This document shows positions 1-64,000 of a stretch of 64,000 nucleotides of DNA, in pieces. The stretch lies in NCBI RefSeq assembly GCF_900163865.1, contig NZ_FUKU01000030.1, positions 62,001-126,000 of the forward strand, given 5' to 3'. The position numbers were made by a program, and so were the translations under genes. The notes beneath the pieces are model-generated. The model made no database searches, was not told the origin of the DNA, and was given only the letters and a program-made list of their open reading frames with translations. This DNA is from Sphingobacterium sp. JB170. GTDB lineage: Bacteria > Bacteroidota > Bacteroidia > Sphingobacteriales > Sphingobacteriaceae. Positions within the stretch are counted from its first letter, which is position 1; each line of letters opens with the position of its first letter.

Positions 1-330
1 CGTTCTAAAATCACCATGGTAAGCCTTGACGGCAGTTGGCCCATGGGAGTTTATGCGTTGAACTGCACGCGCCAACATCGGTTCACTTAAATCGAGTAGA
101 TCAACTGCAACATCCTTTTTCTTGGTGAGGAGCTTGATCGTGTAGTTCCCTGCCCCACATCCGATATCCAGTAATTTGATCTTTTTGGGGTAAGTACGAG
201 TGATACCTTCCGCGATGAGTTCCATATTGAGTACCGAGTCAATTGTACTCTGTTGCCCAAGGTACAAGTTTGAAAAACGTTCAACGTCAGCGTCGAAGCG
301 TTCCTGAATTTCCTTAACGGTTGATTTCAT
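1..330 (-). CDS. Class I SAM-dependent methyltransferase (N-terminal part)
   Basis: The reading frame is open from an ATG at 330 to the window edge (110 codons, no stop seen), so only the N-terminus is present. Residues about 48-60 read LLDIGCGAGNYTIKLL, the glycine-rich S-adenosylmethionine motif I of Rossmann-fold methyltransferases. An acidic loop, DLLDLSEPML, follows where motif II is expected. The substrate cannot be inferred. It is divergent from the LysR gene at 409, with a 78-base A+T-rich gap holding both promoters, so the regulator may act on it. Family assignment is firm; function is unknown. Confidence 0.85.
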   Translation of the reverse strand, partial: MKSTVKEIQERFDADVERFSNLYLGQQSTIDSVLNMELIAEGITRTYPKKIKLLDIGCGAGNYTIKLLTKKKDVAVDLLDLSEPMLARAVQRINSHGPTAVKAYHGDFRT

Positions 331-395
331 ATCCTTTTTTTTCAAAAATACATTATCAATATATACGCTAAAAATACTATTTTGGGCATTATTCG

Positions 396-410
396 ATACC
401 TTTAAGGTAT
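396..410. promoter_or_regulatory. Palindrome and promoter-like box over the LysR start codon
   Basis: ATACCTT-T-AAGGTAT is a perfect 7-base inverted repeat around one base. It contains TACCTTTA, one mismatch from the Bacteroidota -7 box TAnnTTTG, ending 4 bases before the ATG at 409. A regulator bound here would cover both the promoter and the start codon. Autoregulation by the adjacent LysR protein is inference. Confidence 0.45.
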
Positions 411-1284
411 GGAACTACGTCACATACGCTATTTTCTTACGCTTGCTCAGGAACTTCATTTCGGCAAAGCCGCACAAAAGCTTTGTATTACTCAACCTCC
501 ACTCAGTCGTCAAATTAAAGAAATGGAAATGGAACTTGGTGTACAGCTTTTCCTGCGATCAAATAAACGAGTTGTTTTAACAGTTGCGGGGGAACATTTT
601 AAAAAAGAAGCAAGCTCTATCCTAGCGCAATTAGAACTCCTCAAGCAGCAAACAAATCAAATTTATCACTCCTTCGCAGGAGAGATCAAAATAAGTCACA
701 CGGGTTCTATTGATAAGAGGCAATTAGGCCTTCTAATCCAACGTATCGACGAGTCTTATCCCTTCTTAAATGCGAAACTATTTGAACTCTCTAGCGACCG
801 CCAAATACAACTGTTGACGGACCGAAAAATGGACCTAGGTATCATACGTGCGCCAGCAAGTTCTCCACTACTTCATTCTTTGAAACTCTATGACGATGGT
901 TTTGCATTAATGTATCCTACGACATTCAATTTACCGGTCGACATGTCTCTGCTATCTCAAGAAGCATTTATCGCATTTGACATGGATAATGCGCAGTTCT
1001 ATCATCGGCACGTAACCGCTTATTGCGCACAATTAGGTTTCACACCCACGGTGCGTCACGAATGTAACAACATGGCATCCATAATCGAGTTTGTGCATCT
1101 GGGGTTAGGAATCAGTGTCGTTCCCCAATCGCTCCAAGAACAATGTCGTAATCTCAATATTAATTTTTTAAATTTGGCAGACATAACGCTAAAGACAGAC
1201 GTCATGCTTGCATATAGTAAAAACAGTAAGCATCCAGCGATGGATGAATTATGCAATTTGATACTTCAAATTTTTAAAGGATGA
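409..1284 (+). CDS. LysR-family transcriptional regulator
   Basis: This 291-residue protein has the usual LysR length. Residues 1-60 form the winged helix-turn-helix (MELRHIRYFLTLAQELHFGK, then the conserved TQPPLSRQI and LGVQLFLR stretches). Residues about 90-290 form the periplasmic-binding-like effector domain. The N-terminus resembles the BenM/CatM branch, but the effector is unknown. Its stop codon overlaps the start of the metallo-hydrolase gene (ATGA), so the two are translationally coupled and probably functionally linked. This differs from the classic divergent LysR-target layout, although a divergent methyltransferase is also present upstream. Confidence 0.93.
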   Translation: MELRHIRYFLTLAQELHFGKAAQKLCITQPPLSRQIKEMEMELGVQLFLRSNKRVVLTVAGEHFKKEASSILAQLELLKQQTNQIYHSFAGEIKISHTGSIDKRQLGLLIQRIDESYPFLNAKLFELSSDRQIQLLTDRKMDLGIIRAPASSPLLHSLKLYDDGFALMYPTTFNLPVDMSLLSQEAFIAFDMDNAQFYHRHVTAYCAQLGFTPTVRHECNNMASIIEFVHLGLGISVVPQSLQEQCRNLNINFLNLADITLKTDVMLAYSKNSKHPAMDELCNLILQIFKG

Positions 1285-2114
1285 GATTATATTCAATAGA
1301 TACTGGTTTTTTTAAACTCGACGGTGGAGCAATGTTCGGCGTAGTTCCCAAATCAATTTGGCAAAAATTAAGTCCACCTGACGAACGTAACCTATGTACG
1401 TGGGCTACTAGACTCCTACTGATTGAAGATGAGGACCGGTTAATTCTGATAGACACGGGGCTGGGAGACAAACAAGATGATAAGTTCTTTTCTCATTATC
1501 ATCTTCATGGCGAGGATACCATCGATTCTTCGCTCGCTAAATACGGATTTCGACGTGAGGATATAACTGATGTTATCTTGACCCACCTGCATTTTGATCA
1601 CTGCGGTGGCGCAATAACACGGGATGGTGAAAAATTAATTCCGGCATTTAAAAATGCAACATACTGGAGTAACGAAAAACATTGGCTATGGGCAACTGAT
1701 CCGAATCCTCGAGAGAAAGCATCCTTTTTAAAAGAAAACATACTACCGATTCAACAAAGCGGACAGCTAAATTTCATAAAAGAAGGTGACCCTTTTTCTC
1801 CTGCAATAAATATACGATACGCGTTTGGCCATACCGAAGCGATGATCTTGCCACAAATTCAGTATAAGGGACATACCATACTATACATGGCCGACTTACT
1901 TCCTTCGGTTGCCCATATTCCCCTTCCGTATGTGATGAGCTACGATGTTCGCCCACTTGTCACGATGCAGGAGCGCGTCGATTATTGGACGGAAATCGCG
2001 GATAACAAATATATTCTTTTTCTAGAACATGATCCAGTACATACATGTTGTACCTTAAAACATACCGAAAAAGGTGTGCGTTTGGATCAAACATTTCAAC
2101 TGGAAGACATTTAA
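1281..2114 (+). CDS. MBL-fold metallo-hydrolase
   Basis: The 277-residue protein carries a complete metallo-beta-lactamase-fold metal site: HLHFDH at residues 102-107, then His184 (FGHTE), Asp205 (YMADLL) and His250 (LEHDP). That pattern gives a two-metal hydrolase such as the glyoxalase II or lactonase-type members. There is no signal peptide, so it should be cytoplasmic. The gene overlaps the upstream LysR gene by four bases and is probably co-transcribed with it. N-acyl-homoserine lactonases share this motif set, but the sequence does not prove a lactone substrate. The family is certain; the substrate is open. Confidence 0.9.
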   Translation: MRLYSIDTGFFKLDGGAMFGVVPKSIWQKLSPPDERNLCTWATRLLLIEDEDRLILIDTGLGDKQDDKFFSHYHLHGEDTIDSSLAKYGFRREDITDVILTHLHFDHCGGAITRDGEKLIPAFKNATYWSNEKHWLWATDPNPREKASFLKENILPIQQSGQLNFIKEGDPFSPAINIRYAFGHTEAMILPQIQYKGHTILYMADLLPSVAHIPLPYVMSYDVRPLVTMQERVDYWTEIADNKYILFLEHDPVHTCCTLKHTEKGVRLDQTFQLEDI

Positions 2115-2177
2115 AAAGCCGATTTATGGGGATTACCACCCCATCTAGCGCAAAAGGAAGTATCCCGCATAAAATCG
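2115..2177 (-). terminator. Possible intrinsic terminator for the SH3b/BON/GreA group
   Basis: On the minus strand, arms CGATTTTATG and CATAAATCG (one bulged T) enclose a GGGG/CCCC hairpin and run into GC-TTTTT just after the stop of the SH3b gene at 2205. The region lies between convergent genes. Confidence 0.45.
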
Positions 2178-2204
2178 ACCTTTAGTCGTTCCGAGGGTCT
2201 CGAA

Positions 2205-2627
2205 CTAACCTATCGGTTCAAGGTACTGCGCGTAACAATATCCTTCTTCTCCGTCTCGGGTCCGAACTAACCACCACTGGTCATTAGCGCGGCTAATTAA
2301 GGTAATAACTTCATCTTTGGCCGCCTTTCCAACGATCGGTTGATCCGTTCCCGGGCCTTTGCGAATGTTTAAATTCGTCGATTCTGTTATAACTCGCACT
2401 TCACTACCGACAATCGCAGAGGAAACATCGACATTCATGACAACATCTCCCGAAAGGAAATTTGGGTCAATTTGATTGTAAATATCCCATAACTTATTCT
2501 TCACATCCGCGTTAGGCGCTGTGCCTCTTATTTGCAAAACACCTTCCTGTTCAGCAACCTGTAAATCCAGTATATCAGCCGATTTGGCTGTATCTAATAA
2601 AATTTTATATTTATCTAATAACCCCAT
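2205..2627 (-). CDS. SH3b-domain protein with BON-like N-terminus
   Basis: This 140-residue protein has two parts. Residues about 15-70 resemble a BON-type domain (LQVAEQEGVLQIRGTAP). Residues about 75-140 form a bacterial SH3 domain with the LNIRKGPGTDQPIVG signature and a closing WWLVRTRDGEEGYCYAQYL. Such SH3b domains usually bind peptidoglycan or cell-surface ligands, but no signal peptide is visible from the ATG at 2627. It follows the BON lipoprotein gene by 20 bases on the same strand and shares BON-like sequence with it, which suggests that they act together. The exact role is unknown. Confidence 0.82.
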   Translation of the reverse strand: MGLLDKYKILLDTAKSADILDLQVAEQEGVLQIRGTAPNADVKNKLWDIYNQIDPNFLSGDVVMNVDVSSAIVGSEVRVITESTNLNIRKGPGTDQPIVGKAAKDEVITLISRANDQWWLVRTRDGEEGYCYAQYLEPIG

Positions 2628-2647
2628 AATATCTTACTTGTTTTTAT

Positions 2648-3154
2648 CTAATTAATGGCTAGTGCCGACATATCGACTTTCTTTGGATTTAACGCATCGA
2701 GAGCCATTTTTAACGGCTGCACACGTGTTTGTTCAATATTACCGGTTACCGTAATGACACCGTCTTTAACATCAACATTAACCGTTGGATAATCTTTAGT
2801 TGCATCAATCACCTTAGTGATAAGGTCCGCATCATCCAAATTCGTTTGGATCGGTGCCTGCTCAACGATTAATTCATTTACGACAGATTTCACATTGTTA
2901 GCATCCGCATTCTTGGCAGCTTCCCCCAGTGAGGTTTTCTCTTCTTCGGTCGCGACCGTTCCTGTAAGCGTCACAACCCCTTCTGCAACTCCGACGACCA
3001 CGTTCGGGCTGCCAGCGGTTACAGTTTCAACTTTAGCTTGTAAATTAGCATCTGAAACTTTGCTTTTACAAGCTACTATCGAACCGGTAAGCAATAAAGC
3101 CAATAATATGGCAGACCATGTACTTCTTCCTTTTTTAATCATTTCCAATTCCAT
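2648..3154 (-). CDS. BON-domain lipoprotein
   Basis: The frame extends further upstream into the GreA-like gene, but the ATG at 3154 (or 3142, four codons later) gives a clean lipoprotein signal: MIKKGRSTWSAILLALL, then the lipobox TGSIVAC. After lipidation the protein holds two BON repeats of about 60 residues, each with the GVVTLTGTV or GVITVTGNI core. BON domains bind phospholipids and occur in periplasmic stress proteins such as OsmY. The protein should be anchored in the envelope facing the periplasm. It sits between the GreA-like gene and the SH3b gene on one strand, which suggests an envelope-stress operon. Confidence 0.85.
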   Translation of the reverse strand: MELEMIKKGRSTWSAILLALLLTGSIVACKSKVSDANLQAKVETVTAGSPNVVVGVAEGVVTLTGTVATEEEKTSLGEAAKNADANNVKSVVNELIVEQAPIQTNLDDADLITKVIDATKDYPTVNVDVKDGVITVTGNIEQTRVQPLKMALDALNPKKVDMSALAIN

Positions 3155-3242
3155 TTTAGTGTTTAACATTTGGAGGTTTATAATATTAAAGAAACAAGAA
3201 ATTAAAAGTTTTGTTTGAATAATGTGAAAAGGTCGCTTAAGC

Positions 3243-3689
3243 CTAGAATACCTGAACGATAGTTTGACTGATGCCATTAAACGTAATGCTGTCCCCCGTG
3301 CTTTTCCCCAGCATCAATGCCCCAATTGGCGAGGAAGGAGAAACGACCATATAAACGTCCCCGTTATATTCGATTCGCCCCAGGCTAATAGCAATAAAGT
3401 AGAATGCTCGATCCGTTAGAACCACCGCGCCCAAAGCAACCGTCAATTTCGCTCCTAAATCAATTTGATGCAACAGATGTTCGTCCACTTTTGCTTGCGC
3501 CAATTGATCGTGGAAGCGGTTGAGATCTTGTTGTATCATTTCGCGCGTGGTCTCATATTTGTCCCCCGCGCTACTTTTAGTATCGTTTTCAATAGCTTCT
3601 TGCGATTGCCCAATGGCGTGATTGATTTCGTCCAATCGGGCGTTATTCCGTTGTAGGCAAACCTTATACAAAACATCTTTTATTTCCAT
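3243..3689 (-). CDS. GreA/GreB-family elongation-factor-like protein
   Basis: This 148-residue protein has a helical N-terminal half (about residues 10-75, rich in Glu, Gln and Lys) and a C-terminal FKBP-like Gre domain (GAVVLTDRAFYFIAISLG, then SSPIGALMLGKSTGDS). Canonical GreA inserts its coiled coil into the RNA polymerase secondary channel. Bacteroidota encode extra Gre-like copies of this kind, often mis-annotated in databases. The tip acidic pair of true GreA is not obvious here, so cleavage activity is uncertain. It is first of a three-gene minus-strand group with the BON lipoprotein and SH3b genes. Confidence 0.8.
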   Translation of the reverse strand: MEIKDVLYKVCLQRNNARLDEINHAIGQSQEAIENDTKSSAGDKYETTREMIQQDLNRFHDQLAQAKVDEHLLHQIDLGAKLTVALGAVVLTDRAFYFIAISLGRIEYNGDVYMVVSPSSPIGALMLGKSTGDSITFNGISQTIVQVF

Positions 3690-3752
3690 CGCGCTTTTTA
3701 TATCTATCTAAAGCGTACTAGCGAGGAGGAATATTTCGCTATCGAACGCAAC

Positions 3753-3780
3753 AAAAAAACGCCAAACACAAGGTTCGGCG
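3753..3780 (-). terminator. Intrinsic terminator after the EF-hand lipoprotein gene
   Basis: On the minus strand CGCCGAAC-cttgt-GTTTGGCG (8 pairs, one G-U) is followed by a run of seven T. It lies 25 bases after the stop of the gene at 3805. Confidence 0.8.
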
Positions 3781-3804
3781 CTTTCATCTCATGAAACTTT
3801 TAAA

Positions 3805-4272
3805 CTATTTTTTCAACGCATCATTTACGTCGTCTGCTTTTTCTTTTGTTTTATCTACCGCTTTATCAATGGCATTTCCAGTTCTCTCCGCTGCGCCTTT
3901 AGTGGCGTCGAGCGCATTATTTGCACCTTCATCGATTTTTTCACCTGCCTTGTTTACTGCGCCTTTAACTTTATCCCAAGCAGAATTTGCTTCGTCGTAC
4001 GTTTTTCTGGCTGCTTCTTCTGCTTCTTTATCACCTTTGGCAACAGCAGCATCTAGATCCTCTTTTGCTTGTTGAAGCTTCACTTCGGCATCTTCTAATT
4101 CCTGATCAACTTCCGAATGCATATGATCCGCATGTTCGTCCACTGTTTCTATTGTGCTATCAAGTTTTTCTCCCACTGAAACTTCACCATCGCCATTCTT
4201 GTCTGCCGAGCTGTTACATCCCGCAAAACCGATTGTTCCAACTACTAAGGCTACTAACGCTAATTTCTTCAT
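3805..4272 (-). CDS. Small lipoprotein with EF-hand-like loop and helical repeat
   Basis: Translation from the ATG at 4272 gives 155 residues with a lipoprotein signal (MKKLALVALVVG, lipobox GFAGC, Cys19). Directly after the lipidated Cys, residues 24-35 read DKNGDGEVSVGE, matching the 12-residue calcium-binding EF-hand loop at positions 1, 3, 5, 9 and 12. A His-rich patch (DEHADHMHSE) follows. Residues 60-155 are an Ala/Lys/Glu-rich amphipathic helix resembling stress-induced coiled-coil proteins. A periplasm-facing envelope lipoprotein is likely; calcium binding is inference. It is monocistronic, with its own terminator. Confidence 0.75.
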   Translation of the reverse strand: MKKLALVALVVGTIGFAGCNSSADKNGDGEVSVGEKLDSTIETVDEHADHMHSEVDQELEDAEVKLQQAKEDLDAAVAKGDKEAEEAARKTYDEANSAWDKVKGAVNKAGEKIDEGANNALDATKGAAERTGNAIDKAVDKTKEKADDVNDALKK

Positions 4273-4335
4273 GTTTTTAATTATATTAATGGTTAACAAT
4301 GTGCTAAATCAAACAATTACTGTACCAAAACCAAA

Positions 4336-5220
4336 TTATTTCATATAGATCGTTCCCTTTGCGGCCTCCAAAGTATTTTTCAACAAGCCAACAATTGTCA
4401 TCAAACCGACTCCACCGGGTACCGGCGTAATCCACGATGTTTTTTGTGATACAGCGTCAAAATCAACATCACCATACAATCGATATCCGGATTTCGTTTT
4501 ACTTGAGACCTCCCGATTAATCCCAACATCAATAACAACAGCTCCAGGCTTTACCATATCCGCGGTCACAAAATTTTTGCGCCCAATTGCTGCTACGATT
4601 ATATCTGCCTCTAATACCTCTTGTTTTAAATTTTGCGTACGACTGTGTGTTAAGGTCACTGTACAATTCCCAGGATTACTATTTCGAGCGAGTAGGATGC
4701 TCATCGGTGAACCAACGATATTGCTACGGCCCACGACAACAGCCTTTTTACCCGCTGTTTCGATTCCATAATGCGCTAACATCAACATGATTCCATACGG
4801 GGTCGCAGGGATGAAACAAGGCAAATTACGTTGCATCCTGCCTAAATTAATCGGATGAAAACCATCGACGTCTTTACGATGATCGATTGCTTCGGTAATC
4901 TCTTCCGGATCAATATGTTTTGGAAGCGGAAGCTGTACAATAAGCCCATCAATATTTGGATCCGCATTAATTTCTTTGATCTTCGCTATAAGCTGTTCTT
5001 GGGTGATATCTACGTCGTAGCGTATATTGGTAGATTCAAAACCGACAAGATCACAGTTACGCATTTTACTTGCCACATAGGTTTCACTTCCTCCGTCGTT
5101 TCCCACCAAGATCGCAACCAAGTGTGGTTTACGTCCAGACGCAGCGATAAACGCAGCCGTTTCTACTTTAATATCTTCTTTAATTTTTGCTGAAACCAGC
5201 TTTCCATCTAATAAGTTCAT
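4336..5220 (-). CDS. folD: Bifunctional methylene-THF dehydrogenase/cyclohydrolase FolD
   Basis: FolD interconverts 5,10-methylene- and 10-formyl-tetrahydrofolate, supplying one-carbon units. The 294-residue length is standard. Diagnostic stretches are YVASKMRNCD (catalytic Lys), VQLPLPKHI, DVDGFHPINLGR and the nucleotide site VVVGRSNIVGSP, ending in the conserved PVPGGVGLMT. An in-frame TTG lies two codons upstream, but ATG at 5220 gives the family N-terminus MNLLDGK. It follows lepA by 49 bases on the same strand and is probably read with it. Confidence 0.97.
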   Translation of the reverse strand: MNLLDGKLVSAKIKEDIKVETAAFIAASGRKPHLVAILVGNDGGSETYVASKMRNCDLVGFESTNIRYDVDITQEQLIAKIKEINADPNIDGLIVQLPLPKHIDPEEITEAIDHRKDVDGFHPINLGRMQRNLPCFIPATPYGIMLMLAHYGIETAGKKAVVVGRSNIVGSPMSILLARNSNPGNCTVTLTHSRTQNLKQEVLEADIIVAAIGRKNFVTADMVKPGAVVIDVGINREVSSKTKSGYRLYGDVDFDAVSQKTSWITPVPGGVGLMTIVGLLKNTLEAAKGTIYMK

Positions 5221-5269
5221 CTTCAATTCGAATAGTAATTAAAAAACTGTACGGATGATCAAGGATTTA

Positions 5270-7060
5270 TTAGTCCAATTTGAGTACCGCCATAAATGCT
5301 GACTGCGGTATCTCTACGTTTCCAACTGAACGCATCCGCTTTTTACCTTTCTTCTGTTTCTCTAAAAGTTTACGCTTCCGCGAGATATCACCACCATAAC
5401 ATTTCGCCGTTACGTCTTTACGTAATGCCGAAATAGTTTCGCGCGCAATGATTTTTGCACCAATTGAAGCCTGAATTCGAATTTCGAACTGCTGTCTGGG
5501 TAAAAGCTCTTTTAATTTCTCACAGATTTTCTTACCAAAGTCGTAAGCATTAGATCTATGAATAAGTGAAGATAACGCATCTACCGGTTCGTCGTTTAGG
5601 CGTATATCTAAACGCACTAAATCCGATTGACGATACCCAATTTGGTGATAGTCAAATGAAGCGTATCCTTTTGATATCGTTTTCAACTTATCGTAAAAAT
5701 CGAACACAATTTCGCCCATGGGCATTTCAAAAACCAATTCAACACGATCTGAAGTTAAATATGATTGGTTAACAATTGTACCACGTTTCTGTATACACAA
5801 GGACATCACCGGTCCCACATAATCGGACTTGGTGATAATGTTCGCTTTGATATAAGGCTCATCAATGGAGTCGAGCTTACTGGGATCAGGAAGATCCGAT
5901 GGATTATGCACGACAACTTCTTCATTATCTTTTGTCAGATATGCGCGATACGATACGTTCGGTACAGTCGTAATCACCGTCATATTGAATTCGCGTTCTA
6001 ACCGCTCCTGAACGATCTCCATATGGAGCATTCCCAAGAAGCCACAACGGAAACCAAAGCCTAGTGCGGCTGATGATTCAGGTTCAAAGACAAGTGATGC
6101 GTCGTTCAATTGTAAACGGTGCATCGACTCGCGCAATTCTTCGTAGTCTTCAGTTTCTACCGGATAGATCCCAGCAAAAACCATTGGTTTTACTTCCTCA
6201 AAGCCTTGTATAGCAGAAGCACATGGACGTTCGCGGTGTGTGATGGTGTCCCCTACTTTTACTTCCCGAGCTTCCTTAATACCCGAAATAATGTATCCTA
6301 CATCACCCGTTTTGATCACGTCTTTCGCGACCTGATTCAACTTCAAAGTACCGATTTCGTCTGCAATATATTCTTTGCCCGTTGCCACGAATTTTACGCG
6401 ATCGCCCTTGCGTATTTCTCCATTTTCGACTTTGAAATAGGCCATAATCCCCCGAAAGGAATTGAATACAGAATCAAAAATAAGAGCTTGCAGAGGAGCG
6501 TCTGGTTCACCAACCGGCGCCGGAACGCGGCTAACAATCGCTTCCAAAATATCGCTAATTCCCATTCCCGTCTTTCCTGACGCTGGAATAATATCTTCAC
6601 GGCGTCCACCGATGAGTTCCACAATCTGATCTTTCACTTCCTCCGGCATAGCACCAGGAAGATCCATCTTATTTAAAACCGGGATGATCTCTAAGTCGTG
6701 TTCGAGCGCTAAATAAAGATTCGAAATTGTTTGTGCTTGGATACCCTGAGATGCATCAACAATCAATAGCGCGCCTTCGCATGCAGCGATTGAACGAGAA
6801 ACTTCATATGAAAAGTCGACGTGACCGGGCGTATCGATCAAATTCAACACATAGTTCTGTCCATCTTGAATGTATTCCATCTGAATAGCGTGGGACTTTA
6901 TCGTGATGCCACGTTCGCGCTCCAGATCCATATTGTCCAATAATTGAGCTTGAGCCTCTCGTTGCGTGATCGTCTTTGTGAATTCCAACAAACGATCTGC
7001 CAAGGTACTCTTGCCGTGGTCAATATGCGCGATGATACAAAAATTACGTATATGCTTCAT
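5270..7060 (-). CDS. lepA: Elongation factor 4 (LepA)
   Basis: LepA is a ribosome-associated translational GTPase linked to back-translocation and 30S biogenesis. The 596-residue protein begins [10 protein letters not shown] with the P-loop AHIDHGKST at residues 11-19. [12 protein letters not shown] and NKMDLPGA (G3 and G4) follow, and the LepA-specific C-terminus ends ...[18 protein letters not shown] Bacteroidota -7 box lies 30 bases upstream of the ATG. Nothing is unusual in the protein. Confidence 0.98.
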
Positions 7061-7089
7061 ACAATGTTTTATCCAATTTTTCTAAACGG

Positions 7090-7097
7090 CAAATATA
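7090..7097 (-). promoter_or_regulatory. lepA promoter -7 box
   Basis: TATATTTG on the minus strand is an exact TAnnTTTG match ending 29 bases before the lepA ATG, giving a leader of about 24 bases. No clear -33 TTG element is seen. Confidence 0.55.
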
Positions 7098-7256
7098 ATT
7101 TTTTTCGGGCAGATAATACGTGTTATCCACGGAAATAAAACTTAAGTGATACCAGACCTCGGACTCCTGCCGTAGAATAGTTCAAAAACTCTCCGCGACC
7201 GTAAATACCTAGAACAGTAACCATATCATGATGCAAGCCGTGAAGCTTTCCCCCTG

Positions 7257-8579
7257 CTAATGCAAAGGCTTAGCGTCTACCCGACGAATCTGGGCTCCTA
7301 TTGCTTTAAGGCGTTCTTCGATATCCTGATAACCACGTTCAATCTGATCGATATTATAGATGATCGATTTACCTTGGGCCGAAAGTGCTGCAATCAACAA
7401 GGATACCCCGGCTCTGATATCCGGCGACGTCATTTCTATTCCACGAAGTTTTGTCTGGTTATTTAAACCGATCACGGTCGCCCTGTGTGGATCGCACAGA
7501 ATTATCTGTGCGCCCATATCGATTAATTTATCGACGAAAAACAATCTGCTCTCAAACATTTTCTGATGAATAAGTACATTTCCTTTTGCCTGAATTGCAG
7601 TGACCAGAACGATACTCAATAGATCGGGAGTGAAGCCCGGCCAAGGTGCATCGGACACGGTTAAAATTGAGCCATCAATAAACGTATCAATTTCATAGGA
7701 CTCTTGCGCAGGAATAAATATATCATCCCCGCGAAGCTCAAACCGGATGCCCAGTTTTGCAAATACCGTTGGGATGAGTCCAAGTTCCTGAAAGTGCACA
7801 TCTTTAATGGTCAACTCTGAACCGGTCATCGCCGCCAATCCAATAAAAGAGCCGATCTCGATCATATCAGGAAGCATTCGATGGCTGGTTCCACCTAATT
7901 TCTCAACACCCTGAATCGTTAATAAATTTGACCCAATACCCGATATGTCCGCTCCCATTCGGTTTAACATTTTACACAGTTGTTGCAAATAGGGCTCACA
8001 AGCCGCATTATAAATGGTGGTTGTGCCTTGTGCTAGCACTGCGGCCATAATAATATTTGCCGTACCGGTAACTGAAGCCTCATCCATCAAGATATAGGCA
8101 CCCCGAAGCTCTGAGGCATCGACATTAAAGAAATTCTTCTCCGCATCGTACACGAACTTAGCGCCGAGTTTTTCAAAGCCCAAAAAGTGGGAATCTAAAC
8201 GGCGTCGCCCAATCTTATCGCCTCCCGGTTTAGGAATAGCAGCCTTACCGAAACGAGCCAGTAGCGGCCCGACAATCATAATAGATCCCCGAAGTCCCGC
8301 TCCTTTTTCTTTAAATTCCGCAGATAGAAAATAATCGATATTAATCGCATTCGCACGAAATTCGTAGGTATCTTTATTTACGCGCTTAACCTCGACACCT
8401 AATGATTCCAGTAAATCGATAAGCTTATTTACATCTTTAATATCCGGAATATTGCTAATGGTAATTTTCTCCTCCGTCAACAAAACGGCAGACAACACCT
8501 GCAACGCCTCATTTTTAGCTCCCTGCGGGATAATCTCCCCTTTTAGCTTCTTTCCACCGATTATTTCAAATGCGTTCAT
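7257..8579 (-). CDS. murA: UDP-N-acetylglucosamine 1-carboxyvinyltransferase MurA
   Basis: MurA transfers enolpyruvate from PEP to UDP-GlcNAc, the first committed step of peptidoglycan synthesis. The 440-residue protein has the catalytic Lys22 in GAKNEAL and the conserved PDMIEIGSF region. The active-site loop reads KPGGDKIGRRRLD, so residue 121 is Asp where most MurA enzymes have Cys115 (E. coli numbering), the residue alkylated by fosfomycin. Asp at this site is known in several phyla and gives intrinsic fosfomycin insensitivity with retained activity. It lies downstream of the DUF4290 gene, a common Bacteroidota arrangement. Confidence 0.98.
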   Translation of the reverse strand: MNAFEIIGGKKLKGEIIPQGAKNEALQVLSAVLLTEEKITISNIPDIKDVNKLIDLLESLGVEVKRVNKDTYEFRANAINIDYFLSAEFKEKGAGLRGSIMIVGPLLARFGKAAIPKPGGDKIGRRRLDSHFLGFEKLGAKFVYDAEKNFFNVDASELRGAYILMDEASVTGTANIIMAAVLAQGTTTIYNAACEPYLQQLCKMLNRMGADISGIGSNLLTIQGVEKLGGTSHRMLPDMIEIGSFIGLAAMTGSELTIKDVHFQELGLIPTVFAKLGIRFELRGDDIFIPAQESYEIDTFIDGSILTVSDAPWPGFTPDLLSIVLVTAIQAKGNVLIHQKMFESRLFFVDKLIDMGAQIILCDPHRATVIGLNNQTKLRGIEMTSPDIRAGVSLLIAALSAQGKSIIYNIDQIERGYQDIEERLKAIGAQIRRVDAKPLH

Positions 8580-8610
8580 ATATCGTTTGTTTTACTTTTA
8601 TGTATTTCAA

Positions 8611-8662
8611 AAAATTAAAAAAAGAGCAATTGAATAACGAACGTCGCTACACAATTGCCCTC
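8611..8662 (-). terminator. Terminator-like hairpin between DUF4290 and murA
   Basis: On the minus strand GAGGGCAATTG pairs with CAATTGCTCTT around a 19-base loop and runs into a long T tract. It lies after the DUF4290 stop and before the murA start, so it would separate the two transcripts or attenuate read-through. Confidence 0.65.
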
Positions 8663-8689
8663 AAATGGTATACGTTTTTCTAACAAAAA

Positions 8690-9415
8690 CTACCGCTTAA
8701 AGTGACTCCTTTTTGGTCCAGCACTAAAGCTCTTTTTGCCAGCAGCATGTTTTTTGTTATTGTTATTATTGCTATGACCAGACCCGCCCTGATTATTTCG
8801 TTGATTATTGTTATTAGTACTTGAGCTACTCGACGATTTCATACGGTTTCCCGGAGGAGGTGTTTTGAAATCCAACTTGGTTAACACCGTATCGGCAGGT
8901 AAAGTCAGCTGGCCCTTTGAAACCTCTTTTAAGTCTTGAATGATATGCTCATCTTGCACACTATCTTTGTTCCAAGTCATATACGCCATCTTCATAAAAT
9001 TAGCAATTGATAGCGCCATACGTTCGCGGTTCTCCGGACTTGGCATCGCTAATGCCTTTTCAATCATGCGCTCCACTGTGAACCCATAATGTTTAAACCG
9101 TATCCGATGCTGCGGATACCCCAGCAATTCAGGCTGCTGATGAATCGCATTGCGATCAGGAATTGGATATGGCGAATCGACATCAATCTTAAAATCAGAT
9201 ATGATATGAAGGTGATCCCATAATTTATGCTTAAAGTCGGAAACATCTCTAAGGTGAGGATTCAACACCCCCATCATATCAATGACAACTTGTGCGTAAC
9301 GGTTTCTTTCTTCTTTGGTCGGAAGGGTACAAATATAGTCTACCATATTTTGCACATTTCTTCCATATTCCGCCAAAATAAGTTTTGAGCGGGTACTATT
9401 ATAATCGAAATCCAT
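8690..9415 (-). CDS. DUF4290 domain protein
   Basis: Translated from ATG 9415 (an in-frame GTG lies five codons upstream), the 241-residue protein begins MDFDYNSTRSKLILAEYGRN, the typical DUF4290 N-terminus. The first 180 residues are the conserved helical domain, with no known catalytic motif. The last 50 residues are a disordered Ser/Asn/Gly/Lys tail with runs of Ser and Asn, ending in a basic HFKR. Such basic tails can bind nucleic acid, but the function is unknown. The family is nearly confined to Bacteroidota and often neighbours murA. Confidence 0.88.
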   Translation of the reverse strand: MDFDYNSTRSKLILAEYGRNVQNMVDYICTLPTKEERNRYAQVVIDMMGVLNPHLRDVSDFKHKLWDHLHIISDFKIDVDSPYPIPDRNAIHQQPELLGYPQHRIRFKHYGFTVERMIEKALAMPSPENRERMALSIANFMKMAYMTWNKDSVQDEHIIQDLKEVSKGQLTLPADTVLTKLDFKTPPPGNRMKSSSSSSTNNNNQRNNQGGSGHSNNNNNKKHAAGKKSFSAGPKRSHFKR

Positions 9416-9476
9416 ATTGTGTAGTTTCACGCTAATCTAACGTGTAATTAGCGCCGTTATTATTTTAAGTGGTAAT

Positions 9477-11750
9477 TTATACTATTCTAAGTTTAGCAAA
9501 TTTAAGCAACAATTGTTTCTGTCCCAACTCTTTGAAGAAAATAGTTGCTTTTATATCCGGTTTATTGCCTTCTAAACTCACAACTTTACCGTAACCGAAC
9601 CGTTCATGCTCGACTTCCATCCCCACTTGCAAGCCCGAGGTATCCGAAGGGGCGAAGTTCTCGGACGGCACATGTGCTTTGGGTAATATTGAAGTAGTTT
9701 TCACTACTTTGGGCTTGGGTTTCGAGTAGGTATCGGTATCTTTTTGCTGCCATGTGACCCTTTCCGATTGGAACCCATTATCCAAGCTTGTGGATGCCGC
9801 CCGTTGCTGAAAGTCGATATCGAGACACGCGGGGTTCAATTCATCGAGAAAACGACTCGGCTCGCAATTATTTAATGATCCCCACCGATAACGAGAAGTC
9901 GCATATGACAAATGAAGGTTTTTTTCCGCCCGTGTAACGGCCACGTAAAATAGACGCCGCTCCTCCTCGAGCTCCGAACGGGAATTTAACGACAACTGCG
10001 AGGGGAATAAGTTCTCCTCGAGTCCAACGATAAACACATTCGGAAATTCCAACCCTTTCGAAGAGTGAATGGTCATCAATGAAACGGTATCTGCATTGGG
10101 ATCTTTGTCATTATCGTCATTTGTTAGCAACGCGATATCCTGCATAAAAATATCGAGTCCCTTTTCTTCGATATCCTCCCGTTCGGAAAATTCTTTTATT
10201 CCATTGAGTAGCTCCTGAATATTTTCATAGCGGCTTATCCCTTCGACGGATTTGTCCTCATAAAGGTCTTTCAATAGTCCGGAATGTTGCGCAATGTGCA
10301 TCGCTGTTTCAAAAGCACTTTTCGATTTGGCCAGGGCTTGAAAACTCTGAATCATTAACCCAAAATTTCCTACCGCGGAGGCACTGCGCCCATCGAGAAA
10401 ATTAGATGCATTGGAGACCACATCCCATAGCCTATAATTTTGTTGATCGGCAGCAACCATCACTTTTTCTACGGTTGTATCGCCAATCCCTCGACGCGGG
10501 TAATTAATAACGCGTTTTAACGCCTCTTCATCGTTCGGGTTAAACGTCAATCGAAAATAAGCTATTAAATCTTTAATTTCTTTCCGTTGGTAAAATGATG
10601 TTCCACCATGCAGCTTATAAGGCACTCCAATTTTACGCAAAGCCTCCTCCATTGAGCGTGACTGTGCGTTTGTGCGATACAAAATCGCAAAATCTTTATA
10701 ATTCGAACCCTCACGCGAACGCCTTTGCGCAATCTCTTCTGCAACGATCTTCCCTTCTTCATTATCTGAAAAAGCGCGCTTCACCTTTATTTTCTCACCG
10801 TCCTCATTCTCCGAAAAAACATTTTTTTCTAACTGGTTTGTATTCTTTTCAATAATACTGTTTGCGGCATTAACGATCATCTTGGTCGATCGGTAATTTT
10901 GCTCCAATTTAAACACCTTTACATCAGGGTAGTCTTTTTGGAAGTTTAGGATATTCTGAATATTTGCCCCCCGGAAGGCATAAATACTTTGCGCATCATC
11001 CCCGACAACACAGATATTTTCTTGAACAGCGGCGAGCCTTTTTACAATCAGATACTGCGAAAAGTTGGTATCCTGATACTCATCCACCATTAAATACTTG
11101 AATTGGTGTTGATATTTATGAAGTACATCCGGATGCTTGTTTAATAAAACATTCGTTTTAAACAAAAGATCATCGAAGTCCATGGCACCGGCGCGGTAAC
11201 ACCGCTGCGCATAGGTCATATAAATTTGTCCTAACTGGCCACGTCCGTTCGCGATATCTTCAGCCAGGATCGCTTCATTCTTATTATATTCCTGAGCAGA
11301 AATCAAATTATTCTTTGCCGAGGAAATTCGGCCGTAGACATGATTCGCATTGTAAAGCTTATCATCTAAACTCATTTCCTTGATAATCGAGCGAATTAAA
11401 CTTTTGGTATCATCCGAATCATAGATGGTAAAATTCTTGGGATAACCAATCAATTCTGCCTCGACGCGTAAAATACGCGCAAAAACCGAGTGAAATGTCC
11501 CCATCCAAATATTTTTCGCTTCCGATCCAACGACTTGCATGATACGCTCGCGCATCTCCTTTGCAGCTTTATTGGTGAATGTGAGAACCAATACATTAAA
11601 CGGATCGATTCCTTGCCGAATCAAATGTGCTACTCTATAGGTAATTACGCGTGTCTTTCCAGAACCTGCACCCGCGACTATCATCACTGGACCTTTAATC
11701 TGTTCGACCGCCGCACGTTGAGAAGGGTTTAATCCTGCTAAAAAATCCAA
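9477..11750 (-). CDS. UvrD/PcrA-type superfamily 1 DNA helicase
   Basis: This 757-residue protein is a 3'-5' helicase of the UvrD/Rep/PcrA group, acting in repair and replication-fork maintenance. The Walker A motif GAGSGKT is at residues 27-33 and DEYQDT at 224-229. It also has GDDAQSIYAFRGA, YRSTKMIV, VMTIHSSKGLEF-type motif V and VAVTRAEKNL. Residues about 700-757 form the PcrA-type Tudor-like tail (HERFGYGKVVSLEG) that contacts RNA polymerase in characterised members. The start is TTG; an in-frame stop lies four codons upstream, so no ATG alternative exists. Confidence 0.96.
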   Translation of the reverse strand: MDFLAGLNPSQRAAVEQIKGPVMIVAGAGSGKTRVITYRVAHLIRQGIDPFNVLVLTFTNKAAKEMRERIMQVVGSEAKNIWMGTFHSVFARILRVEAELIGYPKNFTIYDSDDTKSLIRSIIKEMSLDDKLYNANHVYGRISSAKNNLISAQEYNKNEAILAEDIANGRGQLGQIYMTYAQRCYRAGAMDFDDLLFKTNVLLNKHPDVLHKYQHQFKYLMVDEYQDTNFSQYLIVKRLAAVQENICVVGDDAQSIYAFRGANIQNILNFQKDYPDVKVFKLEQNYRSTKMIVNAANSIIEKNTNQLEKNVFSENEDGEKIKVKRAFSDNEEGKIVAEEIAQRRSREGSNYKDFAILYRTNAQSRSMEEALRKIGVPYKLHGGTSFYQRKEIKDLIAYFRLTFNPNDEEALKRVINYPRRGIGDTTVEKVMVAADQQNYRLWDVVSNASNFLDGRSASAVGNFGLMIQSFQALAKSKSAFETAMHIAQHSGLLKDLYEDKSVEGISRYENIQELLNGIKEFSEREDIEEKGLDIFMQDIALLTNDDNDKDPNADTVSLMTIHSSKGLEFPNVFIVGLEENLFPSQLSLNSRSELEEERRLFYVAVTRAEKNLHLSYATSRYRWGSLNNCEPSRFLDELNPACLDIDFQQRAASTSLDNGFQSERVTWQQKDTDTYSKPKPKVVKTTSILPKAHVPSENFAPSDTSGLQVGMEVEHERFGYGKVVSLEGNKPDIKATIFFKELGQKQLLLKFAKLRIV

Positions 11751-11916
11751 ATTTGTCTCCTAAATTTTAAAATAAATTAATCAAAAAAATCGTGTAAAAG
11801 TAAGAAAAATAATTTACACCAAGGGAAGGCCAATAGAATACTCTACCGAGATATGACGGAATCTAAATGCATCTTTTTGAATTCGTAAAAACAAAGCTAC
11901 AGGTAGCTAGCTAGGT

Positions 11917-13503
11917 CTAAAATGGTGCATCATCTGGCATATCATTCATACGAGAAGGCATCGTAATACCGCCGCCGCCTGCGGGAGGATTACTCGTAAA
12001 AGCATCCGACGGATTTATTGCTGAACTAAAAGAATCCGTACCAAAACTATCTGCACTAGCACCGCCGAAATCCTCTTCTAGATCGACAAATTTGACGTAT
12101 TTACCAATAAACCGCAACGGCACAATCCCCGTTTCACCATTTCTATGTTTCGCGATGATTACCTCACCCACCCCAGCTGTTGGACGTCCCTCTTCATCTT
12201 CGGTCAATCCATAATATTCCGGACGATACAAGAACAACACCATATCGGCATCCTGCTCGATAGATCCAGATTCACGTAAATCAGATAACATTGGTCGCTT
12301 ACTGTTTCCAGGTCTCGATTCCACGGCACGACTTAACTGCGACAAGGCTAGCACAGGGACATTGAGCTCTTTTGCCACAGACTTCAACGCCCTCGAAATA
12401 CTACCAATCTCTTGCTCGCGGTTCCCCCCCCCCTTACCTTCGGGTTTACCATGCATCAGTTGCAAATAATCGACAATCACCATTTGAATATCGTGCTGCG
12501 CTTTGAGTCTCCGACATTTCGCACGAAACTCAAAAACATTTAAAGCTGGCGTATCATCAATAATAAGCGGGGCCTCTGTAAGTCGTCCAATTCGTGAATG
12601 CAATTGCTGCCATTCGTGATCAGCCAAGTTCCCTTTTTTTAGTTTTTCTTGCTCAATTTCCGTTTCCCCGGCAATTAAACGATTCACGAGTTGCACCGAG
12701 GACATTTCCAAAGAGAAAACCGCAACCGGACGCTGGTGATCCACCGCAGCATTCCGCGCAACAGATAACACGAATGCCGTTTTACCCATTGCAGGACGCG
12801 CAGCAATAATCACTAAATCTGACGGCTGCCACCCAGAGGTCATACGGTCTAACGCTGTAAGTCCAGACGGAATACCTGTCAAGCCATCGGTTTTATCGCG
12901 AAGCATTTCTAAATTGTTGATTGCTTCGCGCATAATATCGTCCATCATACGCGAGTCGCGACGAAGGTTATTCTGCGCGATGTCAAATAACGACTTTTCA
13001 GCCGTATCTAATAAATCAAATATATCTGATGTTTCATCGTAGGCGCTATTAATGATCTCCGTAGAAACCTTAATTAATTCGCGTTGTATAAATTTTTGCG
13101 AAATGATACGAGCGTGAAACTCAATATTAGCCGCTGAAACGACGCGATCGGTCAATTGAGTAATGTAGTATGCCCCACCAATAATTTCTAATGCCCCCAT
13201 CTTCCGAAGCTCCGCCGTAACGGTCAAAATATCAATGGGAGAACTTTGTTGAAACAATCGAAAAATTGCCTCGTATATTTTTTGATGCGCGTCTTTATAA
13301 AAAGACTCGGGCTTTAAAATATCAATAATCTCACTTAAGGCATTTTTTTCTAACATCAAGGCCCCGAGCACCGCTTCTTCGAGATCGAGTGCTTGCGGCG
13401 GCAATTTTCCAAGCCCCCCGACTAAATTATTCAAATTTGCGCGCTTTTTAGCAAAGTTAGTTTTGCTGCCCATGTTATTGGAAAATTCACTGTCTGTCGT
13501 CAT
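11917..13503 (-). CDS. dnaB: Replicative DNA helicase DnaB
   Basis: DnaB is the hexameric 5'-3' helicase of the replication fork. From ATG 13503 the protein is 528 residues, the family norm; the frame stays open 30 codons further upstream without family similarity. The N-terminal domain begins at LPPQALDLEEAVLGALM, typical DnaB. The RecA-like domain holds the P-loop ARPAMGKTAF, the VDYLQLM Walker B and the KHRNGETG arginine-finger region. No intein interrupts it. The Gly/Asp-rich C-terminal tail (PAGGGGITMP) is a usual disordered extension. Confidence 0.97.
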   Translation of the reverse strand: MTTDSEFSNNMGSKTNFAKKRANLNNLVGGLGKLPPQALDLEEAVLGALMLEKNALSEIIDILKPESFYKDAHQKIYEAIFRLFQQSSPIDILTVTAELRKMGALEIIGGAYYITQLTDRVVSAANIEFHARIISQKFIQRELIKVSTEIINSAYDETSDIFDLLDTAEKSLFDIAQNNLRRDSRMMDDIMREAINNLEMLRDKTDGLTGIPSGLTALDRMTSGWQPSDLVIIAARPAMGKTAFVLSVARNAAVDHQRPVAVFSLEMSSVQLVNRLIAGETEIEQEKLKKGNLADHEWQQLHSRIGRLTEAPLIIDDTPALNVFEFRAKCRRLKAQHDIQMVIVDYLQLMHGKPEGKGGGNREQEIGSISRALKSVAKELNVPVLALSQLSRAVESRPGNSKRPMLSDLRESGSIEQDADMVLFLYRPEYYGLTEDEEGRPTAGVGEVIIAKHRNGETGIVPLRFIGKYVKFVDLEEDFGGASADSFGTDSFSSAINPSDAFTSNPPAGGGGITMPSRMNDMPDDAPF

Positions 13504-13923
13504 TCGGAAAAAGCTTCTGCTGTTAATATTTACTGTATGCTCCTGAGTACCGCACTCGTAATACGGGGAAACAAAAATAGAAAAAAATAACACGATAAAA
13601 TTAACTAATTGTGAACATCACATTTTAATAATTCGGACATTTCTGTAGCCCCCTTTACATCAGTGACAAATAACACCTAGTTTTACACATCGTTATGTTA
13701 GTAACGAACAATCGTCTCCTATAGTTTATTAAAAATCAAGCACTTTTACGATTGTTAATAACTTTAAGACATGTTAACAACTCCAACCGCGACTTTAATC
13801 TGAAGCAAAAATCTGAATACATCAACTCTTCAACCTAATAGCCAAATACTTATAAACTTAATCCCCAAAATATTTACGAGCTGAATTCTTTCTCGATGCT
13901 TTTCAATATCGTATATTTGTGTT
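13504..13923. other. 420-base A+T-rich gap between divergent dnaB and ubiE
   Basis: No coding frame or RNA gene is convincing here. The stretch should hold promoters for both flanking genes. One clear -7 box is seen for ubiE. I saw no cluster of DnaA boxes and therefore no sign of an origin. Confidence 0.5.
13912..13919 (+). promoter_or_regulatory. ubiE promoter -7 box, 4 bases from the ATG
   Basis: TATATTTG is an exact TAnnTTTG match. Only four bases separate it from the ATG at 13924, so transcription would start at or next to the start codon and the mRNA could be leaderless. Confidence 0.55.
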
Positions 13924-14664
13924 ATGGCAAACGATACATCAACGATAAAACCTTACAAAACAAAGGAAGGTGGCAAAAAAGAACAAGTGGCAGACATGTT
14001 CAATAATATATCGAAAACCTACGATGTATTAAACCGTCTGATGACCATGGGAATCGATACGATATGGCGTAAGAAAGCAATTAAATTATTAAAAAGTATC
14101 CAGCCTCAGCTCCTACTCGATGTCGCAACAGGTACGGGTGATTTTGCCATCGAATCTTTACGTATTTTAGAACCTAAAAAAATTATAGGTATCGATATCT
14201 CATCGGGTATGCTTGAGGTAGCCAAAGAAAAAATCGCAAAAAAAGGTCTGCAAGATCGCATCGAGGTTCAGCTTGGGGATTCAGAAAAACTCCAGTTTGA
14301 AGACAACACTTTTGACGCGGTCACCGTGGCATTCGGTGTTCGAAACTTCGAAAATTTAGAAAAAGGGCTCGCCGACATCCACCGTGTACTCAGACCAGGC
14401 GGAAAAGCAGTCATCCTCGAGCTTTCTAATCCATCGAAATTCCCGATCAAACAATTGTATCATTTTTATTTCCACAAATTTACACCGGCACTGGGCAAAC
14501 TGATATCTAAAGATTCGAGCGCGTATTCATACCTCCCGGAGTCTGTCGCAAATTTCCCTGATGGTGCCCGATTTGCCGCGATCACATCCAAAGTTGGTTT
14601 CAAAGACACCATTGTTCGCCCACAGACATTTGGCTTCTGTTCGATTTACGAATGTTCAAAATAA
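13924..14664 (+). CDS. ubiE: Demethylmenaquinone methyltransferase UbiE/MenG
   Basis: The enzyme methylates demethylmenaquinone to menaquinone, the main quinone of Bacteroidota respiration. The 246-residue protein has all UbiE family signatures: FNNISKTYDVLNRLMTMGID near residues 25-45, the SAM motif LLDVATGTGDFAI, DISSGML, and VTVAFGVRNFENLEKGL. It is followed by an SDR gene 103 bases later on the same strand. NDH-2 at 51.8 kb would be a user of the quinone. Confidence 0.97.
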   Translation: MANDTSTIKPYKTKEGGKKEQVADMFNNISKTYDVLNRLMTMGIDTIWRKKAIKLLKSIQPQLLLDVATGTGDFAIESLRILEPKKIIGIDISSGMLEVAKEKIAKKGLQDRIEVQLGDSEKLQFEDNTFDAVTVAFGVRNFENLEKGLADIHRVLRPGGKAVILELSNPSKFPIKQLYHFYFHKFTPALGKLISKDSSAYSYLPESVANFPDGARFAAITSKVGFKDTIVRPQTFGFCSIYECSK

Positions 14665-14767
14665 CAGCGAAGTCCGTTATGTAAGCGACCACAACGCATG
14701 TTGAAAAGTAAGGCATAATATATAGTCTGTAAAAACAAGACAAATACAATCCTTTAAATATCAAACA

Positions 14768-15547
14768 ATGAGAACAGTATTTATTACAGGCGCGAGTTCC
14801 GGAATTGGGGAAGCTTGCGCACAAGTTTTAGCCAAAGAACAATCTTACCGGTTAGTGTTATGTGCACGCCGTTTATCCAGGCTAGAGCAAATCAAAAAAG
14901 ATATCCTAGAGAGCTATCCCAACACTGAAATATATTGTTTTGAATTAGACGTAAGAGACTTCGCGCAGGTGGAACGCACTCTATCAAATTTACCGGCCGA
15001 TTGGCGCGCGATTGATATACTTATTAATAACGCGGGATTGAGCCAGGGCTTGGATAGCATTCAAAATGGCGATATTGGCGATTGGGACCGTATGATCGAT
15101 ACCAATGTGAAAGGTTTGCTTTATGTCAGCAAAAAGGTCATACCAATGATGAAAAATAGTAATCACGCACATATAATCAACCTAGGATCGATCGCTGGCA
15201 AAGAAGTATATCCCAACGGAAACGTGTACTGCGCAACAAAACACGCTGTCGACGCACTCACAAAAGCGATGCGTATTGATCTACTCCAACAAGGCATCAA
15301 GGTTACTTCGGTCGACCCGGGAATGGTCGAAACCGAGTTTTCGCAAGTACGGTTCAAAGGCGATCAGGAACGCGCTAAAGATGTGTACCACGGACTCACT
15401 CCTTTATCAGGTACAGATATCGCCGAAATAATTGCTTTTGTACTCGCTCGGCCGGCTCATGTAAACATCAATGACCTGCTGGTGATGCCAAGTGCACAAG
15501 CGACTGGAACAATCGTCAACCGAGCACCAACTATTCAAAAAAAATAA
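14768..15547 (+). CDS. SDR-family NAD(P)-dependent oxidoreductase (YdfG-like)
   Basis: This is a 259-residue classical short-chain dehydrogenase. It shows TGASSGIG at residues 7-14, NNAGLS, the catalytic Ser (NLGSIAGKE) and YCATK (Tyr/Lys). VDPGMVETEFSQVRF near residue 185 matches the YdfG/serine 3-dehydrogenase-like branch, which reduces beta-hydroxy and dicarbonyl compounds. The true substrate is unknown. The YqeY gene starts 25 bases after its stop. Confidence 0.9.
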   Translation: MRTVFITGASSGIGEACAQVLAKEQSYRLVLCARRLSRLEQIKKDILESYPNTEIYCFELDVRDFAQVERTLSNLPADWRAIDILINNAGLSQGLDSIQNGDIGDWDRMIDTNVKGLLYVSKKVIPMMKNSNHAHIINLGSIAGKEVYPNGNVYCATKHAVDALTKAMRIDLLQQGIKVTSVDPGMVETEFSQVRFKGDQERAKDVYHGLTPLSGTDIAEIIAFVLARPAHVNINDLLVMPSAQATGTIVNRAPTIQKK

Positions 15548-15572
15548 TTTTTTAACTTTAATTTTCAATAAA

Positions 15573-16022
15573 ATGTCATTAGAACAAACGATAAACCAAG
15601 ATATCAAAGCAGCGATGATTGCCAAAGACAACGCCCGTCTTCGTGGACTTCGGGCAATTAAGGCTGCCGTACTTCTTGCTAAAACTGAAAAAGGTGCTAG
15701 CGAAGATCTAACCGAAGAAGGTGAAATAAAGGTTCTTCAAAAACTAGTTAAACAACGTAAAGAGTCGGCAGAAATTTATAAAACCCAAAATAGAGACGAT
15801 TTATACGAAGTCGAAGTCGAAGAACAAGAAGTTATTGAACAGTATCTTCCTAAACAATTAGACAGATCGTCTGTCGAACAAATAATAAAAGATATTATAG
15901 AACAAGTGAATGCCACGTCTGTTAAAGATATGGGGAAAGTTATGGGTGCCGCAAATCAAAAACTTGCTGGTCGGGCAGACGGACGCACGATATCCGAGGT
16001 TGTAAAGTCACTGCTAAGCTAA
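15573..16022 (+). CDS. GatB/YqeY domain protein
   Basis: From ATG 15573 this is a 149-residue stand-alone YqeY protein (MSLEQTINQDIKAAMIAKDN). The conserved LRALRAIKAA-like helix, EQYLPKQL and DMGKVMGAANQKLAGRADGR are present. The fold matches the tRNA-binding tail of the GatB amidotransferase subunit, so a role in tRNA-linked amidation is suspected but unproven. The frame opens 27 codons earlier inside the SDR gene, but the downstream ATG matches the family start. The GNAT gene follows after six bases. Confidence 0.92.
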   Translation: MSLEQTINQDIKAAMIAKDNARLRGLRAIKAAVLLAKTEKGASEDLTEEGEIKVLQKLVKQRKESAEIYKTQNRDDLYEVEVEEQEVIEQYLPKQLDRSSVEQIIKDIIEQVNATSVKDMGKVMGAANQKLAGRADGRTISEVVKSLLS

Positions 16023-16028
16023 AACTAA

Positions 16029-16478
16029 ATGGAAATCAATTGGGAAATTAAATCGTTTCAGGAACTTAACACGACGGAATTGTACCAAATTGTTCAACTG
16101 CGTATCGATATTTTCATGCTGGAGCAAAACTGTTTCTACCGCGACTTAGACAACAAAGATTTCCCGTCAAATCACTTAATGGGCTGGCATCAAGACACTC
16201 TTGTTGCCTATGCCCGTTTATTACCCCCGTCTATCTCCTATGAAGAATGCTCAATTGGAAGAGTACTCGTCCATCGTGACTTTCGAAAATTTGGCCTCGG
16301 TAAACAGCTTATGTTGCAGGCTATAGCCTTTCTAAGCCCGCCGTCCACGCCACAGCCGATACGGATCAGTGCACAGCTATATTTGCAAAGATTCTATGAA
16401 GACCTCGGATTTGTACCTACAGGCGATGAATATCTGGAGGATGATATCCCACATATTCAAATGTTACGCCCTTCGTAA
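16029..16478 (+). CDS. ElaA-type GNAT acetyltransferase
   Basis: The 149-residue single-domain GNAT has the ElaA pattern: the LYQIVQLRIDIFMLEQNC start, YARLLPP, and acetyl-CoA loop IGRVLVHRDFRKFGLGKQLM. ElaA proteins are acetyltransferases of uncertain substrate. It sits six bases after YqeY, in a likely SDR-YqeY-ElaA run. It converges on the acyltransferase pair at 16.6 kb. Confidence 0.9.
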   Translation: MEINWEIKSFQELNTTELYQIVQLRIDIFMLEQNCFYRDLDNKDFPSNHLMGWHQDTLVAYARLLPPSISYEECSIGRVLVHRDFRKFGLGKQLMLQAIAFLSPPSTPQPIRISAQLYLQRFYEDLGFVPTGDEYLEDDIPHIQMLRPS

Positions 16479-16543
16479 TACCGTTCAACTCGCAACACGG
16501 TAACGACCACAGGAAGACTAAACTTGGACCATAACAGAACAAA

Positions 16544-16568
16544 GTAGAGGTCCGGGAATCGAACCCCA
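16544..16568 (-). other. tRNA 3'-end-like fragment
   Basis: On the minus strand GGGGTTCGATTCCCGGACC looks like a tRNA T-loop (TTCGATT between GGG and CCC) running into an acceptor-like ACCTCTA. No anticodon or D arm precedes it, and no CCA follows. It may be a leftover of a tRNA gene or of an integration event, or chance. It lies between convergent genes. Confidence 0.3.
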
Positions 16569-16606
16569 TAAAAAGGATATATTAATAAAACAGAAAATAT
16601 AAGAAA

Positions 16607-17566
16607 TTATTTCTGAGGCCGCACTCCAAAATTTCTATCGCGTTCAAAGGTAACCATATGGCGTTCTTTTTTCGCCGGGTAAATATCGTCCAATGTAATC
16701 ATAATACCGGTCTCTTCCACCTCGCCAAATTCATCGTTCATTGCGGTACCGAACGTACGCATGGTTGGTGAGAGATTCATATAAGTATTGATCAACGGCG
16801 GAATGTTTTCACCAAGCTCACGCACTTTCGTATTAAGTACTTTGTAACCTTCCTTATATTCAAGCCCGTCAAAAAGACTGCGAAATTTGGATATATCCGT
16901 CTTATAAGCAATATTCAGGTGTGCGACAGGGGTAACCAATTTATCTGGATCTGGGAAATAATGTTCCATAAAAAGAATCAAAAGGTCACGCGCTGTCTCA
17001 TTATAACGTGGATACATGGTCACCTTTCCAAACAAATATTTAATATCCGGAAATATCATAACCAAAGCGCCCAGACCATCCCATAGATTGTCCAAAGAAA
17101 ATAACCCTCTTCGATTATCAATCGCGGGTTGATAACGTGGTTGAACCCAAGAGCGTCCCAGCTCCAATGTCAGGGGAAGATACTCTTGCTTAAACCGGTC
17201 GGAAAAATCAAAATAATGAGCGGTAGAAAGATGCAAATCACCATTTCCGTCGACGGCATCGCGACACTGTATCACCCGATAACCAGCAATAATTTCTTCG
17301 TCGTCCGGATTCCATGCTATAAGCTGATCGTAATTATGCGCGCCCGTATCGTTCTCATCGATATCGAAAGGTAACCCTGTTCCGCCGCCAGCCCCACGGA
17401 ACGTTAATTCCCGTAGTCGCCCGATCTCTTTCATTATATTTGGTGCTTGATGAAAGTTTATCAAATACACCTCATTGTTTCCATTATTTGTATAACGAAT
17501 AAAAGCCTTTTTGGTTAACTCGGCCTTAATTAAACTTCTTTCTACTGGTGCAATAATTTCTTGCAT
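16607..17566 (-). CDS. GNAT-type N-acyltransferase (GlsB/OlsB-like, amino-acid lipid synthesis)
   Basis: This 319-residue protein belongs to the COG3176 haemolysin/OlsB-like GNAT group. It has IGRLRELTFRGAGGGTGLPFD near residue 50, a core with YRVIQCRDA, and LELGRSWVQPRYQ near residue 135. Relatives transfer a 3-hydroxyacyl chain from ACP to an amino acid: ornithine for OlsB, glycine for Bacteroides GlsB. It starts three bases after a PlsC-like gene, matching the N-acyl then O-acyl pairing of glycine- or ornithine-lipid synthesis. The head-group amino acid cannot be told from sequence. Confidence 0.78.
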   Translation of the reverse strand: MQEIIAPVERSLIKAELTKKAFIRYTNNGNNEVYLINFHQAPNIMKEIGRLRELTFRGAGGGTGLPFDIDENDTGAHNYDQLIAWNPDDEEIIAGYRVIQCRDAVDGNGDLHLSTAHYFDFSDRFKQEYLPLTLELGRSWVQPRYQPAIDNRRGLFSLDNLWDGLGALVMIFPDIKYLFGKVTMYPRYNETARDLLILFMEHYFPDPDKLVTPVAHLNIAYKTDISKFRSLFDGLEYKEGYKVLNTKVRELGENIPPLINTYMNLSPTMRTFGTAMNDEFGEVEETGIMITLDDIYPAKKERHMVTFERDRNFGVRPQK

Positions 17567-17569
17567 ATA

Positions 17570-18403
17570 TTATTTCTTATCCCCCATTTTATAAACTAAT
17601 GACCTTACTTCACCGGCCCACTCACGTTCGTTTTTCGATTTATCAAAAGAGGCGTAATCGATACGCTCTCCTATACGAATCGTTATCGTCTGTCCTCGTT
17701 GCGAAAACATTTCATCAGGCAAATATAACATCTCTAAATTTGCTTTGAGCCCAACTTTCTGTCTTAGACTAGCTAAATTATAGAAAAAACTAGAATTTTT
17801 GCCTTCAATATGAACCGGAACGACGTCTCGCTTATATTTTTTTGCTTTATTAATAAAACTCTTCTTCCACTCCAAGTCGCGAATCTGTCCCTTTATTTTC
17901 CGTGAAACCAGCCCCGCTGGAAATATGAGCAGTGCATTATCCGAGGCATATGCCTTGTCAATTGCGAGTACGCCACTCTTCGCTTGGTTACCTACTTTAT
18001 TTACCGGCACGAAAAGAGGTTCTAAATTTCGAATATTCATCAAGATATCGTTCACCAAGAATTTAACATCGCGGCGATAACGCCCAATCGCATGCATAAT
18101 AGCAATTCCATCAAGCCCCCCCAAGGGGTGATTTGACGCAAAAATAACGTTTTCATCTAATGGAATATTCTCCCCCCCCACCAGAACGACATTAAGCCCC
18201 AACTCATCAATAACGGCATCGACAAAGTCCAAACCATACAAATCTCTAAACTTGGTCATGAGATAATTGATATCATCTTCGTGTAATACTCGTTCAAGAT
18301 AGCGTACAATTGGGCTAGGGATCCATTTGGCAAGTTGCGGACTTTTCGTATGAATTACCTCTCTAACTTCAATAAATTTTTGTAATCCTTCTTCTTCGAT
18401 CAT
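17570..18403 (-). CDS. PlsC-like lysolipid O-acyltransferase (GlsA/OlsA-like)
   Basis: From ATG 18403 (a TTG lies four codons upstream) the 277-residue protein has the LPLAT fold. The catalytic His lies in ASNHPLGGLDG, but spacing to Asp is five residues (HX5D) instead of the textbook HX4D. IFPAGLVSRK replaces the usual FPEG block. It would add the second acyl chain to the N-acyl amino acid made by the downstream GNAT enzyme. The two genes are three bases apart and surely co-translated. It is probably a membrane-associated enzyme on the cytoplasmic face. Confidence 0.82.
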   Translation of the reverse strand: MIEEEGLQKFIEVREVIHTKSPQLAKWIPSPIVRYLERVLHEDDINYLMTKFRDLYGLDFVDAVIDELGLNVVLVGGENIPLDENVIFASNHPLGGLDGIAIMHAIGRYRRDVKFLVNDILMNIRNLEPLFVPVNKVGNQAKSGVLAIDKAYASDNALLIFPAGLVSRKIKGQIRDLEWKKSFINKAKKYKRDVVPVHIEGKNSSFFYNLASLRQKVGLKANLEMLYLPDEMFSQRGQTITIRIGERIDYASFDKSKNEREWAGEVRSLVYKMGDKK

Positions 18404-18602
18404 TTGCTTTTCCAAATACTAATATGTCTGATAATCGACAAAATCAATCGTAAAATTAATAAAATATATTATTATTGGTTGTAAAAACATATTTACAAGG
18501 CTATCATTGTTTACTACCATATTCTTTTTAAATTAGCTATATTTAAAATGGAGCAATGATACTTGACAATTTCACTCCAATTACGACATCAAACGGCTGA
18601 AC

Positions 18603-19265
18603 ATGTACATAGGTGAGATTCTGGAACAGAACTATTTTGAAATTGACGCTTCCACTACGATCGAATTAGGGCTAGACAAGCTAAATGAAACGCATGCTTC
18701 TCAACTAGCAGTAGTCAAGAAGCATGAATACCTTGGTTTGGTGACCGAGGATGATCTTTTAAGCGTGAGCGACGTATCAAAACCTATATCCTCGCTGGCT
18801 GTCACTTTAGGATTCCTATATCTTTATGAATATCAACACGTTTACGATGCCTTACAATACATGACTGCACATCAATTGCAAATCCTTCCGATCCTAAACA
18901 AGGAAAACACTTATTTAGGAGTTCTTACCTCGCAAAACCTAATAAAAGCACTTAATAGCACATTAGGTAACCAAACCCCCGGAGCGATCATCGTTTTGGA
19001 ACTCGGAAAAAACGACGTGTCTTTTTCCCACATAGCGCATATTTTTGAGTCGGAGAATGTCCGTATCTTAAATGCTGCGGTACGAGACATATCGGACACT
19101 ACTAAGATTGAAATGACGATTAAAGTTGATAAACAAAATATTTCGACGCTCGTTTCCTCGTTATGGCGTTTCGATTATGTTGTAAAAGCAACTTTCAATG
19201 ACGGAAGCCAGGATTCGGATATAAAAGAGCGCTACGATATCTTAATGAATTACCTTAACTTATAG
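18603..19265 (+). CDS. CBS-domain pair protein
   Basis: The 220-residue protein has two CBS motifs in the first 125 residues (YLGLVTEDDLLSV; TYLGVLTSQNLIKAL). These are followed by an ACT-like region (IVLELGKNDVSFSHIAHIFE). CBS pairs bind adenine nucleotides and act as energy sensors. It lies 53 bases before nadK and on the same strand, as in many Sphingobacteriaceae, so adenosyl-ligand control linked to NADP supply is conceivable but unproven. A TATATTTA box at 18538-18545 may be its promoter. Confidence 0.85.
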   Translation: MYIGEILEQNYFEIDASTTIELGLDKLNETHASQLAVVKKHEYLGLVTEDDLLSVSDVSKPISSLAVTLGFLYLYEYQHVYDALQYMTAHQLQILPILNKENTYLGVLTSQNLIKALNSTLGNQTPGAIIVLELGKNDVSFSHIAHIFESENVRILNAAVRDISDTTKIEMTIKVDKQNISTLVSSLWRFDYVVKATFNDGSQDSDIKERYDILMNYLNL

Positions 19266-19284
19266 TATCTCGCGCTTTTTTTAG

Positions 19285-19292
19285 CATCTTTG
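19285..19292 (+). promoter_or_regulatory. nadK promoter-like -7 box
   Basis: CATCTTTG is one mismatch from TAnnTTTG and lies 26 bases before the nadK ATG. The same octamer precedes murI (46018-46025). Confidence 0.4.
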
Positions 19293-19318
19293 CAGTAGAA
19301 TTGTCAAAACAGATAAGC

Positions 19319-20212
19319 ATGCACAAAAAATCAATTGCGATATACGGGAGGGCATTTAATGCCTCGGTCGTTCCCTATGTTGAGCAACTCTTCGCTTATT
19401 TAAAGAATAAGGACATTCACATTTACATCCACGCAGATTTTTATAATTCCCTCAAAGTACAGTACGATTGCTCGAGCGACTTTTTGATGTACCACAACCA
19501 CGAAGACCTCCCTCAAGATATCATGTTTTTACTTAGTTTAGGTGGAGATGGAACCATGCTTTCTGCGGTATCACAAGTGCGTGACTTGGGGATTCCGATA
19601 GCAGGTATAAATTTTGGACGTCTTGGCTTTCTCGCTTCTATCAACAAAGCGGATATGATTCAGGCACTAGACGATATATTCGCTGGAAACTACACCTTGC
19701 AACCCAGAGATCTCATAGAGGTAAGTGGAAATGACAAAGCGATTTTCGGAAATGAAAATTACGCTTTAAATGATATCACTGTATTTCGACATGATACCTC
19801 CTCGATGATTACAATTAACGCGACCCTGGATGGCGAACTATTAAATTCTTATTGGGCAGACGGAATAATTATCGCTACCCCCACCGGCTCTACGGCCTAC
19901 TCGCTAAGCTGTGGCGGTCCGATTATCATGCCTGGTAGCGGGAATTTTGTAATTACACCAATTTCCCCACATAACCTCAACGTGCGCCCGTTGATCATCT
20001 CGGCAAATAGTGTCCTTGAACTGGAGATTGAAAGCCGCACAGATAAGTATGTATTAAGTTGTGACTCTAAAACCGAAATGCTTGACAGGACGACCAAATT
20101 ACGATTACAACGTGCGCCCTTTCAAATAAACTTGATCCGTTTGCCCTCAGACAGCTATTTCTCTACGCTTAGGGAGAAGCTCTTATGGGGTTTGGATGTC
20201 CGCAATTATTAA
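19319..20212 (+). CDS. nadK: NAD kinase
   Basis: NadK phosphorylates NAD to NADP. From ATG 19319 the protein has 297 residues. It has the signature GGDGTML at residues 75-81, GRLGFLA, NDITVFR and TPTGSTAYSLSCGGPI. An in-frame TTG lies six codons upstream; ATG is preferred because the preceding six codons cover the end of the promoter region. It is the first of the nadK-uppS-bamA-ompH order characteristic of this group. Confidence 0.96.
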   Translation: MHKKSIAIYGRAFNASVVPYVEQLFAYLKNKDIHIYIHADFYNSLKVQYDCSSDFLMYHNHEDLPQDIMFLLSLGGDGTMLSAVSQVRDLGIPIAGINFGRLGFLASINKADMIQALDDIFAGNYTLQPRDLIEVSGNDKAIFGNENYALNDITVFRHDTSSMITINATLDGELLNSYWADGIIIATPTGSTAYSLSCGGPIIMPGSGNFVITPISPHNLNVRPLIISANSVLELEIESRTDKYVLSCDSKTEMLDRTTKLRLQRAPFQINLIRLPSDSYFSTLREKLLWGLDVRNY

Positions 20213-20511
20213 CTTGATTAAAATTTGTATTAATCATATTGTATTAAAACAATTATATTTACGTCACAAAGAGATGCCTTTGTTATTATTTGATTTATCA
20301 ATTTGCGCGAGTGCCCGTTTAATCGAGCTGTGCAAAGCTTCAAAATCAACATATATTAACAAAAACCTCGACGTAAAAATTTTCTCAAACATGCCATGAA
20401 ATGGACCGCATTTAAAGGACATTATCAACAAACGATACGGCATGAAAAAAGGGAACCTATTAGTCTGCGACATAAGGCAGGCTAAGAAAACATTAATGTG
20501 TTCTATAAAAA
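20213..20511. other. 299-base gap between nadK and uppS
   Basis: No convincing gene is seen. Related genomes often carry a DUF6089-type protein gene between nadK and uppS; nothing of that length fits here. A 29-codon frame beginning MKWTAFKGHY near 20397 is too short to call. Confidence 0.4.
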
Positions 20512-21249
20512 ATGAGTTTCAAAGAAAGACTAAAGAAAGATAACTTGCCACAGCATATAGCAATCATCATGGATGGCAATGGACGATGGGCAAAGGGGAT
20601 CGGAAAACTCCGCATATTTGGACACCAAAACGGTGTGTCGGCGGTACGTGAAGCTATGGAAGGATGTGTGGACGTAGGCATAAATTACCTAACATTGTAC
20701 GCCTTCTCTTCGGAAAACTGGAACAGACCCAAACTGGAAGTACGCGCGTTGATGGAGCTGTTGGTAAACACCTTAGCGAAGGAAACCAAAACATTTATGG
20801 ACAACGGCATTAAGTTACAAACCATTGGAAATATAAGCGATCTCCCAACGAATTGTCAAAAAACCTTAGCGGACACCATAGATCTTACAAAATCAAACGA
20901 TCAGTGCGTGCTCACACTCGCTTTAAGTTACGGATCGCGGACAGAGATCGTTGATGCTACCAAAGCCATCGCGCAAAAGGTGGCGAATGGACAACTAGAT
21001 ATAGCAGATATCGACGAAGCCACGATCAGTATGCATCTATACACACACGGTACACCTGACCCCGACTTAATGATTCGTACAAGTGGTGAGCAACGGATCA
21101 GCAACTACCTCCTTTACCAAATGGCATACACCGAACTCTGCTTCTTAGATAAAATGTGGCCGGAATTCAAACGCGAGGACCTGTTTGAAGCAATATATAA
21201 CTATCAAAACCGTGAAAGAAGATTCGGGAAAACAAGCGAACAATTGTAA
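20512..21249 (+). CDS. uppS: Isoprenyl (undecaprenyl diphosphate) synthase
   Basis: The cis-prenyltransferase makes the C55 carrier lipid for peptidoglycan and polysaccharide export. The 245-residue protein has HIAIIMDGNGRWAKG at residues 15-29 (catalytic Asp21), the NYLTLYAFSSENWNRP motif, and RTSGEQRISNYLLYQMAYTE near the C-terminus. It is followed 120 bases later by bamA, with an intervening promoter box. Confidence 0.97.
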   Translation: MSFKERLKKDNLPQHIAIIMDGNGRWAKGIGKLRIFGHQNGVSAVREAMEGCVDVGINYLTLYAFSSENWNRPKLEVRALMELLVNTLAKETKTFMDNGIKLQTIGNISDLPTNCQKTLADTIDLTKSNDQCVLTLALSYGSRTEIVDATKAIAQKVANGQLDIADIDEATISMHLYTHGTPDPDLMIRTSGEQRISNYLLYQMAYTELCFLDKMWPEFKREDLFEAIYNYQNRERRFGKTSEQL

Positions 21250-21257
21250 TATTTATT

Positions 21258-21265
21258 TACCTTTG
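21258..21265 (+). promoter_or_regulatory. bamA promoter -7 box
   Basis: TACCTTTG is an exact TAnnTTTG match nine bases after the uppS stop, leaving a leader of about 100 bases before bamA. Confidence 0.5.
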
Positions 21266-21369
21266 CAGCATTCATTAAAAGCCTAATCAATTGTCTGGCT
21301 ATTAATTATATTCTTTTAACAAAAATTAACAAGAGATTCGTGTACTTTAGCACAGAGAAAATAGATTAA

Positions 21370-23946
21370 ATGAAGCGCATATTATACTTAATAACATTTA
21401 CCTTACTATTTGGAGGACAAGAATTATTTGCTCAAATACAAGGAAATAATCCGATTAACTTAAACAATCCTAGTGAAATAAGTTACTTAGAACCTAAAGA
21501 CTACGTTATCGCTGGAGTTCGCGTTACAGGAACGGAGTATTTGGATGGCGATGTACTAGTTACCATATCGAAATTAGTTGTCGGACAATACATAGAAGTT
21601 CCAAGTGAGGCTACTGCGAATGTTGTTAAAACGTTAATGTCGCAAAACTTATTCGACGACGTACAACTATACGCCGAGCGAATTGAAAATGAGAACATCT
21701 ATTTGGAAATCCGCGTACGAGAGCGCCCGCGCCTTACACGTATTGATATAAACGGGCTAAAGAAAACAGAATCTGAAGAAATTCACAAACGCTTAAATAC
21801 AAGCGCAGGTAAAATCGTTAATGAAAACCTAATCAAAACGACAAAATCAACCATCGAGAAGTTTCTTCGTGAAAAATCTTTTCTCTACCCGGACATTAAA
21901 ATCCGCACCGAAAAAGATACCGTACAAACAAATAACGAAATTGTTATTGTTGACGTTGAAAAGAATAAAAAAATAAAAGTACACGGTGTTAAATTTAGCG
22001 GCAACGAAGCTTTCTCCAACAAACAGCTACGTAAATATTTAAAAGGTGTTAAACCACGTCGTTGGTTCCGGATATTTGGTCCCGGAAAATTTAAAGAAGA
22101 CAAATATGAAGAGGCCAAAACTAACTTGATTGCTAAAATGCAAGACAAGGGGTACCGCGACGCGCAAATCGTAAATGATAGCATCGCTCGTTACGATAAC
22201 AATGAGGTTGATATATATGTCGATTTATACGAGGGCCCGAAATATTTCATGGGAAATATCGAATGGTCAGGAAACTCAAAATACACCGATTCGGTATTAA
22301 ATATCATTTTAGGGATCGCTAAAGGCGATGTATACAGTGAGGAGAAACTGACTACAAAACTAAGCGGACCTTCCCGTAATAGTGACGACATCAGTGCATT
22401 ATACCAAAACGACGGTTATCTAACCTTCAACGTGCAGCCGATTATAAAACGAATCTACAATGATACAATCGACGTCGAAATTGTACTAAGTGAGGGAAAA
22501 CAGTTTACAATAAACAATGTAATCGTCAAAGGTAATGACGTGACCAATGACCGCGTTGTTCTCCGTTCAATATACACAAAGCCGGGTCAAAAATTCTCTC
22601 GTGAGATGCTTATGCGCAGTGTACGAGAGATTTCACAGTTAGGCATGTTCGACGAACAAAAAATCAATCCAGTACCAACGAATCTTAATTACGAGGAAGG
22701 TACAACTGATCTTGAATATACCGTTGTCGAAAAACCTTCGGATCAAGTCGAGCTTTCGGGTGGTTACGGAGCAGGACAAGTTATCGGTACCTTAGGTTTA
22801 ACATTTAATAACTTTTCCACAAGCAATCTATTTAAGAAAGATGCATGGAAGCCTCTCCCACGTGGAGACGGACAGAAATTAAGCATACGCGGACAGACAT
22901 CCGGTAAGCGCTACCAGTCGTATAGTTTCTCTTTTTCCGAACCTTGGTTGGGCGGAAAGAAACCAATATATTTCGGATTGAGCGCCTATACGTCCAATTC
23001 CTCGTACGGCGGATTTAACTACTATACAGGAGAGCAGATGGTAAAAGATTCGGAATTGAATCGGATATGGATGACCGGTGTAACCGCTACCCTAGGTAAA
23101 CGTCTACAGTGGCCAGATCCGTATTTCCAAGTCAATACGTCCTTATCCTTCCAGCGCTATAAACTTCAAAACTACGGCAACTATTTCCTTTTCTCGGACG
23201 GAACAGCCTATAATATTAACTTGACTCAAGAGATAAGCCGTAACACCATTGACGCACCTATTTACCCAACATCGGGATCAAATATAAAATTCAGTGTGCA
23301 ATTAACACCGCCATACTCATTATGGAACGACATTAATTACGAGACAGCAGAAGATAACGTTAAATACAAGTGGACAGAGTACCACAAATGGAAACTGGAC
23401 GCGCAATGGTTTGCGAAAATAGCCGGTAAATTGGTTTTGAAAACTCAGGCGCAGTTTGGTTACTTGGGAAACTATTCCAATAAAACGCCAACATCTACTT
23501 TTGAACGCTTTAAATTAGGTGGAGATGGTATGCAAGGATTTGACTTCTTACAGGGTTCTGAGATTATCGCGATGCGTGGTTACGCAAATGGTACAATCAT
23601 CCCTGAATCAACTGGTTATAATCAAGAAAACATAGCAATCAACTCAGGTAGCCCGATATATGCAAAATATCAATTGGAACTAAGACATCCGGTAATGCTG
23701 AACGATCAAGCTACAGTATTCGTACTTGCATTTGCAGAAGCAGGTAATACCTGGAACAAATTCAGCGAAGTGAACCCATTAAAAATGCGCCGCTCAGCAG
23801 GTGTTGGTGCACGTATCTTCCTACCTATATTTGGTATGCTAGGAATCGATTACGGACATGCATTCGACCCTATTCCAGGACTGCAATCAAGTCAATGGAA
23901 ACAAAACTTCACATTCAGTATTTTACAAAATATGGGCGGCTTTTAA
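21370..23946 (+). CDS. bamA: Outer-membrane protein assembly factor BamA
   Basis: BamA inserts beta-barrel proteins into the outer membrane. The 858-residue protein has a signal peptide (MKRILYLITFTLLFGG, ending near LFAQ). Periplasmic POTRA repeats span about residues 45-450, with G-x-K/V-x-F-S-G-N cores such as VHGVKFSGNEAF. The C-terminal barrel spans about 470-858 and includes the KLGGDGMQGFD lid-lock motif region. It ends in Phe (LQNMGGF), the usual C-terminal aromatic. Two Skp-like chaperone genes follow, forming one OMP biogenesis module. Confidence 0.97.
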   Translation: MKRILYLITFTLLFGGQELFAQIQGNNPINLNNPSEISYLEPKDYVIAGVRVTGTEYLDGDVLVTISKLVVGQYIEVPSEATANVVKTLMSQNLFDDVQLYAERIENENIYLEIRVRERPRLTRIDINGLKKTESEEIHKRLNTSAGKIVNENLIKTTKSTIEKFLREKSFLYPDIKIRTEKDTVQTNNEIVIVDVEKNKKIKVHGVKFSGNEAFSNKQLRKYLKGVKPRRWFRIFGPGKFKEDKYEEAKTNLIAKMQDKGYRDAQIVNDSIARYDNNEVDIYVDLYEGPKYFMGNIEWSGNSKYTDSVLNIILGIAKGDVYSEEKLTTKLSGPSRNSDDISALYQNDGYLTFNVQPIIKRIYNDTIDVEIVLSEGKQFTINNVIVKGNDVTNDRVVLRSIYTKPGQKFSREMLMRSVREISQLGMFDEQKINPVPTNLNYEEGTTDLEYTVVEKPSDQVELSGGYGAGQVIGTLGLTFNNFSTSNLFKKDAWKPLPRGDGQKLSIRGQTSGKRYQSYSFSFSEPWLGGKKPIYFGLSAYTSNSSYGGFNYYTGEQMVKDSELNRIWMTGVTATLGKRLQWPDPYFQVNTSLSFQRYKLQNYGNYFLFSDGTAYNINLTQEISRNTIDAPIYPTSGSNIKFSVQLTPPYSLWNDINYETAEDNVKYKWTEYHKWKLDAQWFAKIAGKLVLKTQAQFGYLGNYSNKTPTSTFERFKLGGDGMQGFDFLQGSEIIAMRGYANGTIIPESTGYNQENIAINSGSPIYAKYQLELRHPVMLNDQATVFVLAFAEAGNTWNKFSEVNPLKMRRSAGVGARIFLPIFGMLGIDYGHAFDPIPGLQSSQWKQNFTFSILQNMGGF

Positions 23947-24120
23947 ACCATTTGCAAACAACATAGTCCTAAAAAATAGAAAAGCGAAATAGTAGCTATT
24001 TAGAAGGATTTAACGTTTCTTAAGGGAAACCAGCGAAGGTACGTGAATTTAAGGCACATTATTCGCTAGAGTATTATAATACAGTAGAACAATAGATCGT
24101 TCAAACAAAATTTAACATAC

Positions 24121-24657
24121 ATGAAAAAGATAATATTTGTCATCGCTATTTTATTAACCGCATCCTTTGGTGCTGTTAAAGCACAATCAGTTGCTTACGT
24201 TGATTCTGAATTTATCCTTAAACATATTCCGGAATATGTTACAGCACAAAAGCAACTTGACGAGATGTCTACCAACTGGCAGCAGGAAGTTGATAAACAA
24301 TATGCGGCAATTGAAACGATGTATCAAGCCTATCAAAACGACCAAGTATTATTGAATGATGATATGCGTAAGCGTCGCGAAGATGAAATTGTCAACAAAG
24401 AGAAAGAAGTCAAAGAATTTCAACGTCAAAAATTCGGATTCGAAGGCGACTTATTTAAAGAACGTACACGTCTAATTCAGCCCATACAAGATCGCGTAAC
24501 ATCGGCTATTAAAGATGTAGCTACCACACAAGGTGTAGACCTAATACTTGACAAGGGATCGGAAGTGACATTCTTATTTGCAAATCCAAAATTGGATAAA
24601 AGCAACGATATCATTACAAAATTAGGTTATAAACCAGATCCGAGCTTGGCAAACTAA
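24121..24657 (+). CDS. OmpH/Skp-family periplasmic chaperone (copy 1)
   Basis: The 178-residue protein has a signal peptide (MKKIIFVIAILLTASFG, cut near VKAQS). VAYVDSEFILKHIPEY is the OmpH N-strand, followed by a long Glu/Lys/Gln coiled coil from about 40 to 130. The closing VDLILDKGSEVTFLFANP strand completes the fold. Skp trimers hold unfolded outer-membrane proteins in the periplasm. It follows bamA and is a paralogue of the next gene, from which it differs by lacking the Ala/Pro-rich tail. Confidence 0.93.
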   Translation: MKKIIFVIAILLTASFGAVKAQSVAYVDSEFILKHIPEYVTAQKQLDEMSTNWQQEVDKQYAAIETMYQAYQNDQVLLNDDMRKRREDEIVNKEKEVKEFQRQKFGFEGDLFKERTRLIQPIQDRVTSAIKDVATTQGVDLILDKGSEVTFLFANPKLDKSNDIITKLGYKPDPSLAN

Positions 24658-24756
24658 TTTTTTTGATTATAATTGTTTAATTAAATCAGTGAATCTATTA
24701 TAGTAATATTAAAAAAACAGTATCATTTACAAAGAGAGGGATACAAAAAGTTTAAA

Positions 24757-25350
24757 ATGAAAAGAATGAGAAATTTATTTAAAAGTGCAGTTTTAGCAGC
24801 AGTGGTGTTTTTAGGCGTTCAAAATGTTAACGCACAACAAAAAATTGGACACGTAAACGCGGATGAAATTTTCCAATTAACACCAGAATTCAAAACTGCA
24901 AACGATCAATTGAAAACTCTTAACGATACAAAAACAAAAGAATTACAAGGTATGTATGCAGAGTTTCAAAAGAAACAAACTGATGCCAATGAAAAAGTAC
25001 GAACTCGTAGTGAAGCAAATAAAGATGCTGTAGATGCAGAACTTCAAACTTTGGGTCAAGAGCTCCAAGCTATCGAAACTCGTATCCAAGAGCAACAACG
25101 TGCTGCACAGGAAGAGCTAGGAAAAAAACAACAAGAGTTGCTTACTCCAATTCAGACAAAAGTAATGACAGCAATAAATACTGTAGCGAAAGAGAAAGGT
25201 TTTGCTTACGTATTAGACATCTCTAACGGTAGTGTGATGTATTTCGACGGTGGTGAAGACATCTCCGCTGACGTAAAAACTAAACTTGGAATTGCGGCGA
25301 ATGCAACTCCACCTGCGAACCCAGCAGCAACTGCTCCAGCGCAACAATAA
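24757..25350 (+). CDS. OmpH/Skp-family periplasmic chaperone (copy 2)
   Basis: This 197-residue protein has a signal peptide (MKRMRNLFKSAVLAAVV, cut near NVNAQQ), the IGHVNADEIFQLTPEF strand, and a central coiled coil rich in Gln and Lys. The FAYVLDISNGSVMYFDGG strand follows. The Ala/Pro tail (NATPPANPAATAPAQQ) is probably disordered. Together with copy 1 it may form homo- or hetero-trimers. A strong terminator ends the unit 17 bases downstream. Confidence 0.94.
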   Translation: MKRMRNLFKSAVLAAVVFLGVQNVNAQQKIGHVNADEIFQLTPEFKTANDQLKTLNDTKTKELQGMYAEFQKKQTDANEKVRTRSEANKDAVDAELQTLGQELQAIETRIQEQQRAAQEELGKKQQELLTPIQTKVMTAINTVAKEKGFAYVLDISNGSVMYFDGGEDISADVKTKLGIAANATPPANPAATAPAQQ

Positions 25351-25366
25351 ACAGAACGTATTTTGT

Positions 25367-25407
25367 AAATGAACGAGGCTACATCCATGATGTAGCCTCG
25401 TTCATTT
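25367..25407. terminator. Strong bidirectional terminator
   Basis: An 18-base perfect stem (AAATGAACGAGGCTACAT and its complement) with a CCATG loop. T-rich on one side and A-rich on the other, it lies between convergent ompH and yihY and can serve both. Confidence 0.9.
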
Positions 25408-25474
25408 TTAAGGTGATATTTTTTACGTTGTACGCCCTGACAATTCATTTGATTCACACCATTAATCGGAGCGA

Positions 25475-26458
25475 TTAGGGACGAACCTCATCGTTACCTG
25501 TAGCACTTTTCGTTGCCGATAATTCATCGCTCGGTATCTCTGCCACTTCACGCTCTACCTCCCTAACCTCTACGTGTACGGCGAAATCCGAAGGTGCGAT
25601 AGGAATGCCTTTTAATGATGCATATTCACGTGTAAAGATCGCGCCTAAATAGAGTATCGCTGCTGTATAATATACCCACAAGAGGATCAACACAATAGAG
25701 CTCGCCGCTCCATATGTCGATTCTGTATCTGAAAACTCGAGATAAAGGCTTATCAAAAAACGGCCAAAGACGAAGAGAATACTCGTAAACAGTGCCCCAG
25801 AGCGCACCGTTCGCCATTCAATTTTCACGTCGGGTAGCGTCTTGAAGATTATTGAGAAAAGAACAAAGATTATTAAAAACGAGATCAAGAAATTAATAGA
25901 ATTGAACAAGAACACCGTCATGTCTTGAAAATAGCGTTGTAGTCGCTCGGTCATTGCTACGACAACACCATTGATGATTAAAGTCACGACCAGCAAAAAC
26001 CCAAGGCCAATCACTAATGATGAGGACAATAAGCGATCTTTTAAGATTTTCAACCACCCTTTCTTTGCTTTCGGTCGAACGCGCCAAATCTTATTGATAG
26101 AATTCTGAATATCGCCGAACACCGTAGTTGCTCCCACCAGTAACGTTATTGCACTGATAATTAATGCAATATTAGATTTCCCAGACAGCGAAAGATTTTT
26201 AATTATATCTTGAACTTGCCGTGCGGCACTAGGACCGATTAGTCCAGTTAACTCTACGACAACTTTTCCACGGATCGCTTCCTCTCCTAAGAATATCCCC
26301 GCTAAAGATATCATCAGCACAAGAATAGGCCCGAGAGAAAATACGGTGTAATAAGCTAAGGAAGCGCTGTACTTAAGGCTATCTTCCTTTGTAAATCCAA
26401 TGACCGTATTCTTAGATACCGTAAAAAATTCCTTAAGATCAATCGCTAGTTTACTCAT
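25475..26458 (-). CDS. YihY/BrkB-family inner-membrane protein
   Basis: The 327-residue protein has the YihY signature (SLKYSASLAYYTVFSLGPIL near residue 25). About six hydrophobic segments span residues 30-275, including FLISFLIIFVLFSIIF and AASSIVLILLWVYYTAAIL. The charged C-terminal tail is Glu-rich. The family was once mis-named ribonuclease BN; the molecular role is unknown, with transport suspected. It faces the inner membrane. A possible 39-codon frame lies 27 bases upstream. Confidence 0.92.
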   Translation of the reverse strand: MSKLAIDLKEFFTVSKNTVIGFTKEDSLKYSASLAYYTVFSLGPILVLMISLAGIFLGEEAIRGKVVVELTGLIGPSAARQVQDIIKNLSLSGKSNIALIISAITLLVGATTVFGDIQNSINKIWRVRPKAKKGWLKILKDRLLSSSLVIGLGFLLVVTLIINGVVVAMTERLQRYFQDMTVFLFNSINFLISFLIIFVLFSIIFKTLPDVKIEWRTVRSGALFTSILFVFGRFLISLYLEFSDTESTYGAASSIVLILLWVYYTAAILYLGAIFTREYASLKGIPIAPSDFAVHVEVREVEREVAEIPSDELSATKSATGNDEVRP

Positions 26459-26485
26459 ATATTATTTCATTTGCGAACCGATAAA

Positions 26486-26605
26486 TTATGCGGCTACCCG
26501 TGCCATATCTTCCTCACAGTTAACCAACCCACTTATAGAGGTAAAAGTTTTAGAAAACTTAAAATTAGCGCGATCGCCGCCCGAAGAAATTGGGCCATTT
26601 AGCAT
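26486..26605 (-). CDS. Candidate 39-residue ORF upstream of yihY
   Basis: ATG 26605 opens a frame reading MLNGPISSGGDRANFKFSK..., then TFTSISGLVNCEEDMARVAA and a stop, 27 bases before the yihY ATG. The composition looks protein-like, with no low complexity. No homology can be named. It could be a small leader protein, a gene fragment or chance. Confidence 0.2.
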   Translation of the reverse strand: MLNGPISSGGDRANFKFSKTFTSISGLVNCEEDMARVAA

Positions 26606-26862
26606 CGTATTGAAGTCAATTTAGGCGCGCGTAATGAGCGGATCCTACGAGGAGTAGACCAAGTGCCAGGAGAAACTTTACGACACTCTATTACCTCTCT
26701 TACTGTCGAAATGCCAATCCCCGTTGCAAATACGTTTTTTTATGCTAGATCAGCGACGACATTTTATGCGCATAGTCGCGGAATACTTCCTTGGCGCAAT
26801 ATCTGCAATTTGAATTTCGTTCCCCCCTAAAGAAATGAGGCTATGGACCAAAAACAACGCCT
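26606..26862. other. Gap between rplT terminator and yihY region
   Basis: No recognisable gene. A stop-free plus-strand frame of about 75 codons ends at a stop near 26830 but has no good start and no motif, so it is not called. Confidence 0.35.
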
Positions 26863-26892
26863 AAAAAAAGGAGCCACTTGGGCTCCTTTTAA
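26863..26892 (-). terminator. Terminator of the thrS-infC-rpmI-rplT operon
   Basis: AAAAGGAGCC-acttg-GGCTCCTTTT is a 10-pair stem. On the minus strand it continues into more T residues, 33 bases after the rplT stop. Confidence 0.88.
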
Positions 26893-26924
26893 AGTATCTA
26901 ACAAATTGATAACGATTTAAAACT

Positions 26925-27269
26925 CTATTTTACTGCGTCTACAACTGCTTTGAAAGCATCGGGGTTATTTAAGGCTAAATCAGCTAAAACCTTACGGTTT
27001 AAACCGATATTCTTAGCATTTAATTTACCGATCAACTGCGAATAAGAAATTCCATGTTGACGTGCTCCTGCATTGATACGTTGAATCCATAAAGCTCTGA
27101 ACTCGCGTTTTTTAGTTTTACGGTCGCGGTAAGCGTACTGTAAACCTTTTTCTACTGTATTTTTAGCAATAGTATAAACTTTGCTTCTTGAACCGAAATA
27201 GCCTTTAGCTAATTTCAAGATTCTTTTTCTTCTTCTTCTGGAAGCGACTGCGTTAACCGAACGTGGCAT
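26925..27269 (-). CDS. rplT: 50S ribosomal protein L20
   Basis: The 114-residue protein begins [20 protein letters not shown], the usual basic N-terminus that threads into 23S rRNA. It has [20 protein letters not shown] and [15 protein letters not shown] downstream. L20 is an early assembly protein of the large subunit and in other bacteria represses its own operon. A structured 99-base spacer separates it from rpmI. Confidence 0.98.
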
Positions 27270-27288
27270 ATTATTTAAAATTTAGTTT

Positions 27289-27332
27289 GGTATTAGGCGT
27301 TACGTTTCTCAGTAATCTTACTACCTGATACC
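27289..27332 (-). ncRNA. Structured leader between rpmI and rplT
   Basis: On the minus strand GGTATcAGG pairs with CCTaATACC (8 pairs, one C-A mismatch), enclosing a small AGTAA/TTACT hairpin and an unpaired gagaaacgtaacg. It sits just upstream of rplT, where L20-binding autoregulatory RNAs are known in other phyla. The structure is visible; the function is inference. Confidence 0.35.
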
Positions 27333-27368
27333 CGGTCAAAAAATATTTGTTAAAATTGAGATAAAAAC

Positions 27369-27569
27369 TTATTTACCCAGAGCAAGCATACGTTTTACGT
27401 TGCCTAAATCCGCGTCATGTACGTAGCTAGTTTGTGTCAAGTTACGTTTTTGTTTTTTTGTTTTTTTCGTCAAAATGTGGCTTTTGTAAGCCCCTTTTCT
27501 TGCTATTTTACCTGTTCCAGTCAATTTAAAGCGTTTTTTCGCGCTGGAATTGGTTTTTACTTTTGGCAT
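27369..27569 (-). CDS. rpmI: 50S ribosomal protein L35
   Basis: The 66-residue basic protein begins [20 protein letters not shown], the L35 signature, followed by [17 protein letters not shown]-type sequence. It is encoded between infC and rplT, the near-universal order. The infC stop lies 33 bases upstream. Confidence 0.97.
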
Positions 27570-27602
27570 AATCCTATTTTTTATATCAATCTGTTAGACT
27601 CT

Positions 27603-28163
27603 CTATTTTTTTGGAGCTTTGGGTGCAAGCGTAAGGAACATTCGTTTACCTTCTAATTTAGGTAGCAACTCAACTTTTCCATAATCCTCTAACGCCTGTG
27701 CGAACCGTAATAAAAGAATTTCTCCATGTTCTTTAAATACGATAGCACGACCTTTAAAATGCACGTATGCACGCACTTTCTCTCCGTTTTCTAAAAACTT
27801 CATCGCGTGCTTAAGCTTAAAGTCAAAATCGTGGTCACTTGTATTGGGACCAAAACGAATTTCTTTAATTACTGTCTGCTTAGCATTCGATTTTATTTCT
27901 TTTTGCTTCTTCTTCTGTTCGTAAATAAACTTACTATAGTCTATAATTCTACAAACGGGAGGAGCCGCATTTGGCGAAATTTCCACAAGATCAAGTTCCA
28001 ATTGATCAGCTAATTCCATTGCCTTACGAGTTGGATAAATTCCTTGTTCTATATTATCGCCGACCAGGCGTACCTCAGGTACCCTGATAAATTCGTTAAT
28101 GCGATGTTCTGGTTCTTTCTTTCTCATTGGTGGTCTAGAACCACCACCTCTATTTAATGCCAA
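27603..28163 (-). CDS. infC: Translation initiation factor IF-3
   Basis: IF-3 checks start-codon pairing and keeps the 30S subunit free. The 186-residue protein has the core [38 protein letters not shown] and [21 protein letters not shown]. The best start is TTG at 28163 ([13 protein letters not shown]), eleven bases after the thrS stop. Non-ATG starts are a hallmark of infC, where IF-3 discriminates against its own mRNA. An internal Met at residue 13 is possible but would drop the conserved family N-terminus. Confidence 0.95.
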
Positions 28164-28174
28164 ATATTTTAAAA

Positions 28175-30100
28175 TTAAACGGTTATCTCTTTAATTAATA
28201 ATTCCTTAAAATCCGAAGGGCTCATCGTCCCTACCTCGACAGACCCATGCTTACGCACAGAAACTGTGCCACTCTCCATCTCCTTTTCCCCCACAATCAG
28301 CATATAAGGGATTTTTTTCACTTCCGCATCACGAATCTTACGGCCAACTTTCTCATCGCGATGGTCAATCAGTCCGCGAATATCGGAATTATTTAGGGAT
28401 TCTAAAAGGTTTTTCGCATATTCTTCATATTTTTCTGACACTGGCAAGACGATAAATTGCTCTGGAGCAAGCCATAATGGAAATTGCCCTGCGCAATGCT
28501 CAATCAAGACTGCAACAAAACGTTCGATAGAACCGAAGGGAGCGCGGTGAATCATCACAGGACGATGCTTTTGGTTATCACTACCCGTGTATTCAAGCTC
28601 GAAACGCTCGGGTAAATTATAATCCACCTGAATCGTGCCGAGCTGCCATCTGCGTCCTAATGCATCCTTCACCATAAAGTCTAGCTTCGGACCATAGAAA
28701 GCCGCCTCCCCATATTCAACCGTCGTAGGAAGTCCCTTTTCATCAGCTGCTTCGATAATCGCCTGCTCGGCAAGCTGCCAGTTCTCATCTGTCCCGATAT
28801 ATTTAGTACGATTTTCAGGATCACGAAGCGAAACTTGCGCCGTAAAATCAACAAATCCGAGTGCATCAAAAACATAAAGTACTAAATCGATGACCTTTTT
28901 AAATTCCTCTTTTACTTGATCCGGACGACAAAATAGATGTGCATCATCTTGCGTAAACCCACGTACACGGGTTAAACCATGAAGCTCACCCGATTGTTCA
29001 TAACGGTATACTGTTCCAAACTCTGCAAATCGAACTGGTAAATCTTTATACGAGCGCGGTTTGACTTTATATATTTCACAATGATGCGGACAGTTCATCG
29101 GCTTCAAGAAGAATTCCTCCCCTTCAACGGGCGTATGAATCGGCTGAAAAGCATCAGCTCCGTATTTCTCATAATGCCCGGAAGTAACATACAGTTGTTT
29201 ATGTCCGATATGCGGTGTAACAACCGGCTCATAGCCCCCTTTGATCTGTGCGCGCTGAAGGAAATCCTGTAATTTCTGACGCAATGCGGTGCCCTTAGGC
29301 AACCATAATGGCAACCCAGCGCCTACCTTTTCCGAAAACGCAAATAGTTCAAGTTCTTTACCTAGTTTACGGTGATCTCTTCTCTTTGCTTCTTCAATAA
29401 ACTTAAGATATTCCGTCAACTCTGACGCTTTGGGGAAAGTCACACCATAAATACGAGTCAACTGTTTACGCGTTTCATCCCCACGCCAAAATGCACCCGC
29501 AACGTTCGTTAATTTTATCGCTTTTATTACCCCTGTTTGTGGGATATGTGGTCCTCGACAAAGATCCGTAAAATTACCCTGCGTATAGAATGTGATCTTC
29601 CCATCTTCGAGATCCTTTAAAAGGTCAAGCTTATATTCATCACCTTTTTCAGTAAAATACGCAACTGCATCAGCCTTGGAAATAGGTTTGCGTTCGAAGA
29701 CCTCCTTTTGCTTTGCTAAAGCAAGCATTTTATCTTCGATCTGTTTAAATTCATCTGAAGAGAATGTGCGGTCACCAAAATCGACGTCATAATAGAAGCC
29801 AGTTTCGACGGAGGGGCCTATCCCTAATTTCACGCCCGGATATAAAGCCTCCAACGCTTCAGCCAACAAATGTGCAGATGAATGCCAAAAGGTAGATTTT
29901 CCTTTATCATCATTCCAAGTGAGCAGCTTAACCGATGCATCTTCTTCGATAGCACGAGTAGCATCCCAGACCTCGCCATTTATTTCTGCTGCCAATACGT
30001 TTCGTGCAAGCCCCTCAGATATTGAAAGTGCGACCTGCATTGCGGTAGTTCCTTTTTCAAACTGACGTACCGAACCGTCAGGTAATGTAATGTTAATCAT
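28175..30100 (-). CDS. thrS: Threonine-tRNA ligase
   Basis: ThrRS charges tRNA-Thr. From ATG 30100 the protein has 641 residues. A TGS domain ([13 protein letters not shown]) comes first, then an editing domain with [12 protein letters not shown] and SKADAVAYF. The class II core includes the zinc-binding [11 protein letters not shown], the motif 2 loop [19 protein letters not shown], and motif 3 [13 protein letters not shown]. The anticodon domain spans about 540-641. It heads the thrS-infC-rpmI-rplT operon. Confidence 0.98.
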
Positions 30101-30352
30101 TAACAAATATGATTTAGAATTTGTAAGTTATTCGTTTTTAAAACTTTACAAACACCCACCCTACTATGGTGTAAATTATTTGTAAATCTTTTTTAAAAAC
30201 GTAGCTCAATCGAGCATTCTTTACAAATATCTCCAAAACTTTACAAAAAGTCGCAAAATGTTTTGACATTTTAATTTCTACTCTTATTATTATACTGCTA
30301 CGTCGGATTTATTTTAATTTTAACAAAATTGTTTGAGATAAAAGTCGGCTAA
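30101..30352. promoter_or_regulatory. thrS upstream region with repeated TTTGTAAAG
   Basis: Read on the thrS (minus) strand, TTTGTAAAG occurs three times (near 30138-30146, 30220-30228 and 30236-30246), and inverted TTTACAAAT once. Two copies continue as AGTTTT. They may be operator sites or simple A+T-rich repeats. No gene is seen. Confidence 0.3.
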
Positions 30353-30624
30353 CTGCCGGAATGTGTAAATCTAAATGAAAAATTAAATTACCATATTGAA
30401 GCAGAATATTCTGTTAAGGTTTTTCTTAGTGATAATAAAATACAGATTTGTTGCCTATTGAGCCTCTGACTCCTATTAGCCGTAATAAAGAAGAAATTAA
30501 AAAGTAACTAAGCATTTTCAAACCGGGGTTCGATTTGCAAAATGTACTTTTCAATTACAACAATTTGATGAAATTCCTGGAAAATCCGGAGAAACATTGG
30601 GAAATAGATAAACAAAAAAAGTAA
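30353..30624 (+). pseudogene. Decayed gene 1, unidentified
   Basis: Two stretches in different frames read like protein. LNEKLNYHIEAEYSVKVF runs to about 30450. After a frameshift (30442-30459) EPLTPISRNKEEIKK follows to a stop at 30505. Beyond that in-frame stop KPGFDLQNVLFNYNNL and MKFLENPEKHWEIDKQKK continue to a stop at 30622. Composition and codons look coding despite the breaks. No family can be named. The simplest reading is a gene with a frameshift and a nonsense mutation. Confidence 0.5.
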
Positions 30625-30628
30625 CCAA

Positions 30629-30867
30629 ATGACTTTTGAATCGTAGCTTGCATTTAGAAAACCTTAATAACATAATTGACTGAATATTAGATACAAAAAG
30701 AAGCTATCACGATGAATTATACTCTTTGCGGGAAATAAACTACTTAAAATATTAATAAAGACCAAATTGATATATTTAATCGTTTCTCTCAATAAAAAAT
30801 AACTAATAAAAAAGGGAACAAAAACACGTTTTCAATCCACAATTATGTTCGTAAACTAAAAGATTAA
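30629..30867 (+). pseudogene. Decayed gene 2, unidentified
   Basis: An ATG (MTFE) lies four bases after the stop of the previous remnant, like an operon junction. After a one-base shift it reads NRSLHLENLNNIID, stop at 30681, ILDTKRSYHDELYSLREINY to a stop at 30753. A second shift leads to NKDQIDIFNRFSQ, stop at 30793, then KITNKKGNKNTFSIHNYVRK to a stop at 30865. At least two frameshifts and two nonsense codons are implied. The peptide is polar and Asn/Lys-rich; the family is unknown. Confidence 0.5.
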
Positions 30868-30887
30868 ATCATTAATTAAATAAAATT

Positions 30888-31021
30888 GTGATTAAAGTCC
30901 AATTTGACTATTCGCTCTTATAGGAATTTATCAAAAATTATCCAAGATAGACTTTGTCGATGATTTTTATATTTCTACCGATATACATATTGTACCAAAT
31001 CCAATCAGACCATTTTTATAA
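30888..31021 (+). pseudogene. Decayed gene 3, unidentified
   Basis: From a possible GTG at 30888 the frame reads MIKVQFDYSLL, stop (30921), EFIKNYP. After a one-base shift near 30945 it reads IDFVDDFYISTDIHIVPN and PIRPFL with a stop at 31019. About 45 residues would be restored by repairing one nonsense codon and one frameshift. No family is recognised. Confidence 0.42.
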
Positions 31022-31148
31022 GTTTAACATTTTGAATTTCCGTCCTAGTCGTTTCCGGTCGGTGCATGTGTCATCAAAAAACGAGGATACAATTCACATT
31101 TTGAAAAAACTAAGACATTAGCCTAACTTCTCCTGTACTTAATTTTCG

Positions 31149-31156
31149 TACCTTTG
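31149..31156 (+). promoter_or_regulatory. queE promoter -7 box
   Basis: TACCTTTG is an exact TAnnTTTG match, 20 bases before the queE ATG, giving a leader of about 14 bases. Confidence 0.55.
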
Positions 31157-31176
31157 TCCTCGAAAATAACTAAGAA

Positions 31177-31800
31177 ATGTCAAATCAGGTTCCAGAAGAC
31201 GGAAGACTCCTCCCCCTAATGGAGGAATTTTACACAATACAAGGAGAGGGATATCACACCGGAAAAGCTGCTTATTTCATACGTTTGGGAGGTTGTGATA
31301 TAGGTTGCCACTGGTGTGACGTAAAGGAAAGTTGGGATGCGGACGTTCATCCTCTCACCGCAGCCGACACGATTGTCGAACATGCGAAACTACATCCCGC
31401 AAAAACAGTCGTTGTAACTGGAGGAGAACCTCTTTTATATAATTTAGATTATCTGACAAAAAGATTGAAAGAAGAAGGTATCCAAACCTTTATCGAAACA
31501 TCCGGCGCATATCCTCTTTCGGGTTTTTGGGATTGGATTTGTCTGTCTCCCAAGAAATTTAAAGCTCCACGTCCCGATGTATTGAATGCAGCGGGCGAAC
31601 TCAAAGTTATCGTATTCAACAAAAGCGATTTTCAATGGGCCGAAGAACACGCCAAATTTGTGAGTAAAAACTGTAAACTATACCTTCAGCCCGAATGGTC
31701 GAAAGTCTCGGAAATGACTCCAGCTATTATTGAATATGTTAAAGAAAACCCACAATGGGAAATATCTTTACAAACACATAAATACCTCAATATACCGTAG
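31177..31800 (+). CDS. queE: 7-carboxy-7-deazaguanine synthase QueE
   Basis: QueE is a radical-SAM enzyme that makes the deazapurine core of queuosine from 6-carboxytetrahydropterin. The 207-residue protein has the short QueE CX3CX2C cluster motif: Cys40, Cys44 and Cys47 in GGCDIGCHWCD. EEFYTIQGEGYHTGKAAYFI comes before it, and VVTGGEPLLY binds SAM. No other queuosine gene is nearby, so it stands alone. It is read from its own promoter box. Confidence 0.95.
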   Translation: MSNQVPEDGRLLPLMEEFYTIQGEGYHTGKAAYFIRLGGCDIGCHWCDVKESWDADVHPLTAADTIVEHAKLHPAKTVVVTGGEPLLYNLDYLTKRLKEEGIQTFIETSGAYPLSGFWDWICLSPKKFKAPRPDVLNAAGELKVIVFNKSDFQWAEEHAKFVSKNCKLYLQPEWSKVSEMTPAIIEYVKENPQWEISLQTHKYLNIP

Positions 31801-31936
31801 TGATTTTGATGGAAATTTCTATTTGTTTGGCAACACTATGAACAAATAATCTAAAAGCGCTTACTGAGCACGCAAGATAATATTTCACCCGATTGCGAGC
31901 AGCATCGCTCCCCGATAGCAGCTACAGACAAATACT

Positions 31937-33007
31937 TTATAACTTCACGACCTCCCCACTTCGTACAGATTCATCGCAGGCAAAAGCAATTCGCAAACTA
32001 TTAAGTGCATCTTGCATTGATTTCTCTAGATTTAAATCCTCTTTAATTGCTTGCAAAAAGAATTGTTGTTCGCGGTTGCATAATTCCTGGTGGTCGGGTT
32101 CATCGGAAAGATCAACCCATTGATCGCTATGTACGAAATTATTTGTTTCATCAATGTCCGCATAATGCACACGTAATGATTCGGTTTTTGAATGTGCTTC
32201 TACGGAATCGGACTGTCCGATTGACGCTGCTTGGTTTGCAACGATCGATACGGAACCTTTAGGACCGATCACATCTTTCACAAAAAATGCAGTCTCGCTA
32301 ACCATTGGCCCCCACCCCGCCTCATACCATCCTACTGAGCCGTCGTCAAACCGAATCTGTAACTGCCCATAGTTGTAGTTGGTCTTGGGGATCTCGTCGG
32401 TGAGTCGCGCACCGATGGCATAAACCTGAGTAGGTTTCGCGGCTGTCATCTGGCACATCACATCGATATAATGTACGCCGCAATCTACAATAGGGCTCAA
32501 ACTGTCCATCAGGTTGCGATGCACGTCCCACATATACCCATGACTTTGCTGATTAAGATTCATGCGGAACACCAAGGGCGTGCCTAATGTTTGACCAATT
32601 TCAATAAATTTAATCCAGGAAGGATGGTAACGTAAAATATACCCTACAACCAACTTCTTACCAGATTTCTTTGCCGACTGTACAACACGTACAGCACCAA
32701 TAACACTATCGGCAAGCGGTTTTTCTATAAAAACATGCGCACCGATTTCAAAAGCCATGATTGCATATTGCTCATGCGTATCGGGATAAGTGGAAATACA
32801 AACAGCATCCGGGACCGTTTGATCAAGGGCAGTCTCATAGCTATCAAACAACGGATAATTCGCTCCTAGCTTCCGATTCAAGGCGCTTTTACTCGCTCCT
32901 CGTGAGACTAAGCCGACAATTTCAAAGTCATCCATTTGGTGATAAGCCAATGCATGGGAGGCGCCCATATTACCACATCCAACAATTAAGATTCTAATTT
33001 TCTCCAT
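31937..33007 (-). CDS. Gfo/Idh/MocA-family oxidoreductase
   Basis: The 356-residue cytoplasmic protein has the Rossmann motif VGCGNMGASH at the N-terminus and the catalytic EKPLADS near residue 95. The C-terminal sugar-binding domain includes YEAGWGPMVSE. The family oxidises or reduces sugars and inositols with NAD(P). It starts six bases after the exported paralogue at 33014, so the two are co-transcribed. The substrate is unknown; partnership with a periplasmic homologue suggests stepwise processing of an imported sugar. Confidence 0.9.
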   Translation of the reverse strand: MEKIRILIVGCGNMGASHALAYHQMDDFEIVGLVSRGASKSALNRKLGANYPLFDSYETALDQTVPDAVCISTYPDTHEQYAIMAFEIGAHVFIEKPLADSVIGAVRVVQSAKKSGKKLVVGYILRYHPSWIKFIEIGQTLGTPLVFRMNLNQQSHGYMWDVHRNLMDSLSPIVDCGVHYIDVMCQMTAAKPTQVYAIGARLTDEIPKTNYNYGQLQIRFDDGSVGWYEAGWGPMVSETAFFVKDVIGPKGSVSIVANQAASIGQSDSVEAHSKTESLRVHYADIDETNNFVHSDQWVDLSDEPDHQELCNREQQFFLQAIKEDLNLEKSMQDALNSLRIAFACDESVRSGEVVKL

Positions 33008-33013
33008 CTTCTC

Positions 33014-34291
33014 TTATACAAATTTATACGCACCTGGCCTAGCAATTGGGAGTTCATCTACTTCGGTGTCCCAAGTATATTCTTTAGCCGATGGCCCTAA
33101 AGTTTCCGTTGAGTTTATAATTTCCTCGTATGATATAGTCTTTCCTGAATAAGCCGAGGCACGTCCCCAAATAGCCATTAGCGTCGAATTTGCCATATAT
33201 TCGCCGTCCTCGATCACACGATTTTCACGAATTGCCTTAAATAATTCGTCATGTTCGGTTTGATACATATTGTTTAACTGCTCCGTGTTCTTCCATGGTT
33301 GATCACCGAAAATCTCATAACTCGTATTCAAAGCTACATTAACTCTGCCCTGGGTACCAAGCGCTTCAATGGTATTGCGCGGAGTGGTTCCATTTTGCTG
33401 GCGACCAAAGTGGAAACCACGGAATCCATCGTCATAGACAAATTCCACGCTGAAATGATCATAAACATTTCCAAATTTATTCCACGGACGACTTTGACGC
33501 CCCCCCATAGCTGTCACTTGGGTCGGAACCTTTTCCTTCAACATCCAGTTCATAAAATCGATGCTATGAACAGTTTGCTCCACAATCATATCACCTGAAT
33601 AACGTTGATAATAAAACCAATTTCGAATTTGTTGTTCTAATTCAGAACTTCCGGCTAGGGGCTCACGATAACTCAACTCGCCACCTAAACGAAAAGTTGA
33701 AATCGCATGTATATCTCCGATTGCTCCTTGATGCACTTTAGCAACTAACTTCCGGCTAGGGAATGAATACCGGAAACAAAACCCACTCATTACACAAAGC
33801 TTCTTTTGCTTCGCTAGTCGTACAGCATCGTGGACAATATGCACCCCAGGGATATCTACTGCAACAGGTTTTTCACAAAAAACATGTTTTCCTTCCTGTA
33901 TTGCAAGCGCTAAGTGTGCTGGACGAAAACTAGGTGGCGTACATAAAAGAACGACATCAACATTTGATTTTATTAGCTTTTCGAACGCGTCGAAACCGAT
34001 AAAGGCACGATTTTCCGGTACGTCAATTCGATCACCATACTTCCCCTTCAAGGCGGTAAGCGTCTCCTGAAGATTATGATCAAATACATCTGCAAGTGCA
34101 GTAACCTTTACATCTGGATCAGCTTGCAAAGCTTGGAAGATCGCTCCCGTCCCTCGACCTCCGCAGCCTATAAGGCCAACATTTAAAGTTTTATTTTTTT
34201 GAATAAGACCTGCAGCCGTTAGCGGCGTGTCAATTGCAGTAGCCCCTAAAACGATGCTACTAGATTTTAAAAACTCACGTCTATTAGTCAT
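33014..34291 (-). CDS. Tat-exported Gfo/Idh/MocA oxidoreductase
   Basis: The 425-residue protein opens with a twin-arginine signal (TNRREFLKSS, then a hydrophobic stretch ending near TAAG). It is therefore predicted to be exported folded with its cofactor. The Rossmann motif VGLIGCGGRGTGA is near residue 37, and the catalytic block is FCEKPVAVD. The C-terminal half holds the substrate domain (SGDMIVEQTVHSIDF). It lies upstream of the cytoplasmic paralogue. Bacteroidota carry many such secreted sugar dehydrogenases or glycosidases (GH109-like). The exact reaction is unknown. Confidence 0.9.
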   Translation of the reverse strand: MTNRREFLKSSSIVLGATAIDTPLTAAGLIQKNKTLNVGLIGCGGRGTGAIFQALQADPDVKVTALADVFDHNLQETLTALKGKYGDRIDVPENRAFIGFDAFEKLIKSNVDVVLLCTPPSFRPAHLALAIQEGKHVFCEKPVAVDIPGVHIVHDAVRLAKQKKLCVMSGFCFRYSFPSRKLVAKVHQGAIGDIHAISTFRLGGELSYREPLAGSSELEQQIRNWFYYQRYSGDMIVEQTVHSIDFMNWMLKEKVPTQVTAMGGRQSRPWNKFGNVYDHFSVEFVYDDGFRGFHFGRQQNGTTPRNTIEALGTQGRVNVALNTSYEIFGDQPWKNTEQLNNMYQTEHDELFKAIRENRVIEDGEYMANSTLMAIWGRASAYSGKTISYEEIINSTETLGPSAKEYTWDTEVDELPIARPGAYKFV

Positions 34292-34410
34292 GCATATAAT
34301 TTACGGTTTAGAAAAAAATCTTGCATCCACACGCAAGAATAACAAAAAATCAATTGCCAATAAGGAATATTTGCATAATTTCACGACAAATTAACAATAA
34401 CCCCAAGATT

Positions 34411-35676
34411 ATGCAAGATGCTATCAAAGATATTACACCGCTAATCAAAGATAATGCTGCCACGTTTGGATTATTAATGGCAGTACTAGGCGGCGTATTT
34501 TACACCTCAAATCTTGAGAATAAATATATTAAAAATTTCTATTCGATTATCCCGCCATTGCTGCTATGTTATTTTGTTCCGGGTATCCTGAATTCCACCC
34601 ATGTAATTGACGGAGCAAACTCGCCCTTAGCTAGCATAGGAAGCCGCTTCTTTCTTCCGTCCTGCGTAATTCTTTTCACCCTAAATCTCGATCTGCGTGA
34701 ACTGTGGAATCTGCGCAAACGTGCGGGGTTAATGTTTATAACGGGCACGGTGGGTTTAGTTTTGGGCGGTCCTATTGCCGTGTGGCTCACCGCACTCGTA
34801 GCACCTGAGGTTGTTGGGGGAATTGGTCCCGATGCAGTGTGGCGTGGCCTAGGCACACTGGCAGGATCGTGGATCGGAGGCAGCGCAAATCAGGTTGCAT
34901 TACGTGAAATATTACAACCTTCAGGGAAGCTTTTTTCGTCCATAATTGCGGTGGATGCATTAGTGGCTTACCTCTGGATGGCGCTTTTATTGTATGGCGC
35001 TGCGAACGTCAAGAAGGTGGACAAATTTTTCAAAGCGGACGCTAGAGACGTAGAGGAACTTACGGTGCGGATGGATCATTTATCGAAATCTAATAGTAGA
35101 ATACCAGAGACAAAAGATATCATCATGATGCTTTCATTTGCTTTAGGCGGTACAGGTTTAGCTTCTTTCTTAGCGACACCTATCTCGGAATATATGCAGG
35201 TTAATTTCCCACAGCTAGAGACATTTTCATTAACTAATAATTACTTCTGGATCATACTTATAGCAACCATAATCGGGATCACACTTTCGTTCACGCCTGC
35301 TCGGAAACTAGAGCATGCCGGTGCATCTAAGTTAGCGACTGCATTACTTTATATGCTCATTATAACTATCGGTATGCAGATGGACATCTTAGCTATCTTA
35401 GAAAACCCAGGGTTGTTCGTTGTTGGTGCGCTATGGCTTTCATTCCATGCAATACTTTTAATTATCGTTGGGAAAATCTTAAAAGTTCCATTCTTTTATT
35501 TCGCAGTAGGTAGCTTGTCGAATATCGGAGGTGTTGCTTCTGCGACCGTCGTTTCTGCCGCATTCCACCCATCGCTAATTTCCGTAGGTGTGATACTTTC
35601 TGTTTTTGGTTATGCAATAGGTACATACGCCGGATGGTTAACCGCTATTTTAATGCAGCTAGCAGCTGGCGGATAA
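34411..35676 (+). CDS. DUF819-family membrane protein (YjcL-like)
   Basis: From ATG 34411 (the frame opens 30 codons earlier without similarity) the 421-residue protein has about ten to twelve hydrophobic helices. DUF819 hallmarks include LGTLAGSWIGGSANQVALRE and GSLSNIGGVASATVVSAAFH, two inverted-repeat halves with Gly/Asn-rich re-entrant loops as in glutamate-type carriers. A transport role is likely, but no substrate is known. It is followed 51 bases later by the thioesterase gene. Confidence 0.9.
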   Translation: MQDAIKDITPLIKDNAATFGLLMAVLGGVFYTSNLENKYIKNFYSIIPPLLLCYFVPGILNSTHVIDGANSPLASIGSRFFLPSCVILFTLNLDLRELWNLRKRAGLMFITGTVGLVLGGPIAVWLTALVAPEVVGGIGPDAVWRGLGTLAGSWIGGSANQVALREILQPSGKLFSSIIAVDALVAYLWMALLLYGAANVKKVDKFFKADARDVEELTVRMDHLSKSNSRIPETKDIIMMLSFALGGTGLASFLATPISEYMQVNFPQLETFSLTNNYFWIILIATIIGITLSFTPARKLEHAGASKLATALLYMLIITIGMQMDILAILENPGLFVVGALWLSFHAILLIIVGKILKVPFFYFAVGSLSNIGGVASATVVSAAFHPSLISVGVILSVFGYAIGTYAGWLTAILMQLAAGG

Positions 35677-35727
35677 TTAAATCGTTTTTAAACTGTACTG
35701 GGAATATTTTTTGTAATTTCACCTACC

Positions 35728-36180
35728 ATGGAAGATAACAAAACCTACTATCAGGGCCAGGTCTTGTGGGCGCAACTAGATCCCAACCGGCACCTTCGTC
35801 ACTCAGCTTATGCAGATTTTTGTGCGCAAGCACGCAGCAATATGTTAAAAGAATCAGGACTATCACTTGAAGAGTTTGCTAAAAGCGGAATCGGTCCTAT
35901 TCTATTTCGTGAGGAGCTTATCTATCACCGTGAAATAGGCTTGGACGAAAAAATCACCGTAAAAGTTGAGCTAACAAAACTCAATACCTCGAACTTTAGA
36001 TTTTCGTTTCGCCATGAGATATACAAAGAAAATGGCGTTAAAGCAGCGACTGTAATTGTCGATGGTGCTTGGTTGAATTTAAAGGAAAGAAAATTAACAA
36101 GTATCCCAAAAGATTGGGAGTCACATATCGACAGAATTCCCAAAGCTCTGGATTATCAGAGCGAATCAACTCCAAAATAA
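35728..36180 (+). CDS. Acyl-CoA thioesterase, hotdog fold
   Basis: The 150-residue protein is a 4HBT-type hotdog thioesterase. It has LDPNRHLRHSAYADFCAQAR near residue 17, where His/Asp and the following helix form the catalytic and CoA site, then GPILFREELIYHREIGLDE. Such enzymes hydrolyse acyl-CoA or acyl-ACP in the cytoplasm. Chain-length preference cannot be judged. It follows the DUF819 gene on the same strand. Confidence 0.88.
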   Translation: MEDNKTYYQGQVLWAQLDPNRHLRHSAYADFCAQARSNMLKESGLSLEEFAKSGIGPILFREELIYHREIGLDEKITVKVELTKLNTSNFRFSFRHEIYKENGVKAATVIVDGAWLNLKERKLTSIPKDWESHIDRIPKALDYQSESTPK

Positions 36181-36509
36181 TAACCAGAGGTTCGATCAAT
36201 CTGATCCGGTAAAATAACTATCGGTAAAAGAAAATTCGTTCTACTGAAGATTTAATTAGTACAGTAACGAATAAACATTGGCGACAGCTGGTATTCAATG
36301 AATTTTCAGTCCCGAACTAAAGCCAATTGAAGAACAAACTCTCTAAAGTGCCCATCAAGCGGTTACAAACTGATTGTGTATTGCCCGGATGTCCCCCCCT
36401 CCTACACCCTATGCTTGAGGGACATTTAGATCATCATCATGAGGAGAATAAGCCCCACAGGTAATTCAAGTGGAAGGAACGTCCATACCAAATGACGGTT
36501 AGAAACCTT
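36181..36509. other. 329-base gap between thioesterase and nitrilase-fusion genes
   Basis: No established gene. A possible 45-codon frame is listed separately at 36327-36464; otherwise nothing recognisable. Confidence 0.4.
36327..36464 (+). CDS. Candidate 45-residue Cys/His-rich ORF
   Basis: A TTG at 36327 opens MKNKLSKVPIKRLQTD, then CVLPGCPPLLHPMLEGHLDH, then HHEENKPHR and a stop. A CX4C pair and a run of His would suit metal binding. The frame lacks an ATG and a visible promoter, and no family is known, so it may be chance or a remnant. Confidence 0.2.
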   Translation: MKNKLSKVPIKRLQTDCVLPGCPPLLHPMLEGHLDHHHEENKPHR

Positions 36510-38024
36510 CTATTTATTCTTTACAACAACCTCATAAAGATCATTGCGCCGATCTTTCAATAATTTTACCGTTCCGTATTCATGCAAATCACGTAATGCA
36601 TATAAATCGACATCTGCAATTAATACCATCTCCGTATTTGGTGTCGCTTCTGCCTTGATACCGTTATTTGGAAACGCAAAATCTGAAGGCGTAAAAACCG
36701 CTGATTGTGAATACTGTATATCCATGTTATTTACACGCGGTAAATTCCCAACACAACCTGCAATGGCAACATAGCATTCATTTTCAATTGCTCGTGCTTG
36801 TGCGCAAGATCGAACCCGCATATATCCATTCTGCGTATCGGTCATAAAAGGTACGAACAATATCTGCATGCCTTGATCCGCCATAATTCGGCTTACCTCC
36901 GGAAATTCGACATCATAGCATATAAGCAACCCCACCTTACCACAATCCGTATCAAACACACCTATATCACTCCCTCCGGCCATGCCATAATACTTGAACT
37001 CATTCGGTGTTATATGGATCTTTTTATGTACATCTACTTTACCATTTCGATGGCACAGATATGAGGCATTATATAACTTCTTATATTCCATGATCGGCAT
37101 CGAACCGGCAATAATGTTTACATTGTAAGATATCGCCAACTCTTGCATCTTAACAATAATCCCCGAGGTAAGCTCCGCTAACTTTTCCATCGCGGCACGC
37201 TCGGGAAGGTGATTATAAGGGCTCATCAGGGGTGTATTGAAAAACTCCGGGAACAAGACAAAATCGGCGCCATAATCACTAACCGCATCGACGAAAAACT
37301 CTACTTGGTCGTAGAACTCTTCTACGTCTTTAAATGAGCGCATCTGCCATTGAACGAGTCCCAAACGAATAGTCTGTTTTGTCGTCGAATTTGATTTGGC
37401 ATCCGGTTCATAATAAATATTGTCCCACACGAGTAATGTGGCAAATTCGTTCGATTCTTTATCTCCAGGTAAATAGTTTTTTAAAATTTTCTGAACGTGA
37501 AAGTCATTCGACAACTGAAACGTTAATGTCGGATCGAAGATCTCTTTGCGCTTTACCTTTTCAATGTACGTCCGCGGTGTCATTTTATCCGCATAGTTAT
37601 GATAATTCGGTATCCGTCCACCTGCGACAATACCTTTTAGGTTCATCTCTTCACAGAGTTGTTTACGCGCATCGTATAACCGCCTTCCAAGGCGCAGTGC
37701 ACGATGGTCGGGGTGCACGAATACTTCGATCCCATATAAGGTATCGCCTTCGTCATCATGTGTCGTAAACTTCCCGTCATCGATGATCTCATAATACTTC
37801 TTCTGTAGATTCGTTTTTTTCGAGTCTATTATCAGAGACAATGCACAAGCGACCACCCTGCCATTTAATTCAACGCATAGTTGACCTTCTGGAAACAGCG
37901 TAAGTAGATCTTCTATATTTTCGCGCGTCCATACGCCTCCAGAATCACCGCCGTACGCCTTTTCCATAGATCGTTTAAGATCCTTATAATCTTCGTCCGT
38001 TAATATCCTAACCTCTATATCCAT
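36510..38024 (-). CDS. GNAT acetyltransferase fused to carbon-nitrogen hydrolase
   Basis: From ATG 38024 (a GTG lies six codons upstream) the 504-residue protein is two enzymes in one. Residues 1-210 are a GNAT domain with the acetyl-CoA loop VFVHPDHRALRLGRRLYDA. Residues about 218-504 are a nitrilase-superfamily amidase with Glu (LFPEFFNTP, about 260), Lys (HKKIHIT, about 335) and Cys (LLICYDVEFPE, about 369) intact. This fusion recurs in many bacteria with unknown substrate. An amide-repair or amidine-type reaction on a small metabolite is likely. Confidence 0.92.
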   Translation of the reverse strand: MDIEVRILTDEDYKDLKRSMEKAYGGDSGGVWTRENIEDLLTLFPEGQLCVELNGRVVACALSLIIDSKKTNLQKKYYEIIDDGKFTTHDDEGDTLYGIEVFVHPDHRALRLGRRLYDARKQLCEEMNLKGIVAGGRIPNYHNYADKMTPRTYIEKVKRKEIFDPTLTFQLSNDFHVQKILKNYLPGDKESNEFATLLVWDNIYYEPDAKSNSTTKQTIRLGLVQWQMRSFKDVEEFYDQVEFFVDAVSDYGADFVLFPEFFNTPLMSPYNHLPERAAMEKLAELTSGIIVKMQELAISYNVNIIAGSMPIMEYKKLYNASYLCHRNGKVDVHKKIHITPNEFKYYGMAGGSDIGVFDTDCGKVGLLICYDVEFPEVSRIMADQGMQILFVPFMTDTQNGYMRVRSCAQARAIENECYVAIAGCVGNLPRVNNMDIQYSQSAVFTPSDFAFPNNGIKAEATPNTEMVLIADVDLYALRDLHEYGTVKLLKDRRNDLYEVVVKNK

Positions 38025-38082
38025 ATATTCCGTTCTTGCCACAGCGAACTCTAGCTATCAGCCTCGCCCATATTATCTAAAT

Positions 38083-38111
38083 TAAACAAAAAGGAGAACT
38101 TCCCGTTCTCC
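38083..38111 (-). terminator. Terminator after the DUF3467 gene
   Basis: GGAGAAC-ttccc-GTTCTCC (7 pairs) continues on the minus strand into TTTTTGTTTA, 20 bases after the DUF3467 stop. Confidence 0.8.
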
Positions 38112-38130
38112 AATCTTTTTCTATAACAGC

Positions 38131-38481
38131 TTACGCCTCTCCTTTAGGACCACCAAAGTTCATGGGAATGGGAGGATCGTTAGTTTTGATCGGACCATTT
38201 CCCTCTTCATACCGGTTCACATTATCTTGAAGTGCCCCAAGGAGTCTTTTCGCGTGCTCGGGCGTCAAGACGATGCGAGACTTAACTTTCGCCTTAGGAA
38301 TACCCGGCATGATGCGGATAAAATCTAAAACAAACTCACTATTGGAGTGCGTAATAATTGCCAAATTACTATATATGCCTTCTGCAATCTCCTCGCTCAG
38401 TTCAATACTTAACTCGCTATTTTCTTCCGGCTCTGTACTATCGTTCTTCAAATCCATAAAATTAACATCAATTTTCGACAT
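38131..38481 (-). CDS. DUF3467 protein
   Basis: The 116-residue protein matches DUF3467. Its acidic N-terminus precedes EGIYSNLAIITHSNSEFVLD, and then comes the conserved GIPKAKVKSRIVLTPEHAKR with LLGALQDNVNRYEE. The fold is probably beta-rich; the function is unknown. The family is widely conserved in Bacteroidota. It begins 45 bases downstream of the M42 peptidase stop on the same strand and has its own terminator. Confidence 0.9.
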   Translation of the reverse strand: MSKIDVNFMDLKNDSTEPEENSELSIELSEEIAEGIYSNLAIITHSNSEFVLDFIRIMPGIPKAKVKSRIVLTPEHAKRLLGALQDNVNRYEEGNGPIKTNDPPIPMNFGGPKGEA

Positions 38482-38526
38482 TCTGTTTTTTCTAACTAAT
38501 ATATCAAATTATTACCGCTTATACGT

Positions 38527-39645
38527 TTATTTTGTAAACGTTCGGAAGTCCTGCCCAGATTCGATAACTAATATAGCTTCATAAATTAAGCGAATCACAT
38601 TGTCTACATCTTCCTTATGAATCATTTCCACGGTCGTATGCATATAGCGAAGTGGCAGGGAAATTAGTGCTGAAGGCACTCCACCATTGGAATACGCAAA
38701 GGCATCCGTATCCGTACCCGTCCACCTCGAGGAAGCCTGACGCTGGAACGGAATACTATTCTTTTGCGCAACTTCGATCAACAATTTATTCAGATTAACC
38801 TGTACCGCAGGCGCATACGATAACACCGGCCCCTGGCCACAGGCTAAATCTCCTTGGGTAATTTTATTAATCATTGGCGTCTGCGTATCGTGTGTAACGT
38901 CGGTCACGATTGCAATATTCGGCTTGATGTAGTCTGCAATCATCTCGGCCCCACGTAGACCAATTTCTTCTTGCACCGAATTTACAATATATAAGCCGAA
39001 GGGAAGTTTCTTTTTATTTTCCTTCAATAGCCGCGCTACCTCAGCGATCATAAATCCCCCTGCCCGGTTATCGAGTGCACGTCCCACATAATATCGATCG
39101 TTTAAGACCATAAATTCATCTTCGTAGGTCACCACACATCCAACGTGGATACCCATCTGTTCAACCTCCTCGTTGGATGTGGCTCCGCAATCCAAAAAGA
39201 TATTTTTCAGATTCGGGGTATCCTCTTTTTCGCCCGAACGAGTGTGGATTGCCGGCCAACCAAACACAGCTTTCACCATCCCATTATCTGTATGGATATT
39301 GACACGTTTAGATGGCGCAATCTGATGGTCAGATCCTCCATTGCGGATAACATAAATAAGACCATCTTTGGTGATATAATTTACGAACCATGAAATCTCA
39401 TCGGCATGCGCTTCAATAACGACCTTATAAGGCGCCTTAGGGTTAATAATCCCCATTGCTGTACCGTAATTATCGATATATGTTTCATCCACATAGGGCT
39501 TAAGGTAATCCAACCATAACCGCTGTCCCTGCCATTCAAACCCTGTAGGCGAGGGATTATTAATATATGTTTCAAAAAAACCAATTGACTTCTCGGTAAC
39601 AACCGAAACATGCGTCTTCTCTTCTTTTCCTTTTTTGTTCGCCAT
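38527..39645 (-). CDS. M42-family glutamyl-type aminopeptidase
   Basis: The 372-residue cytoplasmic metallopeptidase has the full M42 two-metal set. The residues lie in VVIEAHADEISW (His), RALDNRAGGF (bridging Asp), VQEEIGLRGAEM (Glu base and ligand), TDVTHDT (Asp) and MHTTVEMIH (His). M42 enzymes form tetrahedral dodecamers that trim peptides. Nothing is unusual in sequence. It sits divergent from lgt. Confidence 0.93.
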   Translation of the reverse strand: MANKKGKEEKTHVSVVTEKSIGFFETYINNPSPTGFEWQGQRLWLDYLKPYVDETYIDNYGTAMGIINPKAPYKVVIEAHADEISWFVNYITKDGLIYVIRNGGSDHQIAPSKRVNIHTDNGMVKAVFGWPAIHTRSGEKEDTPNLKNIFLDCGATSNEEVEQMGIHVGCVVTYEDEFMVLNDRYYVGRALDNRAGGFMIAEVARLLKENKKKLPFGLYIVNSVQEEIGLRGAEMIADYIKPNIAIVTDVTHDTQTPMINKITQGDLACGQGPVLSYAPAVQVNLNKLLIEVAQKNSIPFQRQASSRWTGTDTDAFAYSNGGVPSALISLPLRYMHTTVEMIHKEDVDNVIRLIYEAILVIESGQDFRTFTK

Positions 39646-39735
39646 GTTTTAAAAATTTGATAGGCAAAATAGAAAAAATTACAGGCATTTCAAATAAACA
39701 ATTGTTCGGAAATTAGGGAATAAACCATTTTGCTG

Positions 39736-39767
39736 TTGGAATTTATTAATGGATAACGTTATATTTA
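39736..39767 (+). promoter_or_regulatory. lgt promoter
   Basis: TTG (39736-39738), a 21-base spacer and TATATTTA (39760-39767) match the Bacteroidota -33/-7 pattern with one mismatch. The lgt ATG lies 17 bases further on. Confidence 0.5.
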
Positions 39768-39784
39768 CCATTTAAAATAGAACT

Positions 39785-40615
39785 ATGCTTTCAATCCTAA
39801 ATGTCTTCCATTGGAATATTGACCCAATTATTTTTCAAATTGGTTCTTTTGGTTTACGCTACTATGCATTGTGTTTTTTAGCGGCCTTCGTTGTTTCGTA
39901 CGTACTTATGCTTCGTGTTTTTAACAGAGAAGGGAAATCGCAAGAATTATTAGATCAATTAAGCATTTATATTTTCCTAGGCACACTGATCGGTGCACGG
40001 CTAGGCCATTGCCTATTTTATGAGTTCGACTATTATATGGCACATCCGCTAGAGATGATTCTCCCGTTTCGCATAAGCAATAATAATTTTGAATTCACAG
40101 GTTTTCAAGGTTTGGCTAGTCACGGGGGAGCAATTGGCATCATTACGGCATTATGGCTGTTCTCGCGAAAGACAAAAACAAATTTCGTTTGGATTGCCGA
40201 CCGTCTTGTCCTCGTCGTACCACTGGCAGGTGCATTTGTACGATTGGGGAATTTTTTCAATTCAGAAATCATAGGCCTACCGACGAGTTTACCGTGGGGC
40301 GTTGTTTTTGAAAAGCACGACGAAATAGCGCGACACCCCGCACAAATCTATGAAGCGATTTGCTACGTCATTATATTTCTTATTCTTTGGGCGATGTACC
40401 AGAAAAATAGTAAGCCCAAACCTGGTTTATTATTCGGTATATTCTTGGTTTTATTATTTGGCGTACGCTTCGGTCTTGAATTCTTCAAAGAGAATCAAGA
40501 GGCATTCGAAGAGGGCATGAAATTTAACATGGGCCAGTTACTTAGTCTTCCATTTGTGGCTATTGGATTTTATTTAATATTCAAAAAACCCAAAGCAGCA
40601 CCGGCCAAAAAATAA
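39785..40615 (+). CDS. lgt: Prolipoprotein diacylglyceryl transferase Lgt
   Basis: Lgt attaches diacylglycerol to the lipobox Cys of prolipoproteins, such as those encoded at 3.1, 4.2 and 59.9 kb. The 276-residue protein has seven or so hydrophobic helices, the substrate-binding GLASHGGAIGI region and the signature VRLGNFFNSEIIGLPT near residue 150. The basic Lys/Pro C-terminus is a usual cytoplasmic end. It is monocistronic. Confidence 0.96.
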   Translation: MLSILNVFHWNIDPIIFQIGSFGLRYYALCFLAAFVVSYVLMLRVFNREGKSQELLDQLSIYIFLGTLIGARLGHCLFYEFDYYMAHPLEMILPFRISNNNFEFTGFQGLASHGGAIGIITALWLFSRKTKTNFVWIADRLVLVVPLAGAFVRLGNFFNSEIIGLPTSLPWGVVFEKHDEIARHPAQIYEAICYVIIFLILWAMYQKNSKPKPGLLFGIFLVLLFGVRFGLEFFKENQEAFEEGMKFNMGQLLSLPFVAIGFYLIFKKPKAAPAKK

Positions 40616-40745
40616 TACAAAAAATCAGCCGCAACAAAGATTTATTCACGAAATACTGCTACCACAATTTTGGCACCATACAATGGCTCATACCAAAAAT
40701 TCGTATATGGTAAAAATTTAGCACAAAACTTTACGCTATACGTCG

Positions 40746-40775
40746 TACATTTGCGGAGTCGTGCCTGAGCACGAC
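40746..40775 (+). promoter_or_regulatory. MFS promoter with inverted repeat at the transcription start
   Basis: TACATTTG (40746-40753) is an exact -7 box. Four bases later GTCGTGC-ctga-GCACGAC (40758-40775) is a perfect 7-base inverted repeat, placed where RNA synthesis should begin. It could be a repressor operator or a 5' stem in the leader. Confidence 0.5.
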
Positions 40776-40793
40776 GCTTTTATCTGCGTACGC

Positions 40794-41999
40794 ATGCAAC
40801 AAACTAAAAAACCCAGTAGGACATTAGTCCTATTCATCCTCGGCTTACTCTCGGCAATCGGTCCATTTTCAATCGACATGTATCTTCCGGCGTTTAAAAT
40901 TATAGCATCGGATTTCGATACTTCTGTTGATTTGGTTCAATATTCGTTAACAAGCTTTTTCGTCGGTATTGCATTCGGTCAGCTAATCTACGGTCCATTA
41001 TTGGATCGTTATGGCCGAAAAAAACCTCTATTAATTGGTTTAACGATCTATATTGGCGCTACTTTTCTATGTATTTTCACCCGCGATATAGAACACCTTA
41101 TTCTTCTACGTTTTTTTCAGGCGCTAGGTAGCTGTGCGGGTATGGTCGCCGCACGTGCAATGATTCAAGATTATTACGAACCGCGCGAAGCGGCACGCGT
41201 GTTCAGTCTATTAATGCTTGTTATTGCGATCTCTCCAATATTGGCGCCCAGTGCAGGAGCATTCTTGATGAATCACCTCGACTGGCATTACATCTTCGTT
41301 TCCCTGTTGGTGATAGGGACATTTATTCTTTTAGCAACATACTTTAAACTACCCGAGTCATACCCGGGTAATAAGGACTTCTCCTTACGCCCAGCTGCAA
41401 TCACGAAAAACTTCTGGACAGTATTTACCAACAGAACCTTTTTAAGCTACAGTATGGTGGGATCAATTGCCTCGTCAGGCTTATATGCATACCTCGCTGG
41501 TTCTTCGTTTGTCATGCAGGAACAATACGGGTTAACGCAGTCTGAATATGGGCTGGCTTTCGCATTCGTAGCTTCGGCAATGGTGGTTGCTACGCAAATC
41601 AATCGGATTATTTTAAAAAGATGGACCAGTCCACAGATTAGCCGAATTGCAAATATCTGGCAAGCGCTTGTTGCACTCGTGCTCTTTGGTTTTCTTGTCA
41701 GCGATTTATTGACATTCCCGATTATGCTCGGACTTATTTTCTGCTACCTATTAGGACACGGTTTTATATTTCCCAATACCTCGGCGATGGCACTCTCTCC
41801 ATTCAAAACTCTTGCCGGAAGCGCATCAGCACTACTGGGCTGCATCCAAATGGCCATCGGCGCAGTTACCTCCGGACTGGTGAGTTTTTTTCACAACAAC
41901 ACGGCCTATCCAATGATATGTGTGATGGCAGTAGCAGCGGCAGGATCTTTGATCATTTCTGTTGTCGCCGCAAAACCCGGCGACCAAGGGGCAATTTAG
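40794..41999 (+). CDS. Bcr/CflA-type MFS multidrug transporter
   Basis: From ATG 40794 the protein has 401 residues and twelve predicted helices. The family DHA1 motif A is GQLIYGPLLDRYGRKKP near residue 65, and SIDMYLPAFK lies in helix 1, as in Bcr/CflA proteins. These export drugs or small peptides by proton antiport. An in-frame GTG at 40761 lies inside the inverted repeat; the ATG is preferred because it leaves a 35-base leader. Regulation by a repressor at the inverted repeat is inference. Confidence 0.92.
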   Translation: MQQTKKPSRTLVLFILGLLSAIGPFSIDMYLPAFKIIASDFDTSVDLVQYSLTSFFVGIAFGQLIYGPLLDRYGRKKPLLIGLTIYIGATFLCIFTRDIEHLILLRFFQALGSCAGMVAARAMIQDYYEPREAARVFSLLMLVIAISPILAPSAGAFLMNHLDWHYIFVSLLVIGTFILLATYFKLPESYPGNKDFSLRPAAITKNFWTVFTNRTFLSYSMVGSIASSGLYAYLAGSSFVMQEQYGLTQSEYGLAFAFVASAMVVATQINRIILKRWTSPQISRIANIWQALVALVLFGFLVSDLLTFPIMLGLIFCYLLGHGFIFPNTSAMALSPFKTLAGSASALLGCIQMAIGAVTSGLVSFFHNNTAYPMICVMAVAAAGSLIISVVAAKPGDQGAI

Positions 42000-42016
42000 T
42001 GTCTCGCTGGATTTGG

Positions 42017-42433
42017 CTAGAGAAAACTTTGAAGCCCCAAACGGTAACTAGGGAGGCCAAAACCACAAATGACACCGACACAATTCTTTGCTAAAAAAGA
42101 ATGATGTCTAAAATCTTCTCTTTGATGCACGTTGGAAATGTGCACCTCGACCACCGGTGTTTGAATCGCAGCTATCGCATCGCCAATCGCTAAGGACGTG
42201 TGGGTAAATGCACCCGCGTTGAGGACAATCCCGTGGTAGGAAAAGCCAATCTCATGCAGCTTGTCTATGATCGATCCCTCGTGGTTACTTTGAAAATAGG
42301 TCAATTCCACTTGTTCATATTCAGCTTTCAGCTCCTCGAAATAAGACTGAAAATCCCGGTCCCCATACACACTCTTTTCGCGAACCCCTAATAAGTTTAA
42401 GTTCGGTCCGTTAATTATAATTATTTTTTTCAT
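42017..42433 (-). CDS. aroQ: 3-dehydroquinate dehydratase type II
   Basis: AroQ removes water from 3-dehydroquinate in the shikimate pathway. The 138-residue length is typical. Diagnostic stretches are IINGPNLNLLGVREKSVYGD at the start (active-site Arg and Tyr), FQSNHEGSIIDKLHE, LNAGAFTHTSLAIGDA and VEVHISNVHQREDFRHHS (catalytic His). It follows the RemB-like gene by 34 bases on the same strand. Confidence 0.97.
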   Translation of the reverse strand: MKKIIIINGPNLNLLGVREKSVYGDRDFQSYFEELKAEYEQVELTYFQSNHEGSIIDKLHEIGFSYHGIVLNAGAFTHTSLAIGDAIAAIQTPVVEVHISNVHQREDFRHHSFLAKNCVGVICGFGLPSYRLGLQSFL

Positions 42434-42467
42434 CGAATTTCCCTAAACACTAAAGATAGACAATCTC

Positions 42468-44099
42468 CTAAATATCTCCATAAAAATTCCGGAATGAAGA
42501 ACGCAGCCCGATATTAAATATTCCAGACTTCTGGGTTGGGAATCCTTTAATCTGGTGATAGCGCTGCGTATACCCCAGTTCAAAACGGAGATTATATTTT
42601 GGATTTAAAACATAAGAAGCTTTGGCATCTAGATAATACAAATCATTCTTCACCCCCTGCCCTATTTTGTTCCCATACGTTTCAGGAATGGTCCGGTAGG
42701 ATTGAAAAATATCACCTCCCATATTCGTTCCATCTGCAGGGTCCGTTCCAAAACGGCTATACACGCCTTGCAAGGAAAAATCAAACCGGTTCCAAGAATA
42801 ATTAGCTATACCAATGAGCTCCTTGAAATTCGCTCCACGTGGATGTGCGAGCGGTTCCCCGTTATTACTATAATTAGAGATCGAGACAAAATGTTGATAA
42901 GTATAAGGTCTTACGACGTTATACTCCGCAAGAAAATTCAGGTGTTTAACATTAAAAATATCATAGCCGCGCGCCCCCACTTGTGCGCCCCATTTGTTAT
43001 GGGCGTATCCATCACCTCCGAAAAACTCCTTGGCTGTAAATTCACCGAGTAAAAATTGCCCATAAGCCGTTACGTTACGTAAAATTTTATACTTCGCGTT
43101 CAGTCCCAAAAACATTTTGTCGGGTGAGGTAGAATTATTGGATTCGACAGGCCGAATAAAAATCACTGGGCTTATATAATTGAAATCAAAGCCACGGTGT
43201 CCCGCCTGGTTTTTATTAGCCCAGACCACAGCCTGGAAAAAACCGACCGACAATCGATTACTAACGTTATAATCTAAGTATTGAAAAGCGCCCCATTTAG
43301 CTCCATCGCCATATTGACTACCTGAATCCAAAGAGTCAACTCTCGGATTGTCCGGATCGTTCATATACGCCCAAATCGAAGTATATTGCACGTTACCAAT
43401 TTTACCGGTCAGTTTTAATTGGGCATAATTCGATGAAAAATCGGACAGCAATAATGATCGATAACCATCACCTATATGATTTTTATCGTAGGCAAGCGTC
43501 GTTTGAAAATAATCGCTAAAATCATAGGTGACACTCGCCGTCGCGTATAACCAATCTTTTTTATTTCCAGATAAATGATCCACTCCTCCTTGCCCTGGTA
43601 TAACCTGGTTACGCTCGGCATACTCCGAGAGGTATCTTGGGAATACTCCTCGATTCTTATAGATACTCGCATAGTAGGTAAACTTATCGTTGATAGTCCC
43701 CCCGACTTGCGCGCCAACCGTACCGAGCCAGGTCGTTCTTTTATCCGAATCAATCATTTCTTTACCGATAACCAATTCAGGTAAAAAGTCTGCATAAAAC
43801 GTATGATTTTCATCTTTAACCTCAATAAGATGTTCATTAAATAATTTCCGTAGAAAACCGTTCTGCGTATCCATATGATTTGATGTGGCTAACGAATCAT
43901 ATTTTGTCAATAGTTCACCTCTTAAAAGATATGGTTTCGAGGCTGTATGGTAGCGTGTATCAGGCGAATAAAGTAGCTCATTGTATTTTTGAAAATGTTG
44001 ATAAGAATAAGGTAGATTCTTCACCTGTGCGACCACCGATTGCATAAAAGAAATTGCCAGCAGAACAGCAGAATATATAATAACGTTATTACGCTTCAT
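42468..44099 (-). CDS. Outer-membrane beta-barrel protein, RemB/Wzi-like
   Basis: The 543-residue protein has a Sec signal (MKRNNVIIYSAVLLAISF, cut near VVAQ). A region that could be periplasmic comes first, then alternating Tyr/Phe/Trp-rich strands typical of a barrel, for example YTSIWAYMNDPDNPRVDSLD and GFDFNYISPVIFIRPVES. The overall pattern resembles gliding-motility protein RemB of flavobacteria and the capsule-assembly protein Wzi. No other gliding gene is near, so capsule or surface-polysaccharide attachment is as likely. It is divergent from GH125 and precedes aroQ. Confidence 0.7.
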   Translation of the reverse strand: MKRNNVIIYSAVLLAISFMQSVVAQVKNLPYSYQHFQKYNELLYSPDTRYHTASKPYLLRGELLTKYDSLATSNHMDTQNGFLRKLFNEHLIEVKDENHTFYADFLPELVIGKEMIDSDKRTTWLGTVGAQVGGTINDKFTYYASIYKNRGVFPRYLSEYAERNQVIPGQGGVDHLSGNKKDWLYATASVTYDFSDYFQTTLAYDKNHIGDGYRSLLLSDFSSNYAQLKLTGKIGNVQYTSIWAYMNDPDNPRVDSLDSGSQYGDGAKWGAFQYLDYNVSNRLSVGFFQAVVWANKNQAGHRGFDFNYISPVIFIRPVESNNSTSPDKMFLGLNAKYKILRNVTAYGQFLLGEFTAKEFFGGDGYAHNKWGAQVGARGYDIFNVKHLNFLAEYNVVRPYTYQHFVSISNYSNNGEPLAHPRGANFKELIGIANYSWNRFDFSLQGVYSRFGTDPADGTNMGGDIFQSYRTIPETYGNKIGQGVKNDLYYLDAKASYVLNPKYNLRFELGYTQRYHQIKGFPTQKSGIFNIGLRSSFRNFYGDI

Positions 44100-44131
44100 A
44101 AATTAACAAATAATTTGCAGTTGACCATTGC

Positions 44132-44155
44132 AATTATTATTCCGAAATAATAATT
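44132..44155. promoter_or_regulatory. Perfect palindrome between divergent RemB-like and GH125 genes
   Basis: AATTATTATT-ccga-AATAATAATT, ten-base arms. It lies in the 200-base divergent spacer, nearer the RemB-like gene. Possible operator; an A+T-rich stem is also possible. Confidence 0.4.
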
Positions 44156-44299
44156 CATAACAAATGTATACATAATAAATCAAAACCGCGCAACATCGAA
44201 TAACATGCTAAATCGATTATCTGTCATTAATTTCCAATTTAATAACTATATTAGTTGCTACAACAGAACTAGAATTTGAATATAGACTGAATAGAACGA

Positions 44300-45721
44300 A
44301 TGAAACGAAGAAATTTTCTTAAAAACACAGCAGCCTTGAGCATGGGTTTAGCAGTAAGCAAGTTCTCTTTTGCCGATTCATTTAACGAATTTCCGACGGT
44401 TCGCGTGCCAGCCGATAAAAGACATTTCTCGAGTAAAGTCATCGAAGATGCCATCAAGGAATTTCAAAAAAATGTTTCCAACAAGGAATTGGGATGGCTT
44501 TTTAATAACTGTTTCCCAAACACACTTGATACAACAATTTATGACGAGTCAACCGCAGACAGGAGGCTTACCTATGTGATCACGGGTGATATCGATGCGA
44601 TGTGGCTGCGTGACAGTAGTGCACAGGTATGGCCCTACCTTCCGTTCATGAAAAAGGATAAAAAGTTAAAAGATCTAATATTGGGTTTAATCAACAAGCA
44701 ATCGCAGTGTATAAATATAGATCCGTACGCGAATGCATTTTACAATGACCCAAACAAAAAAGGGGAATGGTTTTCCGATCATACGGATATGACACCAGGC
44801 ATCCACGAGCGTAAATGGGAAATAGACTCTTTATGTTACCCGATCCGCCTTGCGTACCATTACTGGAAACAGACCAATGACGCCACTCCATTTGATGACC
44901 AGTGGGTACAAGCACAAGAAAATATTTATAAGACCTTTACGGAACAGCAGCGCAAAAATGACGTTGGTCCCTATAAGTTCGCGCGAACAACCGACCGAGG
45001 TTCTGACACACTGCAGGTCGATGGATTAGGCTATCCGGTAAATCCTGTGGGATTAATCTGTTCAGCATTCCGCCCATCAGATGATGCGTCAATTTTTCTT
45101 TTTCTCATCCCCTCCAACCTATTTGCCGTGGTAAGCTTACGTCAAGCTGCAGAGATACTACGCAAAGTAAAAAACAATACGGATTTAGCATCTCGTATGG
45201 AGGCATTAGCTAACGAAGTAGAAGATGCGGTAAATCGATATGGTATCGTCGAACACCCGGAGGCCGGAAAAATTTATGCTTTTGAAGTTGACGGGTATGG
45301 AAGCCAGATTTTAATGGATGATGCAAATGTTCCATCATTACTCGCTTTACCATATTTAGGCGCAGTAGACGTAAATGACGAAGTATATCAACGAACCAGA
45401 AAGTTTATTTTGTCGGAAAAAAATCCATTTTTCTTTAAGGGTTCCGCAGCAGAGGGCGTTGGCGGTCCACATATCGGGCGTGACATGATTTGGCCAATGT
45501 CAATCATTATGCGCGCATTCACCTCGAAAGATGACCAGGAGATCCAAGCGTGTATCCAGACACTTAAAAAAACGCACGGAGATACCGGCTTCATGCACGA
45601 GTCCTTTCATAAAGATGATCCTAAAAATTTCACGCGCCATTGGTTTGCATGGACCAATACCTTGTTCGGCGAACTCCTTTGGCACACCTATAACGAGAAC
45701 CCGAAATTACTCAAAGCCTAA
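44300..45721 (+). CDS. GH125 exo-alpha-1,6-mannosidase
   Basis: The 473-residue protein matches metal-independent exo-alpha-1,6-mannosidases of family GH125. It has GDIDAMWLRDSSAQVWPYLP near residue 95, DTLQVDGLGYPVNP, EVDGYGSQILMDDANVPSLL near residue 330 and GGPHIGRDMIWPMSIIM. The N-terminus MKRRNFLKNTAALSMGLAV is a twin-arginine-type signal ending near FSFADS. The enzyme is thus periplasmic or secreted and would trim yeast mannan or N-glycans. It stands alone without a SusC/D pair. Confidence 0.93.
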   Translation: MKRRNFLKNTAALSMGLAVSKFSFADSFNEFPTVRVPADKRHFSSKVIEDAIKEFQKNVSNKELGWLFNNCFPNTLDTTIYDESTADRRLTYVITGDIDAMWLRDSSAQVWPYLPFMKKDKKLKDLILGLINKQSQCINIDPYANAFYNDPNKKGEWFSDHTDMTPGIHERKWEIDSLCYPIRLAYHYWKQTNDATPFDDQWVQAQENIYKTFTEQQRKNDVGPYKFARTTDRGSDTLQVDGLGYPVNPVGLICSAFRPSDDASIFLFLIPSNLFAVVSLRQAAEILRKVKNNTDLASRMEALANEVEDAVNRYGIVEHPEAGKIYAFEVDGYGSQILMDDANVPSLLALPYLGAVDVNDEVYQRTRKFILSEKNPFFFKGSAAEGVGGPHIGRDMIWPMSIIMRAFTSKDDQEIQACIQTLKKTHGDTGFMHESFHKDDPKNFTRHWFAWTNTLFGELLWHTYNENPKLLKA

Positions 45722-45768
45722 GCCCCCTCAACGGCCTCCGCTTATAAAATAGGAGCGAATTAAAATCG

Positions 45769-45815
45769 GATGTGGTAAAACAGCGAGCTATCACTGTTTT
45801 ACCACATTTAAGCCC
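45769..45815 (+). terminator. Terminator after the GH125 gene
   Basis: ATGTGGTAAAACAG and its complement form a 14-base perfect stem around a ten-base loop, 49 bases after the GH125 stop. The remaining 333-base spacer to murI has no recognisable gene. Confidence 0.75.
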
Positions 45816-46017
45816 TTTCCTAAGAAGCGCGCGAAAGAACAAGATGGTTTACTTTTATGTTGATTGGATATAAAATTAAGGATCCCGAACCAGCGACAAA
45901 TTAGGGTATCTGGAACGCTTTAACCCAAAATTCAATCGAAGCTACCTCCGTCGTAGTCTGCAAAATAACAGCACGACAATTACGCGAATTCAGTTTTGAA
46001 AAACAAGTGAGAAACCT

Positions 46018-46025
46018 CATCTTTG
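46018..46025 (+). promoter_or_regulatory. murI promoter-like -7 box
   Basis: CATCTTTG, one mismatch from TAnnTTTG, lies 29 bases before ATG 46055. It falls inside the upstream part of the open frame and so argues for the later start. Confidence 0.4.
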
Positions 46026-46054
46026 CTTTATTATTCAGCGATAAGCAAGACAAC

Positions 46055-46867
46055 ATGGAGCAAGGTCCGATTGGTATATTTGATTCTGGGTATGGGGGTT
46101 TGACCATATTTCGAGAAATAAAAAATGCTCTTCCAGCATACGACTATATTTACCTGGGCGACAATGCACGTGTGCCTTATGGACCGCGATCGTTCGAGAC
46201 CGTGTACACCTACACAAAGGAATGTGTATTCGAACTTTTCGAGATGGGTTGCAATCTAGTCGTGATAGCCTGTAATACCGCCTCAGCCAAAGCACTCCGC
46301 ACGATACAACAGCGCGACCTACCTCCCGGAAAAAAAGTCCTTGGGGTGATTCGTCCCACAACCGAAACACTAAACAACTTCACTCAAAGTGGAGAAATAG
46401 GCATCTTAGCAACCTTGGGAACCGTTCGTTCGGACTCATACAAGATTGAAATCAATAAATTTCATCCCCATGTACAAGTATATCAGCATGCTTGTCCACT
46501 CTGGGTACCTTTGGTAGAAAACAATGAAATTAATACGCCGGAGGCGGAATATATTATCGCACAAGATCTTCGGGAGCTACTCTCAAAAAGTGCAAATATC
46601 GACGCGCTTGTATTGGCTTGCACCCATTATCCTTTACTATCCCCCGTTATCGAACGGTATGTACCGAATCATGTGCGTATAGTAGCGCAGGGGCCACTTA
46701 TCGCTAGCAGTTTAACGAACTATTTATACCGGCATACAGAGATTGAACGATTATGTTCAAAAAACGGCACAATGAGATTTTTCACAACCGACAACCAGCG
46801 AGATTTCCAAGAAAAAGCTGCCTTATATTTTGGTGAGGAAATCGAAGCGTCGTACTTAAAAATGTAG
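46055..46867 (+). CDS. murI: Glutamate racemase
   Basis: MurI makes D-glutamate for peptidoglycan. From ATG 46055 the protein has 270 residues. It opens IGIFDSGYGGLTIFREI, with the first catalytic Cys in VVIACNTASAKAL and the second in LVLACTHYPLL. An upstream GTG at 46007 is unlikely, as it precedes the promoter-like box. It converges on the sufE-sufS pair. Confidence 0.95.
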   Translation: MEQGPIGIFDSGYGGLTIFREIKNALPAYDYIYLGDNARVPYGPRSFETVYTYTKECVFELFEMGCNLVVIACNTASAKALRTIQQRDLPPGKKVLGVIRPTTETLNNFTQSGEIGILATLGTVRSDSYKIEINKFHPHVQVYQHACPLWVPLVENNEINTPEAEYIIAQDLRELLSKSANIDALVLACTHYPLLSPVIERYVPNHVRIVAQGPLIASSLTNYLYRHTEIERLCSKNGTMRFFTTDNQRDFQEKAALYFGEEIEASYLKM

Positions 46868-46883
46868 TATAGGCAATTGGTAA

Positions 46884-47306
46884 CTATGCGTTCTTCGCCT
46901 GAAGTGCGAGCGCAAACAATTTCATTTGTTTAACCATCGAGAGTAGCCCATTAGCACGGGTGGGTGAAAGATGCTCCTTCAACCCGATCTGATCTATGAA
47001 ATAAAGATCCGCACTAGACACCTCGCTTGGGGTATGTCCGGAAAGCACCTTCACCATTAAACTGACGAGCCCTTTTGTAATGATCGCATCACTATCGGCT
47101 GTAAATTTAATTTTTCCTTCTACCAGCTCAGCATACAACCACACTCTAGACTGACAACCTTTGATAATAAAATTATCGTTCTTATATTTATCATCTATCA
47201 ACGGAACTTCCTTGCCCAATTGTATGATGTATTCGTATTTCTCCATCCAATCCTGGTAAAAAGAGAAATCTTCAATAAGTTCGTCTTGAATCTCGTTTAT
47301 CGTCAT
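46884..47306 (-). CDS. sufE: SufE-like cysteine desulfuration protein
   Basis: SufE takes sulfane sulfur from SufS for iron-sulfur cluster assembly. The 140-residue protein has the acceptor Cys near residue 51 in FIIKGCQSRVWL, the motif LVEGKIKFTADSDAIITKGL and the closing LSPTRANGLLSMV. It lies 35 bases downstream of sufS on the same strand, as expected for a functional pair. No SufBCD scaffold is in the window. Confidence 0.95.
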   Translation of the reverse strand: MTINEIQDELIEDFSFYQDWMEKYEYIIQLGKEVPLIDDKYKNDNFIIKGCQSRVWLYAELVEGKIKFTADSDAIITKGLVSLMVKVLSGHTPSEVSSADLYFIDQIGLKEHLSPTRANGLLSMVKQMKLFALALQAKNA

Positions 47307-47341
47307 TATTAATTCATATTATTTGAAGCTTTGAGATCGAG

Positions 47342-48565
47342 TTATCTCAACATATCAACCGCCCGTTTCAGCGCCGCGGTCAATATATCAACTTCTTCTT
47401 TTGTATTATACATTGCTAAGGAAACTCGAACCGTCCCGGGGATTCCAAATTGTTCCATTACCGGTTGGGCGCAATGGTGTCCGGTACGTACAGCTACGCC
47501 CAACTTATCCAAAATGACCCCAATATCGTAGGGGTGAATATCACCCACAACAAATGAAATCACAGATGATTTATGGCTTGCCGTACCGATAAAACGAATA
47601 TCTTCTACTTCAGATAACCGTACTACAGCATAGTTCAACAGCTCTTCCTCATAGGCTTGAATTTCTGCAAGACCAATAGCATTTATATAGTCGATTGCAT
47701 CACCCAAGCATATACCTGCTTCTATATTAGGGGTACCTGCTTCGAACTTAAAGGGCAGGTCATTGTAGGTTGTCTTTTCGAAAGTAACATCTTTAATCAT
47801 ATCCCCCCCTCCTTGATAAGGTGGCATAGCGTTTAGTAACCTTTCTTTACCATACAGCACGCCAACACCAGTAGGACCGTACATCTTATGTCCAGAAAAC
47901 GCAAAAAAATCAACATCAAGCTCCTGAACGTCTACGGCAATATGCTGGATCGCTTGCGCGCCGTCGACAAACACGGGCACTTCATACTGATGCGCGACAT
48001 CAATCATCTCCTTGATAGGGTTGATCGTTCCTAAGGCATTTGAAACATAGGTAACGGAAACAAGCTTCGTGCGGTCCGAAAACATCGATTTGTACGCCTG
48101 TTGGTCGAGCTCCCCCTGTTCATTCATAGGAATAACGCGCAGCTTACACCCACGTTCCTCGCATAACATCTGCCAAGGAACGATATTCGAGTGATGTTCC
48201 ATCGCCGAGATTATAATTTCATCATTTTTTTCAATAAACATGCGTCCATAGCACGTAGCCACTATATTTATCGCCTCAGTGGTTCCTTTGGTTATTATGA
48301 TCTCGTGGTCGTATGCTGCATTGATAAGCGCTTGTGCCTTGCGGCGCGTAACTTCGAAAGCATCGGTAGAGATTTGACTTAAATAATGAACGCCTCGATG
48401 AACATTACTGTTCATCTGCGTATAGTAATTCACGATAGCATCAATCACCTGTTTAGGCTTCTGCGTGGTAGCCCCGTTATCTAAGTATACCAGTGGTTTG
48501 CCATTCACTTCACGCTTAAGAATCGGAAAGTCCGCTCTTATATTTTCAATATCAAAATTCTTCAA
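47342..48565 (-). CDS. sufS: SufS-type cysteine desulfurase
   Basis: The PLP enzyme releases sulfur from cysteine. The PLP Lys is about residue 227 in FFAFSGHKMYGPTG, and the persulfide Cys is in VRTGHHCAQPVM. The open frame starts at ATG 48601, but an exact promoter box (TAACTTTG) lies right after that codon. TTG 48565 (MKNFDIENIRADFPIL) is therefore the better start and gives 407 residues, the usual SufS length. It is followed by sufE. Confidence 0.93.
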   Translation of the reverse strand: MKNFDIENIRADFPILKREVNGKPLVYLDNGATTQKPKQVIDAIVNYYTQMNSNVHRGVHYLSQISTDAFEVTRRKAQALINAAYDHEIIITKGTTEAINIVATCYGRMFIEKNDEIIISAMEHHSNIVPWQMLCEERGCKLRVIPMNEQGELDQQAYKSMFSDRTKLVSVTYVSNALGTINPIKEMIDVAHQYEVPVFVDGAQAIQHIAVDVQELDVDFFAFSGHKMYGPTGVGVLYGKERLLNAMPPYQGGGDMIKDVTFEKTTYNDLPFKFEAGTPNIEAGICLGDAIDYINAIGLAEIQAYEEELLNYAVVRLSEVEDIRFIGTASHKSSVISFVVGDIHPYDIGVILDKLGVAVRTGHHCAQPVMEQFGIPGTVRVSLAMYNTKEEVDILTAALKRAVDMLR

Positions 48566-48589
48566 TTTACAAATCGCTTTTATGATATA

Positions 48590-48597
48590 CAAAGTTA
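48590..48597 (-). promoter_or_regulatory. sufS promoter -7 box
   Basis: TAACTTTG on the minus strand matches TAnnTTTG exactly and ends 24 bases before the proposed TTG start. Confidence 0.5.
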
Positions 48598-48730
48598 GCA
48601 TAATAAGCGCTAAAAACGGTTCCCTAGTACACTTTTCTTCACTATCGCTGAGCGTATGTTAGGAATATGACATTCTTCACACGAAATTATTTTATCTAAA
48701 AATTGACAAAGAAATTTAATGCTAATTGGC

Positions 48731-48738
48731 TACCTTTG
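48731..48738 (+). promoter_or_regulatory. Acyl-ACP desaturase promoter -7 box
   Basis: TACCTTTG, an exact TAnnTTTG match, ends eight bases before the ATG at 48747. Transcription should begin at or near the start codon. A TTG at 48703-48705 may serve as a distant -33 element (25-base spacer). Confidence 0.55.
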
Positions 48739-48746
48739 TAGTAGAT

Positions 48747-49739
48747 ATGCAAGAATTACCATTAAATATCCCAGAAGGATCACGCAAAGAGGTGATGGCT
48801 TATATGGAGCCGTTCATGTTAAACGAAATGAGCGAATACCTGAAGCCTGTGGAACAAATGTGGCAACCTGCCGATTTTTTACCGGACTCCTCACGTGATA
48901 CATTTTTTGAAGAAATAAAAGATTTGCAGGAGAGCGCAAGGGAACTTCCGTATGATCTATTAGCTGTCCTTGTCGGTGACACCATTACCGAAGAGGCCCT
49001 ACCAACCTATGAATCCTGGTTAACCATGGTGGAAGATGTTGAAAAAAATGAACAAGGAGGATGGATGAAATGGGTAAGGGCTTGGACTGCCGAAGAGAAT
49101 CGGCACGGAGATTTATTAAATAAATACCTTTACCTTTCCGGTAGAGTAGACATGCGTCAGTTTGAGATGTCAACTCAATACCTCATTCAAGATGGCTTTG
49201 ATATTGGAACGGGAGCCGACCCCTACAGAAACTTTATTTACACCTCCTTTCAGGAATTAGCCACCAACGTCTCGCACAGACGCGTAGCAGGCCTTTCAAA
49301 AAGTTCCGGCGACAGGTTACTCGCGAAGATGTGTGGTGTTATTGCCGCCGATGAAGCACGGCACGCAAAAGCATATATGTCATTCATTACCCATGCGCTA
49401 AAAGTTGATCCAAGCGAAGTCATGCTTGCATTTGAAGACATGATGCGCAAAAAAATTGTCATGCCCGCACACTTTTTACGAGAGGCAGGAGAGCCGCAAA
49501 GTGAAGCATTTTCACATTTCTCCGATGCAGCACAACGCTTAGAGGTCTATACAGCGATAGACTATGTGGATATCTTAAAAACACTCAATGACGAGTGGGA
49601 AATTGATAAAGTTACAGACTTAAATGACAAAGGAGAAAAGGCACGTGACTACCTAATGAAACTTCCCGATCGTCTTCTACGTCTAGCAGATCGTGCTAAA
49701 ATCCCAGAAGCAGAATACAAGTTCAAGTGGATTCTCTAA
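48747..49739 (+). CDS. Soluble acyl-ACP desaturase
   Basis: The plant-type di-iron enzyme inserts a cis double bond into a saturated acyl-ACP. From ATG 48747 (a TTG lies seven codons earlier, inside the promoter) it has 330 residues. The two iron-binding helices carry EENRH at residues 116-120 and DEARH at 202-206, with further Glu near 83 and 170. Electrons must come from reduced ferredoxin, and a ferredoxin and its reductase are encoded just downstream. A terminator separates it from the MarR gene. Confidence 0.95.
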   Translation: MQELPLNIPEGSRKEVMAYMEPFMLNEMSEYLKPVEQMWQPADFLPDSSRDTFFEEIKDLQESARELPYDLLAVLVGDTITEEALPTYESWLTMVEDVEKNEQGGWMKWVRAWTAEENRHGDLLNKYLYLSGRVDMRQFEMSTQYLIQDGFDIGTGADPYRNFIYTSFQELATNVSHRRVAGLSKSSGDRLLAKMCGVIAADEARHAKAYMSFITHALKVDPSEVMLAFEDMMRKKIVMPAHFLREAGEPQSEAFSHFSDAAQRLEVYTAIDYVDILKTLNDEWEIDKVTDLNDKGEKARDYLMKLPDRLLRLADRAKIPEAEYKFKWIL

Positions 49740-49791
49740 AAACATCGAATTTCAATTCTTCCAAAGACGTTACGTTTTAAATATGACATTT

Positions 49792-49819
49792 AAAAGAGGG
49801 GCTTAGACTCCTCTTTTTT
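49792..49819 (+). terminator. Terminator after the desaturase gene
   Basis: AAAAGAGGGG-cttaga-CTCCTCTTTT (10 pairs, one G-U) ends in TTTTTT, 52 bases after the desaturase stop. Confidence 0.85.
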
Positions 49820-49874
49820 GTTTATTGAAATTCTTAATCGTAAATTAGTTGCTGCACTAATAATTGATATGCTA

Positions 49875-50315
49875 ATGGAAAAATACAATCAATACTCATT
49901 TATTTTGGATCAAACCGCGCGTCGGGTAAAACAATATGCACAAACATCATTCGCGCAAAAAGAATTTGATATCACGATTGATCAATGGGGTATTCTAAAA
50001 ATACTTTTCCAGCATCCTGTTCATTACACGCACAAGGAACTCGCCGAATGTTCGGGTAAAGATCAGCCTACATTAACGCGAATTATTGATAATATGATTA
50101 AGAAGAATCTGGTCGAACGTATAGAACACCCAACCGATAGACGTTGTCTACAGATATGTTTGACAGATCAAGGAAAACAAAAGGTAGAATATTTGTCACC
50201 GGAAATCGCACAAATCAGGATGAAGGCATGGGAAAACCTTACGGACGAAGATTTCAGCCATTTTGTACGCATTTTAAACACGATTTATGAGAACTTAAAC
50301 AAGGAGAAAAAATGA
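49875..50315 (+). CDS. MarR-family transcriptional regulator
   Basis: From ATG 49875 (ATG 49869 and an upstream TTG are alternatives) this 146-residue protein is a winged-helix MarR regulator. The recognition region is LAECSGKDQPTLTRIIDNMI and the wing has ERIEHPTDRRCLQI. Its stop overlaps the reductase start by four bases (ATGA), so it heads the reductase-ferredoxin operon. Many MarR proteins sense small hydrophobic molecules. Control of unsaturated fatty-acid synthesis in response to acyl species or oxidants is a reasonable inference only. Confidence 0.92.
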   Translation: MEKYNQYSFILDQTARRVKQYAQTSFAQKEFDITIDQWGILKILFQHPVHYTHKELAECSGKDQPTLTRIIDNMIKKNLVERIEHPTDRRCLQICLTDQGKQKVEYLSPEIAQIRMKAWENLTDEDFSHFVRILNTIYENLNKEKK

Positions 50316-51316
50316 TAACAACAGATATATGTGTCATCGGCGCAGGGCCGGTCGGACTATTCGCCGTATTTCAAGCAGGGTTATTAAAAATGCGCTGCCA
50401 TGTGATCGATGTACTGCCGCAAGTTGGCGGGCAGCTTTCTGAAATATATCCCCATAAGCCCATCTACGATATCCCGGGCTACCCCACAATCAAGGCTCAG
50501 GAGCTTATTGACAATCAAATGGAACAGATCGCCCCATTCGCTCCAACATTCACCCTGGGGGAAAGGGTTGAGCAGGTTAACCGGCAACCAGACGGTAGCT
50601 TTTTGATAAGTGGATCTGCAGGAACGACGATCCGTGCAAACGTCATCGTCATCGCTGGAGGGCTAGGTTGTTTTGAGCCAAGAAAGCCTGAACTGAAAAA
50701 CCTTTCTCAATTCGAAAACAATTATGTACATTATATGGTGCGTACGCCAGAGCATTTCCGCAGCAAAGAAATTGTCATTGCCGGGGGAGGTGACTCCGCA
50801 CTAGACTGGACAATACATCTGGCCGGTATCGCAAAAAAAGTCACACTTGTGCATCGATCTGACACCTTCCGAGGAGCGCCGGATTCGGTGGAAAAGGTTT
50901 ATAAATTAGCCACCGATGGAAAAATCACTCTCCTATTGTCGCATCAACTCCACTCCTTGGAGGGGAACGGGCATCTGGACCACGTTAGAGCCGTCAATAA
51001 ACAAAAAGAAGACGTACAAATTCCAGCTGAATATTTTATCCCGCTGTATGGGTTAAGCCCGAAACTTGGTCCAATTGCGTCATGGGGACTGAACATCGAT
51101 AAGAATGCTATTCCGGTGAACACATTCGACTATTCGACTAGTATCGAGGGAATCTATGCGATTGGTGATATCAATACGTATCCCGGTAAATTAAAATTGA
51201 TTCTGTGTGGTTACCATGAAGCCGCTTTAATGGCACAAAGCGCATTTAAGCAGGTTTATCCAGCACAAAAATTATCGTTCAAATATACGACCGTAAACGG
51301 AATAAATAGTTTTTAA
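50312..51316 (+). CDS. Thioredoxin-reductase-like ferredoxin-NADP+ reductase
   Basis: The 334-residue flavoprotein has the FAD motif CVIGAGPVGLFAVFQAGLL at the N-terminus, an NADPH motif IAGGGDSALDW near residue 160, and IYAIGDINTYPGK near residue 285. It lacks the CXXC redox pair of thioredoxin reductase. This is the pattern of TrxR-like ferredoxin-NADP+ reductases. It ends one base before the ferredoxin gene, so NADPH-to-ferredoxin electron flow is strongly suggested, and the nearby desaturase is a natural end user. Confidence 0.92.
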   Translation: MITTDICVIGAGPVGLFAVFQAGLLKMRCHVIDVLPQVGGQLSEIYPHKPIYDIPGYPTIKAQELIDNQMEQIAPFAPTFTLGERVEQVNRQPDGSFLISGSAGTTIRANVIVIAGGLGCFEPRKPELKNLSQFENNYVHYMVRTPEHFRSKEIVIAGGGDSALDWTIHLAGIAKKVTLVHRSDTFRGAPDSVEKVYKLATDGKITLLLSHQLHSLEGNGHLDHVRAVNKQKEDVQIPAEYFIPLYGLSPKLGPIASWGLNIDKNAIPVNTFDYSTSIEGIYAIGDINTYPGKLKLILCGYHEAALMAQSAFKQVYPAQKLSFKYTTVNGINSF

Positions 51317-51661
51317 ATGGAGGACAATATAATACACATAAACGTTACCGATCGCGACGGAAGCGTTCAAAACATAGAGATTCCAACAGATGTAAATATG
51401 AGTCTCATGGAGCTGCTAAAAGCTTGGGATTATAACATACTGGCGACTTGCGGCGGAATGGCACTTTGTGCGACCTGTCACATTCAAGTTCTCCGGGGAG
51501 CAGAAAATCTGAACGAACCGGGAGATATGGAACTGGACATGCTGGACACTCTCCCTGACGTGACGGATCAGAGTAGGTTGGCCTGTCAATTGCGACTCGG
51601 AAATGAAAATGACAATCTTTCTATACAGATCGAAGGAAGTTTGGCGGACAACCTTAGCTAA
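51317..51661 (+). CDS. 2Fe-2S ferredoxin
   Basis: The 114-residue protein has the CX5CX2C...C cluster motif: Cys45, Cys51 and Cys54 in TCGGMALCATC, and Cys90 in RLACQL. This spacing is of the adrenodoxin/putidaredoxin type, not the plant photosynthetic CX4CX2C type. It starts on the base after the reductase stop, so the two are co-translated. It would carry electrons from the reductase to the acyl-ACP desaturase or to an oxygenase elsewhere. Confidence 0.95.
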   Translation: MEDNIIHINVTDRDGSVQNIEIPTDVNMSLMELLKAWDYNILATCGGMALCATCHIQVLRGAENLNEPGDMELDMLDTLPDVTDQSRLACQLRLGNENDNLSIQIEGSLADNLS

Positions 51662-51694
51662 GTGTATAAAATACACTTAGATTTCGTACTTTTG
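51658..51694 (+). promoter_or_regulatory. NDH-2 promoter with 10-base inverted repeat
   Basis: CTAAGTGTAT-aaa-ATACACTTAG (51658-51680) is a perfect inverted repeat beginning at the ferredoxin stop codon. The exact -7 box TACTTTTG follows at 51687-51694. The repeat would cover the -33 region and so looks like an operator. It lacks a T tract, so a terminator is less likely. Confidence 0.55.
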
Positions 51695-51800
51695 ATTATT
51701 GAATTTAATTTCAGAAAAGGCAAACGTTCAACATGGCGTTATCAGACAGATAAACGGTTCGAATATTTGTAAAATACTAAACATTGAAAAAATTTATAGC

Positions 51801-53111
51801 ATGTTAACAGATAGGTCAGAACGAAGCTTTCCAAGGGTAATCATTATCGGCGCTGGTTTCGGTGGTGTTGAAGCTGCGCGAAAATTTAAAGATAAAGAAG
51901 TAGAGGTATTGCTGATTGACCGCAACAACTTCCACACATTCCAACCATTAATGTATCAAGTGGCTACAGGTACGTTGGCGGCCGATGCAATCTCCTTCCC
52001 TATACGTAAAATGTTCAAGTCGCAAATGAATTTTCATTTTCGAATGGCCGAAGTTAAAAAGATTGATGAAAAATCTAAAATTGTAACTACTTCAGTGGGC
52101 GATTACGATTACGATTATCTAATTGTCGCGACGGGTGCAACATCAAATTTCTTTGGCAACAAACAAGTCGAAAAATACGCTTTGCCGATGAAAAGCATTA
52201 GAGAAGCACTTGACATCCGGAGTTATGTATTGCAAAATCTCGAGGCAGCTGTACTACGCAAGAATACCAAAGATAGACAGCGGTTTTTAAATTTCGTGAT
52301 AGTCGGCGGCGGTCCAACGGGTGTCGAACTCTCTGGAGCAATAGCGGAGATACAACTTCATATGCTCAAAAAAGACTACCCGGAGCTTTCCACCCATGAG
52401 ATGAATGTCTACCTGGTTGAAGGTACAGACAAAATTTTAGGGGCATTATCGGAGAAATCATCCCAAGATGCATCACGTTATTTGCAAGAACTAGGCGTCC
52501 AGCTGAAATTAAACACGCAGGTAACGGGCTATGATGGCAATACCATAACATTTTCCAACGGCGAAAGCATCGAAACCAAAATAGTTATTTGGGGTGCGGG
52601 CGTAATGGGACAATTTCCCGAAGGTATCCCTGCTGAGATAATCCAGCGTGGAAACAAAATCACGACGGATGGACAATGCCGAGTAGAAGGAATGACGCAC
52701 ATATATGCTATTGGCGATGTGTCCGCAATGATTACGAAACAGAACCCCAGAGGACTGCCCGGTGTCGCTCCAGTTGCACAACAACAAGGGTCCTACGTAG
52801 CGGAACACATCCTTAGTTCCGTCAACGGGCAGAGCTCAGCCGATTTTAAATATTTTGATAAAGGCTCCATGGCGACCGTAGGTCGCAACCGTGCAGTCGT
52901 AGATATGGGGAATTTCCACATGAAAGGATTTTTAGCGTGGCTAACATGGATGTTTGTACATTTAGTTTCTATCTTTGGTTTCCGGAACAGAATGGTCACA
53001 TTTATCAACTGGACCGTTAAGTTTTTTACAAAAAACAGCGGCATACGTTTGATCATAAATAAATATGACAGATCCGCGATTGAGCCGGAATCAGAAATCG
53101 AAAAGAATTAA
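51801..53111 (+). CDS. ndh: Type II NADH dehydrogenase (NDH-2)
   Basis: The single-subunit enzyme oxidises NADH and reduces menaquinone without pumping protons. From ATG 51801 it has 436 residues. It has the FAD motif VIIIGAGFGGVEAARKF at 13-29, the NADH motif FVIVGGGPTGVELSGAIAE near 168, and IYAIGDVSAMI near 310. The C-terminal hydrophobic GFLAWLTWMFVHLVSIFGF anchors it to the inner membrane. An open frame reaches 34 codons further upstream, but the promoter box at 51687 and the lack of similarity argue against it. Confidence 0.94.
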   Translation: MLTDRSERSFPRVIIIGAGFGGVEAARKFKDKEVEVLLIDRNNFHTFQPLMYQVATGTLAADAISFPIRKMFKSQMNFHFRMAEVKKIDEKSKIVTTSVGDYDYDYLIVATGATSNFFGNKQVEKYALPMKSIREALDIRSYVLQNLEAAVLRKNTKDRQRFLNFVIVGGGPTGVELSGAIAEIQLHMLKKDYPELSTHEMNVYLVEGTDKILGALSEKSSQDASRYLQELGVQLKLNTQVTGYDGNTITFSNGESIETKIVIWGAGVMGQFPEGIPAEIIQRGNKITTDGQCRVEGMTHIYAIGDVSAMITKQNPRGLPGVAPVAQQQGSYVAEHILSSVNGQSSADFKYFDKGSMATVGRNRAVVDMGNFHMKGFLAWLTWMFVHLVSIFGFRNRMVTFINWTVKFFTKNSGIRLIINKYDRSAIEPESEIEKN

Positions 53112-53134
53112 TTAAAGAACTCTAACTCGAAAAA

Positions 53135-54817
53135 ATGGATAATAAAGCAATAGCCAAAGCATTTAAATTTTGTGGTCAATTAATGGAATTGTACAATGAG
53201 AATACTTTTCGATCCAAAAATATGGCTACTGCTTCCTATAAAATTGAAAAATTATCGTTCCCTGCTGCCGAATCTACGGTGGAGGAGCTAAGTGCCAGTC
53301 CTGGCATCGGAAAAAGCACCGCCGAAAAAATCATTAAGCTCGTCCAAACCGGCGCGTTTGATGACTTGGACAGCTACCTATCGAAAACACCCAAAGGCAT
53401 TCTAGAGATGCTTTCCATAAAAGGACTCGGCCCCAAAAAGGTCCAGGTACTTTGGCGGGATCTCGAAATAGAAACCGTCGGCGAGCTACTGTATGCATGC
53501 AACGAAAATAGGCTTGTACAGGCCAAAGGTTTTGGATTAAAAACACAAGAGGAAATACGTAAAGCAATCGAGTTTTCCAACGCTAATCAGGGATTATTTC
53601 TATATGCAAAGGTCGAAGCGCAAGCCGAAGCGTTCAGGAGGCATCTCCAAACCAGTATTCCTGATGCACAATTTGAATTTACTGGAGAATTCAGGCGTAA
53701 ATGCGAGATAGTTTCAGTAATCGAGCTACTTAGCAGCGCACCCCTTGAGCACGTTGCAAGTTTGCTTACTGCCATCGATGCCGTTTACCCTCTGGAGAAA
53801 AATGACAACGATACAATCATTGTAAGTGGGGAACAAGGTCCTAAATACGAGATTAAACACAGTCCTAGTGACCGGTTTGTTCTCGATCTATTTTTGACAA
53901 CCGCCAGCCCCGCGCATCTGGAGAAGCTTCATCAACTCAACAAGGAAATTTTACCCCTAACAACCGAACAGGAAATATATAATTCTTTGGGCTTACAGTT
54001 CATTCCACCGGAGCTCCGCGAAGGACTTCAAGAAATAGACTGGTCGTTAGAAAAACGTATTCCCTCTCTTATTTCCTTCGCAGACTTGAAAGGATCTTTG
54101 CATAATCACTCTACTTATAGCGATGGGGTTCACTCCTTAGAACAAATGGCACTTTATTGCCGAAACAATCTGGGGCTGGAATATTTCGGAATATGCGATC
54201 ACTCCAAGACGGCCGTTTATGCACAAGGCCTACAGGTCGAACGGGTGCAGCAACAATGGGATGAAATCACACAACTCAATCTACAGTTAGCTCCTTTTAA
54301 AATATTTAAAGGCATCGAATCTGACATATTAAATGATGGATCGTTGGATTACGACGATGCTATTTTGTCACAATTTGATTTTGTTGTTGCATCCATACAC
54401 AGCAACATCCGAATGGATGAGCAGAAAGCTACCGAACGTCTGATCACGGCGATCGAAAACCCGTACACTACGATCCTAGGTCACCCTACCGCGCGCCTAT
54501 TGCTCAGCCGCGCGGGCTATCCCATCGATTACAAAAAAGTGATTGACGCTTGCGCAGCGAATCAAGTAGTTATCGAAATTAATGCTAACCCACTTCGATT
54601 AGACTTGGATTGGCGCTGGCATCAATACGCCATCCAGAAAGGAGTTTTACTATCTATCAACCCCGATGCCCACCGTACGGAGGGACTTTTAGACATGAAA
54701 TACGGCATTCACGTAGCGCGCAAAGGAGGGGTTTCCTCAGAAAACTGCTTGAATACTTTTTCTTTACCTCGGATAGAATCTTTTTTCAACAATCGAAAAG
54801 CGAAAAAATCTATTTAA
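53135..54817 (+). CDS. PolX-like protein with PHP domain, polymerase site degenerate
   Basis: The 560-residue protein follows bacterial PolX layout: HhH motifs (SPGIGKSTAEKI near 55, IKGLGPKKVQ near 95), a nucleotidyltransferase domain at about 155-290, and a C-terminal PHP domain at 318-540. The PHP metal ligands are intact: HNH 323-325, Asp355-His356, Glu395, His422, His450, Asp511 and His513. The polymerase site reads GEFRRKCEIVSVIEL (184-198), where canonical PolX has two Asp; here they are Val195 and Glu197. It is therefore probably a repair nuclease without polymerase activity. Confidence 0.9.
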   Translation: MDNKAIAKAFKFCGQLMELYNENTFRSKNMATASYKIEKLSFPAAESTVEELSASPGIGKSTAEKIIKLVQTGAFDDLDSYLSKTPKGILEMLSIKGLGPKKVQVLWRDLEIETVGELLYACNENRLVQAKGFGLKTQEEIRKAIEFSNANQGLFLYAKVEAQAEAFRRHLQTSIPDAQFEFTGEFRRKCEIVSVIELLSSAPLEHVASLLTAIDAVYPLEKNDNDTIIVSGEQGPKYEIKHSPSDRFVLDLFLTTASPAHLEKLHQLNKEILPLTTEQEIYNSLGLQFIPPELREGLQEIDWSLEKRIPSLISFADLKGSLHNHSTYSDGVHSLEQMALYCRNNLGLEYFGICDHSKTAVYAQGLQVERVQQQWDEITQLNLQLAPFKIFKGIESDILNDGSLDYDDAILSQFDFVVASIHSNIRMDEQKATERLITAIENPYTTILGHPTARLLLSRAGYPIDYKKVIDACAANQVVIEINANPLRLDLDWRWHQYAIQKGVLLSINPDAHRTEGLLDMKYGIHVARKGGVSSENCLNTFSLPRIESFFNNRKAKKSI

Positions 54818-54831
54818 GGCCACCCCATCGC

Positions 54832-57489
54832 CTACCATCCCATCCAATAGTTTAACTTCACCATAAAGGTGTTTGTAGGAGCGATATGCCATAAATCTTC
54901 GAAATTATTTGTCCAGCCCGGTTGGTAAATTGGCAGCTGGCCGGATCGGCTATGTTCCCATACCAAATAAATAGTGGATCCCGGTTTATATTCCCATCGA
55001 GCAACTAAGTTGGATCGGAACTCGTTAAAACTAAAATCTGGATTTTTCAGGTGCACGGCCTGATCGCCCTGCCCTATTGTATAATGGCCATCCGCAAAGT
55101 GTAGTTGTTCTGAAGAAAACATATTAAATCGATCGTTATAGTTTTTTGACAAAGTATTGTCCGCCCATTTAAAACGGTCGTACCGGGCTGTTGAAGTAAA
55201 TGGTGAACCATAATATTGTATGGAAAAATCAGGAGTTATATTCCCCTGCAATCTTATTGTCAAACCGTACGTTTCCTGTTTCATCCTCCCCATGACATAA
55301 GTCTCTTCTATTTCGTCGACAACAGGAATAGCCATCGTTCCCACATATTGTAGATTATCCTTATTCCACGCATAATTAAACTGTCCGACAAGGTGAATAT
55401 GGTTACCAATTCGAAAAGTCATTGAAGGCCGAATTTCGTTGTATCTAGTTTCCCCGTCCATGAAATGTTTCCCGTCGTATTCCATCTTAAAGATAACGCG
55501 CTGGGCACGATCAGAGTTTATCGAAATATTCGTGCTAAAGTTTGCATCATAACGAAGATCGGGCCCTCCGCGCAATATTCTACTATCTACTGTATTCCAA
55601 CTAAAAGTCTCTTTAACGTCCATCTCTATACGCTTACGTATACTTAAGCTTCGCCAACGGGCGGCGATATTGTTATCCATCATCTGGCCTCCGTAGCTCC
55701 ATACATTTCGCTGCGTAAGATTTATCCCCGCAAACCGAAATGGCCCCCAGGGGTCGGTTTTTCGAAATGCAACTTCTGATTCATTTAATTTATAGTCCGT
55801 TTGTTTGATGTACCCTACGTCGTTTACGTCGAAACCAGGCGTCGACCAACTGAATGTTTGGGAATAGTTCCACTGCGCATTTCCTTTTTTACCAGCCTTA
55901 AGGTATCCGCCTGTCCCCGATAAAGTCTTCCCTTGGGGATCCAGCTCCAAATAGTCACGCCCAGATTTTCGCTGGTAAAAATGTGTCGCATTTTGTTTAA
56001 TATTCGTTATTGCTTCGCTCGAGCCCCAGAGGGAACTGTACATTGCTTTACTCTCTATATAGTATAATCTGTTTGAAAAATATTGCGTAAAATCGACGCC
56101 TGCGGTCATCGCGTCCTTTACAAGATATTCCGCCAAGTGGGCATCGCCTAGCCTGCGATTTACAGAGGTAACCATCCCGCCCAGCAGGGTGTTCCCTTGC
56201 CAGTTCTTTTGAACGCGTGCGACCGTATAGTTAGTTAACGGCTCCTGGGATACCTTATCCTCCTTGCCATCTTTAGTCACATAGGCGGAAGAATGTGCCG
56301 TGATACTTTCAAGCAACCCTATCGTTAGTCCCTTTTTATTGGTTCCCGTTAATTTCATTGCACCAATGATTGGAACAAAATCGGGCGTACTGATATAACT
56401 ATTTGGGTTATCGATATGAGATACTTGATACTTAGGCATCGCCCCGATTCGACGCGAATAAAACAACATATCGCCTTCGTTATTTTCGAACTCTAAGATA
56501 TGCTTACCTTCAAGAAAAAAAGGTCTTTTCTCGTCGTAAAAAACTTCATAGGCTGTAAGATTCATCACCGATGGATCGACTTCAACCTGCCCGTAGTCGG
56601 GGTTGATAGAAAGATCTAAGGTATAGTCATTTACCGCTATTTTTGCATCCACACCTCCATTAAGCTTCCAACGACTCCCTTTTTGATAGGGGCTATTTGC
56701 AACCCGTGGTTCACGAATTAGCTTACTCATGGTGTACGGTAAGATTTCAACTCCTTTTGGTTCGGGTAAATCTTGCATTCCGTGCATTTCACCGAACGAA
56801 AACACATGTCCATTATTTTTTATCGGAATCAAACTCCAATTTTGTACTTCATTATTTCGCCGAATAATACGTCGGATATGCAGCCCCCATACCCCATCTT
56901 CATTAATTTGATTGTATCGTATCTGATTGAATGGAATACGTAGTTCTGCGGTCCAACTTGAGTCGGCCATGTTTTGGTAGGTCTTGCCCTCCCACACCGC
57001 ATTCCAGCTTAAGTTGACAGATAGTTTATCTGTTACCGTAAGATCCGTTTTGTTCCCTCCTAAATTTAGGTTAAACTCTACAGCCGCTCGGTAATCGTGA
57101 TAAGGGTCAAAGGCAATGCTTATTAAATCTCCATTGCTATTATCGTCCCTATTGCCAATGAAAGCATTCATCTTTTCGGGGTGAACATCTTTACAATAGA
57201 TCCCTATATAAATATATTTATCATCGTAAAATATTTTCCCCTTGGTCCACGAGTCCGTATGCGCCCTTTCGAATGGAATAACCTGTAAAAATTCCTCGGA
57301 CCAGGCCCCTTGATTCAACCAAATAGAATCATCTAGTTTACCGTCGACCTTTGGCGGGTTGGCCGTAATCCTCGTGGCTTCATAAGATCGCTTATACGCC
57401 TTTTCAAAGGAGACGACAGGTGTCCGTTCCTCCTGTCCGTATACATCAACGGCGCACAATAATAACAAAATAGAATAAAAAAACTTCAT
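54832..57489 (-). CDS. DUF5916 outer-membrane protein with CBM9-like domain
   Basis: From ATG 57489 the 885-residue protein has a Sec signal (MKFFYSILLLLCAVDVYG). A CBM9-like domain (ITANPPKVDGKLDDSIWLNQ, then DDKYIYIGIYC) covers about residues 30-200. The DUF5916 barrel extends to the C-terminal WMGW. DEKRPFFLEG near residue 325 is a DUF5916 hallmark. It should be an outer-membrane beta-barrel with a ligand-binding head. Role unknown; polysaccharide binding is suggested by the CBM9 fold. It converges with the PolX-like gene, 14 bases apart. Confidence 0.88.
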   Translation of the reverse strand: MKFFYSILLLLCAVDVYGQEERTPVVSFEKAYKRSYEATRITANPPKVDGKLDDSIWLNQGAWSEEFLQVIPFERAHTDSWTKGKIFYDDKYIYIGIYCKDVHPEKMNAFIGNRDDNSNGDLISIAFDPYHDYRAAVEFNLNLGGNKTDLTVTDKLSVNLSWNAVWEGKTYQNMADSSWTAELRIPFNQIRYNQINEDGVWGLHIRRIIRRNNEVQNWSLIPIKNNGHVFSFGEMHGMQDLPEPKGVEILPYTMSKLIREPRVANSPYQKGSRWKLNGGVDAKIAVNDYTLDLSINPDYGQVEVDPSVMNLTAYEVFYDEKRPFFLEGKHILEFENNEGDMLFYSRRIGAMPKYQVSHIDNPNSYISTPDFVPIIGAMKLTGTNKKGLTIGLLESITAHSSAYVTKDGKEDKVSQEPLTNYTVARVQKNWQGNTLLGGMVTSVNRRLGDAHLAEYLVKDAMTAGVDFTQYFSNRLYYIESKAMYSSLWGSSEAITNIKQNATHFYQRKSGRDYLELDPQGKTLSGTGGYLKAGKKGNAQWNYSQTFSWSTPGFDVNDVGYIKQTDYKLNESEVAFRKTDPWGPFRFAGINLTQRNVWSYGGQMMDNNIAARWRSLSIRKRIEMDVKETFSWNTVDSRILRGGPDLRYDANFSTNISINSDRAQRVIFKMEYDGKHFMDGETRYNEIRPSMTFRIGNHIHLVGQFNYAWNKDNLQYVGTMAIPVVDEIEETYVMGRMKQETYGLTIRLQGNITPDFSIQYYGSPFTSTARYDRFKWADNTLSKNYNDRFNMFSSEQLHFADGHYTIGQGDQAVHLKNPDFSFNEFRSNLVARWEYKPGSTIYLVWEHSRSGQLPIYQPGWTNNFEDLWHIAPTNTFMVKLNYWMGW

Positions 57490-57670
57490 CGGTTTAAGGT
57501 GAGCTATATAGCTAACTTTTACGTTTAATGAAGCCAAATGTATTGAATAATTCTCACTTTCTTCAATTGCTAAATACTTAAAATCCAACCCTCAATATTC
57601 TCCTTTTCTTTTTATCGAGATTTTCCTTATCTTGAGTGATCAGAATTATATACCCTAACCTTCCACAGAT

Positions 57671-59032
57671 ATGGAAAATTTATCCCTAAATCGAAGACAG
57701 TTTTTAATAGGCACAGGTGCACTTTTATCCTTATCCACTTTGCAAAGTAGTGGTGTGCCGATCTACGACCACTTAGACCATAAAAAGGTTGCTTTAATCG
57801 GTGCTGGTTGGTATGGAAAAAGTGACCTCTTTCGTCTACTTCAAGTCAGCAATGTCGAAGTTGTGGCTGTATGCGACGTGGACGAAAACCATCTCGAGGA
57901 AGCAGCCATCTTAATTTCCCAGCGGCAAGGATCTAAAAAGCAACCTAAAAAATATAATGATTACCGCGAATTGCTCGCTAATCACCAACTCGATATTGTT
58001 TTGATAGGCACGCCAGACCATTGGCATGCCTTGCAGGCTATCGCCGCGATCCAGGCCGGAGCAAATGTCTATCTGCAGAAGCCTATTAGCGTCGATGTCC
58101 TCGAAGGTGAAGCAATCGTCGCAGCTGCGAGAAAACACAACAAAAAAGTCCAGGTTGGCACACAACGCCGTAGCACGCCACACATGATCGATGCTAAAGA
58201 AAATGTAATTGAGAAAGGGTTACTAGGAAATATTTCGCACGTCGAGATGTGCTGCTACTACCACATGAAAAGCAAAGCTAATCCGTCAGAACAACCCGTC
58301 CCGGACTTTTTAGATTACGAAATGTGGACGGGTCCCGCCCCCCTCCGACCGTATGACGGAATTCCTCATGGAGGTTGGTGGCGTGCATTTATGGAATATG
58401 GAAACGGAATACCGGGTGACATGTGCGTCCACATGTTCGACACTGTACGTTGGATGTTGAATCTACAATGGCCGAAAAAGATTTCAGCAACTGGAGGGAG
58501 TTACGTGCAGAAGGGTGGGAAATCGAATATAGCAGATACCCAAACTGCAATATTCGAATACGAGGAGCTAAACTGCGTTTGGACGCACCGCACTTGGGGA
58601 ACCCCGAGTGACCCGGATTACCCATGGGCATTTATTGTATACGGCGATCAGGGGACATTGAAAGGCAGTACAATGAAATATGAATTCATCCCCACAAAAG
58701 GAGAACCAATCCTCAAAAACGTCATTTATGAAAAGGAAGAATTTCCAGAAGATCTAAACGAACCACGAATCGAACTCAATGCGGCTCCAGCAACGCGTAG
58801 ACATATGCTTGATCTTCTTGCGGCCATCAAGAACGACGAGTTACCTATCGCCGACGTGTTGCAGGGACATATTTCTACCGCCTGTTGCATTCTAGCAAAT
58901 ATTTCGATGGAACTTGATCGGGCAGTGCAGTACGATCCGATAAACAAAATTTGTATTGATGATCCCGAGGCCACTGCAAAATTAAAAAGAACTTATCGGA
59001 GCCCATGGAAACATCCCTCACACACAACCTAA
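57671..59032 (+). CDS. Tat-exported Gfo/Idh/MocA oxidoreductase
   Basis: The 453-residue protein starts with a twin-arginine signal (LNRRQFLIGTGALLSLSTL). The Rossmann motif ALIGAGWYGKSD is near residue 40, and LIGTPDHWHALQAIAAIQAG follows. The usual EKP is changed to YLQKPISVD. PGDMCVHMFDTVRWML lies in the substrate domain. Many Bacteroidota sugar oxidoreductases with this DHWH and QKP form are exported. The substrate is unknown. It is a distant paralogue of the 31.9 and 33.0 kb genes and is not clustered with them. Confidence 0.9.
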   Translation: MENLSLNRRQFLIGTGALLSLSTLQSSGVPIYDHLDHKKVALIGAGWYGKSDLFRLLQVSNVEVVAVCDVDENHLEEAAILISQRQGSKKQPKKYNDYRELLANHQLDIVLIGTPDHWHALQAIAAIQAGANVYLQKPISVDVLEGEAIVAAARKHNKKVQVGTQRRSTPHMIDAKENVIEKGLLGNISHVEMCCYYHMKSKANPSEQPVPDFLDYEMWTGPAPLRPYDGIPHGGWWRAFMEYGNGIPGDMCVHMFDTVRWMLNLQWPKKISATGGSYVQKGGKSNIADTQTAIFEYEELNCVWTHRTWGTPSDPDYPWAFIVYGDQGTLKGSTMKYEFIPTKGEPILKNVIYEKEEFPEDLNEPRIELNAAPATRRHMLDLLAAIKNDELPIADVLQGHISTACCILANISMELDRAVQYDPINKICIDDPEATAKLKRTYRSPWKHPSHTT

Positions 59033-59037
59033 TAAAA

Positions 59038-59072
59038 AATCCAGCAGTAAGCGAATACTGCTGGACTTTAAC
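59038..59072. terminator. Bidirectional terminator
   Basis: TCCAGCAGTA-agcgaa-TACTGCTGGA (10 pairs) between the convergent oxidoreductase and M48 genes. The minus-strand side runs into TTTTTTATT. Confidence 0.8.
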
Positions 59073-59104
59073 CTTTGAGGTAACAGGTACCTGATAAAAG
59101 GCAA

Positions 59105-59908
59105 TTATTTTTTATAATATTGTTTAGCTTTGGGAATTAACTTTTGAATATCGTTTATACGACGTACATCACTAGGGTGTGTACTCAAGAATTCCGGCGT
59201 CGAACTTTCTGCTTTAGCCGATGCCATGCGTTGCCAAAACGACACCGCCGATTCGGGGTTATAACCCGCCATCGCCATAAATATCAGACCTAATTGGTCC
59301 GCTTCGGATTCGTTCCCCCTAGAATATTTCAATAAAGCCAATTGTCCACCAATACCGTAAGCATTATTAAGTAAGCCTTGCATCACAGAGCTCTTACCCG
59401 CCGAGGCGACACCAATTACTTGTGCTCCCACTTGCAACGCATATTGATTCGACATCTGCTCCATCGAATGGCGTGCAATAGCATGCGCTATTTCGTGCCC
59501 CATAACCGTTGCTAACCCAGCATCGTTTGCGGTGAACGGTAGAATGCCCGTAAATACGGCTACTTTCCCACCGGGCATACACCAGGCATTCACTTCACCA
59601 CTTTCAATCAAATTAAATTCCCAGTTGAAATTATATTGATCTGCTAAACCTTCTGCGGCCAAATATGAATTAACGGCTGTTGCAATTTTAGCGCCTACTT
59701 GCTTGACCTTTGTCGCTTGAGAGGTCCCGGTAATAACTTTGGTATCCGACGCGTTTAAAAACTCTTTATAAGCACTTGCTGCTTGCTCTTGAATTTGATC
59801 ATCGCTAACCAGCGATAATTGCTTACGACCAGACAATGGAACAGTCGAGCAGGACGCCAATCCGACCGCTAATACAGCCATACATGTATATCTGAATATC
59901 TTTTTCAT
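59105..59908 (-). CDS. M48-family metallopeptidase lipoprotein
   Basis: The 267-residue protein has a lipoprotein signal with the lipobox LASC (Cys20). The zinc motif is HEIAH at 138-142, with the third ligand Glu in NESEADQLGL. It resembles periplasmic BepA/LoiP-type proteases that clear or help assemble outer-membrane proteins. Residues 150-200 lack the hydrophobic segments of HtpX, so it is anchored only by its lipid. It is last of the DUF4783-nadC-plsY-M48 minus-strand run. Confidence 0.93.
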   Translation of the reverse strand: MKKIFRYTCMAVLAVGLASCSTVPLSGRKQLSLVSDDQIQEQAASAYKEFLNASDTKVITGTSQATKVKQVGAKIATAVNSYLAAEGLADQYNFNWEFNLIESGEVNAWCMPGGKVAVFTGILPFTANDAGLATVMGHEIAHAIARHSMEQMSNQYALQVGAQVIGVASAGKSSVMQGLLNNAYGIGGQLALLKYSRGNESEADQLGLIFMAMAGYNPESAVSFWQRMASAKAESSTPEFLSTHPSDVRRINDIQKLIPKAKQYYKK

Positions 59909-59957
59909 AATAAGTTCTTTTTAAGTACTACGCAAAACCTATGCCTAAAATTACGTA

Positions 59958-60599
59958 CTATTTCTTCTTCCACAAATAAATTTTCGATTCGTGACCTTTT
60001 AATAATCGTTCTATATTTTTTTGATGTGTTACCAGTATCAGTGCACAAATAGCAACACCATAGAGCAGAACAGCTGGAACGGACGTATGAAAAACAAAGG
60101 CTATACTAAAAGGGAATGTAAAACCAGCCAATATTGAACTCAAAGATACATAATGTGTGAAAATTAAGGTTAATGAAAATACCGTAACACAGCATAATGC
60201 GGCCTCGGGATGTATGGCGACTACCATACCAAAAAGCGTAGCCACCCCCTTCCCCCCTCTAAATCCGGCAAAGAGGGGAAATAAATGTCCTAGCACCGCG
60301 ATTACACCAAGTGCGAGTTGGAAATTCACAAATTGAACCGAATTGGGTACACCAACCAATGTTGTACTTAAAAGGTAGGGTAAATTGGTTGCGGTCCAGC
60401 CTTTGAATATATCCACAAACATCACAATGATGCCTGCTTTTTTTCCTAATACTCGAAACGTATTTGTCGCTCCCGCATTCCCACTACCATATTCGCGCAC
60501 GTCGACTCCATAAAAAGCACCACCAAACCATACGGCTGACGGAATAGAACCAAAAAGATACGCTAATATGACTATCCCTACTAAATAAATTGAAATCAT
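59958..60599 (-). CDS. plsY: Glycerol-3-phosphate acyltransferase PlsY
   Basis: PlsY acylates glycerol-3-phosphate from acyl-phosphate, starting phospholipid synthesis. The 213-residue protein has about five to six helices. Conserved motifs are SIPSAVWFG, REYGSGNAGATNTFRVLGKK and FPLFAGFRGGKGVATLFG. All three match the catalytic loops of the family. It is 26 bases downstream of nadC on the same strand. Confidence 0.96.
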   Translation of the reverse strand: MISIYLVGIVILAYLFGSIPSAVWFGGAFYGVDVREYGSGNAGATNTFRVLGKKAGIIVMFVDIFKGWTATNLPYLLSTTLVGVPNSVQFVNFQLALGVIAVLGHLFPLFAGFRGGKGVATLFGMVVAIHPEAALCCVTVFSLTLIFTHYVSLSSILAGFTFPFSIAFVFHTSVPAVLLYGVAICALILVTHQKNIERLLKGHESKIYLWKKK

Positions 60600-60625
60600 A
60601 AATTAATTTAAGCCACTAAATATAA

Positions 60626-61480
60626 TTATATAATTTTAGCCTTTAAACTTAAATCTAAACTTTTAACGGAATGAGTCAGCGCGCCGGCAGAGATGAAATC
60701 GACACCCGTAAGCGCATATTCACGGATAGTTTCTAAATTGATACCACCTGAGGCCTCCGTAACGAATCTACCGGCCACCATTTCCACAGCTGTGTGCACA
60801 TCCTCGGGCGTAAAATTATCAAACATAACTCGATCGACATATTGGTGCGCCAACACTTCTTCTAGTTCTTGAAAATTGCGTACTTCTATTTCAATCTCGA
60901 TATCGAGTGCATTTAACTTTCGATAAGCGTCCGCTTTCTGTAATGCATTGGAAATCCCCCCAGCATAATCCACATGATTATCTTTAATTAGGATCATATC
61001 GTAGAGTCCAAATCGATGGTTTGTTCCCCCACCAATTAAAACTGCCTCTTTTTCTAAGAAACGAATCAAAGGTGTTGTCTTTCGCGTGTCTAAAACTTTC
61101 GCATTTGTGCCTTCAAGCTGTGCCACATACTGATTGGTTAGCGTTGCTATACCGGACATCCGCTGCATAACGTTTAGCACCAAACGTTCCGCTCTAAGAA
61201 TTTCATGAATACGACCTCGTGCAAGAAAAGCAATATCTCCAGCCTTCACTTGCTGACCATCACTAAAAAAAACCTCAAGCACTACGTTTGGATCAAAAAT
61301 GTTAAAAATCTGAACGGCGATCTCGACTCCTGCCAAAATCCCGTTGTCTTTAACAATTAATTTTGCTTCTCCTTGGGCCCCCTCCGCTATTGTGGATAAT
61401 GTTGTATAATCACCCTCTCGGACATCTTCCTCAAGCGCTAATTCCACAAATTTCCTCAGTTTACTTGACTCAACTGCCAT
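60626..61480 (-). CDS. nadC: Nicotinate-nucleotide pyrophosphorylase NadC
   Basis: NadC converts quinolinate and PRPP to nicotinate mononucleotide in NAD synthesis. The 284-residue protein has EEDVREGDYTTLSTI near residue 16, RMSGIATLT, VLDTRKTTPLIRFLEKEAV and GGGTNHRFGLYDMILIKDNH, with EASGGINLETIREYA near residue 245. nadA and nadB are absent nearby. It sits between the DUF4783 and plsY genes. Confidence 0.97.
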   Translation of the reverse strand: MAVESSKLRKFVELALEEDVREGDYTTLSTIAEGAQGEAKLIVKDNGILAGVEIAVQIFNIFDPNVVLEVFFSDGQQVKAGDIAFLARGRIHEILRAERLVLNVMQRMSGIATLTNQYVAQLEGTNAKVLDTRKTTPLIRFLEKEAVLIGGGTNHRFGLYDMILIKDNHVDYAGGISNALQKADAYRKLNALDIEIEIEVRNFQELEEVLAHQYVDRVMFDNFTPEDVHTAVEMVAGRFVTEASGGINLETIREYALTGVDFISAGALTHSVKSLDLSLKAKII

Positions 61481-61563
61481 TTCTAAGAATTAAATAATTA
61501 AGCGAAGATGAAGAAAATAAATTTTATTCTAAAATTTAACGTTGATTTTAATGAAGAAATACG

Positions 61564-61977
61564 TTATTCGATTCTAAACTCGGATATCTTGAACACATTA
61601 TCCTTGACATAAAACTTCATGAAAATACGATAGGTAGTCGAACCCGAATTAATTGAAAACACGGCAAATGAACTCGATGAATTATTCGATCGCTGCACTT
61701 CTTTAATCTTGTCGATCTTGTTGTTTCTGAAGAACTCTTCTAACAACAACTCAACTTGAAACTTGGTATATACCCCCTCATCCCCCTTAAGAGAAAGGCT
61801 TACGGAGTTGGAAAAGGTATCACTCAACTGTTTTGCGTTACCTGTCTTGATGGATGAATAGGCTAAACTTACCACTTCATCGAATGTGGATGCCGAAAAT
61901 GCATAAAAAGAAGGGAGCACCGCTGCAAGCAGAAATCCAAATATGTTTATTCTTAAAAATTTTCTTCTATTTATCAT
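61564..61977 (-). CDS. DUF4783 exported protein
   Basis: The 137-residue protein matches DUF4783. Its signal (INRRKFLRINIFGFLLAAVL, cut near SFYAFSAS) includes a twin-Arg pair, but the domain is small and likely Sec-exported. The mature part reads DEVVSLAYSSIKTGNAKQLS, then a mixed alpha/beta NTF2-like fold ending VKDNVFKISEFRIE. Function is unknown. It is first of the DUF4783-nadC-plsY-M48 run and divergent from gpmI. Confidence 0.88.
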   Translation of the reverse strand: MINRRKFLRINIFGFLLAAVLPSFYAFSASTFDEVVSLAYSSIKTGNAKQLSDTFSNSVSLSLKGDEGVYTKFQVELLLEEFFRNNKIDKIKEVQRSNNSSSSFAVFSINSGSTTYRIFMKFYVKDNVFKISEFRIE

Positions 61978-62105
61978 TTGTTCTTATCCCCCAAGTCCAA
62001 CAGCTAACTTTATTGGACATGGCACTAAAATGATGCCAACTATATAATCCCGCATAAACAAAAAAATAGAGACTGCATTATGACTTATATTTTCGTTAGA
62101 ATAGA

Positions 62106-62113
62106 TATATTTG
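62106..62113 (+). promoter_or_regulatory. gpmI promoter-like -7 box next to the start
   Basis: TATATTTG matches TAnnTTTG exactly and ends three bases before the proposed GTG start. It may give a leaderless mRNA or may be a chance match. Confidence 0.4.
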
Positions 62114-62116
62114 TAT

Positions 62117-63652
62117 GTGAGCAATACAGAAAACAAAAGAGTTGCCCTATTAATCCTAGACGGTTTAGGATATGGCAAAGATGATAGTTCAAATGCTGTT
62201 CGTTCAGCAAATATTCCATTTTTAGATCACCTGTTAGCAACTTACCCTAACTCTAAAATAGAGGCTTCGGGTGAAGCGGTCGGGTTACCCGAAGGACAAA
62301 TGGGAAACTCCGAGGTGGGACATATGAACCTGGGAGCGGGCCGAACCGTATACCAAGAACTTGGCCGAATAAACAAAGCTGCAAGAGAGGGTGAATTCAA
62401 TACCAACCCAATCATCCAGCAGGCATTTGACTATGCGAAAAAAGAAAACAAAAAAGTACATTTCATCGGCTTACTGTCTGACGGCGGCGTACACGCACAT
62501 ATTAACCACCTCAAAGCATTATGTGATGCGGCTGGTGCAGCTAGCCTTAACCAGGACCAAGTCTTTGTCCACGCCTTCCTAGATGGTCGCGACACAGATC
62601 CTAATGGCGGGCTTGGCTACGTCCAAGAACTGGAAGATCATTTAAGTCATTCAACGGGTAAAATAGCGTCGGTTATTGGTCGATATTATGCGATGGACCG
62701 CGATAAGCGTTGGGAACGCGTGAAGCAGGCTTACGATTTGTTAACTAAGGGCGTCGGTACCCCGACCAGAGATATTCAAGCGGCTATTAAAGCTTCTTAC
62801 CACGAGGGCGTTACGGACGAATTTATAAAACCAATCGTCGTGACCGATGCTGTCGGCGCACCGCTTGCTAAAATACAAGATGGAGATGTCGTTTTTTGTT
62901 TTAATTTCAGAACGGACCGCGGACGTGAAATAACACTCGCCCTTACGCAACAACCCTTCCCTGAACAGGAAATGAATCCATTATCGTTGTACTACGTCAC
63001 GATGACTTCATACGATGAAACATTCGGAAACGTAAACGTCGTATTCACCAAAGAAAATTTGGTAAATACACTCGGTGAAGCTCTAAGCAAACAGAACAAA
63101 ACACAAGTACGTATTGCCGAGACAGAGAAATACCCCCATGTAACCTTTTTCTTCTCGGGCGGACAAGAAAAACAGTTCGACGGTGAGCGTCGATTATTAA
63201 TCCCTTCACCGAAAGTGGCAACGTACGACTTGCAACCGGAGATGAGTGCGGGAATTATCACCGATAGCATCTGCAAGGATATGCGTGAGAATAAGCCAGA
63301 TTTTATCTGCCTTAATTTTGCGAACCCCGACATGGTCGGCCATACGGGCGTTTTTCAAGCGGTTGTTAAAGCCGTCGAAACGGTCGATCATTGTACGAAA
63401 AAGGTCGTAGAAACGGGTCTTGAAAATGGTTACTCTTTTATTATCTTAGCAGACCACGGGAACTCTGAGTTTATGATCAATGAGGACGGGAGTGTCAATA
63501 CCGCACATACAACAAACCTCGTTCCTTGTATATTAATTGACCAGGACTTTAAGCAACTCAAAGATGGCAAATTAGGTGACATTGCCCCTACTGTACTAAC
63601 TTTGTTGGGTGCGGATATCCCGACCGAAATGACCGGAAATGTACTCGTTTAA
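62117..63652 (+). CDS. gpmI: 2,3-bisphosphoglycerate-independent phosphoglycerate mutase
   Basis: GpmI interconverts 3- and 2-phosphoglycerate with two Mn ions. The start is GTG at 62117 (511 residues); an ATG at 62115 is out of frame, and a TTG lies two codons upstream. LLILDGLGYG (Asp15) and GNSEVGHMNLGAG (catalytic Ser65) are intact, as are FLDGRDTDPNGG, IGRYYAMDRDKRWER and ILADHGNSE. The following lipoprotein gene overlaps its end by 14 bases. Confidence 0.96.
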   Translation: MSNTENKRVALLILDGLGYGKDDSSNAVRSANIPFLDHLLATYPNSKIEASGEAVGLPEGQMGNSEVGHMNLGAGRTVYQELGRINKAAREGEFNTNPIIQQAFDYAKKENKKVHFIGLLSDGGVHAHINHLKALCDAAGAASLNQDQVFVHAFLDGRDTDPNGGLGYVQELEDHLSHSTGKIASVIGRYYAMDRDKRWERVKQAYDLLTKGVGTPTRDIQAAIKASYHEGVTDEFIKPIVVTDAVGAPLAKIQDGDVVFCFNFRTDRGREITLALTQQPFPEQEMNPLSLYYVTMTSYDETFGNVNVVFTKENLVNTLGEALSKQNKTQVRIAETEKYPHVTFFFSGGQEKQFDGERRLLIPSPKVATYDLQPEMSAGIITDSICKDMRENKPDFICLNFANPDMVGHTGVFQAVVKAVETVDHCTKKVVETGLENGYSFIILADHGNSEFMINEDGSVNTAHTTNLVPCILIDQDFKQLKDGKLGDIAPTVLTLLGADIPTEMTGNVLV

Positions 63653-64000
63653 AAAAAATAGGTTTAAAATTTATACCGCAGCATTGGCATTAGCCAGTGC
63701 TGCTTTCTTTCACGCGTGTAATTCCGAAGGTAAACGAAAACAAACGGACAACCCGCAATATGTGAACCTCCCGGAATATTTTAATAACGAAATTTTGCGA
63801 CTGACCGACCTCAAGCCTACGATCTTAAAAACAGTCGTCAAAGACAGTATTTCCGAATCAAAAAAAATGCGCCTTACGGATTGGGAACGCGAACTGTCGA
63901 GCTTTACGAACGTTGATCTCAACAAACCGGCCTATCAGGGTCTTTTTGAAAAAGACAGTAGCGATTATCGAGTGACCTACACTTCGAATGATCCACAAAT
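63639..64000 (+). CDS. Putative lipoprotein, start only
   Basis: ATG 63639 lies inside the last codons of gpmI (14-base overlap) and opens a frame running past the window edge, 120 codons seen. The N-terminus MYSFKKNRFKIYTAALALAS leads to the lipobox FFHAC, a lipoprotein signal. The mature part (NSEGKRKQTDN, then YVNLPEYFNNEI) is polar and matches no family I recognise. The overlap suggests co-translation with gpmI. Confidence 0.65.
   Translation, partial: MYSFKKNRFKIYTAALALASAAFFHACNSEGKRKQTDNPQYVNLPEYFNNEILRLTDLKPTILKTVVKDSISESKKMRLTDWERELSSFTNVDLNKPAYQGLFEKDSSDYRVTYTSNDPQ

Follow-up and report, generated by a model that had tools for sequence, protein, structure and literature searches.

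Organization of the desaturase locus

We analysed a stretch of 64,000 nucleotides from Sphingobacterium sp. JB170 (the window), in which a predicted acyl-ACP desaturase gene (DES) is followed on the same strand by three further genes. These encode a MarR-family regulator, a ferredoxin-NADP reductase of the TrxR type (FNR) and a ferredoxin of the adrenodoxin type (Fd). All four ORFs were confirmed, and the Pfam matches bear out the protein identities given in the initial annotation. MarR-FNR-Fd is referred to below as the triple. The features of the locus are as follows.

47342–48601, minus strand: SufS-like cysteine desulfurase, divergent from DES (NCBIfam sufS, 590.5 bits)
48731–48738, plus strand: DES -7-type promoter box TACCTTTG (Bacteroidota type), with TTGAC at 48703
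48747–49739, plus strand: DES, soluble acyl-ACP desaturase (PF03405), 330 aa from ATG, predicted to have its own transcript
49792–49817, plus strand: terminator-like hairpin and T run in the DES/MarR gap (hairpin prediction)
49845–49865, plus strand: candidate operator TTAGTTGCTGCACTAATAATT, a conserved MarR-linked element (genus-wide conservation)
49869–50315, plus strand: MarR-family regulator, 148 aa (Pfam MarR, 51.4 bits)
50312–51316, plus strand: FNR, TrxR-type, 334 aa, without CxxC (Pfam Pyr_redox_2, 88.6 bits; structure matches)
51317–51661, plus strand: Fd, adrenodoxin-type [2Fe-2S], 114 aa (Pfam Fer2, 30.9 bits)
51660–51678, plus strand: palindrome AAGTGTATAAAATACACTT upstream of the NDH-2 gene, a separate candidate operator
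51801–53111, plus strand: NDH2, type II NADH dehydrogenase-like (Pfam Pyr_redox_2 and NDH2_C; presumed ATG at 51801)

The longest DES ORF begins at TTG 48726 (337 aa), and position 48731, where the module was initially said to start, is the first base of the promoter box and carries no start codon. The likely start is the genus-conserved ATG at 48747, 8 bases past the box. TAnnTTTG-like boxes immediately precede the DES ATG in most loci of the genus, and a passage of PMC9723704 gives TAnnTTTG as the Bacteroidota -7 consensus. For MarR, ATG 49869 is a more probable start than TTG 49818, and the longest NDH2 ORF runs from TTG 51699. The last three genes of the module overlap or abut, as annotated (MarR and FNR by 4 bp, FNR and Fd end to end). 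A terminator had also been placed between DES and MarR. Terminator-like hairpins in the region gave 7 matches, versus 4.1 +/- 2.1 in shuffles, so the single match in this gap is weak evidence; consistent with a terminator, a hairpin and T run separate the two genes in 23 of the 29 loci of the genus where they are adjacent.

The desaturase and the electron transfer proteins

Judged by fold family and di-iron motifs, DES is a soluble acyl-ACP desaturase. The version from TTG 48726 scores 459.5 bits against FA_desaturase_2 (cut-off 22.7), and DES matches plant soluble desaturases over its full length, namely the castor delta-9 18:0-ACP enzyme (1afr, E 3.6e-100, residues 21–329) and the ivy delta-4 enzyme (2uw1). 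Both di-iron ExxH motifs are present as annotated (ENRH at residue 117 and EARH at 203, numbered from ATG 48747), within the shared stretches iteealpty, eenrhg, sfqe and deArh. The TEEALPTY and SFQE stretches align with the castor enzyme and fit the positions of what we take to be the two further glutamate ligands of the di-iron site. Unlike the plant enzymes, DES is bacterial, and no transit peptide was seen.

FNR is a two-domain TrxR-like flavoprotein with four cysteines and, by sequence, is a TrxR-type ferredoxin-NADP reductase, a class described in part of PMC9137726. It is not a thioredoxin reductase, because CxxC is absent; the TRX_reduct model gave 123 bits against a cut-off of 343.45. 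FNR agrees in fold family, length and the missing CxxC with members of the class (5ygq, 2e-107; Chlorobaculum 3ab1, 7e-73; Bacillus 3lzw, 2.3e-70; R. palustris RpFNR), and its C-terminal region is conserved among 14 aligned relatives. It differs from them in sharing an operon with MarR and an adrenodoxin-type ferredoxin. The only cysteines of Fd, at 45, 51, 54 and 90, form the C-x5-C-x2-C...C motif (C45-x5-C51-x2-C54...C90) by which we class it as adrenodoxin-type, and these cluster cysteines are invariant across 15 aligned relatives. Fd matches 3hui (1.8e-13), adrenodoxins and putidaredoxins; unlike for the latter two, no P450 gene is found among the proteins annotated beside it. It also differs from the plant-type ferredoxin usual for acyl-ACP desaturases. 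These identities make a route from NADPH through FNR and Fd to DES plausible, as had been proposed; the part of that proposal that found no support is the self-contained module.

A conserved element upstream of MarR

MarR is carried by 75 of the 93 genus genomes searched, and 60 of these MarR loci were compared. The core of the element lies upstream of MarR in 59 of the 60, versus 0 of 56 DES upstreams and 0 of 65 NDH2 upstreams. Exact matches are nearly confined to this position: one in the JB170 genome, and 45 in 44 of the 93 genus genomes, 44 of the 45 at MarR, with none for a reversed control pattern in the same 93. A weight matrix built from other genera scored 23.1 at 49841, the runner-up in the window reaching 11.8.

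Across genera the consensus is about TATATTTGTCACACTAATTATTG. Outside the genus, 100 FNR loci were compared (20 chosen and the best 80 of 595, hence biased towards relatives, with a few genomes counted twice, e.g. L149/L169 and L139/L173, to judge from contigs of the same length), and the pattern was found in 25 of 27 with MarR versus 3 of 73 without (expected 1.0), one of the 25, L175, being off position at -113 and not the element. L175 has instead a variant with other spacing nearer the start, and the matches at L164 and L184 lie away from the usual -20.

In MarR, OhrR and FabT types of autoregulated operon, as here, MarR is the first gene with a conserved element beside its start. A clean palindrome was rejected: the candidate element has weak dyad symmetry, scarcely above shuffles both in the genus (7.25 symmetric pairs versus 6.57) and outside it (6.61 versus 6.51), and the left half of the element looks like a -7 box; binding by MarR is therefore only inferred. 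MarR is not an OhrR-like one-cysteine thiol sensor, since no cysteine is invariant among 10 aligned relatives. A FabT-like fatty acid regulator was likewise rejected (FabT model 24.3 bits versus a cut-off of 200; no element at DES).

The distribution of the element suggests that the regulator acts solely on its own gene set, and MarR most likely autoregulates an operon for general NADPH-to-ferredoxin transfer. MarR would bind between the promoter and its own ATG and repress the operon until some signal relieves the repression. Control of unsaturation by MarR, as first annotated, finds no support in an element that occurs essentially once per genome and at none of the 56 DES promoters; any influence on unsaturation may be indirect, via ferredoxin supply.

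DES and the triple are not always inherited together

DES lies immediately upstream of MarR in 29 of the 60 genus MarR loci, 1.2–11.4 kb upstream in 7 and outside the locus in 24. The adjacency is thus not limited to one strain, an outcome that would have told against the initial reading, and on the tree it is kept over a clade. The constant neighbour of the triple is NDH2, in 58 of the 60 loci. Among the matches listed (149 for DES, some at contig ends, and 104 for FNR), DES was beside FNR in none of 76 genomes of other genera.

Consistent joint inheritance of DES with the electron chain was not borne out. Seven congeners retain DES without detectable FNR or Fd, NDH2 directly adjoining DES on unbroken sequence in six of them, and the tree places no fewer than three separate losses of the triple in lineages that retained DES. 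The reverse, a triple without DES, was seen in one congener (G032, 85% complete). Among 250 genomes of the host order, 55 had DES only and 3 FNR only, FNR being absent from 55 of the 243 DES-bearing genomes. A common operator was also not found at the DES promoter (0/56 upstreams). These counts do not support the self-contained module of the initial annotation.

Of the 56 DES loci of the genus, 51 have a divergent SufS gene no more than 500 bp away. SufS-SufE was rejected as an ancestral partner of DES; the linkage looks genus-specific, since no SufS match was found in the regions fetched for 12 DES loci of other genera.

We consider it likely that DES and MarR-FNR-Fd are two independent transcription units, with MarR autoregulatory, Fd a general donor and the contact with DES a gene-order trait of part of one genus. 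DES would be transcribed from its own promoter to its own terminator, outside the action of MarR, and by homology would use O2 and ferredoxin electrons to form unsaturated acyl-ACP. FNR would pass electrons from NADPH to the [2Fe-2S] cluster of Fd, again by homology, and DES may be one client of Fd in JB170. Against this reading, besides the weak symmetry of the element, no second free-standing Fer2 ferredoxin was found in the JB170 genome, which favours Fd as a donor of DES there, and L144, from another family, has a gene for a membrane-type fatty acid desaturase 64 bp upstream of FNR-Fd and in the same orientation.

Other readings of the locus

DES could draw its electrons from another source, chiefly a PaaE-like fusion, a possibility that we take seriously while leaning against it.

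L047 1468–2511, minus strand: PaaE-like reductase-ferredoxin fusion (FAD/NAD/Fer2) of the JB170 genome

At E <= 1e-40 all 55 of the sampled genus genomes carry the fusion, as do 212 of the 250 genomes of the order, including five of the seven triple-less DES congeners; the other two, outside the sample, have a like-sized Fer2 match. A precedent comes from the membrane acyl-CoA desaturase DesA3, for which Rv3230c reportedly serves as NADPH oxidoreductase (Chang and Fox 2006, cited in PMC10895678). However, the fusion gene is not linked to DES, and in at least eight genomes of the order that carry DES, both FNR and the fusion are missing at the thresholds used (20 of the 38 fusion-negative genomes listed). 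Its absence from those 38 of 250 excludes a universal donor. The survey of alternative donors covered proteins of the Fer2 type.

We think it unlikely that MarR-FNR-Fd-NDH2 forms the true unit, with a role in redox balance or stress that links the NADPH, ferredoxin and quinone pools. In 58 of the 60 genus MarR loci NDH2 comes after Fd at a distance of up to 500 bp, and it accompanies the triple in six loci of five other genera (L136, L138, L139, L140, L141 and L149), about 20–50 bp from Fd in four of them. However, the NDH2 genes of the genus carry a promoter-like box of their own and, in 56 of 65 upstreams, a palindrome similar to AAGTGTATAAAATACACTT, triple-less loci included, while the MarR element is missing there. 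This palindrome was rejected as a MarR site, being different in sequence and present where MarR is absent. Phylum-wide, NDH2 adjoins only 12 of the same 100 FNR loci, biased as these are towards relatives.

A role of FNR-Fd in Fe-S cluster assembly or sulfite reduction appears quite improbable. The best NCBIfam model for Fd is fdx_isc, at 47.8 bits well below the cut-off of 132.1, and the FNR of Flavobacteriia-type loci has an Mrp/NUBPL ATPase and a NifU domain protein upstream (6 loci each), with siroheme/TauE and PAPS reductase genes as flanking neighbours in 4 loci each. These contexts are, however, missing in the family of JB170, where SufS-SufE accompany DES and not the triple. That FNR and Fd exist to feed DES, with MarR tuning membrane unsaturation, is very unlikely: the same-strand adjacency kept over a clade, the sole Fer2 ferredoxin, the L144 desaturase and the NADPH–ferredoxin reductase–ferredoxin route of plant enzymes, given in a section of PMC8002970, speak for it, but the separate losses, the element-free DES promoters and the terminator after DES speak against it.

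Implications

In the open-access literature, outside which most subscription papers lie, we found no paper on acyl-ACP desaturase together with Sphingobacterium or with Bacteroidetes and, among the matches listed, none on a MarR-FNR-ferredoxin operon. It is difficult to tell which proteins supply electrons to bacterial acyl-ACP desaturases, and the evidence most often used is that genes lie next to each other. At this locus such evidence misleads, as the donor operon was lost repeatedly while DES stayed, which suggests that DES and the ferredoxin/reductase set lie side by side without forming a single dedicated system. The component proteins are ordinary, and the new point is an apparently single-target MarR element, a sharply defined and testable sequence that, in two bacterial orders, marks the operon of a ferredoxin reductase. 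We put forward tentatively, as a nearly even prospect, that this MarR, with apparently one target per genome in its own operon and conserved with its element from Sphingobacteriaceae to Cytophagales-type genera, is an undescribed switch that would set the flow of NADPH electrons into a general ferredoxin pool, membrane desaturation being one downstream consequence where no other ferredoxin competes.

Two probable neighbouring units at the DES locus

In the window, positions 62001-126000 of contig C50 in a 4.4 Mb Sphingobacterium genome, the plus strand carries four genes at 48747-51661, encoding a soluble acyl-ACP desaturase (DES), MarR, a TrxR-type ferredoxin-NADP reductase (FNR) and a [2Fe-2S] ferredoxin (Fd). 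By sequence comparison, the castor stearoyl-ACP desaturase is a close relative of DES (3.6e-100), FNR matches TrxR-type ferredoxin-NADP reductases (5ygq at 2e-107), with S. wenxiniae, Sphingobacterium sp. SGR-19 and S. haloxyli as its closest named relatives, and Fd resembles adrenodoxin/putidaredoxin types. Upstream of DES are the divergent SufS and SufE genes (46884-48601); Fd is followed by genes for an NADH dehydrogenase of the NDH-2 type (NDH2) and for PolX. DES and MarR-FNR-Fd are most likely two neighbouring units. The locus has the following features.

48703 and 48731, plus strand: DES promoter, TTGAC at 48703 and TACCTTTG at 48731, upstream of the ATG
48747, plus strand: ATG start of DES
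49792-49817, plus strand: hairpin with T run, ending the DES unit
49845-49865, plus strand: MarR element, a conserved candidate operator
51660-51678: palindrome AAGTGTATAAAATACACTT over the NDH-2 promoter region

The flavobacterial sigma-A -7 consensus is a TAnnTTTG box (PMC9723704). A comparable hairpin, unrelated in stem sequence, occurs in 23 of the 29 relatives with DES-MarR adjacency. MarR, FNR and Fd are spaced 0-26 bp apart in most loci and probably form one operon. NDH2 has its own upstream palindrome, of a kind present in 56 of 65 NDH2 upstream regions of the genus, and a promoter-like box; this type of palindrome is also found at genus loci lacking MarR-FNR-Fd. GTGTA-N5-TACAC occurs once in the window.

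Gene order in the genus and beyond

Gene order was compared at 60 genus MarR loci, out of 75 MarR-bearing genomes among 93 searched. DES lies less than 700 bp upstream of MarR at 29 of these loci, 1.2-11.4 kb upstream at seven and outside the locus at 24, and Fd is followed by NDH2 within 500 bp at 58. SufS is divergent from DES and at most 500 bp away at 51 of 56 DES loci, a set that takes in one from another family (L109); SufE/SufS linkage was not seen at 12 DES loci of other genera. In many assemblies of one genus group (g41), DES lies less than 2 kb from a contig end, as if a long repeat, for instance an rRNA operon, lay beside it.

Among the 76 genomes of other genera listed with both DES and FNR, none has the two less than 145 kb apart; they share a contig in 14 and occupy separate contigs in 62. 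MarR-FNR-Fd-NDH2 occurs without DES at L136, L138, L139, L140, L141 and L149. At 100 FNR loci (20 chosen plus the best 80 of 595, a sample leaning towards relatives), 73 have Fd adjoining FNR, 27 have MarR upstream, 12 have NDH2 downstream, and three, all Sphingobacterium, include DES. At L144 (5614-7980, minus strand), from another family, a gene for a membrane-type fatty acid desaturase (PF00487) precedes FNR-Fd by 64 bp. At Flavobacteriia-type loci (L226, L231, L232, L234, L238, L239, L241), a Mrp/NUBPL ATPase and/or NifU-domain gene precedes FNR, pointing to an Fe-S role in those genomes.

A conserved element accompanies MarR

Directly upstream of MarR lies TTA-n-TTG-nnnn-ACTAA-nn-ATT, the core of which is present at 59 of the 60 genus MarR loci, the exception (L069) carrying a near variant. 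Twelve loci have two copies about 26-30 bp apart (L071, L072, L074, L078, L079, L081, L082, L084, L085, L086, L125, L128). On the forward strand the core was absent upstream of DES (0/56), NDH2 (0/65) and PolX (0/53); it occurs in 1/54 SufS upstream regions (forward) and 1/53 of PolX (reverse), with shuffles giving 0.5-0.8. A stricter pattern found 45 matches in 44 of the 93 whole genomes. All but one of these matches, in G028, are at MarR. The pattern must miss differently spelled sites, since 75 genomes carry MarR; the reversed control pattern had no match in these genomes. With a matrix built solely from other-genera sites, the window site scores 23.1 and the runner-up in 64 kb 11.8. In the same 100 FNR loci (20 chosen, best 80 of 595), the core is found at 25 of the 27 that have MarR, or 24 if the off-position L175 is discounted, versus 3 of the 73 that lack it, where 1.0 is expected. 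The element therefore goes with MarR, and it does so across Sphingobacteriaceae, Belliella, Algoriphagus, Nafulsella and Cesiribacteraceae. Its weak dyad symmetry, and a left half resembling a -7 box, speak against a simple operator.

DES and its possible electron donors

Sixty genus genomes, our own included, hold DES in 57 cases and FNR in 51. DES is found without FNR or Fd in seven (G002, G003, G020, G023, G035, G051, G058), FNR without DES in one (G032, 85% complete) and neither in two (G037, G056). On a quick tree of DES, SufS and SufE, several forks of which are weak, absence of the MarR-FNR-Fd triple takes at least three changes and adjacency six; both are clustered, with 0 of 500 shuffles as low. 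Across the order, DES is present in 243 and FNR in 191 of 250 genomes (among those listed, 188 with both, 55 with DES only, three with FNR only and four with neither). In G038, frame breaks split both DES and FNR at L110 (C1:3495000-3508000), through sequencing errors or decay, and second and third FNR copies, partly broken, lie elsewhere.

Matches to the Fer2 ferredoxin domain in our genome are Fd, a PaaE-like reductase-ferredoxin fusion and a NuoG-like protein. The fusion is present in 212 of the 250 order genomes and in 55 of 55 within the genus. At least eight of the listed DES genomes have neither FNR nor the fusion, and additional electron donors therefore exist.

A direct link between DES and FNR-Fd, which the initial annotation had put forward as a self-contained desaturase module, is favoured by three observations only: DES adjoins MarR in part of the genus, our genome has no other free Fer2 ferredoxin, and at one locus of another family (L144) a membrane desaturase gene sits next to FNR-Fd. 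The comparison shows what the genes are, how far they are conserved, where they were lost and how the element is distributed, whereas electron flow, MarR binding, its signal and the clients are inferred. Overall, FNR-Fd is best read as a general electron donor that would be under MarR autoregulation, with DES possibly among its clients.
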